Positions 1-33,198 of a stretch of 33,198 bases of DNA are shown here, piece by piece (within the stretch, counting starts at the first letter, position 1; each line of letters starts with the position of its first letter). The stretch spans positions 1-33,198 of the forward strand of contig JAFUYP010000019.1 in NCBI GenBank assembly GCA_017470535.1, read 5' to 3'. The DNA is from Ruminococcus sp. Lineage in GTDB: Bacteria > Bacillota > Clostridia > Oscillospirales > Ruminococcaceae. Both the position numbers and the translations under genes were made by a program. Under the pieces are notes generated by a model. The model had not been told where the DNA came from and did not search any database. It saw nothing but the letters and a program-made list of their open reading frames with translations.

Positions 1-143
1 CTCTGCACATCATCTGCTTGCCAGCTTTCCGTCATATTACCCAAATTCTCCTTGACTTGCGTCAGCAAGCCTGCGTCGAATTTAGGCAATCTGACGAAAA
101 TCTGGACGGCGCATCTGATGCACAGGGGTCGTGCGGTGTTGTC
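1..143 (-). repeat. Structured palindromic repeat, copy 1 (cut by window start)
   Basis: Read on the minus strand, this copy begins with the outer-stem sequence GACAACACCGCACGACC at 143 and runs to the window edge, so the distal outer arm and side hairpin are missing. The apical stem is GGCTTGC / GCAAGTC around a TGAC loop (54-71 on the plus strand). The second stem is CTGTGCATC / GATGTGCAG with two G-U pairs. With copy 4 it forms a subfamily sharing GATGCGCCGTCC and GGCAAGCAGATG. It lies just past the terminator of the 193-777 gene, and no convincing promoter precedes it. Confidence 0.85.
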
Positions 144-146
144 TAT

Positions 147-175
147 AAAAAAGCCCGGGGCAGCACTCCCCGGGC
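147..175 (-). terminator. Intrinsic terminator of the 193-777 gene
   Basis: A GC-only 8-bp stem (GCCCGGGG / CCCCGGGC, 153-175) is followed on the minus strand by six T residues (152-147). It lies 18 bases past the stop codon of the minus-strand gene. Confidence 0.9.
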
Positions 176-192
176 AAAAACTCATATCATCA

Positions 193-777
193 TCAGATCT
201 TTGAAAGATCCTTCTTGACTATAACATTTATATTCTGACCTATGATACCCACCACAACGTCATCGGAAAGATTGGCGATTATGGACTTTTCAAGCTCGTC
301 CCACGCTTCCTCGTTGCTTGCCTCATCAACATTGTTTCTGTAATTCATAAGCGACCATGCAGCATAGTCACCGTACTGCATCATACCCATGCCGTAGAAA
401 TCATACTGTGCATCTGCGACCTTGGACCTTTCGTCTATCATGTACTCAACTGCACATATCAGCTTGCCCATGATGCCCTTTGCTGCGGCATTCTTGCCTG
501 TTGAAGATACCGAGAGCAGCTTTTCACGGTCAACAGTCTCTTTGTTTATCAGCTTTATGTGAAGCTCATATTTCTCGCCCTTGTTCTCTATCCAGAACTC
601 GCCGTCACCGTACTGAACGAGCTGGCTCATCATGCCGATAAGCTCCTCTGCAAGAAGTCTCAGCCTTAACATCTTCTTATGTGAAAGCTCATTGAATGCT
701 GCCACCTTTTCAGCCTCTGCCGGTATATTTCTGAAATTATCAGACATCTTTGTAAAATATAGCTTATTTGAAACCAT
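193..777 (-). CDS. Hypothetical protein, possibly HATPase-like fold
   Basis: I do not recognise this 194-residue protein. The start is placed at ATG 777, because GGAGG (790-786) lies 8 nt upstream of it; the longer start at 792 would overlap that ribosome binding site. There is no signal peptide or membrane segment, so it is probably cytoplasmic. A helical N-terminal half containing RLRLLAEELIGMM, followed by strands (FWIENKGEKYELHIKL) and a segment SSTGKNAAAKGIMGK, is weakly reminiscent of GHKL/anti-sigma ATPase folds. However, the usual Asn of the N box and the DxG motif are not evident, so the resemblance is only a guess. It has its own promoter (989-1017) and a leader made of repeat copy 2, and it ends in a strong terminator, so it is a monocistronic unit. 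Confidence 0.75.
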   Translation of the reverse strand: MVSNKLYFTKMSDNFRNIPAEAEKVAAFNELSHKKMLRLRLLAEELIGMMSQLVQYGDGEFWIENKGEKYELHIKLINKETVDREKLLSVSSTGKNAAAKGIMGKLICAVEYMIDERSKVADAQYDFYGMGMMQYGDYAAWSLMNYRNNVDEASNEEAWDELEKSIIANLSDDVVVGIIGQNINVIVKKDLSKI

Positions 778-809
778 TTTCAGTTCCTCCATTCGGTCAC
801 TTTACTTAT

Positions 810-989
810 TTAAGGCAATACCGCACGATCACCGCCTTACGGCTTTGCACGTCATCTACTTGCAGCTTTTCCGTCATATCACCCAAATTCACCTTGAAAT
901 ACGTCAGTATTCCTACGGTAAATTTAGGCGATCTGACGAAAAACCTGACTGCGTATCTGACGTACAATGGTCGTGCGGTATTGCCTTAA
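810..989 (-). repeat. Structured palindromic repeat, copy 2 (complete), in a 5' leader
   Basis: This is a complete 180-bp copy with perfect 19-bp terminal inverted repeats: TTAAGGCAATACCGCACGA at 810-828 and its complement at 971-989. On the minus strand it folds as outer stem P1, second stem TTGTACGTC / GACGTGCAA, side hairpin GCC-GTAA-GGC, and apical stem GGAATAC-TGAC-GTATTTC. The minus-strand promoter at 989-1017 abuts it, and the ribosome binding site of the 777 gene lies 20 nt beyond its other end. It should therefore be transcribed as the 5' leader of that gene. Confidence 0.9.
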
Positions 990-1017
990 TTATACACCAA
1001 AAATCGAATTTTGTCAA
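989..1017 (-). promoter_or_regulatory. Sigma-A promoter for the 193-777 gene
   Basis: A perfect TTGACA (1017-1012), 17-nt spacer and TATAAT (994-989) on the minus strand. The -35 hexamer contains the TGA stop of the deacetylase gene (1016-1014). The -10 hexamer touches the edge of repeat copy 2, so transcription should start a few bases inside the outer stem of the repeat. Confidence 0.85.
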
Positions 1018-1832
1018 CCATACATAGTTGTCTGGTCGGCGTAGCTGTAAATAATATCCTTATCCTTGTCAAGCTCAACACCCTTTGCAAAGAACAGCTC
1101 TGACAGCGTCACCAGCTCATACCCCTGCGCCTGGAGATCGGGGATAAGGCGTTCAAGCGCCTGCACTGTCTGGAAATTCCCCTCCTGGTCATGAAGAAGT
1201 ATTATAGCGCCGTCCCTGACCTGCTTCATGGTGCGCTCATAGCGCTGGTCGGCGGTGACTGAGTTCTCGTAGTCGGTACAGCCAAAGCCGTTTATAAACG
1301 TCAGGTCGATAGTATCGAACATCGTCTGATTTACAGCGATATAAGGAGGACGGAAAAACTTAGGCTTCTGCCCTGTTATATCATATATCCTGTCACTTGT
1401 GTAGTCTATCTCAGCCTTTATCTCATCAGGCGTCATCTCATTCATGTAGGAATGCGTCTTTGAATGATTTGCTATCTCATTGCCCATTTCATAGGCACGC
1501 CTTACATTCTGCGCCGACTGCTCGTTTATATTGTCTCCTATCAGGAAAAACGTCCCCCTTGCGCCGTACTGCTCAAAAAGATCAAGCACCTCGCCGGTAG
1601 TCGTGGTGTTAGGTCCGTCATCAAATGTCAGCGCTACGACCTTGCCGTATTCCTCAGCCGTCTTGTGACCTATCTCTTTGCTGGTGACTGTCTGTGCGGC
1701 AGTCGTGGTGGTCTTTTGTGCCGAAGTATCAGCGCTGCCGGTGCTGCTGCCATTATTGCTGCAAGCTGTCATAAGTAAAACCCCTCCCATGAGCGCAAGT
1801 GAAAATATCCTCTTTAATATCAATCCTTCCAC
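1014..1832 (-). CDS. NodB-domain polysaccharide deacetylase lipoprotein (CE4)
   Basis: This is probably a membrane-anchored metal-dependent deacetylase acting on N- or O-acetylated wall glycans or hemicellulose. The protein has 272 residues. A signal peptide ends in lipobox LMTAC (lipidated Cys24), followed by a Ser/Thr-rich linker to about residue 60. The NodB motifs are intact: TFDDGP (69-74), HSKTH (123-127), RPPY (161-164) and LLHD (212-215). The start is uncertain. GTG 1832 gives this reading, while TTG 1823 would form a TTGA overlap with the stop of the upstream esterase and has GGGGTGG ahead of it. Either way the two genes are translationally linked in one operon. The substrate (peptidoglycan or xylan) cannot be decided from sequence alone. 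Confidence 0.9.
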   Translation of the reverse strand: MEGLILKRIFSLALMGGVLLMTACSNNGSSTGSADTSAQKTTTTAAQTVTSKEIGHKTAEEYGKVVALTFDDGPNTTTTGEVLDLFEQYGARGTFFLIGDNINEQSAQNVRRAYEMGNEIANHSKTHSYMNEMTPDEIKAEIDYTSDRIYDITGQKPKFFRPPYIAVNQTMFDTIDLTFINGFGCTDYENSVTADQRYERTMKQVRDGAIILLHDQEGNFQTVQALERLIPDLQAQGYELVTLSELFFAKGVELDKDKDIIYSYADQTTMYG

Positions 1833-2899
1833 CCCATAGCTTCTCTTACAAGATCGGTAAGCGCAAGCGCCGCCTTGTCGTGTGTCTTTCTTGTCGGGTG
1901 ATAATCTGCGGCATAGCCGTCATTCTTGCTGTCCTGCTCGGTAAAGCAGAAGGTCGTTATGTTCTTGTCGCCTGTTTCCTTTTTATACTCGTCAACTGCC
2001 GTCTTTAATGCTTTGAAGATACGCTCACCCATGATACCTACCGTGCAGAAGATATGTGCATAAGGGTTCTCCTCCCTTACGACTGACAGAAACTTCTTGT
2101 ACTCATCACTGTATTCACGCTGCCTGTCCTCGTGGTCAAGGCAATAGCTGTCGTCGTTAGTGCCGAGATTTATCACCACTGCGTCCGGTACAAAGCGTGA
2201 GAAATCCCACATAATATCCTGCGGTGCAGTAGTGTCACCAAACTTCTGATATGAAAAGCCGAGCTTTTTATAATACTGCGGCACTGTCTGCTCGGGTATC
2301 TTTTCCTCGCCTGTGCCGGTATAGCCCGAGATTATTCCATATCCGCTGACAGACACAAGACTGTAATCAGCTTTCAGAGCAGCTGCGGTCTTGTAAGCAT
2401 ACGCACCCGTGCAGTCCTCAGTAGAGGTCTTGAAGTTATGCAGCTCATTTTCATCATCTACTCCGTATCCGCAGGTAATGGAATCGCCTATGAACTCTAT
2501 CCTTCTTGCCTTTGCAGGCGTAGGTGTAAGTGTTGCCTTGCTGTTGATCTCTATAAGTGATATGCCCATAGTTGACATAGCACACTCTGATATTTTAAGT
2601 ATCTTGACCTTTGCCTTTACAGCTGAGGGGAGGTTTAGTATCTCAATCGTTTTGGTCTTTTCATCGAGCATACCGTCAAGCACACGCCTGTTGTCAACAT
2701 ACACCGCATAGCGTGCATAGTCGGGGGATTCGATGTCTGACCCCACGATACCGTCAGCCATAAGCGTGACAAACAGCTTCTTGCCCTCGAATATAAACTC
2801 TATCCCCGTTCCCGATAGCGCAGACCACAGCACGCCCCCGGTCATAAAAGTCCTTCCGATGAATTTTACTCTTTTTGCATCAGGCAGCAGTTTTTTCAT
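1820..2899 (-). CDS. SGNH acetylesterase, carbohydrate esterase family 2 type
   Basis: This probably removes acetyl groups from acetylated plant oligosaccharides (xylan, mannan). It has 359 residues and no signal peptide, so it is likely cytoplasmic. The architecture matches CE2: an N-terminal jelly-roll-like domain (about 10-125, starting GRTFMTGGVLWSALSG) and a C-terminal SGNH hydrolase domain. Visible catalytic blocks are FIGDSITCGYG (Ser140), NLGTND (246-249) and DYHP (His334). The start at ATG 2899 follows AAGGAAG at a 6-nt spacing. It is the first gene of a two-gene operon with the NodB deacetylase and is divergent from the GH2 gene. The CE2 label rests on domain order and motifs, not on a search. 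Confidence 0.85.
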   Translation of the reverse strand: MKKLLPDAKRVKFIGRTFMTGGVLWSALSGTGIEFIFEGKKLFVTLMADGIVGSDIESPDYARYAVYVDNRRVLDGMLDEKTKTIEILNLPSAVKAKVKILKISECAMSTMGISLIEINSKATLTPTPAKARRIEFIGDSITCGYGVDDENELHNFKTSTEDCTGAYAYKTAAALKADYSLVSVSGYGIISGYTGTGEEKIPEQTVPQYYKKLGFSYQKFGDTTAPQDIMWDFSRFVPDAVVINLGTNDDSYCLDHEDRQREYSDEYKKFLSVVREENPYAHIFCTVGIMGERIFKALKTAVDEYKKETGDKNITTFCFTEQDSKNDGYAADYHPTRKTHDKAALALTDLVREAMGWKD

Positions 2900-2944
2900 A
2901 TATTATACTTCCTTCTCAAAGATTGCGAAACTACGCTTGATAAC

Positions 2945-2973
2945 ATTATAGCACAAATTATAAAAGTTGTAAA
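2945..2973 (-). promoter_or_regulatory. Sigma-A promoter for the esterase-deacetylase operon
   Basis: TTTACA (2973-2968), 17-nt spacer, TATAAT (2950-2945) on the minus strand, about 45 bp upstream of the esterase start. It is divergent from the GH2 promoter, whose -35 lies only 40 bp away, so one regulator could control both. Confidence 0.8.
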
Positions 2974-3012
2974 GTAGGGTTTAAAATATTTATAGTATCT
3001 AAACAAATCATA

Positions 3013-3041
3013 TTGCAAATAATGGTACAATATGTTATAAT
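3013..3041 (+). promoter_or_regulatory. Sigma-A promoter for the GH2 gene
   Basis: TTGCAA (3013-3018), 17-nt spacer, TATAAT (3036-3041). It is followed by AAGGAG (3064-3069) and ATG 3079. The promoter overlaps the longer possible reading frame and so argues against a start before 3079. Confidence 0.8.
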
Positions 3042-3078
3042 GATTTTATCTATAACGGTTAATAAGGAGTATACTAAT

Positions 3079-6000
3079 ATGCGGAGAAGGATAACATTCT
3101 GTGACGGCTGGGAGTTCGCTTTGTGCAGCTTTGGAACAGATATAGACAAGGCAGAGGGCTTTGCGCCCGTGGACATTCCACACGACTGGCTGATCTATGA
3201 TACAAATGACCTGTACAAGACATCGACAGGCTGGTACAGAAAGAGATTTACAGTACAAAATACCGGTCTTTTGCATAGTCTTCATTTTGACGGCGTGTAT
3301 ATGGACTGCAAGGTATATATAAACGGCACTCAGGCATTTGAGTGGAAATACGGCTACACTTCCTTTGATGTGGATATAAGCCGCTGTCTTCATGAGGGCG
3401 AGAATGAGGTCACTGTAAGAGTTGACCATCAAAGCCCCAATTCACGCTGGTATTCGGGCGCAGGCATTTACAGGAAGGTATACCTTGATGAATATGAGGA
3501 TATACATTTTTTAAATGACGGCATATACATATCAGCCGATGACAAGGGCAATATCACCCTGACAGCCGAGACAGAAAGACCGCAGGAAATGTCAGCATAT
3601 GACATGAGGATAACTGTGCAGATATTTAAAAAGGGCGAAATTTCGGACAGCTTGATGCTTGCTGAAAAATCAGCTCCGGCGAATGCTGCCGACAAAAGCG
3701 TTATCCCCTCGCCGCTTATAAAGAGCGAATGCAGATACACCAGGAATGACTTTACACTTAAAATAGACTCCCCAAAGCTGTGGGATATAAATGACCCGCA
3801 GCTGTACACCGCTGTTGTCAGACTCTATAACGGCGACAGGGAGACTGACTGCATAACTTCCGACTTCGGCTTCAGAAAGTGTGAGTTCACTCCCGACAGG
3901 GGGTTCTTCCTAAACGGCAGGCACGTTAAGATCCATGGCGTTTGCGAGCATCACGACTTAGGCGCTCTGGGTGCGGCTGTCAATAAATATGCGATAAAAA
4001 GAAAGCTCAGTATTTTAAGCGGCATGGGTGTGAATGCCATAAGAACGAGCCACAATCCCCCGGCGCCCGAGCTTTTGCAGCTTTGTGATGAAATGGGCTT
4101 TTTGGTGCTTGATGAGGGCTTTGATATGTGGGAGCGCCACAAGACCGAATTTGACTATGCAAGGTTCTTTGATGACTGGATAGAGCGTGATGTCTGCTCA
4201 TGGGTAAGGCGTGACAGGAACCACCCATGCGTTATCGGCTGGAGCATCGGCAATGAGATATACGACACCCACGCAGATGACAGAGGGCAGGAGGTAACAT
4301 CGCTTCTCAAGCGCCTTGTGTCGCTCCACGACCCGAGGGGCAACGGCGTTATCACGATAGGCTCAAACTATATGCAGTGGGAGAACGCGGGAAAATGCGC
4401 CGACATACTCAAAGTCGCAGGCTACAACTACGCCGAAAGGCTTTACAGCCGTGATCATGCACGGCACCCCGACTGGGCGATATACGGCTCAGAAACCTCA
4501 TCTGTCGTGCAGAGCAGAGGTATATATCATTTCCCTCTGTCTGAGAGGATACTGTGCGACGACGACGAGCAATGCTCGGCACTGGGCAACTCCTCGCCTG
4601 CGTGGGCAGCGCCCGACCATTACGCCTGCATCATCCCCGACAGAGATGCGCCCTACTGTGCAGGGCAGTTTGTATGGACAGGCTTTGACTATATAGGCGA
4701 GCCTACACCCTATTCGACCAAAAACAGCTATTTCGGGCAGATAGACACGGCAGGCTTCCCGAAGGACAGCTACTATATGTTCAAGGGCGAATGGACAAGC
4801 TACAAGAATGATCCGTTTATACATATCTTCCCCTACTGGGATCACAACGAGGGGCAGGATATTGATATTCGTGTGGTATCGAATGCACCGTTTATAAGGC
4901 TCTTCCTGAACGGCGAGCTTATCGGCGAAAAGTCGATAGACCACGACAAGGGCACCAGCTTAGTCCTCGATGTACAGCACAAATACTTAAAAGGCACTCT
5001 GACTGCGGCAGCATATGATGAGAACGGCAGCGAGATAGCAAGGGACGAGAAATGCTCCTTTGACGATGCGGCGGCACTTGTTCTGACACCCGACAAGACA
5101 AAGGGCAATGCCGACGGCGAGGATATATTCTTTATCGAAATATCGGCAGCCGACAAAAACGGTATTGCCGTATTTAACGCCAATAACCGAGTGAACATCG
5201 AAGTCACCGGCGAGGGCAGACTGATAGGTCTTGACAACGGCGACTCTACCGACTACGACCAGTACAAGTGCTCATCACGGCGGCTGTTTTCAGGCAAGCT
5301 GCTTGCTATGGTGGCAGCCACAAAGACCGCCGGAAATATCACCGTAAAGGCAGCTTCCGCCGGGCTTGAAGGCGCAGAGGTGACGCTTGAAACGATAAGC
5401 TGTGATACAGACGACGGGATAAGCGCAGCTGCCCGTAACACATCACTTGCCGCCGAAAGCGAGCAGACTCTTACCGAGATACCCGTGCGAAAGATAGAGA
5501 TAATATCGGACAGCGACAAGTTTACAAAGGACTGCGACACACTGACATTCAAGGTCAAATGCAGACCCGAAAATGCAACATACAAAGACGACATCACATA
5601 CAGGCTCACGACCGTTTCGGGGATAGATTCGATACTTGCCGAGATAGTGGAGCAAAGCTCTGACAGTGTGACTGTAAAATGCAAGGGCGACGGTGGATTC
5701 TATCTGCGTGCGCTTTGCAAAAACGGCAGGAAAAAGCCCTCCCTCATCAGCATAAAGGAGCTTAGCGCCGAGGGTCTTGGGCAGGCGGCATTCGACCCGT
5801 ACAGCTTTGTGGCAGGCGGTCTGTTTTCAAGGGGCAGGAACGTTTCCGCCGGCATCGAGCGTGGCATGGGATTTTCAAATGACGAAAGCTATGCGGCGTT
5901 TGACAATGTTGATTTCGGCAGCTTTGGCAGCGACACGGTATTTTTGCAAATGTATATGCTCGGCACCACTCCGGTGGACCTGACTATATACGACGGCACG

Positions 6001-6534
6001 CCCGAGGACGGCGAGGTCATAGGCGAGTATCAGTATTTAAAGACCTCACCGTGGCTGACATACAACGACCCCGAGCCGTTCAGGCTCACAAAGACGCTGA
6101 CAGGCGTACACACCATATCCTTTGCCGCAAGGGAGGGGTATGAGATAAAGGGCTTCAGGTTCAAAAAGCCCGACAAGGAGTTTGCCGAGATACCTGCTGT
6201 GAGCTGTGCAAACATCTACGGCGACAGCTTTGAGGTAAACGCAGACGACATCACCCACATAGGCAATAACGTGGTAATAGAGTACGGCAGCTTTGACTTT
6301 ACAAACAGGCAGCCGACAAAGCTCATCATAACAGGACGCTCGCTGCTTGATATGAACAGTATACATTTTAAATTCACAACAGACAAAACAGAGCTGATAC
6401 TGCTTGGATTTGAAAAATCGGAGGAATACACCGAAAGGTCATTTGACATAAGCGGCATAAGCGGCGAAGGGAAGGTATCATTCACATTCCTGCCGGGAAG
6501 CGATCTTGACTTCAAGGCGTTCAGGTTTGAATAG
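3079..6534 (+). CDS. Glycoside hydrolase family 2, probable beta-galactosidase
   Basis: A large (1151-residue) exo-glycosidase of the LacZ/GH2 superfamily without signal peptide, hence probably intracellular and acting on imported oligosaccharides. N-terminal sugar-binding jelly roll (GWYRKRFTV; RWYSGAGIYRKVYL), Ig-like domain, then a TIM barrel with the GH2 signature TSHNPPAPELLQLCDEMG. The acid/base Glu lies in WSIGNE and the probable nucleophile Glu in YGSETSS. FVWTGFDYIGEPTPY is typical of the DUF4982-containing beta-galactosidase group. The long C-terminus contains Ig-like segments and a CBM6-like beta domain around 900-1040, with a further beta-rich tail. The start is at ATG 3079, 9 nt after AAGGAG. 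Beta-mannosidase or other GH2 specificities cannot be excluded. The neighbouring esterases suggest acetylated hemicellulose as the source. Confidence 0.9.
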   Translation: MRRRITFCDGWEFALCSFGTDIDKAEGFAPVDIPHDWLIYDTNDLYKTSTGWYRKRFTVQNTGLLHSLHFDGVYMDCKVYINGTQAFEWKYGYTSFDVDISRCLHEGENEVTVRVDHQSPNSRWYSGAGIYRKVYLDEYEDIHFLNDGIYISADDKGNITLTAETERPQEMSAYDMRITVQIFKKGEISDSLMLAEKSAPANAADKSVIPSPLIKSECRYTRNDFTLKIDSPKLWDINDPQLYTAVVRLYNGDRETDCITSDFGFRKCEFTPDRGFFLNGRHVKIHGVCEHHDLGALGAAVNKYAIKRKLSILSGMGVNAIRTSHNPPAPELLQLCDEMGFLVLDEGFDMWERHKTEFDYARFFDDWIERDVCSWVRRDRNHPCVIGWSIGNEIYDTHADDRGQEVTSLLKRLVSLHDPRGNGVITIGSNYMQWENAGKCADILKVAGYNYAERLYSRDHARHPDWAIYGSETSSVVQSRGIYHFPLSERILCDDDEQCSALGNSSPAWAAPDHYACIIPDRDAPYCAGQFVWTGFDYIGEPTPYSTKNSYFGQIDTAGFPKDSYYMFKGEWTSYKNDPFIHIFPYWDHNEGQDIDIRVVSNAPFIRLFLNGELIGEKSIDHDKGTSLVLDVQHKYLKGTLTAAAYDENGSEIARDEKCSFDDAAALVLTPDKTKGNADGEDIFFIEISAADKNGIAVFNANNRVNIEVTGEGRLIGLDNGDSTDYDQYKCSSRRLFSGKLLAMVAATKTAGNITVKAASAGLEGAEVTLETISCDTDDGISAAARNTSLAAESEQTLTEIPVRKIEIISDSDKFTKDCDTLTFKVKCRPENATYKDDITYRLTTVSGIDSILAEIVEQSSDSVTVKCKGDGGFYLRALCKNGRKKPSLISIKELSAEGLGQAAFDPYSFVAGGLFSRGRNVSAGIERGMGFSNDESYAAFDNVDFGSFGSDTVFLQMYMLGTTPVDLTIYDGTPEDGEVIGEYQYLKTSPWLTYNDPEPFRLTKTLTGVHTISFAAREGYEIKGFRFKKPDKEFAEIPAVSCANIYGDSFEVNADDITHIGNNVVIEYGSFDFTNRQPTKLIITGRSLLDMNSIHFKFTTDKTELILLGFEKSEEYTERSFDISGISGEGKVSFTFLPGSDLDFKAFRFE

Positions 6535-6561
6535 ATAAAAAAGCACCATAATGTTCAAAAC

Positions 6562-6624
6562 AGATGAATTCAAGTCGATAATAGATGAATTCATAATTGG
6601 CAATATAGGGCAAAATCGTATATA
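6562..6624 (+). promoter_or_regulatory. Possible promoter with upstream 11-bp direct repeats
   Basis: TTGGCA (6597-6602), 16-nt spacer, TATATA (6619-6624) is a moderate promoter match ahead of the SUKH gene. Two copies of AGATGAATTCA (6562-6572 and 6583-6593) lie 21 bp apart, two helical turns, just upstream. They are a possible regulator site, or part of a remnant 24-codon ORF beginning at 6551. Confidence 0.4.
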
Positions 6625-6651
6625 GACTAATTAAGATAAGGAGTGATTTTT

Positions 6652-7131
6652 ATGAGTAAAACCAGTTTTGACAGGGCTATTAAGCTTGTAAAAAAATGTG
6701 ATGATTATTGTTGTGGAGGAAAGAAGCCGAAAAAAGTTGTAGAGAGGGCGCAACAGCTCCTGGGATTTTCTCTTTCGCAACAGGAGACCGAGTATTTAAC
6801 TAAATTCGGTTATATTGAATTTTTTGGTGTTGAACTGTATGGTATTATTAACGAAGAATTTGAAGATGACGGCGAATATGAAGGCTGTATGGTAGAATGG
6901 ACTTTGAATGAAAGAAAAACCGGGAGCATCTCTGATAAGTGGGTAGCACTAAAATTTGATGATGATGGAGGAATGGTGTTCCTGGATCACTCTGACATCA
7001 ACGATAACGGCGAGCCAAAGGTGATACTATCTGAGTTTGATGGACAGATGTATAAAAAAATAGAGATACTTGCAGATGACCTGGGCGAATATTTGCTTGA
7101 GCTGGTCGAAGAGCAACTCGATGAACAATGA
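6652..7131 (+). CDS. SMI1/KNR4 (SUKH) family protein
   Basis: This 159-residue cytoplasmic acidic protein resembles the SUKH superfamily, whose bacterial members are mostly immunity proteins for contact-dependent or polymorphic toxins. The fit is through a helical N-terminus with ERAQQLLGFSLSQQETEYLTKFG, then EFFGVELYGI, VALKFDDDGGMVFLDHSD and a C-terminal acidic helix. The start is at ATG 6652, 8 nt after AAGGAG; a GTG at 6643 lies in that binding site and is rejected. The coding DNA is visibly richer in A/T than the genes on either side, hinting at separate origin. No toxin gene is adjacent. The stop TGA overlaps the next small frame as TGATG. The family assignment is by pattern, with moderate certainty. 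Confidence 0.75.
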   Translation: MSKTSFDRAIKLVKKCDDYCCGGKKPKKVVERAQQLLGFSLSQQETEYLTKFGYIEFFGVELYGIINEEFEDDGEYEGCMVEWTLNERKTGSISDKWVALKFDDDGGMVFLDHSDINDNGEPKVILSEFDGQMYKKIEILADDLGEYLLELVEEQLDEQ

Positions 7132-7220
7132 TGTCTGTGGTCATGGAAAACGTATTAGTTGGTTTTATCGATATGCAATTGAATATTGATGAATATAGAA
7201 GCGTTAGGGAGTTTTTTTAA
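7131..7220 (+). CDS. Tiny ORF (29 aa), possible gene remnant
   Basis: This small frame starts on the TGATG overlap with the SUKH gene and stops on a TAATG overlap with the next small frame. It encodes 29 residues ending NIDEYRSVREFF. There is no clear ribosome binding site, so it could only be made by translational coupling. It may be the relic of a longer gene. Confidence 0.25.
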   Translation: MSVVMENVLVGFIDMQLNIDEYRSVREFF

Positions 7221-7348
7221 TGAACAACCAATCAAACGCAAAACTGTACATAACAATAGGCACAATTCTGATACTTTTAGTTGGCTTTATAGCCCATAAG
7301 AATGTAACAAAACTACAAAACAAAAAAACCGTCAAGGAGGTACTATAA
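7220..7348 (+). CDS. Small single-span membrane protein (42 aa)
   Basis: A 42-residue frame with one hydrophobic helix (about residues 9-25: LYITIGTILILLVGFIA), flanked by a polar N-terminus and a Lys-rich C-terminus (HKNVTKLQNKKTVKEVL). AGGGAG (7206-7211) lies 8 nt before ATG 7220. Its TAA stop at 7346-7348 directly abuts the ATG of the esterase at 7349, and the esterase's ribosome binding site lies inside its last codons. Co-translation with the esterase is therefore likely. No function can be assigned. Confidence 0.5.
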   Translation: MNNQSNAKLYITIGTILILLVGFIAHKNVTKLQNKKTVKEVL

Positions 7349-8437
7349 ATGTCTGAATTTGCAGTAAAAGGCAACAACCACAGATTCAAGGAAAAACTGA
7401 GCATCGCAGCAGAGGGCGGCTCCCTTACGGTGGCGTTTTTAGGCGGCTCTATTACTATGGGCTGCCATGCGACAGAGATAGAGAAAAGATACACAAACCG
7501 TTGCGTTTCTCACCTTGAAGAAAAATATCCTGCGGCTCGGTTTACTCTTGTAAACGGCGGCATAGGCGCTACAACGTCACAGTTCGGGGCAGCAAGGCTC
7601 GAAGATGATATACTAAGGTTTTCGCCCGATATAGTTTTTTTGGAGTTTTCGGTAAACGACGACGGCAGCAACGAGATGTTCAAGGAAACATACGAGAGCT
7701 GTCTTAGAAGACTTCTCACCTCCCCGACTGCTCCGGCGGTAATGGTGATAAACAATCTTTTCTACGACAACGGCGATAACGCACAGGGCATACATAATGA
7801 AGCGGCGGCGTACTACGGCGTTCCGGCAGTGAGCGTGCGTGACTACGACTGGCCAAGACTCCAGAGCGGCGAGCTTAAACGTGACGACCTCACAGGCGAC
7901 GGCCTGCACCCGAACGACAAGGGCATGGAGATAATCGCTATGCTTGTAAACAACGCCATTGACGCTATCGCAGACGAACAGGACGACGGCGAGTTTGATT
8001 ACCCGGACAAGCCTCTCACAAAAGCAAGATACGACACTGCCAAAAGATTTGACAACAGAAACACCACCCCCGAATACGAGGGCTTTATTAAAGACGAAGC
8101 CAAACAGTCCGATATTACGGACATTTTTAAAAACGGCTGGTACTCCGAAAAGGCCGGTGCAAGGATATGCTTCTCACTTGAATGCTCTGTCATCTGCATA
8201 CAGTGGCGAAGAACGATCAGGCGCCCGGCACCCATTGCAAAGGCTATTATCGACGGCGACACCGAGAACGCCATAACGCTCGATGCGAATTTCGACGAGG
8301 ACTGGGGCGACCTTCTGTGCCTGACAACGCTTTTTGAAAGCGACAGCGCATCACACCACACACTTGAAATAGTGGTGGACGAGCAGCCGGATAATGATAT
8401 ACCGTTTTACATCACATCGGTAATAACAGCCGGATAA
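7349..8437 (+). CDS. Two-domain SGNH esterase with GGS motif, CE17-like
   Basis: A 362-residue probable cytoplasmic acetylesterase. The SGNH catalytic blocks are VAFLGGSITMG (Ser34; GGS instead of GDS), GGIGATTSQFG, LEFSVND (Asn103) and DGLHPND (Asp184, His187). Residues from about 235 to the end form a separate beta-rich, possibly carbohydrate-binding domain. This order and length recall the CE17 family, known from mannan loci of Roseburia, where a CE17 and a CE2 esterase together deacetylate manno-oligosaccharides. A CE2-type gene sits 5 kb away here. The start at ATG 7349 follows AAGGAGG at 8 nt. It ends in a terminator shared with the convergent lipoprotein gene. The SGNH fold is certain; CE17 membership is inference. 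Confidence 0.85.
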   Translation: MSEFAVKGNNHRFKEKLSIAAEGGSLTVAFLGGSITMGCHATEIEKRYTNRCVSHLEEKYPAARFTLVNGGIGATTSQFGAARLEDDILRFSPDIVFLEFSVNDDGSNEMFKETYESCLRRLLTSPTAPAVMVINNLFYDNGDNAQGIHNEAAAYYGVPAVSVRDYDWPRLQSGELKRDDLTGDGLHPNDKGMEIIAMLVNNAIDAIADEQDDGEFDYPDKPLTKARYDTAKRFDNRNTTPEYEGFIKDEAKQSDITDIFKNGWYSEKAGARICFSLECSVICIQWRRTIRRPAPIAKAIIDGDTENAITLDANFDEDWGDLLCLTTLFESDSASHHTLEIVVDEQPDNDIPFYITSVITAG

Positions 8438-8442
8438 AAAAC

Positions 8443-8471
8443 AAAGGACTGCGCATATGCAGTCCTTTTTT
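8443..8471. terminator. Bidirectional terminator
   Basis: A 10-bp stem AAAGGACTGC / GCAGTCCTTT (8443-8452, 8459-8468) with a T run on the plus side. On the minus side a T-rich stretch (TTTGTTTTTT) follows. It serves both the esterase and the convergent lipoprotein gene. Confidence 0.9.
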
Positions 8472-8486
8472 ATGTACTATTAAAAT

Positions 8487-9005
8487 TTACTTTTCCTGTA
8501 AAGTCTGTGCTGCGAGCTTTACTGCGCTTTTGAGATCATTGCCTGCGTTGCCAGAGAACGAGAGCGGTACAGTCTTGTCAGCAAGCGTCAGCGGTTCAAA
8601 ATCCTTGCTGCCGTCTGCCATGCAGTAAACTGACTCGCTGCCTACCGCCTTTGCGAACTCGCCTACCTTGATGCTCCTTGAATCGTCCGCAAAATCATAT
8701 ACAGAAAACAGGTAGCAGTCCTCGCCGTTCACCTGCTCTGTGCCCTTGTAGCCGTACTGCCTTGCAAATCCGGCTGATACGGGGTAAGCATTCTTTGCAG
8801 CGTTTATAACTGTATTGAATGCGCCGTTAGCCTCATCAGGAAGCTCCTTGAAAGAGCCTTTTTCCTCCTGTGCTGCATCAGTTGTCACCGATGCGTCTAT
8901 CTGTGGATCTATCTTTGAAATGTCGTCTTCTTTTTCTTTATTACCGCAGGATACCATACCTATCATAACGCCTGCAAGTACAAGTGAGATGATCGCTTTT
9001 TTCAT
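8487..9005 (-). CDS. Hypothetical lipoprotein
   Basis: A 172-residue exported lipoprotein of unknown function. It has a short basic N-terminus, a hydrophobic stretch and lipobox GMVSC (Cys20), then an acidic linker (about 21-55) and a compact domain of about 115 residues with alternating strands and helices (SAGFARQYGYKGTEQVNGEDCYLFSVYDF). This domain reads like a small extracytoplasmic domain of the DUF4854 or PepSY-like size class, but I cannot name it. No enzymatic motif is visible. It appears monocistronic, with a promoter at 9088-9117 and the shared terminator at 8443-8471. Confidence 0.85.
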   Translation of the reverse strand: MKKAIISLVLAGVMIGMVSCGNKEKEDDISKIDPQIDASVTTDAAQEEKGSFKELPDEANGAFNTVINAAKNAYPVSAGFARQYGYKGTEQVNGEDCYLFSVYDFADDSRSIKVGEFAKAVGSESVYCMADGSKDFEPLTLADKTVPLSFSGNAGNDLKSAVKLAAQTLQEK

Positions 9006-9087
9006 AATACCTGTTTATCCCTTTCTCTTAAACATCCATATTTATATTTACAAGTTTAATATAATACTTCATTTTTGAGTACGCTTC

Positions 9088-9117
9088 ATTATATCATATT
9101 TGGGACAGATAAGTAAA
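9088..9117 (-). promoter_or_regulatory. Probable promoter of the lipoprotein gene
   Basis: TTTACT (9117-9112), 18-nt spacer, TATAAT (9093-9088) on the minus strand, about 80 bp upstream of the start at 9005. Confidence 0.6.
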
Positions 9118-9138
9118 TAGTTTCAAAAGTTTTGTAAC

Positions 9139-9178
9139 AAAAAATCGCCGATTACTAAAAAACCATAGTGACCGGCGA
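9139..9178 (-). terminator. Terminator of the phosphotransferase-like gene
   Basis: TCGCCG / CGGCGA stem arms at 9173-9178 and 9145-9150, with a partly paired interior, followed on the minus strand by six T residues (9144-9139). It lies about 65 bp past the stop at 9244. Confidence 0.7.
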
Positions 9179-9243
9179 GTTAATATTTGTGAATTGTGAC
9201 TAAATATAAGTTACAAAGATGTAACAATGTAACAAACAAGGCA

Positions 9244-10002
9244 TCACGAATAGTCTACGACATCTATCCAGCGCATAAGAAGCTCCTTCTCCTCGGGCTT
9301 GTTCTTGATAAGCTGTGCAGCCGCAACTATCGGAAGCCACTGCTGAACATACATCTTGGAAGTACCGCTCTTCAAACAATACTTGTCAAGGTACTGGTCG
9401 GCAATATCCGGGTGATGCAGACAAAGGAGCATATAGGTCCTTGCAACATCAGCTGATGCGTTGCCCTGACGAGCGTTTGACCAGTTGATGACATATGTGC
9501 CTTCATCGTTGAAGATTATATTCTTAGGCTCAAAGCTGCCGTGACAGAGCTTTATGTGCTTGGGCATAGAATCAAGACGTGTGAGCAGCTCGTACTTCTT
9601 TATCTCGTCTATCTGACCGATAGTCTTTATCTGCCTTGCCATTTTGTCCTTGAGCTTTGAGAGCAGCGGCATGAACTGTGCGTGTATCTCCATCTGGATA
9701 TCTATCATACGGTTGATGTAGGTATCCATTTTGTCAGGATTCTCTTTCATAAGCTGAGCGAGCGTCTTGCCCTTTATCCAGTCATGCGAGATAGCCCACT
9801 TGCCGTCAACGACAGATACCTCATGCAAAGTCGGCACCTTGATGCTGGTGTTTATCATAGTAGTCTCACACCTTGCGTGAGTCAGTGCGGCATACAGACA
9901 CTTCTCTTTATACTCAGGCTTTTTGTATACTCTTATTGATCTGTCATCATCTTCATAAACATCGTAAATATCGCCCTCAGCGATGAATTTTTTAAGCTCC
10001 AT
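9244..10002 (-). CDS. APH/choline-kinase-fold protein, probable pseudokinase
   Basis: A 252-residue cytoplasmic protein with the aminoglycoside/choline phosphotransferase fold: N-lobe (VYEDDDRSIRVYKK, possible nucleotide Lys27), hinge (ISHDWIKGKTLAQLM) and C-lobe. The catalytic loop, normally HGDxxxxN, reads HGSFEPKN (154-161), so the catalytic Asp is Ser156. The metal-binding IDW motif reads INW (Asn173). The rest of the motif region (NARQGNASADVARTYML) is well conserved, which argues against decay. It probably binds a nucleotide or ligand without ordinary phosphotransfer, or works by an altered mechanism. The start at ATG 10002 follows AAGGAG. It is monocistronic, with a promoter at 10090-10118 and a terminator at 9139-9178. 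Confidence 0.85.
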   Translation of the reverse strand: MELKKFIAEGDIYDVYEDDDRSIRVYKKPEYKEKCLYAALTHARCETTMINTSIKVPTLHEVSVVDGKWAISHDWIKGKTLAQLMKENPDKMDTYINRMIDIQMEIHAQFMPLLSKLKDKMARQIKTIGQIDEIKKYELLTRLDSMPKHIKLCHGSFEPKNIIFNDEGTYVINWSNARQGNASADVARTYMLLCLHHPDIADQYLDKYCLKSGTSKMYVQQWLPIVAAAQLIKNKPEEKELLMRWIDVVDYS

Positions 10003-10089
10003 AAAAAATACTCCTTTTTCCGTATAAAATACCCAACAAAACCGCTTAGTGAAAATTACTACACTGTTTCGTCTTAATAGCTTATTGAT

Positions 10090-10118
10090 ATTTTACTACA
10101 TTTGCGCTCAAAAGTCAA
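10090..10118 (-). promoter_or_regulatory. Promoter of the phosphotransferase-like gene
   Basis: TTGACT (10118-10113), 17-nt spacer, TAAAAT (10095-10090) on the minus strand, giving an 80-nt leader. Confidence 0.65.
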
Positions 10119-10344
10119 GCGTTTTTCGTCAAAATAACTATTGTTTACCTTTTATTCATAATAAAATCGCTTTTTATACACCTGTCTAAAAGTTTTGTTA
10201 TGTACTTTGAATATAAACCACGTCAGACGTATGTGAAAACTAAACAAAACACAAAAATAACCGCCGTTTTATACTGTGTTCATTATTTGTGTATTATCAA
10301 TAATTAAGAGGTCAAAAAAACTCAAAAAGCTGTACGAATGGGAA

Positions 10345-10362
10345 TTGACAAAAAATTAACAT
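10345..10362 (+). promoter_or_regulatory. Rex-like operator overlapping the adhE -35
   Basis: TTGACAAAAAATTAACAT matches the Rex consensus TTGTTAA-N4-TTAACAA at 11 of 14 defined positions, with a nearly complete right half. It covers the -35 box. In clostridia the NADH-sensing repressor Rex controls adhE, so the position makes sense, but the assignment is inferred. Confidence 0.5.
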
Positions 10363-10373
10363 ACTGCTATAAT
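10345..10373 (+). promoter_or_regulatory. Strong sigma-A promoter of adhE
   Basis: Perfect TTGACA (10345-10350), 17-nt spacer, TATAAT (10368-10373). Transcription should begin near 10380, directly at a 6-bp hairpin that may protect the 5' end. CGGAGGG precedes ATG 10440. Confidence 0.9.
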
Positions 10374-10439
10374 AGTATTGAAGGGTAAAGCTACCCTGAA
10401 TATGAAAAATGACAAATAATATCAAACGGAGGGCTTATC

Positions 10440-13064
10440 ATGGCTAAAAATGAAAGTGTTACACTGGTTGATACTGTTGAGGCTTTAGAGGCAAAGATAA
10501 AGGAAGTAAAAGCTGCACAGCAGAAGTTTGCCGAATACTCTCAGGAGCAGGTGGACAGGATATTCAGAGCAGCAGCGCTCGCTGCGAACAAGGCAAGGAT
10601 CAGCCTTGCAAAGCTCGCAGTCGAGGAAACAGGCATGGGCGTCGTTGAGGACAAGGTCATCAAGAACAACTACGCTGCCGAGTATATCTACAACGCATAC
10701 AAAAACACAAAGACCTGCGGCATAGTAGAGGAAGACAAGGCGTTCGGCATAAAGAAGATACTCGAGCCTATCGGTCTTGTGGCAGCAGTAATACCTACCA
10801 CCAACCCCACATCGACTGCTATATTCAAAGCTATGATATGCCTTAAAACAAGAAACGGCATTATCTTCTCCCCTCACCCGAGGGCTAAGAAAAGCACTAT
10901 CGCTGCCGCTAAGCTGGTTCTTGACGCAGCAGTAGAGGTCGGCGCTCCGGAAAACATTATCGGCTGGATAGATGTCCCGTCGCTTGAACTTACTAATACT
11001 ATCATGAAAGAGGCTGACATCATTCTTGCGACCGGCGGTCCGGGAATGGTAAAGGCTGCATATTCAAGCGGCAAGCCGGCGCTCGGCGTAGGTGCGGGAA
11101 ACACTCCTGCTGTTATAGACAAAAGCGCAGATATACAGATAGCTGTAAACTCTATCATACATTCAAAGACATTTGATAACGGTATGATATGCGCTTCCGA
11201 GCAGAGCGTTATCGTAGACAAGAGCATTTACAGCGAGGTCAAGAAGGAATTCAAGGCAAGGGGCTGCTATTTCCTTAATAAAGAAGAAACAGAAAAGGTA
11301 AGAAAGACTATCATCATAAACGGCGCACTCAACGCAAAGATAGTCGGTCAGTCAGCTCACAGGATAGCTGAGCTTGCCGATGTCAAGGTCCCCGAGAGCA
11401 CCAAGATACTCATAGGCGAGGTCACGAGCGTAGATATTTCTGAAGAGTTTGCTCACGAAAAGCTCTCGCCTGTTCTTGCGATGTACAAGGCAAATGATTT
11501 CGAGGACGCCTGCGAAAAGGCAGACAGACTTGTCAAGGACGGCGGCTTCGGTCATACATCATCTATCTACCTTGATGAAACTGCCGAGCAGGACAAGATA
11601 AACTACTTTGCAGGCAAGATGAAGACCTGCCGTATTCTTGTAAACACCCCCTCCTCGCACGGCGGCATAGGTGATCTTTATAACTTCAAGCTCGCACCCT
11701 CGCTCACACTGGGCTGCGGCTCGTGGGGCGGCAACTCGGTTTCCGAGAATGTCGGCGTAAAGCACCTGCTCAATATCAAGACCGTTGCTGAAAGGAGAGA
11801 GAATATGCTTTGGTTCAGAGCGCCTGAAAAGGTCTACTTCAAGAAAGGCTGCCTGCCTGTCGCTCTTGATGAGCTTGGAAATGTAATGGGCAAGAAGAGA
11901 GCCTTCATAGTAACTGATAACTTCCTTTACAAAAACGGCTTTACAAAGCCTGTCACAGATAAGCTCGATGAGCTGGGTATCGTGTATGACACATTCTTCG
12001 ATGTTGAGCCTGACCCGTCACTCAGCTGCGCTGTTGCAGGCGCTAAGCTGATGAGCCACTTTGAGCCTGACACTATCATAGCGATAGGCGGCGGCTCGGC
12101 TATGGACGCTGCTAAGATCATGTGGGTGATGTATGAACACCCTGAGGCTGACTTCCTTGATATGGCTATGCGCTTTATCGACATAAGAAAGAGAGTATAC
12201 ACATTCCCGAAAATGGGCGAAAAGGCATACTTCATAGCAATACCCACTTCTTCTGGCACAGGCTCGGAGGTAACACCTTTCGCAGTCATCACAGACGAAA
12301 AGACAGGTCACAAGTATCCGCTCGCAGATTATGAGCTGCTGCCTGATATGGCGATAGTAGATACTGATATGATGATGAGCGCACCGAAGGGTCTTACCGC
12401 CGCATCGGGTCTTGACTGCATGGTACACGACTTAGAGGCTTATGCTTCTGTAATGGCTACCGATATGACAGACGGCATAGCACTCAGATCTCTTAAAATG
12501 ACCTTCGAGAACCTCCCCGAGTGCGTCGAGAACGGTCAGACTGCTGTAAAGGCAAGAGAGAATATGGCTCACGCCGCTACTATGGCAGGTATGGCATTTG
12601 CAAATGCTTTCTTAGGCATCGGTCACTCACTTGCACATAAGCTCGGCGCATACCACCACCTGCCGCACGGCATCTGCTGCGCACTTGTTATCAGCAATGT
12701 AATGAAATTCAACGCTTCCGAAGCGCCTGCTAAAATGGGTACCTTCTCACAGTACCAGTATCCTCATACACTTGAAAGATACTGCGAGGTCGCAAACTAT
12801 TTAGGTATCTTCGGCAAGGACAACAAGGATACGTTCAAAAAGCTCATCGACAAGATAGAGCAGCTCAAGGAGCAGGTAGGCTGCAAAAAGACTATCGCAG
12901 ACTACGGCGTCAGCGAGGAGGACTTCCTTGCAACGCTCGACCAGATGAGCGAGGACGCATTTGATGACCAGTGTACAGGCGCAAACCCGAGATACCCACT
13001 GATAAGCGAGCTCAAAGAGATATACAAGGCCTGCTACTACGGCACAGAATATACAGGCAAGTAA
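10440..13064 (+). CDS. adhE: Bifunctional acetaldehyde-CoA/alcohol dehydrogenase AdhE
   Basis: This enzyme converts acetyl-CoA via acetaldehyde to ethanol with two NADH, regenerating NAD+ in fermentation. It is cytoplasmic and forms spirosomes in known homologues. The protein has 874 residues, the usual AdhE length. The N-terminal aldehyde dehydrogenase half has the catalytic cysteine in MICASEQ (Cys251). A linker follows at about 440-465, then an iron-dependent alcohol dehydrogenase half with GGGSAMDAAK (551-) and metal ligands in LDCMVHDLEA (Asp659, His663), GIGHSLAH (His729) and LPHG (His743). All key residues are present, so both activities should be intact. It is transcribed alone, with a very strong promoter, a Rex-like operator and its own terminator, as expected for a highly expressed redox gene. 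Confidence 0.98.
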   Translation: MAKNESVTLVDTVEALEAKIKEVKAAQQKFAEYSQEQVDRIFRAAALAANKARISLAKLAVEETGMGVVEDKVIKNNYAAEYIYNAYKNTKTCGIVEEDKAFGIKKILEPIGLVAAVIPTTNPTSTAIFKAMICLKTRNGIIFSPHPRAKKSTIAAAKLVLDAAVEVGAPENIIGWIDVPSLELTNTIMKEADIILATGGPGMVKAAYSSGKPALGVGAGNTPAVIDKSADIQIAVNSIIHSKTFDNGMICASEQSVIVDKSIYSEVKKEFKARGCYFLNKEETEKVRKTIIINGALNAKIVGQSAHRIAELADVKVPESTKILIGEVTSVDISEEFAHEKLSPVLAMYKANDFEDACEKADRLVKDGGFGHTSSIYLDETAEQDKINYFAGKMKTCRILVNTPSSHGGIGDLYNFKLAPSLTLGCGSWGGNSVSENVGVKHLLNIKTVAERRENMLWFRAPEKVYFKKGCLPVALDELGNVMGKKRAFIVTDNFLYKNGFTKPVTDKLDELGIVYDTFFDVEPDPSLSCAVAGAKLMSHFEPDTIIAIGGGSAMDAAKIMWVMYEHPEADFLDMAMRFIDIRKRVYTFPKMGEKAYFIAIPTSSGTGSEVTPFAVITDEKTGHKYPLADYELLPDMAIVDTDMMMSAPKGLTAASGLDCMVHDLEAYASVMATDMTDGIALRSLKMTFENLPECVENGQTAVKARENMAHAATMAGMAFANAFLGIGHSLAHKLGAYHHLPHGICCALVISNVMKFNASEAPAKMGTFSQYQYPHTLERYCEVANYLGIFGKDNKDTFKKLIDKIEQLKEQVGCKKTIADYGVSEEDFLATLDQMSEDAFDDQCTGANPRYPLISELKEIYKACYYGTEYTGK

Positions 13065-13071
13065 AATACAC

Positions 13072-13100
13072 AGCGCTCTGCAAAACGCAGGGCGCTTTTT
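13072..13100 (+). terminator. adhE terminator
   Basis: A 10-bp stem AGCGCTCTGC / GCAGGGCGCT (one G-U pair), 5-nt loop, then TTTTTATT. It starts 7 bp past the adhE stop. Confidence 0.9.
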
Positions 13101-13101
13101 A

Positions 13102-13130
13102 TTGACATTATCCTGCATAAGTGCTATAAT
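13102..13130 (+). promoter_or_regulatory. Promoter of the 13152 membrane protein
   Basis: Perfect TTGACA (13102-13107), 17-nt spacer, TATAAT (13125-13130), starting immediately after the adhE terminator. The leader would be very short (about 15 nt to the GTG at 13152). Confidence 0.85.
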
Positions 13131-13151
13131 AAACTGGTAGATCATTGAAAG

Positions 13152-13703
13152 GTGTTGATCGGCATTTTAAAGAATAAGGCTATTAAAAACGGCTTGATAT
13201 TTGCCGGTATACTTCACGCAGTAATGTTTATCACTCCCCTGCTCGTGGGGTTTATAGCGTATAAGGCAACAGGCAGCCATTCCGCACCGTCAGCAGTGCA
13301 GCTTTTTGTCTATGTCGTGTGTGCAGCAGGCTGCGTTCCGCTCAAAAAGTTCTTCGACTCAAAGAGCGACGACGACAGACTTTTTATCTGCACATACGCA
13401 GTTATCTACCTTGCACTTGCAATACTCGGATCAGTCATAATGCTCATGCTCATGGTCAATAAGGGGTCATTCCTCATTGAGATGACTATGGACACGGCAA
13501 ATCTTTTAGGCGGTATCACATCGGCATCGTTTGCGATCATTTACAGCTTTGAGGTGTGCCTGCTCCCCTTTATCCTCGGTGGGCACGACCTTGCTAAAAA
13601 GCGTGACAGCACAGGCGACCGGTTCGCAGTAATAACATTTATCGCCCAGTGTGTCGGCAATATCATCTTTGTTAATATGATACTCTATTCAAAGTCGTGG
13701 TAG
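13152..13703 (+). CDS. Small polytopic membrane protein of unknown function
   Basis: About 183 residues with four to five hydrophobic helices: LIFAGILHAVMFITPLLVGF, AVQLFVYVVCAAGCV, ICTYAVIYLALAILGSVIML, ASFAIIYSFEVCLLPFI and AVITFIAQCVGNIIFV. Short charged loops such as KKFFDSKSDDDR link them. I do not recognise a family. The start is uncertain. GTG 13152 and TTG 13155 are both in frame, but GAAAGG (13147-13152) overlaps or is too close to them, and a non-standard start a few codons later would fit the spacing better. It is monocistronic between a perfect promoter and its own terminator, so expression is likely. Confidence 0.75.
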   Translation: MLIGILKNKAIKNGLIFAGILHAVMFITPLLVGFIAYKATGSHSAPSAVQLFVYVVCAAGCVPLKKFFDSKSDDDRLFICTYAVIYLALAILGSVIMLMLMVNKGSFLIEMTMDTANLLGGITSASFAIIYSFEVCLLPFILGGHDLAKKRDSTGDRFAVITFIAQCVGNIIFVNMILYSKSW

Positions 13704-13733
13704 CGGTGTATCTTAGCGATACATCGCCTTTTT
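13703..13733 (+). terminator. Terminator after the membrane protein
   Basis: A 10-bp stem GCGGTGTATC / GATACATCGC (one G-U), loop TTAGC, then CTTTTT. It begins at the last base of the stop codon. Confidence 0.9.
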
Positions 13734-13773
13734 ATTACCAAATAATTAACATTTCTTGCTTTTTATCTATAAA

Positions 13774-13786
13774 GGGTAAATTATCC
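13774..13786 (+). promoter_or_regulatory. Inverted repeat upstream of the nadB -35
   Basis: GGGTAAATTATCC is a near-perfect 13-bp inverted repeat ending one base before the -35 of nadB. Its position suits an operator for a NAD-biosynthesis repressor, but I cannot match it to a known consensus. Confidence 0.3.
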
Positions 13787-13815
13787 TTGAAAAAAACAAT
13801 AGTATATGCTATAAT
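13787..13815 (+). promoter_or_regulatory. Promoter of nadB-nadC
   Basis: TTGAAA (13787-13792), 17-nt spacer, TATAAT (13810-13815), about 40 bp upstream of the nadB start. Confidence 0.8.
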
Positions 13816-13853
13816 AAAATAAGTATATTTAATTGTATTGAACGGTGATATAT

Positions 13854-15407
13854 ATGAAAAACTTTGATGTAATTATAGCAGGCTGCGGCGCTGCCGGGCT
13901 TTATACGGCTATCAATCTGCCGGCGGATATGGATATTTTAGTTTTGTCAAAGCGTGAGCTTACTCTTTGTAACTCCGCACTGGCGCAGGGCGGTATCGCA
14001 GGTGTTTATAAAAGCCCCGATGACGACCCCGAGCTGCATAAGCAGGATACCTTTATAGCAGGCGGCTTTGAGAATGACCCTGTGTCCACCGATGTTCTCG
14101 TTCACGAAGCGGCGATAGACATTGACCGCATAATAAACTTAGGCGTTGATTTTGACAAAAAGCCCGACGGCGACTATCACAGAACGCTTGAGGGCGGTCA
14201 CGGCAGGCACAGGATATTCCACCATAAGGATTCAACGGGATATGAGATAGAAACTAAGCTCCTTGCCTATGTTCAGACTCTTAAAAACGTCACTATCTGG
14301 GAAAACGCCGCTATGGCCGAATGTAAAAAGACAGACACCGGTTTTTCCTTCAATATCCTCACAGATGAGGGATTTAAGGTCGCAAACAGCCACTTTGCGG
14401 TGTTTGCAACAGGCGGCATCGGCAGAGTGTACGAGTATACCACAAACTCCGCTATCGCTACCGGCGACGGTATCGCACAGGCGTTTAAAATGGGCGCTAA
14501 GATAAAAAATCTCAGCTATATACAATTCCACCCTACTGCATTCAATAACAGGGATAAGAGAGAGTGCTTCCTTATCTCCGAGGCTGTAAGGGGCGAGGGC
14601 GCTTACCTTAAAAACTGCCACCATGAGAGATTTATGCACAGATACGACAAAAGGCTCGAGCTTGCTCCGAGAGATGTCGTGTCCCACTCTATAATATTTG
14701 AATCCAAGCGTACAGGGTCTGATGAGTTCTTCCTTGATATTTCCTATAAGGACCCCGAGTTTATAAAAAACCGATTCCCGATGATATATAAAAACCTGCT
14801 CGATGCCGGGTATGATATGACAAAGGATCTTATCCCGATATATCCGTGTCATCATTATCTTATGGGCGGCATTGACGTCGATACCTGCGCACGCACGACG
14901 ATAGAGGGGCTTTATGCCTGCGGCGAATGCTCTCATACAGGCGTTCACGGCAATAACCGCCTTGCAAGCAACTCACTTCTTGAAGCGCTCGTTTTCTCAC
15001 GCCGGGCAGCTAAGGATATTGAGCAGAAGAACAAGACGCACACCAGGGATCACACCGAGGCGAGGTTTGAAACGAACGACAACGCTTCACATATCCCGAG
15101 CGGCATCAGAACTAAGATAAGAAGGATAATGCAGAAGGCATACTTTGTTATCCCCGATGTTGAGGAGGTGTTCAAAGGCTACGCTGAGATATGCAAGCTC
15201 AGGGAAAGCCTTGAAAACGGTCACTATAAGGTAGACCGTGACTATATCGAAGCCAGCTCGCTTTGCACCTGTGCATATATAATACTCACCGAGGCCAAGA
15301 AGATAGCTACCGAGAACGCCGAGCTGACGACCAGCGAGGGCGAGGATATGTACAACGAATATCAGGAGCTTTCGATGAAGCACAACGATACAGAATATAC
15401 CGAATAA
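13854..15407 (+). CDS. nadB: L-aspartate oxidase NadB
   Basis: A flavoenzyme that oxidises L-aspartate to iminoaspartate, the first step of de novo NAD synthesis; in anaerobes fumarate can be the electron acceptor. 517 residues. The FAD-binding motif is GCGAAG near the N-terminus, followed by SALAQGGIAG, the active-site segment GGHGRHRIFH, FHPTAF, and the C-terminal FAD signature CGECSHTGVHGNNRLASNS. These are characteristic of NadB rather than of succinate dehydrogenase. The start is placed at ATG 13854, with a weak GGTGA upstream; GTG 13845 would overlap it. It heads an operon with nadC 13 bp downstream. nadA, normally in the same cluster, is not in the window. Confidence 0.95.
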   Translation: MKNFDVIIAGCGAAGLYTAINLPADMDILVLSKRELTLCNSALAQGGIAGVYKSPDDDPELHKQDTFIAGGFENDPVSTDVLVHEAAIDIDRIINLGVDFDKKPDGDYHRTLEGGHGRHRIFHHKDSTGYEIETKLLAYVQTLKNVTIWENAAMAECKKTDTGFSFNILTDEGFKVANSHFAVFATGGIGRVYEYTTNSAIATGDGIAQAFKMGAKIKNLSYIQFHPTAFNNRDKRECFLISEAVRGEGAYLKNCHHERFMHRYDKRLELAPRDVVSHSIIFESKRTGSDEFFLDISYKDPEFIKNRFPMIYKNLLDAGYDMTKDLIPIYPCHHYLMGGIDVDTCARTTIEGLYACGECSHTGVHGNNRLASNSLLEALVFSRRAAKDIEQKNKTHTRDHTEARFETNDNASHIPSGIRTKIRRIMQKAYFVIPDVEEVFKGYAEICKLRESLENGHYKVDRDYIEASSLCTCAYIILTEAKKIATENAELTTSEGEDMYNEYQELSMKHNDTEYTE

Positions 15408-15420
15408 AGGAGTACAGAAA

Positions 15421-16260
15421 ATGGGACTAATGCAGTTTCAGACTGACGATCTTATAAAAATGGCTCTTAACGAGGACATAAACTATGTTGACGTTACGAC
15501 CGACTATCTTGTAGACGCTGACAGCGTATCTACTGCAAGGTATGTGGCAAAGGCGGACGGCGTGCTTTGCGGTATAGACATAGCGATAAGGGTTTTCAGG
15601 CTGCTTGATGAAACATCTTCCGCCGAGATACTTATACACGACGGCGAAAGAGTGAAAAAAGGCGACATCATCGCACGCATCACCTGCCATACAAGAGAGC
15701 TTTTAAAGGGCGAGCGAACGGCGCTCAATATCGTTCAGCATATGTCAGGCATCGCTACGATGACAAGGGAGTGTGTTGACCTTGTAAAGGGCACAAAGAC
15801 ATCTATCGCCGACACGAGAAAGACGCTCCCCGGGCTTCGCCGGATACAGAAATACGCCGTAACAGTCGGCGGCGGCAGGAACCACAGATATAACCTTTCT
15901 GACTGCGCCATGCTCAAAGACACCCACCTTGACGCTTACGGCAGCATGACAAACGCTGTTAAGGCATTAAGAGAAAAAATGGGGCATACAGTAAAAATAG
16001 AAGTCGAGGTCGCAGACCTCACAGAGCTTGAAGAAGCGCTCAGCTTGGGCGTTGAGGTCATAATGCTTGACAATATGTCAAACGAAGATATGAGCAAGGC
16101 TGTGGAGATAACAGCAGGCAGGGCTTTGCTTGAAGCGTCCGGCAATGTCACCGCCGAGAACATCAGAGCTATCGCAGAAACAGGCGTAGACATCATCTCT
16201 CTCGGTGCGCTGACACACTCGGTAAAGGCGTTTGACATCTCAATGAAGATAGATAAATAA
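15421..16260 (+). CDS. nadC: Quinolinate phosphoribosyltransferase NadC
   Basis: This decarboxylating transferase makes nicotinate mononucleotide from quinolinate and PRPP, the third step of de novo NAD synthesis. 279 residues, the typical length. Family motifs are all present: GERTALNIVQHMSGIAT, the substrate-binding TRKTLPGLR, KYAVTVGGGRNHR, MLKDTHL, and the barrel C-terminus with EVEV, MLDNM, ASGNVT and ISLGALTHS. It starts at ATG 15421 after AAAGGAG, 13 bp past nadB, so the two are co-transcribed. A terminator follows at 16267-16297. Confidence 0.97.
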   Translation: MGLMQFQTDDLIKMALNEDINYVDVTTDYLVDADSVSTARYVAKADGVLCGIDIAIRVFRLLDETSSAEILIHDGERVKKGDIIARITCHTRELLKGERTALNIVQHMSGIATMTRECVDLVKGTKTSIADTRKTLPGLRRIQKYAVTVGGGRNHRYNLSDCAMLKDTHLDAYGSMTNAVKALREKMGHTVKIEVEVADLTELEEALSLGVEVIMLDNMSNEDMSKAVEITAGRALLEASGNVTAENIRAIAETGVDIISLGALTHSVKAFDISMKIDK

Positions 16261-16266
16261 AAACCT

Positions 16267-16297
16267 GGGCGGATCTGTAAAAAGTTCTGCCCTTTTT
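16267..16297 (+). terminator. Terminator of nadB-nadC
   Basis: GGGCGGA / TTCTGCCC arms (one G-U) with a loop of about 12 nt, followed by five T residues. Confidence 0.75.
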
Positions 16298-16336
16298 AGA
16301 AGTAAGATGTAAGAAATAAGAAATAAGGGAGAAGCT

Positions 16337-16900
16337 ATGGGGAAAGATTTTGATCTGCAAAAGGAATACGAACAGGAACAAAAACAGGCTGACAGGCTAA
16401 GAGGGTACGCAGGCTCACCCACACCGCTGCATAATGTCAATAATGCGAATACGTCATTCAGGGAATCGACCGTGTTCATGCTGATAGGCGGTGTATTTTT
16501 AGCAGCTTGTCTGATACTGGCGCTCATATGCTTTCTGGTCGTGCATTTCGTTGAGAAGAGCCGTGAGAAATGCACCGAGACAACAACGGCGATAGTGGTA
16601 GACAATATCCTTGAAGATGACACCTATGCGCCGCTTTTCAGATACACCGCAAAAAACGGCAAGACCTATGAGGAAAAAAGCAGCTATTCATCAAGACCTG
16701 CCAGATACGATATAGGCGATGAAGCAAAGCTTAAATACCAGCCCGATGACCCTGAGAATTTCTATGAACCGGATGACGATTTTCTATGGATAGTAGAGCT
16801 CGTTCTCGGCGGTCTAAGCGGCTTGTTCTTTATCATAGGTGCAGTATTTTTGGGTATCGGTATCAAAACAAAAAGGAGTGAGAACAGTTGGCTCGCATAA
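16337..16900 (+). CDS. DUF3592-like membrane protein (1 of 2)
   Basis: A 187-residue protein with a polar, Gln/Glu-rich N-terminus (1-40), one membrane helix (about 46-70, FMLIGGVFLAACLILALICFLV), an external beta-rich domain (about 80-140) and a second helix (about 150-175). The domain pattern T..IVVDN...YAPLFRYTAKNGKTYEE...YDIGDEAKLKYQPDDPENF fits DUF3592, whose function is unknown. ATG 16337 follows AAGGGAG. It overlaps the next gene by 13 nt, and that gene has the same architecture, so the pair probably works together and arose by duplication. No convincing promoter was seen between the nadC terminator and this gene. Confidence 0.8.
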   Translation: MGKDFDLQKEYEQEQKQADRLRGYAGSPTPLHNVNNANTSFRESTVFMLIGGVFLAACLILALICFLVVHFVEKSREKCTETTTAIVVDNILEDDTYAPLFRYTAKNGKTYEEKSSYSSRPARYDIGDEAKLKYQPDDPENFYEPDDDFLWIVELVLGGLSGLFFIIGAVFLGIGIKTKRSENSWLA

Positions 16901-17409
16901 GAAGACCTTTAAGCCCGGCAGGGCGGAAAATGATGATAGTATTCGGCTTTATCCTTATAGCCGCCGGGATATTCCTGATGATCTCAGGGATCGCAAACGC
17001 AGACAGACTCGAAAAGCAGTATAAAGCCTGCACCGCAACTACCGAGGGCATCGTCATAGATGTTAAGACAAAGAGGACTACAAGCAAGACAGGCAAGCGC
17101 CGCACCACCAAAACATCATATTACAACGTGTATGACTACGAGGTAGACGGCGTAAAATATAACGACACCGAGCAGTACGGCAGCAGCAAGCAAACACACA
17201 ATATCGGTGATAAGATAACAGTACACTACGACCCGAATGAGCCTGCGGTGAATTTCACAAAGGATAATTCATCTTCAATGAAAGCAGGCTCGATAGCAGC
17301 AGGCTGTATGCTTATCTTCGGCGGTCTTATGATGGTAATACTGCTTTTCATAGCACCTAAGATCAAGATGCGTACACAGGAGGCAAATATGTATGAAAAC
17401 AATTATTGA
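16888..17409 (+). CDS. DUF3592-like membrane protein (2 of 2)
   Basis: 173 residues. A basic N-terminus is followed by a membrane helix (about 15-35, IVFGFILIAAGIFLMISGIA), a beta-rich DUF3592-like domain (TTEGIVIDVKTKR...YNVYDYEVDGVKYNDTEQYG...NIGDKITVHYDPNEP) and a second helix (about 135-160). The start is TTG 16888, 9 nt after AAAAGGAG, inside the end of the preceding gene. Its own end overlaps the uridine phosphorylase gene by 17 nt. The family is by pattern; the function is unknown. Confidence 0.8.
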   Translation: MARIRRPLSPAGRKMMIVFGFILIAAGIFLMISGIANADRLEKQYKACTATTEGIVIDVKTKRTTSKTGKRRTTKTSYYNVYDYEVDGVKYNDTEQYGSSKQTHNIGDKITVHYDPNEPAVNFTKDNSSSMKAGSIAAGCMLIFGGLMMVILLFIAPKIKMRTQEANMYENNY

Positions 17410-18181
17410 TACCAGCAGACAGTTTCATATACAGACGATGCCGGGCGAGGTCGGCAGATACTGTATCCTTCCCGGCGACCCGGGCAGGGTCGAGCTTATA
17501 GCTATGTACCTTGATGACGCTAAGGAGGTCGCTCACAACCGTGAGTATAACATCTACACAGGTCTGCTTGACGGCGTGCCTGTCACGGTATGCTCAACAG
17601 GTATCGGCGGTCCGTCCACAGCGATAGCAGTCGAGGAGCTTATAAAGTGCGGTGCGGATACTTTCCTGCGCCTCGGCACCTGCGGCGGTATGAACGACAA
17701 GGTCCACGGCGGCGACCTTATAATCGCAAACGCCGCTATGAGGGCAGAGGGTACATCATATGAATACCTCCCCGAGGGCTACCCGTCCGTGTCGGATTTT
17801 TATGTCACCGATGCGCTAAGACGTTCAGCACAGGATATTTTTGAGGATAAGGACGGCAGACGCTATCATATAGGCGTTGTCCAGTCAAAGGACAGCTTCT
17901 ACGGTCAGCTCGAGCCTGATAACTCCCCTGTCAGCTATAAACTCAATGCACGCTGGCAAAGCTACATAAAAGCAGGCTGCCTTGCCTCCGAAATGGAGTG
18001 TGCTGCACTTTATGCAGTCAGCCAGACCCACGGTGTCAGAGCAGGCGCTGTGCTTACAGCCCTCTGGAACATGGAGCACGCCAAAAGCGACACGCCGGAC
18101 GATTTCTCGTTTGACCATACAAGATGTATCAAATGCGTTATCGGGGCGATAAGGTATCTTATAAAAGAAGACGAAAAGTAA
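17393..18181 (+). CDS. udp: Uridine phosphorylase-type nucleoside phosphorylase
   Basis: This probably cleaves uridine with phosphate to uracil and ribose-1-phosphate for pyrimidine salvage, in the cytoplasm. 262 residues. The NP-I family motifs are clear: GDPGRV (phosphate), STGIGGPSTAIAVEEL, RLGTCGG, QSKDSFYGQ and ASEMECAALY (ribose-binding Glu-Met-Glu). The combination fits uridine phosphorylase better than purine phosphorylase. The start at ATG 17393 is 9 nt after AGGAGG, within the end of the DUF3592 gene, so it is translationally coupled to it. A strong terminator follows. Confidence 0.9.
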   Translation: MKTIIDTSRQFHIQTMPGEVGRYCILPGDPGRVELIAMYLDDAKEVAHNREYNIYTGLLDGVPVTVCSTGIGGPSTAIAVEELIKCGADTFLRLGTCGGMNDKVHGGDLIIANAAMRAEGTSYEYLPEGYPSVSDFYVTDALRRSAQDIFEDKDGRRYHIGVVQSKDSFYGQLEPDNSPVSYKLNARWQSYIKAGCLASEMECAALYAVSQTHGVRAGAVLTALWNMEHAKSDTPDDFSFDHTRCIKCVIGAIRYLIKEDEK

Positions 18182-18186
18182 AGACT

Positions 18187-18222
18187 AAGCTGTCCTGTTT
18201 TATGGACAGCTTTATTTTTTTC
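18187..18222 (+). terminator. Terminator of the udp operon
   Basis: A 9-bp stem AAGCTGTCC / GGACAGCTT with an 8-nt loop, followed by TATTTTTTTT. Confidence 0.92.
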
Positions 18223-18253
18223 CAAAGTATTGAAAAAAATTTCCCGCACCCCC

Positions 18254-18304
18254 TTGACAAAGTGTATAACAGGTGTTATAATTGTATACATAGTAGTTAT
18301 ACAA
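18254..18304 (+). promoter_or_regulatory. Promoter with two palindromic operators (gntR-ABC operon)
   Basis: Perfect TTGACA (18254-18259), 17-nt spacer, TATAAT (18277-18282). A 6-4-6 palindrome TATAAC-AGGT-GTTATA (18265-18280) fills the spacer and enters the -10. A second inverted repeat TTGTATA-N9-TATACAA (18282-18304) covers the start region. These are well placed for autorepression by the GntR-type protein encoded next. A further leader hairpin (TACCGC / GCGGTA, 18309-18338) follows. Confidence 0.75.
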
Positions 18305-18365
18305 TTTATACCGCACAGCTGTCCGGAAAGCGGCGGTAAGGATCATCAAGGAGTGTACACTTAAT

Positions 18366-18740
18366 ATGAACATCAACATAAGCAACGCAAGCGGCGAGCC
18401 TATCTATTTGCAGATAGTGGGTCAGGTCAAGGCTCTGATACTTGACGGCACGCTCAAAGAGGGCGAAATGCTCCCCTCTATGAGAAACTTAGCATTAGAG
18501 CTGAGGATCAGCTTTATGACGACCAAGCGTGCGTATGAGGAGCTTGAACGTGAGGGGTTCATCGAATCCTACACAGGCAAAGGGTCCTTTGTAAAGGCGC
18601 AGAATATCGAGCTTTTCAGGGAGGAACAGCTAAGACAGATAGAGTCGCTGCTAACACAGGCAACCGACAAGGCAAAGAGCGCAGGTGTCAGCGTAGACGA
18701 GCTGCACGAGATGCTCGACCTTGTCAATGAGGGGGAATAG
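18366..18740 (+). CDS. GntR-family repressor, YtrA subfamily
   Basis: A 124-residue transcriptional regulator. The winged helix-turn-helix occupies residues 9-75 (PIYLQIVGQVKALILDGTLKEGEMLPSMR... MTTKRAYEELEREGFIESYTGKGSFV). A short helical C-terminus follows (about 80-120) instead of a large effector domain. That size and the linkage to ABC-transporter genes define the YtrA subfamily, whose members usually repress their own operon. The start at ATG 18366 lies 11 nt after GGAG. Only 2 nt separate it from the ATPase gene. The two palindromes in its promoter are the likely binding sites. The inducer is unknown; YtrA relatives often respond to cell-wall antibiotics. Confidence 0.9.
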   Translation: MNINISNASGEPIYLQIVGQVKALILDGTLKEGEMLPSMRNLALELRISFMTTKRAYEELEREGFIESYTGKGSFVKAQNIELFREEQLRQIESLLTQATDKAKSAGVSVDELHEMLDLVNEGE

Positions 18741-18742
18741 TA

Positions 18743-19621
18743 ATGGGAAACTATGAAAATGCGATAGAGATAAAAAACGTCACAAAGACGTATGACGGCT
18801 TTAAGCTCGATAATATCAGCTTCTGTGTGCCAAAGGGCAGTATCATGGGCTTTATCGGGCAAAACGGTGCCGGCAAGACCACGACGATAAGAAGTCTTTT
18901 AAACATCACAAGTATAGACAGCGGCGAGATAAGACTTTTGGGGCTTGACCACAAAAAGGACGAAATAGATATAAAGCGCCGCCTTGCCGTGGTGTTTGAC
19001 GAGCTGCCTTTCCATGAGAGCTTTAACGCCAAAAACATGGCGAGGATATTCGAGGGGCTGTACCCCGAGTGGGACAATGCGCTGTTTGCAGAGTATTTGG
19101 ACCGCTTTGGTCTGCCTGCCAAAAAGAAGATAGGTCAGTTCTCAAAGGGCATGAAAATGAAATTGCAGATAGCCTGTGCGCTGTCGCATAACGCCGAGCT
19201 GCTCGTTATGGACGAGGCGACTACCGGTCTTGACCCGGTGGTGAGAGATGAGATACTGCATATCTTTATGGAGTATCTGCGATCGGGCGAGAGGAGCATA
19301 CTTATGTCTTCTCATATAACCTCCGACCTTGAAAAGATAGCTGATTGCGTCGCATTCATAGATAACGGTAAAATACTCTTAACAGGTCTTAAGGACGAGC
19401 TGCTTGAAAGCCACGGCATACTTAAAACGAGCCGTGAAAATGCAAAGAGCATCGACTCATCGGCAGCTGTCAGCACCAGGCTCAACAGCTTCGGCGCTGA
19501 GATAATGGTAAATGACAGAGCCGCCGTTATGCAGGCGTACCCCGACCTGGTGTGCGACCCTGCGACACTTGATGACATCATGCTTTACTATGTACACAAA
19601 AACGAAACGGGGTGGAGCTGA
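18743..19621 (+). CDS. ABC transporter ATP-binding protein (YtrB-like)
   Basis: A 292-residue cytoplasmic ATPase that should energise the permease encoded next. Walker A is GQNGAGKTT (39-47), the signature is FSKGM (133-137, a variant of LSGGQ common in this group), Walker B is LLVMDE (153-158) followed by the D-loop, and the switch histidine is in SSHIT (His191). The C-terminal 80 residues form the extra domain usual for antibiotic or ABC-2-type exporters. It sits 2 nt after the GntR gene and overlaps the permease as TGATG. The substrate is unknown, and the operon layout suggests an envelope-stress or antibiotic efflux role. Confidence 0.93.
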   Translation: MGNYENAIEIKNVTKTYDGFKLDNISFCVPKGSIMGFIGQNGAGKTTTIRSLLNITSIDSGEIRLLGLDHKKDEIDIKRRLAVVFDELPFHESFNAKNMARIFEGLYPEWDNALFAEYLDRFGLPAKKKIGQFSKGMKMKLQIACALSHNAELLVMDEATTGLDPVVRDEILHIFMEYLRSGERSILMSSHITSDLEKIADCVAFIDNGKILLTGLKDELLESHGILKTSRENAKSIDSSAAVSTRLNSFGAEIMVNDRAAVMQAYPDLVCDPATLDDIMLYYVHKNETGWS

Positions 19622-21183
19622 TGACACCGTTCAAGTCACTTCTTTACAGCGAGATAAGGGCTGCTAAAAAGCAGTATATCATAATGCTGATATTCGGGAT
19701 CTCATATGCCATGTTTATATGGCTGCCGGTAATATACGGCCAGGATGACGAATCCGTCAAAGAGTTTATCGTAACTTCGGCTATGTCACTTATCATGATA
19801 CCGTCATTATTTGTATTTGACGATTCAACTAAGGGAAGGATAGAATGCGGCTGGCAGCTTTATTCATTTACTCTTCCTATAACGCCCACCCAGCGTGCAG
19901 CGGTCAGAGTGCTCAGGCATTCTCTGTCGATGCTCCTGTCAGAGATGATAATGTTTATTGATATATTCTTTTTGTGCAAGGCAAAAGACATCCGCTTTAA
20001 ACCTGATTTTTTTGCGATCTGTGCTTTCATCATTGCAATGGCACTGGTAATAATGATAATAAGGGACGCATTTATAGAAAAGTCAAGAACCGTCGCCGAG
20101 CTGAAAGAAAACAAAAAGAAAATGGCATGGATCATGTACCCGTTGATAGCCGTGATATTATTTATTGTCATCAATATAGATGATATTGATTTTAACTATA
20201 TCACACAGACCGACATAAGCTCCGGCGGTATGATAAATGTTATAAAGATATTCTCCACCCGTTCACTGGTGTTCTGGATACCTGTTGTTATTCTGCTTTG
20301 GGTCGTATATTTTTATGTGCTGAAAGCTGTTCTCACAAGCGGCTGCTCAGTCACACCGATACGTTCAGAGAAAGACACCGGCACAGCATCTGTAAATGTC
20401 ATAAATGATCACCGCAGCCACATCAAGGGCTTTATGTATAAGGAGCTTATATTAAACAAGGCAACGCTTATATTTACTATGATAATACCCGTATTCTGCT
20501 TCGGGCTGACAGGGCTTTTCGCCCTTGCCGAAATAATTTCAAAAGAAAAACCCGATGTAAGCGGCATAATAAACTCCTGTATCGGAAAATACAGGATAGT
20601 ATTTCACCTGTTGAGTTTCTTTATTGCAAGCAATACACTCACAAATATCCTTCAGGGCGATGATAAAAAACAGTGGGCGTACTTTGTGGCATCTACACCA
20701 AAGCGAGTAAAGGGATATATGCTTGGCAAGTATGAAATGTATCTCGCAGCATCAGCAGTATTCCTACTATGTTCGTTTATCATTGAGGGAGCGCTGTATG
20801 TGATAAGGCTTTCGGCATTCGGCGAAAAAAATCAGATCATGACAGAAAATCTCATACTGATATTCTTTGTATTGCTGCTGCTCTCAGCGATAGATATACC
20901 TTTGATACTCAGATTCGGCCCAAAAAAAGGCAGCGTTATCAAGAACACAGTCATGATTCTCGCAGCAACGGCGTTTGTCGTAATTTTCTGCACTGTGCTG
21001 AGCGATGAAGCAAGACAAGAATTCATAACACAGGCACGCAAGCTGCTGTTCGGCGGCGAGCTGCACGATCTGATAAAGACCATAAAGCACCTTACACCGT
21101 TTATAGCATCGGCGGCTTTCATAGGCTCCTACTTTTTATCCTGCAAGGTGTATATGAAAGGCATGAACACAAAAGAAAAATAA
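19621..21183 (+). CDS. ABC-2-type permease, apparent fusion of two half permeases
   Basis: A 520-residue membrane protein with about twelve hydrophobic helices arranged as two similar halves. Each half starts with an amphipathic stretch before its first helix: N-half LLYSEIRAAKKQYIIMLIFG, C-half MYKELILNKATLIFTMIIPV. Each then carries about six helices. The halves are joined near residue 255-285 by a charged linker (TPIRSEKDTGTASVNVINDHRSH). Two ABC-2 permease subunits therefore appear to be fused in one chain, which would pair with an ATPase dimer. The start is ATG 19621, overlapping the ATPase stop, with GGGGTGGAG upstream. The exported substrate is unknown. Confidence 0.88.
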   Translation: MTPFKSLLYSEIRAAKKQYIIMLIFGISYAMFIWLPVIYGQDDESVKEFIVTSAMSLIMIPSLFVFDDSTKGRIECGWQLYSFTLPITPTQRAAVRVLRHSLSMLLSEMIMFIDIFFLCKAKDIRFKPDFFAICAFIIAMALVIMIIRDAFIEKSRTVAELKENKKKMAWIMYPLIAVILFIVINIDDIDFNYITQTDISSGGMINVIKIFSTRSLVFWIPVVILLWVVYFYVLKAVLTSGCSVTPIRSEKDTGTASVNVINDHRSHIKGFMYKELILNKATLIFTMIIPVFCFGLTGLFALAEIISKEKPDVSGIINSCIGKYRIVFHLLSFFIASNTLTNILQGDDKKQWAYFVASTPKRVKGYMLGKYEMYLAASAVFLLCSFIIEGALYVIRLSAFGEKNQIMTENLILIFFVLLLLSAIDIPLILRFGPKKGSVIKNTVMILAATAFVVIFCTVLSDEARQEFITQARKLLFGGELHDLIKTIKHLTPFIASAAFIGSYFLSCKVYMKGMNTKEK

Positions 21184-21191
21184 CCTTACCT

Positions 21192-21220
21192 GACTGCTGC
21201 ACCCCGCAGCAGTCTTTTTT
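21192..21220 (+). terminator. Terminator of the gntR-ABC operon
   Basis: A 9-bp stem GACTGCTGC / GCAGCAGTC, 5-nt loop, then six T residues, 9 bp past the permease stop. Confidence 0.93.
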
Positions 21221-21286
21221 GCGGCAAACTATACAAAATTCTTTAAAAGGCGTGCTGTTTTTCTAAAAACCCCCGTTTAAAATTTA

Positions 21287-21315
21287 TTGACAGTGACCTG
21301 AAAACTTGGTATAAT
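21287..21315 (+). promoter_or_regulatory. Promoter reading into repeat copy 3
   Basis: Perfect TTGACA (21287-21292), 17-nt spacer, TATAAT (21310-21315). The expected start near 21322 lies about 6 nt before the outer stem of repeat copy 3, so the mRNA would begin with the repeat. Confidence 0.88.
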
Positions 21316-21328
21316 ATATAATAGGTAT

Positions 21329-21500
21329 GGTAACACCGCCGGGCCATTGTATGCCAGATACGCAGTCAGATTTTACGTCAGATTGCCTGAATTTACCGCA
21401 GGAATACTGTCGTATTTCAAGGTAAATTTGGGCGATATGACGGAAAATATGCAAGTAGATGGCATACAAAGGCGTATGCCGGTGGCTCGGCGGTGTTGCC
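21329..21500 (+). repeat. Structured palindromic repeat, copy 3 (complete), in a 5' leader
   Basis: A complete copy with an 18-bp outer stem P1 (21329-21346 / 21483-21500), including two G-U pairs. The second stem P2 is fully paired: TTGTATGCC / GGCATACAA (21347-21355 / 21461-21469). Side hairpin P3 is GGC-GTAT-GCC (21471-21480). The apical stem is GGAATAC-TGTC-GTATTTC (21401-21418). Compared with copy 2, most arm changes are matched on the opposite strand. The ribosome binding site AAAGGAG of the next gene begins 8 nt after it. Confidence 0.92.
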
Positions 21501-21523
21501 TATGTGTAAAGGAGCATGGTTGC

Positions 21524-22279
21524 TTGGATAGAGAGCGGTTTTTGTCGGCTGTATCACAGGTCGGCTGCGGCGATTATAAGCGTGACGGGATAGGCACTTT
21601 GAGTGAAGGCAGCGTACACGCAGTTTTAAAAAAATACTTCGAGCCTGAAAACGACGCTCAGGAAGTAAAGATAGGCTCTTTTGTAGCCGACATCGCAGGC
21701 GAGAACGGCATTATCGAGATACAGACAAGGGCATTTCATCGGCTCATAAAAAAGCTCGACTGCTTTCTGGAGTACACCCATGTAACTGTCGTCTACCCCA
21801 TACCGAAAGTAAAATACGTCCGCTGGGCTGACCCCGAAACAGGCGAGCTTTCCAAAAGGCGGCGCTCTCCAAAACAGTGCAGCATATATGATGCCTTTTC
21901 AGAACTTGTAAAGATAAAATACGCTTTGCAAAACCCACGCTTTTCATTTGTGGCGGTGCTGATAGAGGCTGAGGATATAAGGCTTCTTGACGGCTACTCT
22001 GCAAACAAGAAAAAAGGCGCTACAAAAATAGACCGGGTGCCTACCGATATTTTTGAGGAATACCGCTTTGAATGCGAAGAAGATTATATGATGCTCGTCC
22101 CGTATGAGCTTGAGGGTGAGTTTACATCAAAGGACTTTGCAAAAGCCGCCGGGATAAAAAGAGAGCTTGCAGCGACCACACTCAACGTCCTGTGCAGCAT
22201 CGGAGTAACAAAAAAGACCGGCAAAAGAGGACGTGAAAATATATACACAGTCTCAGATGATCGAAAGGATAATGTTTGA
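21524..22279 (+). CDS. CoiA-like PD-(D/E)xK nuclease-fold protein with winged helix
   Basis: A 251-residue protein. I place the start at TTG 21524, 9 nt after AAAGGAG; the longer frame back to 21347 would translate repeat copy 3. The N-terminal half has the pattern of a restriction-endonuclease fold. Glu28 lies in LSEGSVHAVLKKYFE, Asp57 in IGSFVADI, and Glu65-x-Gln67 in GIIEIQTRAF. The E-x-Q ending replaces the usual E-x-K and resembles CoiA, the competence-linked protein. Residues about 205-245 (FTSKDFAKAAGIKRELAATTLNVLCSIGVTKK) read as a winged helix that could bind DNA. The stop overlaps the next gene's start as TGATG, an odd pairing with a cell-wall enzyme. The fold is inferred by motif, not by search. 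Confidence 0.75.
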   Translation: MDRERFLSAVSQVGCGDYKRDGIGTLSEGSVHAVLKKYFEPENDAQEVKIGSFVADIAGENGIIEIQTRAFHRLIKKLDCFLEYTHVTVVYPIPKVKYVRWADPETGELSKRRRSPKQCSIYDAFSELVKIKYALQNPRFSFVAVLIEAEDIRLLDGYSANKKKGATKIDRVPTDIFEEYRFECEEDYMMLVPYELEGEFTSKDFAKAAGIKRELAATTLNVLCSIGVTKKTGKRGRENIYTVSDDRKDNV

Positions 22280-23943
22280 TGAGGATAAAAAGACTGCTCT
22301 GTGCATTTTTAAGCGCAGCGCTTCTTATGATAAATACTCTTACGATGAGTGCGGCGGCGTATAGCTTTACGCCCTACACCTCTGACGGCGAGGGCGGCAC
22401 TACACCGATAAAGCTCTACTCCGAAGCGGTGTATATGGTAAACACCGATACAGGCGATGTGCTTGTAGATATCAATGCCGACGAGCAGAGAGTCCCTGCG
22501 TCGCTTACAAAGATAATGACGGCGGTGGTGCTGCTTGAAAAGTACAAGGACGACCCCGACGCTCTTAAAACAGATAAGGTATCCGCCGGCAGCGAAGCGT
22601 TCGATGAGCTTTACGGTACAGGCGCATCTACGGCGGACATTCGCCCGGACGAGGTGGTTTCCTATTACGACCTTCTGTGTGCATTGATGATACCGTCTGC
22701 GTGTGAGGCAGGCAACATCATAGCCATGAACATCGGCAAGTCGCTTGACGGCTTTGTAGAGCTTATGAACAAGGAAGCCGAGATACTCGGTATGGAAAAC
22801 AGCCATTTTTCAAACTCACACGGTCTGTTCACTAACCAGAACTACACCACCTGCAAGGATATGTATAAGCTGGCAAAGTACGCATATGATACCTTCCCGG
22901 TATTCAGGGAGATAGTTGCGATGCCTACCTATAACCTTGACGCTACCGAGGAACACCCTGACGGGACTCTGATAATCAATACAAACGAAATGCTCGACGA
23001 AACGTCCGAATACTATTACAGCCCTGTCAAGGGGATAAAGACCGGCACTACCGACGAAGCAGGAAGATGCCTTGTAAGCTGTGCATCTCTTGACGGCAAG
23101 AATTATATGATAGTTTCAATGGGCGCTCCGCTTTACAGACTTGACGAAGAAAAGGAAGAGATAGAAAAGCAAAAAAAGGAAGAGGAAGAAGCCAAGGCAA
23201 AAGAGGAGGAAGAAAAAGCCGAGAATGCCGGGCAGTCAGCTGACGGCACCACAGAACAGACAGAGCAGTATGACGATACCACAGGCTATACTGAAGAATA
23301 CACAGACGAGTACACCGAGCAGCAGGGATACACCGATGACGGCACAAATGAATACACAGAGGAAATGACAGTAGACGGTATGTACGCCGAGACCGAGGAG
23401 GGAACAGACCAAAACGAACCGGAGGCTGTCATGTACAATATGATAGACCATAAGCACCTTTACCAGTGGGCGTTCTATCATATGGTAAGCACTGATTTTA
23501 TAAATACAAACTCCGAGATAGTTGATGTCAAGGTCGAATTCTCCGACAAGTCGGACACTGTAAACCTACGCCCTGCCGAGGGCTTCAAGCGTGAATGGCC
23601 CGACAACATTGAGATGAAAGAGATAGAACAGAAGATAGACCTTAAAGAAAACATCGTTGCCCCTGTCAATAAGGGCGATGCGCTGGGTACATTGTCACTA
23701 TACTATAAGGGCGAAAAGCTCACATCAGTCGATCTTGTAGCGGCGACCTCTCTTGAACGTGATACCAATTCATCACGATTAAAAATAGCAAAAGCATTTT
23801 TCCACTCACCTCAGTTCAAGCTGTGCGTGGCGTTTATTATCCTTCTTTTCGTAGGATATTCAGGCTGGTTCATATATGCCCTGCAACATAAATATGTAAG
23901 AAAACAGCCTTCACACAAAGCACACAATGAAGATGATGAATAG
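22279..23943 (+). CDS. D-alanyl-D-alanine carboxypeptidase (S11, DacF-like)
   Basis: A membrane-anchored penicillin-binding protein that trims D-Ala from peptidoglycan pentapeptides. 555 residues from the longer in-frame TTG 22276, 554 from ATG 22279. ATG is preferred because GAAAGGAT lies 8 nt upstream. A signal peptide covers residues 1-27. Motifs: SLTK (Ser75-Lys78), KTGT (254-257), and SAC (140-142) where the usual second motif is SxN. A charged helical insert (about 290-315, rich in Glu and Lys) and a Thr/Glu/Tyr/Gly-rich acidic stretch (to about 385) split the C-terminal part. A PBP5-C-like beta domain and a C-terminal membrane helix (about 512-537) with a short basic tail follow. It overlaps the upstream gene and shares its promoter. 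Confidence 0.92.
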   Translation: MRIKRLLCAFLSAALLMINTLTMSAAAYSFTPYTSDGEGGTTPIKLYSEAVYMVNTDTGDVLVDINADEQRVPASLTKIMTAVVLLEKYKDDPDALKTDKVSAGSEAFDELYGTGASTADIRPDEVVSYYDLLCALMIPSACEAGNIIAMNIGKSLDGFVELMNKEAEILGMENSHFSNSHGLFTNQNYTTCKDMYKLAKYAYDTFPVFREIVAMPTYNLDATEEHPDGTLIINTNEMLDETSEYYYSPVKGIKTGTTDEAGRCLVSCASLDGKNYMIVSMGAPLYRLDEEKEEIEKQKKEEEEAKAKEEEEKAENAGQSADGTTEQTEQYDDTTGYTEEYTDEYTEQQGYTDDGTNEYTEEMTVDGMYAETEEGTDQNEPEAVMYNMIDHKHLYQWAFYHMVSTDFINTNSEIVDVKVEFSDKSDTVNLRPAEGFKREWPDNIEMKEIEQKIDLKENIVAPVNKGDALGTLSLYYKGEKLTSVDLVAATSLERDTNSSRLKIAKAFFHSPQFKLCVAFIILLFVGYSGWFIYALQHKYVRKQPSHKAHNEDDE

Positions 23944-23944
23944 C

Positions 23945-23983
23945 AAAAAAAGCTGTCCGGTATTTCGGACAGCTTTTGTTTTT
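23945..23983. terminator. Bidirectional terminator between carboxypeptidase and metF
   Basis: A 12-bp stem AAAAGCTGTCCG / CGGACAGCTTTT (23948-23959, 23966-23977), with A-rich and T-rich flanks on both sides. It serves the two convergent genes. Confidence 0.93.
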
Positions 23984-23984
23984 A

Positions 23985-24842
23985 TCAAGCGTTTAATATG
24001 TTTTCTATCGCTGAGTATATCCTCTTGGCGACATATGGGTCGTTCATAGTGTAAAGATGTATCCCGTCAACCCCGTGAGCGATAAGATCGGTCATCTGGT
24101 CTATCGCATAGGCGATACCTGCATCACGAAGCGCATTGTCGTTGAATTCATACCTGTCAAGTATACGCCTGAACTTCTCCGGCAGCGATGCGCCGCACAT
24201 CTTTGTCATGCGCTCTATCTGACGCTTGTTCGTCACAGGCATTATACCCGCCTCGACAGGGACGCTTATGCCTGCGATGTCACACCTTTCAAGGAAGGAA
24301 TAAAAATGGTTGTTATCAAAGAACAGCTGTGAGATAAGCTCATTGCAGCCGCACTCTACCTTGTATTTCAGGTTTTTGATATCCTCAGCAGGAGATGCCG
24401 CTTCAAGGTGAGTTTCGGGGTAGCAGGCGCCTATCACATTAAAGCCGCCCTTTTCGTTTATAAACGTCACCAGATCGCTTGCGTGCCTGAAATCATATAC
24501 CGGCTCAATATCAGGGTTGATATCACCCCTTAGTGCGAGGATATTGTCGATACCGTTTTTTTCAAGCTCGTCGAGCATATTCGCAGCGTCCTGCTTTGTC
24601 ATGTATATGCACGGCATATGTGCAACGCTCTCGATGCCGTATTTTTCCTTTATAGTCGATGCGATGCTTATAGATGTAGAATTGCTCACCGACCCTCCTG
24701 CGCCGAACGTCACTGATATAAAATCAGGCTTTACATCGCTAAGCTCATCAAGCGTCTGATATATCGTATCTATCGTTGCCGTCTTTTTCGGCGGAAATAC
24801 CTCCAGTGAAAATAGAGGTCTGTCTGTTTTTTTATGTATCAT
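23985..24842 (-). CDS. metF: Methylenetetrahydrofolate reductase MetF
   Basis: This flavoprotein reduces 5,10-methylene-THF to 5-methyl-THF for methionine synthesis. 285 residues, the compact bacterial size. Motifs in order: FSLEVFPPKK, FISVTFGAGGS, MPCIYMTKQD (the usual HxTC-like position), NILALRGD, VIGACYPETH, LISQLFFDN and AGIMPVTNKRQ. All are standard for MetF. The start at ATG 24842 lies about 11 nt after GAAAGGA. It appears monocistronic: promoter at 24875-24903, shared terminator at 23945-23983. No metH or methionine-linked gene is adjacent, and no S-box riboswitch precedes it. Confidence 0.95.
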   Translation of the reverse strand: MIHKKTDRPLFSLEVFPPKKTATIDTIYQTLDELSDVKPDFISVTFGAGGSVSNSTSISIASTIKEKYGIESVAHMPCIYMTKQDAANMLDELEKNGIDNILALRGDINPDIEPVYDFRHASDLVTFINEKGGFNVIGACYPETHLEAASPAEDIKNLKYKVECGCNELISQLFFDNNHFYSFLERCDIAGISVPVEAGIMPVTNKRQIERMTKMCGASLPEKFRRILDRYEFNDNALRDAGIAYAIDQMTDLIAHGVDGIHLYTMNDPYVAKRIYSAIENILNA

Positions 24843-24874
24843 TACTGTATAGTCCTTTCGGTGAATATACTTAT

Positions 24875-24903
24875 ATTATACTACTTTACTCGGCTTTTTT
24901 CAA
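24875..24903 (-). promoter_or_regulatory. Promoter of metF
   Basis: TTGAAA (24903-24898), 17-nt spacer, TATAAT (24880-24875) on the minus strand, giving a leader of about 30 nt, too short for a known methionine riboswitch. Confidence 0.8.
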
Positions 24904-24929
24904 TGGGTTTTCATTTTTTTGGCGTTTGA

Positions 24930-24968
24930 TACAAAATAAACTGCTGTGTGCATTTCACAGCAGTTTAT
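24930..24968 (-). terminator. Terminator of the cohesin-like/GGDEF operon
   Basis: A 13-bp stem ATAAACTGCTGTG / CACAGCAGTTTAT with a 7-nt loop, then TTTTG on the minus strand. It starts 14 bp past the stop at 24982. Confidence 0.85.
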
Positions 24969-24981
24969 TATATACAAACAT

Positions 24982-26712
24982 TTATCTCTTATTAACTCCG
25001 CCCTGCGAGAGCTTAAAGTCCTCTATGTCATTCTTTACAGAGGGTCTTGCTTTCTGCTTGCCCGGAGCAGTAAACTTAATATCCTCGTCCCCGTCACGGT
25101 CAAGGAAGTTTTCAAAGTCATTGACTGCTGCGTTGTTTGCAGGCTCTTTGTATGAGTATTCCTCCTGCTCGTCGTATGCGTCGTCGCCGTTATCGTCCTG
25201 ATAGCCGTCGTCAGAATATTCGTCCTGATATCCCTCGTCGTTGTCCTCAGGCTCATTTATAACAGGTGCAGCCGGGATGTCAAACTGCTTCATATCCGAG
25301 TCATCATCGAAGCTGAAATCCTCAAAATCATTATCCCTGTCGGTAAATGAAGGTGTCTTGGGATTGTAATACTTCTCTCTCCTTGACTGCTTCTTCCTCT
25401 GCTCTTCTTTTTCCTTCTTCTTTCTCTTTACAACAAGCACGAAATATGCGATTATAAGAGCCACCAGCAGTACGCACACGATAACGATGATAAACGTCAG
25501 CTTTGCAGTATCGTTGTTCTTTTCGTCACTGCTGAGCGTACCGGCAGCTTCGCTGCTGTCCTCGAGCGAGCTTACTTCATCGCCGTTGTCCATGACATTT
25601 ATCCTGTAATATCCCTTTGTGCCGTCCTTGTAGGTAACGTCCATTTCGGTAACGCCGTCAGTGAGCACCTTTATCATGCCGTCCTCTACGACTGCGATAG
25701 ATTCATCATGAACATCTATCGACTCATAATCCTTTATGCCAAGGCTGTCAAGCGTCACGCCGTCCTTGTCAGCAAGTGTAAGGTTTATCGGCTGGTATGT
25801 ACGCTCATTGTCGGGAGCTACCTTTTCCTTATCCTCGTCATCGCTGTCATCAGGCTGCTCTACCGTGATGATAGCGTTAGAAACAGTAACATTCGTAATA
25901 TCGTTTAGCTCTTCATCATTGAGTGAATCCACTACTGCCATAACAGAGGTCTGATCTACCGTAACTCTCTTTTTGAGCTTGAAAGTCACCGTCACGAATG
26001 TGCCGTCATACTCAGTGCCGCTTGTATTGAGATACTCAAATCTGTATCTGCCGTCCTCGCAGCTGTCAGTAACTATACCGCCTATATTGTCATCATTCGA
26101 CTTGCTCTTTTTGTATTCAAAAACAGCCTCATCAAAATCAAGGAATATCTTAGCCCCGGCTATCTTTGAATCGGAATCTATCTTGAGCTTTACGTCTATC
26201 TCGCCGTCATCATCAAAGCCGGTGGTCGTCACATCGACATTCGCACTGTAAAAGGACTCCTTGTCCTCGCCCTCTTCCTCGGTCGTGGTAGTAGTTTCCT
26301 CTTGCGTGGTAGTGACAGGCTCAGTTTCCTGAGTTGTCGCCTCAGTCGTGGTAGTCTTTTTCCTGGTCGTCTTTTTAGTAGTCGTGGTCTGTTTGGTCGT
26401 TGTCTTTTTTGTAGTAGTTTCCTCAGTGGTAGTCTTTTTTTCTGTTTCCTTGGTGGTCTTCTTGGTCTGTTTCTCAGTTGTTACATCTTCTGTTTGGGCA
26501 GGCTCCTCGGGGTCATCAGTTTCCGCCGGATCCTCAGTATCGTCCGGTTCTTCCGGCTCTACATCGGTGATATTATCCTCAGTCTGAGCAGGGTCATCTG
26601 CCTGCGCCTGACTCTCTGTCGCTATCGGAACAGCAAGTGCCGTCATCGGTACTGTCAAACTGACTGCCACAAGTGCAGCCACTGCTGATGATAGAAGTTT
26701 TTTGATCTGCAT
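24982..26712 (-). CDS. Cohesin-like surface protein with membrane anchor and acidic cytoplasmic tail
   Basis: A 576-residue envelope protein. Signal peptide 1-27, acidic linker, then a Thr/Lys/Glu-rich low-complexity linker (about 75-150). Next comes a beta-sandwich domain (about 153-290) with the cohesin-like pattern ANVDVTTTG...DVKLKIDSDSKIAGAKIFL, DFDEAVFEYK and VTVTFKLKKRV. A second beta region (about 300-380, ending in a segment like a bacterial Ig-like domain) precedes one membrane helix (about 405-428). The last ~148 residues, beginning KRKKKEKEEQRKK, would be cytoplasmic, very acidic and Asp/Tyr-rich. The start ATG 26712 follows AGGAG. It lies 21 bp after the GGDEF gene, so the two form an operon. 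It could bind dockerin-type partners or polysaccharide; cohesin assignment is by pattern. Confidence 0.8.
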   Translation of the reverse strand: MQIKKLLSSAVAALVAVSLTVPMTALAVPIATESQAQADDPAQTEDNITDVEPEEPDDTEDPAETDDPEEPAQTEDVTTEKQTKKTTKETEKKTTTEETTTKKTTTKQTTTTKKTTRKKTTTTEATTQETEPVTTTQEETTTTTEEEGEDKESFYSANVDVTTTGFDDDGEIDVKLKIDSDSKIAGAKIFLDFDEAVFEYKKSKSNDDNIGGIVTDSCEDGRYRFEYLNTSGTEYDGTFVTVTFKLKKRVTVDQTSVMAVVDSLNDEELNDITNVTVSNAIITVEQPDDSDDEDKEKVAPDNERTYQPINLTLADKDGVTLDSLGIKDYESIDVHDESIAVVEDGMIKVLTDGVTEMDVTYKDGTKGYYRINVMDNGDEVSSLEDSSEAAGTLSSDEKNNDTAKLTFIIVIVCVLLVALIIAYFVLVVKRKKKEKEEQRKKQSRREKYYNPKTPSFTDRDNDFEDFSFDDDSDMKQFDIPAAPVINEPEDNDEGYQDEYSDDGYQDDNGDDAYDEQEEYSYKEPANNAAVNDFENFLDRDGDEDIKFTAPGKQKARPSVKNDIEDFKLSQGGVNKR

Positions 26713-26733
26713 ATTTACTATCTCCTGTCTTTG

Positions 26734-28611
26734 TTATCTCGGCTTTTGCCGTTTATATTGTTTTCTTTCATTCTTTCTAAGATACATACGCTCGTCAGCG
26801 ATGCTTATGATGCTGTCGATATTTTCAAGCCTGCACCTGTCGCCGACAATGCCTATGCTTGCCTCTATCCTGTACGGCAGCCCTGAGCTTTCGTTGAACC
26901 TTTCAAGATAATCATCGAATCTTTCCTCAAAGCTCACCGCAGCGCCCTGCGTGAAGCTGCCGGCAGAAATAAATTCATCTCCCCCGAACCTTGCACACAC
27001 AAAGTCATCGCCGCCTGCATACCTGAGTGCAAGAGCTATCGTTTCTATCGCCCTGTCGCCCTCAGAATGACCGTACAGATCATTTATATCTTTCAGCCCG
27101 TCAAGGTCTGCCGACACTACGAGCAGCTCCGGAGCTTCACGCCCCGAGAACCTCTCCGAAAGCTCCTTGAAAAACCCACGCCTGTTGAAAAGCCCTGTCA
27201 TCGAATCATGTACATACATATTTTCAAGACGCTTGTTGACATTTCTAAGCTGCCTGTGTGTCTTTATCACATCGAGCATACCGCACAGGTTCATGCTGAA
27301 TATGTACCACTCATCAAGTGCCTCGGTAGAGGTGAACTCCCTTGCTATGTACCCTGTCGTGTTTTCTCTTATATGAAGCGGCATGAGCAGTATGCTCTTG
27401 TTGTCTTCAAGCGCCTCCTCAATGCCCGGCAGCGTCTGCTGGCGCATAAACTTCATATCCGTCCTTGCGCTGTCATAAGGGTCTTTCTTGATAAGCAGCT
27501 GCATAACATCTGCAAACTCCCCCTGATACACCTCGCCGTCAAAGAAGCCGTCATTTACGCAAAGCCACATTTCTCTTGTCCATGCACGCTTGCAGTAATG
27601 CGCTATCAGATCGACCGCCTCCTCAAACGTCTGCTTTGTCGTGACGTTGTTTGTAAAGCGTATCATATGCTTGTCAAATATCTTTATAAGCTCATTTTTA
27701 TATGACAGGTCAAACGCATAGCCGTTGACCCTCTTAATATCCTCATTGCCGACGCAGCCGCAGCTCTCAGCGAATTTAAGGTCATTTCCAAGCACGATAG
27801 TCTTATCCACAGCCTTGCCTGCCCAGATATCCCTCAGTACATCAACAGCCGTGCGTATGCCCTCTTCATGCTTGAACCTTGCAGTTGCTATCCTCGGGAT
27901 AAAGCAGCTTGACGCATACAGATCATCAATGCCCGTGACCCTTACATCCTCCGGCACTCTCAGCCCGTGGTTGTAAAGCTCGTCAGCCGCCGCCATTGCC
28001 ATGTTGTCATTAGCGCACACCAGCGCATCGAACACCATACCGTCCTCTAACCACTTGTCAACGACCTGCTTTGTGCGCAGCGCCCACCAGCCGCCCTCGC
28101 CGACCCTTTCAGGCTCGTAGGGAATGCCATTTTTGTCAAGTGCGTCCTTGTACGACTGTACACGCCTGTCAGATACGAGCTGTCCGTGCTGACCTGCCAT
28201 GAAATTGATGCTCCTGCACCCATGCACTTTTATAAGATGCTCGGTGATAGACTCGATAGCCCCGCAGTCATCAAACACTACGTTGCAGTCAGCACCGTCA
28301 TCAGGAGAATCAAAGCACACGACCGGGACGTTCTTTTCATTAGCGCCCTGAATTATCTTTTTGCGCACCGTGAGATTCTTGATGCTCTCACTGATTATTA
28401 TAAGCCCATCGATAAGGTCATAGTCGATAAGGCTGAAAACACTGTATTCACCGTCATCGTGAGCCTTGCTGCCGTACTTGTTGTCAAGGCAGGCGTAATA
28501 GAGAAGATGTATGTCAAACCCCGACACATACTCGCCAAGAGCTTTGACGATCTTTAACTGATACTCCTCGCCCGTGCCGGAAAAGCACACGCCGATAATT
28601 CTTTTTTTCAT
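26734..28611 (-). CDS. LacI-type ligand-binding domain fused to GGDEF diguanylate cyclase
   Basis: A 625-residue protein with no signal peptide or membrane helix. It is likely a cytoplasmic sensor that makes cyclic di-GMP in response to a small ligand, perhaps a sugar. Residues 1-285 form a periplasmic-binding-protein-like domain as in LacI regulators (DGLIIISESI, VVCFDSPDDGADCNVVFDD, RRVQSYKDAL, DALVCANDNMAMAAADEL, VRVTGIDDL), but the DNA-binding helix-turn-helix is absent. A GAF-like middle region (about 300-445) and a short helix precede the GGDEF domain. That domain has DSMTGLFNRRGF and an intact GGDEF (543-547), consistent with activity. The RxxD inhibitory site is missing. It is co-transcribed with the cohesin-like surface protein, from a promoter at 28673-28701. 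Confidence 0.9.
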   Translation of the reverse strand: MKKRIIGVCFSGTGEEYQLKIVKALGEYVSGFDIHLLYYACLDNKYGSKAHDDGEYSVFSLIDYDLIDGLIIISESIKNLTVRKKIIQGANEKNVPVVCFDSPDDGADCNVVFDDCGAIESITEHLIKVHGCRSINFMAGQHGQLVSDRRVQSYKDALDKNGIPYEPERVGEGGWWALRTKQVVDKWLEDGMVFDALVCANDNMAMAAADELYNHGLRVPEDVRVTGIDDLYASSCFIPRIATARFKHEEGIRTAVDVLRDIWAGKAVDKTIVLGNDLKFAESCGCVGNEDIKRVNGYAFDLSYKNELIKIFDKHMIRFTNNVTTKQTFEEAVDLIAHYCKRAWTREMWLCVNDGFFDGEVYQGEFADVMQLLIKKDPYDSARTDMKFMRQQTLPGIEEALEDNKSILLMPLHIRENTTGYIAREFTSTEALDEWYIFSMNLCGMLDVIKTHRQLRNVNKRLENMYVHDSMTGLFNRRGFFKELSERFSGREAPELLVVSADLDGLKDINDLYGHSEGDRAIETIALALRYAGGDDFVCARFGGDEFISAGSFTQGAAVSFEERFDDYLERFNESSGLPYRIEASIGIVGDRCRLENIDSIISIADERMYLRKNERKQYKRQKPR

Positions 28612-28672
28612 GACCTCACCACCCTTACGAGCAATAAAAGTAAATAGATAAACAATTATTCCATTCTATTTA

Positions 28673-28701
28673 ATTATACATTATAAAATGGATTTAGTCA
28701 A
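28673..28701 (-). promoter_or_regulatory. Promoter of the GGDEF/cohesin-like operon
   Basis: TTGACT (28701-28696), 17-nt spacer, TATAAT (28678-28673) on the minus strand, with a leader of about 55 nt. Confidence 0.8.
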
Positions 28702-28767
28702 CCTTTTTTGCGTGAAAACAATTTACAAATTTACAAATATATTCCTGTAATTTTTTATAATTCTTAT

Positions 28768-28797
28768 ATAAACAAACTCCCTGCATTACGCAGGGAG
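28768..28797 (-). terminator. glmS terminator
   Basis: An 8-bp stem CTCCCTGC / GCAGGGAG with a 5-nt loop, followed by TTTGTTTATA on the minus strand, just past the glmS stop at 28805. Confidence 0.85.
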
Positions 28798-28804
28798 CAG
28801 TGTA

Positions 28805-30643
28805 TTATTCGACCGTTACGGATTTAGCGAGGTTTCTTGGCTTGTCAACGTCAAGACCTCTTGCCACAGATACATAGTATCCTAAAAGCTGGAGCGGTAT
28901 CACCGCAAGACTTGCCGCAAAATGCTCGTCTACCTTCGGTACATATGTCACGAAATTGCATGAATCCTCTATCTCGTATTTTCCGTAGAATGTCAGACCG
29001 CACAGATAAGCGCCACGGCTCTTGCACTCTACCATATTGGAAACTGTCTTTTCATAAAGCTCAGACTGAGTAAGCACACCTATCACGAGAGTACCGTCCT
29101 CGATAAGCGAGATAGTGCCGTGTTTAAGCTCGCCGGCAGCGTAAGCCTCACTGTGGATATATGAGATCTCCTTGAGCTTTAAGCTCCCCTCCATGCTGAC
29201 AGCATAGTCGATACCTCTTCCGATAAAGAACACGTCCTTGGCATTTGCATACTTGGAAGCGAACCACTGTAACCTTTCCTTCTCGTCAAGTATCCTCTCT
29301 ATCTTGCCGGGGATAGTTTTAAGCTCCTCGATAAGCTCCGAATACTTCTCATCGCTTATAGTGCCCCTTACCTTTGCAAACTGTATCGCCAGGCAGTACC
29401 CTGCGATAAGCTGGCAGCTGTATGCCTTTGTGGTAGCAACTGCTATCTCGGGACCAGCGAGCGTGTAGAAGCATGAGTCAGCCTCTCGTGCGATAAAGCT
29501 GCCGACTACATTTACTATACCGAGCGTCTTTATGCCCATTTCCTTCGCAAGATTGAGTGCTGCCTTGCTGTCTGCCGTTTCACCCGACTGTGAAACTATT
29601 ATCACAAGCCCGTTTTTGTCAAGCAGCGGCTTTCTGTAACGGAACTCGGACGCAAGCTCCACCCTTACCGGTATCTTCGCAAGATCCTCGATCACATACT
29701 GTGCAGCCACGCCGGTATGATAAGCAGAACCGCACGCAACAATATATATCTGCGAGATGCTCTTTATCTCGTCCTCTGTAAGACCCACATCAGACAGGTC
29801 TATACTGCCGTCCTTGATAACAGAATTAAGAGTATCAGCGATAGCCTTCGGCTGCTCGTGTATCTCCTTCATCATGAAATGCTCATAGCCGCCCTTTTCA
29901 GCCGACTCAGCGTCCCATGTTATCTCGGACTGCTCCTTTGTTATCTCATCGCCGTCAAGGTTGAAGAACGTCACCTCGCCGCCTTTGAGCCTTGCCATTT
30001 CCATGTCGCCTATGTAGTAGACGTTTCTTGTGTATTTAAGTATAGCCGGAACGTCAGATGCCACATAGCTCTCGCCCTCTGCAACGCCAATTATCATCGG
30101 ACTGTCTTTTCTTGCGACCCATACCTCACCGGGGTAGTCCTTAAACATTATAGCAAGCGCATATGAGCCTCTTACTCTCACCATAGTCTTCGCTATCGCA
30201 TCAACAGGACCCATGCCGTATTTCTTGTAGTAGTAGTCTATGAGCTTTGTGACTACCTCTGTATCGGTCTGCGAATAGAAAGTATAATCATGCCTTAACA
30301 GCTTTTCTTTAAGCTCCTGATAGTTTTCTATGATACCGTTATGTACAGCGGTAACATTTCCGTCATCGCTCATATGAGGGTGAGCGTTTATCTCGCTCGG
30401 TTCTCCATGGGTAGCCCACCTTGTATGACCTATACCGTTTGAGCCCTTTACAGCCTTGCCGAAATCAGTCTTTTCCGCAAGCACCTGCAATTTGCCCTTG
30501 GCCTTTACGACCTTGACATCGCTCTCGCCGTTGCGTACTGCGATACCTGCCGAATCATAGCCCCTGTATTCGAGCTTTGCAAGCCCGTCAAGAAGTATGG
30601 GCGCTGCCTGCTGCACACCGCTGAAACCAACTATTCCACACAT
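28805..30643 (-). CDS. glmS: Glutamine-fructose-6-phosphate aminotransferase GlmS
   Basis: This makes glucosamine-6-phosphate from fructose-6-phosphate and glutamine, the entry to peptidoglycan amino sugars. 612 residues, the normal length. The start is ATG 30643, 7 nt after TCCTCC-complement GGAGGA. This puts the N-terminal nucleophile cysteine directly after Met (MCGIVGFSG), as the amidotransferase mechanism requires; an upstream in-frame start at 30658 is rejected. The glutaminase half (GHTRWATHGEP, HNGIIEN) is followed by two SIS sugar-isomerase domains (IVACGSAYHTG, SQSGETADS; FIGRGIDYAVSMEGSLKLKE) and the conserved C-terminus PRNLAKSVTVE. The leader has no room for a glmS ribozyme. Confidence 0.98.
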   Translation of the reverse strand: MCGIVGFSGVQQAAPILLDGLAKLEYRGYDSAGIAVRNGESDVKVVKAKGKLQVLAEKTDFGKAVKGSNGIGHTRWATHGEPSEINAHPHMSDDGNVTAVHNGIIENYQELKEKLLRHDYTFYSQTDTEVVTKLIDYYYKKYGMGPVDAIAKTMVRVRGSYALAIMFKDYPGEVWVARKDSPMIIGVAEGESYVASDVPAILKYTRNVYYIGDMEMARLKGGEVTFFNLDGDEITKEQSEITWDAESAEKGGYEHFMMKEIHEQPKAIADTLNSVIKDGSIDLSDVGLTEDEIKSISQIYIVACGSAYHTGVAAQYVIEDLAKIPVRVELASEFRYRKPLLDKNGLVIIVSQSGETADSKAALNLAKEMGIKTLGIVNVVGSFIAREADSCFYTLAGPEIAVATTKAYSCQLIAGYCLAIQFAKVRGTISDEKYSELIEELKTIPGKIERILDEKERLQWFASKYANAKDVFFIGRGIDYAVSMEGSLKLKEISYIHSEAYAAGELKHGTISLIEDGTLVIGVLTQSELYEKTVSNMVECKSRGAYLCGLTFYGKYEIEDSCNFVTYVPKVDEHFAASLAVIPLQLLGYYVSVARGLDVDKPRNLAKSVTVE

Positions 30644-30715
30644 AGATATATCCTCCAATTATTAATATACGATATTATGTACTAATAAGCGTTTACAAAC
30701 AAACACCTATTAAAT

Positions 30716-30744
30716 ATTATATCAAAAACACGCCATTTTGTCAA
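30716..30744 (-). promoter_or_regulatory. Promoter of glmS
   Basis: Perfect TTGACA (30744-30739), 17-nt spacer, TATAAT (30721-30716) on the minus strand. The leader to ATG 30643 is only about 65-70 nt. Confidence 0.85.
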
Positions 30745-30761
30745 TGCTTTATTATAATAAT

Positions 30762-30791
30762 TTGACTTTGTATACTTAAATGTGTTATAAT
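30762..30791 (+). promoter_or_regulatory. Promoter of the 30814-33048 operon
   Basis: TTGACT (30762-30767), 18-nt spacer, TATAAT (30786-30791). Transcription would start only about 15 nt before ATG 30814, with AAAAGGGGG (30797-30805) as ribosome binding site. Confidence 0.75.
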
Positions 30792-30813
30792 ACCATAAAA
30801 AGGGGGCAGTCTT

Positions 30814-31416
30814 ATGGAAACATCCAGTCCGGATCCTGCCGGAAAACCCGGAGCGTCTGTAAAAAAGATAATAGCTGCTGTACTTATCATATCAGGCTGT
30901 ATAGCAGCAGCGGCAGTTTTCTTTATCATGTATTCCTTGTCCTTGTTTTCGCCGGTACACAGCAGGACAGACTACGAGGGCAGCTTTACCGCATCAGACG
31001 GCACTGTTATCAGCGTAAAAGAATACACCGACGACCCCGACTTTCTCGCAAAGACCTTCTGCGAGCTTAAAGACCCTCACGGCGGTACTGTCACCTTCCG
31101 TGTAAACGGCTGGGGTGAAAGCACTGTGCCGCTTGACTACCGCTCATATAAAACAGATGACGAAAGCTTTATATGGGTGTGCAAGCATGACGGCAAAGAG
31201 TATATATACTACCAAAAAGACGGCGAAACACAGCAAGGCTTTACATTTGATAATGACTACCGCACAGAAGACCAGAAGCAGCACAGCGCAGACACAGCGC
31301 TCAGGATCGCAGGGTCGGGCTTTATCGACACACTTCCCGACAGGTGCGACAAGGCACGCTTTAAGGAATACTTTGAAACATACAACAAATACACCAAAAC
31401 GAATCGAGGCAACTGA
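30814..31416 (+). CDS. Membrane-anchored hypothetical protein
   Basis: 200 residues. A short Pro/Ser-rich cytoplasmic N-terminus (1-16) precedes one membrane helix (about 18-44, KKIIAAVLIISGCIAAAAVFFIMYSLSLF). An extracytoplasmic beta-rich domain follows (YEGSFTASDGTVISVKEYTDDP, GTVTFRVNGWGESTVPLDY, FIWVCKHDGKEYIYYQKDGE), and then a helical C-terminus. I do not recognise the family. ATG 30814 follows a GGGGG-rich binding site at 8 nt. Its stop TGA is directly followed by the ATG of the next gene, so the two are co-translated and may form a membrane complex. Confidence 0.8.
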   Translation: METSSPDPAGKPGASVKKIIAAVLIISGCIAAAAVFFIMYSLSLFSPVHSRTDYEGSFTASDGTVISVKEYTDDPDFLAKTFCELKDPHGGTVTFRVNGWGESTVPLDYRSYKTDDESFIWVCKHDGKEYIYYQKDGETQQGFTFDNDYRTEDQKQHSADTALRIAGSGFIDTLPDRCDKARFKEYFETYNKYTKTNRGN

Positions 31417-33048
31417 ATGGAACAGCAAACCAAAGCTAAAATACTTAACAACAGATACTATCTCTACCTGACCGAGTTTTTCTCGGGAATGTCCGTCATG
31501 GCGGTCGAGCTTGGAGCGAGCAGACTTTTAGCTCCGTATTTCAGCTCATCGCAGATAGTGTGGACTATTATCATCGGCACTATAATGATAGCTATGGCGC
31601 TCGGCAACTATTTCGGCGGCAAGTGGGCAGACAAAGACCCCGATCCCGATAAGCTCTATAAGCGTATCATCATATCAGCCCTGTGGACAGCGGCGATACC
31701 CTTTTTCGGCAAAATAGTCATACTCGGCGTGACAGCCCTGCTGGTGATCTCCATAAACACTAACTTCCTTATATGGGCGGCATTCATATCATGTATGGCA
31801 GTGTTCGTGTTCCCCTTGTTCCTGCTCGGTACTGTCACCCCGTCGCTTGTAAAATACACCACCGACAGCTTAGATGACAACGGCAGGATAGTCGGCACGC
31901 TCGGTGCTTTCAATACTATCGGCAGCATAATCGGCACCTTCGCACCGACCTTTATCACCATACCGGCAGTAGGTACTGCGGTGACGTTTCTGATATTCTC
32001 GGGCATTCTTCTCGTTATCGGGCTTGTGTATTTTATCTCAGCCGGCAGGAAAAAGCCTCTCGTCGCCATTTCATCAGTGCTGTTCATCGTTATGTGTGTA
32101 GTCAGCACAAGGCTCAGCTTTGCATTCTGGCAAAAGGGTGTCGCCTACGAGGGCGAGAGCATATATAACTATCTGCAGGTCAAAGAGGACGATCAGCGCA
32201 AGATACTCTCAACAAACGTGCTTTTCGGCATACAGTCGGTATATATGAAACAGCCGGGGCTTACAGGGCTATATTATGACACAGCTATGGCAGCGCCGCT
32301 TATGGCGCAGTCGGGCGAAAAGAGCGACATTCTCGTCCTCGGAATGGGTACGGGAACTTTCGCCAAGCAATGCTCCGTCTACTACCCGGATTCTCATATA
32401 GAGGGTGTGGAGATAGATCAGGCGATAGCCGACCTTGCATACAGCGAGTTTGAACTTGACAAGTCGGTCAGCATCACCACCTACGACGGCAGGGCGTATC
32501 TCAATTCCCTTAAAGCCATGCAGGGCAGGGACACCGACCTCACGACAAAATATGACGTTATAATGGTCGATGCCTACCAGGATATAACTATCCCCTTCCA
32601 GATGTCGTCCGTTGAGTTTTTCACACTCGTCAGAGACTGCCTGAAGCCCGGCGGCGTCATGGTAGTCAATATGAATATGCACTCCGACAAAAAGGGCAGC
32701 ATCAACCACTGCCTCAGCGACACGATAAGCGAGGTGTTCAAAAACGTCTACTCCGTGCCGGTAACAGGCTCTACCAACAGAGAGCTTTTCGCATCAGATG
32801 ATGACGATATGCTAAAACGCTTCTATCAGAACACGCAGACCCTTTCCGATGAACCGCTTAAAGAGCATATGCAGTCTGTGCAGCAGGACTTGGAGCGCTA
32901 TGAGAGCGGCGGCAATATCCTCACCGATGATAAAGCCCCCGTTGAGCTTTTGGGTATGCAGGTGATAGATGATCTTATCTCAGAGCAGCTTGAGCATTAT
33001 AAAAAGGTCTTCGAGGAAGAGGGCTTAGACGGACTTCTGAACGAATAG
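31417..33048 (+). CDS. Fused membrane / spermidine-synthase-like protein
   Basis: A 543-residue two-part protein. The N-terminal 230 residues contain about seven membrane helices, beginning YLTEFFSGMSVMAVELGASRL and including GALGTFN-like LGAFNTIGSIIGTFAP. This matches the fused MFS/spermidine-synthase family. The C-terminal part (about 240-543) is an aminopropyltransferase-like Rossmann domain: DILVLGMGTGTFAKQ (nucleotide-binding loop), EGVEIDQAI (acidic ribose-binding residue) and DVIMVDAYQ. The GGGDGG gate motif of true spermidine synthases is replaced by GMGTGT, so the substrate may not be putrescine. It is the second gene of a two-gene operon, and repeat copy 4 begins 8 bp past its stop. 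Confidence 0.88.
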   Translation: MEQQTKAKILNNRYYLYLTEFFSGMSVMAVELGASRLLAPYFSSSQIVWTIIIGTIMIAMALGNYFGGKWADKDPDPDKLYKRIIISALWTAAIPFFGKIVILGVTALLVISINTNFLIWAAFISCMAVFVFPLFLLGTVTPSLVKYTTDSLDDNGRIVGTLGAFNTIGSIIGTFAPTFITIPAVGTAVTFLIFSGILLVIGLVYFISAGRKKPLVAISSVLFIVMCVVSTRLSFAFWQKGVAYEGESIYNYLQVKEDDQRKILSTNVLFGIQSVYMKQPGLTGLYYDTAMAAPLMAQSGEKSDILVLGMGTGTFAKQCSVYYPDSHIEGVEIDQAIADLAYSEFELDKSVSITTYDGRAYLNSLKAMQGRDTDLTTKYDVIMVDAYQDITIPFQMSSVEFFTLVRDCLKPGGVMVVNMNMHSDKKGSINHCLSDTISEVFKNVYSVPVTGSTNRELFASDDDDMLKRFYQNTQTLSDEPLKEHMQSVQQDLERYESGGNILTDDKAPVELLGMQVIDDLISEQLEHYKKVFEEEGLDGLLNE

Positions 33049-33056
33049 AATAACAA

Positions 33057-33198
33057 GGGCAACACCGCACGACCATTGTGTGTCAGATGCGCCGTCCGGA
33101 TTTTCGTCAGAATGCCCATTTTTGCCGCCGTTTTACTGGCGTAAGACAAGGTAAAATTGGGTATTATGACGGAAATCCGGCAAGCAGATGGCACACAA
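33057..33198 (+). repeat. Structured palindromic repeat, copy 4 (cut by window end)
   Basis: It starts GGGCAACACCGCACGACCA and runs to the window edge, so the right outer arm and side hairpin are outside. The second stem is TTGTGTGTC / GGCACACAA. The apical stem is GTTTTAC-TGGC-GTAAGAC (33130-33147), a different sequence from the other copies but still paired. A TAGAAT lies just upstream, in the position of the -10 of copies 2 and 3, but without a good -35. The gene it would lead, if any, lies beyond the window. Confidence 0.85.

Follow-up and report, generated by a model that had tools for sequence, protein, structure and literature searches.

Strand-specific fold and replication-linked orientation of a multi-copy, MITE-like element in Ruminococcus and related Clostridia

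The 33,198-nucleotide stretch of DNA studied here (the window) makes up contig C29 of a draft Ruminococcus genome (G000; 2,116,461 bases, 86 contigs, 76% complete). It raises the question of what kind of element occurs in it four times, in copies that keep a common fold while their sequences differ. An initial annotation had proposed selection on an RNA or cruciform fold and, as the main alternative, a palindromic MITE whose arms are homogenised by template switching. A covariance model (R1), trained on 28 complete copies that all come from G000, recovers the four places and no fifth one (E up to 0.01); each of the four also matches R1 weakly on the opposite strand. Copy 2 (814..985, reverse strand, 190.6 bits) and copy 3 (21329..21500, forward strand, 193.3 bits) are complete. 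Copy 1 (1..143, reverse strand, model positions 1-143, 114.4 bits) has its 3' end truncated by the contig end, and copy 4 (33058..33198, forward strand, model positions 1-141, 131.8 bits) is also cut by a contig end. Further contigs of the same assembly start or stop within copies, and the element thus disrupts assemblies, whose contigs terminate inside it. The second copy had been placed at 810-989 and the size put at about 175 bp; an element does lie there, but the outermost letters on each side are a TTAA target-site duplication (810..813 and 986..989), and the exact length is 172 bp in 25 of 29 complete copies. The flanks of copy 3 have TAT alone in common, an imperfect duplication without an exact 4-bp match. 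In that copy, the outer stem of 19 pairs (helix 1), which is also the terminal inverted repeat, joins 21329..21347 to 21482..21500. The apical hairpin of the core, GGAATAC-TGTC-GTATTTC (helix 4), occupies 21401..21418 and carries the core pattern common to other element classes, and a side hairpin on the 3' arm, GGC-GTAT-GCC (helix 5), lies at 21471..21480. The apical loop, said always to be TGNC, has this form in the window, but TANC, TTTG or TTGAT loops are found in other copies.

The paired changes reported between the window copies are present in the sequence and exceed what chance would produce. In a structure-blind alignment of 46 copies, hand-picked for diversity from those available, 95.0% of the 2,988 pair cells are standard pairs, against 34-43% when the partners are slid by 1-3 columns; part of this excess is expected because the structure was derived from 28 copies of one genome. 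Two-sided changes affect 43 of the 65 pairs, against 27.0 after shuffling; 500 shuffles, which ignore relatedness, never attain any of the five measures. The middle pair of helix 5, for instance, is C-G in 26 and G-C in 20 of the 46 copies. Covariation beyond phylogeny, which the initial annotation had asked for, was evaluated on 128 distinct class-1 copies (32 from G033, 29 from G000, 15 from G005, 14 from G011 and 38 from others; nine class-2 or aberrant copies excluded) with a purpose-written script that works in the manner of R-scape and whose null holds constant both the tree and how many changes each column has. Significance (E below 0.05) is reached by seven column pairs: six belong to the structure, the seventh is at most two columns away from one of its pairs, and none is elsewhere. 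The multi-helix fold is real and under selection, as had been proposed. It had not been recognised as a named RNA, and the Rfam comparison agrees: at gathering scores there is no match in the window, the best sub-threshold models at copy 3 are microRNA models far under their cut-offs, and a scan of nine divergent loci returned one T-box, lying outside the element. Identity with a known RNA family was accordingly rejected for these sequences.

The fold belongs to one strand. Among the stem cells of the 128 copies, the departures from Watson-Crick pairing consist of 980 G-U, 91 A-C and 387 other mismatches, and the reconstructed changes away from Watson-Crick pairs tend the same way (183 to G-U and 66 to A-C, means of five reconstructions). 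The asymmetry is found in most helices, though not in the short stem 3 (7 G-U to 6 A-C); for the 23 predicted reverse-strand pairs the difference is weak (128 to 100). RNA folding makes the sense strand the more stable in all 128 copies (mean -90 vs -65 kcal/mol), and DNA parameters do so in 126. Base composition has a share in the strand difference: for the 68 mixed-end elements described below, shuffles favour the sense strand by a mean of 6.9 kcal/mol, compared with about 22 to 29 observed. A plain cruciform is indifferent to the strand, whereas G-U far exceeds A-C and the sense strand is the more stable; the cruciform variant of the initial reading is therefore disfavoured.

The element also has the features of a MITE, and the two readings that had been opposed to each other, fold and MITE, are not mutually exclusive. 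It is short (172 bp), multi-copy, mostly intergenic and without a transposase gene, and its terminal inverted repeat, GGCAAYACCGCAC, corresponds to the 19-pair outer stem, in which 97.6% of the cells are paired. The four nucleotides on both sides are identical in 21 of 29 complete copies, against 18% under mismatched pairing. Across several genomes, 161 of 254 flank pairs are equal and 93 differ, which supports a target-site duplication of 4 bp; the target is YTWA (TTAA 71, TTTA 23, TATA 22 and CTAA 12). The search for empty sites, also suggested at the outset, succeeded in part: orthologous regions lacking the element were found, but none is exact to the base because their flanks are only about 71-75% identical. 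The terminal-repeat ends occur 199 times in the whole of G000 (108 forward, 91 reverse; 2 and 5 for a control pattern), and this genome carries about a hundred copies. Fifty-seven distinct ones lie in 731 kb of stretches picked for holding copies; the matches to R1, at least 143 with 150 of 908 candidates scored, are not a copy count because one copy can match on both strands. In G005, a finished congener, R1 matches at least 150 distinct places. An HMM applied to 40 G000 stretches detected 62 copies, namely 47 full, 10 truncated where the region or the contig stops and five partial, the latter keeping both ends in three cases and one end in two when read by eye. Very short derivatives, having both ends and TTAA flanks with most of the interior gone, are seen at L031:1483-1517, L221 (near 2773) and L279 (near 585), and at L132 (near 952, in G005) one copy is apparently inserted within another. 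No match was found in plasmids. Five partial matches come from phages, one each in unannotated human faecal phage records (MT835572.1, MT836531.1 and three others), and the core pattern is present in five viral contigs.

Related elements extend beyond the genus. By BLAST, 13 of 61 relatives' genomes contain matches, comprising all seven of the genus of the window (its own included) and six others of the family, and none was obtained in 24 genomes from other families of the order. With strict filters, R1 has matches in 25 of 245 genomes of the order, distributed over eight families, some of them with E-values as high as 8e-4, close to the cut-off. At least 117 stretches from GTDB genomes contain the core pattern CGCAGNNATACTN{3,4}GTATNTCAAG. 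Among the 80 matches listed, the records are mostly labelled Clostridia, Clostridiales, Oscillospiraceae or Ruminococcus, including R. flavefaciens FD-1, with a few Eubacterium, Oscillibacter, Butyricicoccus and Bacillota, and Bacteroides once. The likeness of the core across these 80 loci is built in by the search, and the ends around it vary widely: GGCAAYACCGCAC, GGAAACACTGATTAAATC, GAGCCTGTTTAATATC, GAACTTGTTCTCATAGG, GGAACTGTGCAGAAATAA, GGCAACCTCTAAAAACTC and others. The duplications returned by the end finder for these loci are not independent evidence, because the finder rewarded matching flanks. The sense strand folds better in all 68 mixed-end elements, a set of 61 places kept for well-paired ends out of 83 core places plus seven class-2 elements, for which the end finder allowed G-T on the sense strand.

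No autonomous element with GGCAAYACCGCAC ends was found by searches for PF01609, PF13701 and PF13586 or among long terminal inverted repeat pairs. PF01609 gave nine matches in 3 of 10 genomes, none flanked by a pair of GGCAAYACCGCAC ends; PF13701 gave none in 10 genomes; PF13586 occurred in 1 of 12 genomes, in the same broken gene, in G008; and the long repeat pairs of the loci examined enclose no transposase bearing these ends. The enzyme can therefore only be postulated. One class of the superfamily ends in GAGCCTGTT, which resembles the ends that border a broken gene of PF01609 in L195. At L193:947-2781 (G008), two inverted GAACCTG-type elements surround an open PF13808/PF01609 transposase frame, with TAA/TAA as outer flanks; the frame has inner inverted repeats of its own, and we judge the arrangement to be a nested insertion, although this is unproven. 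At two places of G000 (C48:40127, L375, and C5:1063, L376) the terminal repeat of the element encloses a different interior containing TATGATATAATG; these ends are perhaps relics of an autonomous element.

The orientation of the copies follows replication. On the G005 contig (3,555,444 bases), the two points that best divide the orientations are at 1.25 and 3.15 Mb. In 20 sampled stretches, GC skew and gene strand change over near 1.35 and 3.2 Mb, with three stretches (262 kb, 2.236 and 2.945 Mb) not fitting this pattern. Using boundaries of 1.35 and 3.2 Mb, which were fixed after both signals had been viewed, and taking the G-rich, gene-rich strand as the leading one, the lagging-strand sequence carries the sense strand of 108 of the 150 copies scored (p 7e-8). 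Counting each of the 97 distinct sequences once leaves 67 lagging, 28 leading and 2 tied. The bias is present in copies with an identical twin (46/60 lagging) and in copies within one difference of another (72/92), so it arises at or soon after insertion; slow purging is not favoured as its cause, the youngest copies being equally biased. Counter-examples exist in one family of five identical copies (1/5 lagging) and in the distance bin 3-6 (5/13). Gene context was counted for 136 of the 150 copies: beside leading-strand genes, copies are 40 antisense to 12 sense; beside lagging-strand genes, they are 24 sense to 12 antisense; the convergent, divergent and intragenic counts are 19 to 8, 14 to 4 and 1 to 2. 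Replication outweighs genes in setting orientation in G005, and genes may add a smaller effect. In other genomes the sign is the same: G143 gave 10 of 14 (hand-counted, p 0.18, not significant alone, and with origin and terminus assumed near 2.6 and 1.3 Mb, respectively), and G000 gave 38/61 by contig skew (p 0.07), 39/61 by gene strand (p 0.04) and 33/50 where these two noisy proxies agree (p 0.03). The target is polar as well, with TTTA 23 times and TAAA 7 times in the sense orientation.

The explanation that we consider probable is that these sequences form a new superfamily of structured MITE-like elements, inserted at replication forks by an enzyme acting in trans, and that the one-strand fold serves the element itself. 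A transposase supplied in trans would recognise the ends and insert the element into YTWA sites at forks, and the fold, formed either by RNA or by single-stranded DNA, would act in mobilisation, letting the machinery distinguish two nearly identical ends; it would not regulate the genes next to it. Insertion is polar even though the outer ends are almost the same, so something internal must mark the two strands, and we infer that the selected fold is the natural candidate for this discriminator, although an enzyme that reads further than about position 18 could distinguish the ends by sequence without it. We lean towards RNA because G-U pairs are many, but the data do not separate RNA from single-stranded DNA.

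Several other scenarios were weighed against this explanation. In its relevant part, PMC5371812 gives Tn7, IS200/IS605 and several IS families as elements whose insertion is linked to the fork through the sliding clamp. An ordinary palindromic MITE, moved by a clamp-binding DDE transposase that discriminates ends diverging from about position 19 inward, could be polar while its internal fold is historical and without a role. Neutral or DNA-level decay of a palindrome predicts G-T in about the same number as A-C, however, whereas 980 and 91 were observed, and significant covariation is limited to the structure and its edge; we regard this scenario as unlikely. If the element were instead of the single-stranded DNA type, like IS200/IS605 or integron attC, with the folded strand moved or recognised at the fork, the strand-specific fold under DNA parameters (126/128) and the replication-linked orientation of young copies would be expected. 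To our knowledge, however, IS200/IS605 elements have neither terminal inverted repeats nor target-site duplications, and the present element shows both. In most copies, moreover, the better-folded sense strand is not the lagging-strand template, the reverse of the targeting that PMC5371812 presents for IS608, and this interpretation appears rather improbable. The RNA-like fold, an orientation that would be compatible with nascent leading-strand priming and the scarcity or lack of transposases of the three tested families could also suggest that a reverse transcriptase acting in trans uses the sense RNA as a template for DNA synthesis at the fork. The rarity of one-end-only copies (2/62, sequences read by eye) and the fixed 4-bp duplications with matching terminal repeats, which indicate a transposase or integrase, make this very unlikely.

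A host-selected cis-acting RNA, whether leader, terminator or mRNA stabiliser, might be envisaged from the window, where the copies lie between genes and a consensus-like promoter outside the element (TTGACA, 17 bp, TATAAT; 21287..21315, forward strand) ends 13 bp upstream of copy 3, which places this copy at about the transcription start in the sense direction. Yet of 189 distinct elements, 165 were flanked by sufficient sequence; setting aside the 16 for which one side has no gene leaves 149, classified from simple ORF calls rather than by a gene finder. Those between co-directional genes are 41 sense and 46 antisense, with 27 convergent, 29 divergent and six inside long frames. As there is no overall orientation preference relative to flanking genes, a cis-regulatory role is not indicated. 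In 181 elements, with simple letter shuffles as controls, -10-like boxes facing the element are enriched on the 3' side, which would give antisense transcripts (37 vs 16.7 expected), and hardly on the 5', sense side (25 vs 19.4), and T-runs are enriched at both ends, more so at the 5' one (24 at 5' and 15 at 3', about 7 expected at each). We give such a role little credence. Finally, the homogenisation of the arms put forward with the MITE alternative, namely that they stay complementary solely through template-switch (quasipalindrome) correction, can be recognised in three of 102 copies, all from G033 (L162:5422, L164:1001 and L177:1001), which have perfect arms of 23-34 bp and a core 5' arm that is the exact complement of the 3' arm. 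In the other 99 the perfect arms measure only 4-8 bp, and correction would erase G-U pairs and internal loops, both of which are kept. The MITE half of that alternative stands, its template-switch half applies to few copies, and as a sole cause such correction is the least credible of the scenarios considered.

Among the described repeats, MITEs of the IS5 family use YTAR or TNA targets. They share the type of target duplication, and the GAGCCTGTT-ended class is likened to them through its resemblance to the ends of the broken PF01609 gene, but, unlike for these MITEs, no autonomous partner was found for the GGCAAYACCGCAC ends. The bcr1 (BCR) repeats of the Bacillus cereus group, as far as PMC6542083 and PMC2267715 describe them, are similar in size (about 150-170 bp), copy number (11 to 130), mobile-element features (with a TTTAT motif) and predicted conserved structure. 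They differ in host group, and the comparison is one by description; the present element is shown to have a terminal inverted repeat and a 4-bp duplication, to covary in a strand-specific way and to be oriented with replication. BOX, RUP and SPRITE of pneumococcus, ERIC, Correia and QMITE are likewise MITE-like, with transcripts that can fold; compared by description, the relevant parts of PMC3049150 and PMC10969869 offered no strand-specific covariation test or replication orientation that we noticed. Subterminal hairpins recall IS200/IS605, REP and REPIN sequences, as does the replication-linked orientation of IS608 and ISDra2 in the account of PMC5371812. The present element differs from all of these by its long terminal inverted repeats, 4-bp duplications and 172-bp unit, which is well beyond the 20-40 bp palindrome with a GTAG or CGTC tag by which PMC3733652, in the part concerned, defines REP and REPIN. 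The kind of object is already known from structured intergenic repeats such as bcr1, BOX and Efa-1; what is new is the tree-tested strand-specific fold, the replication polarity and the differing ends around one core. No description of this repeat was recognised in the literature searched, a scope outside which most subscription journals fall.

Bacterial MITEs have been characterised mainly through their ends. For the present element, also a candidate for a new family in Rfam, the covariation, the G-U bias and the polarity of insertion indicate that the interior is selected and specific to one strand. A bolder form of this idea, which we put forward tentatively and rather doubt, is that the strand-specific fold within a nearly symmetric element, and not the end sequences, sets the polarity at the fork, and that the fold is a transferable module that has been combined with many ends across related Clostridia. 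Since near-identical copies are numerous in each genome, the reading in which the interior is selected is testable.
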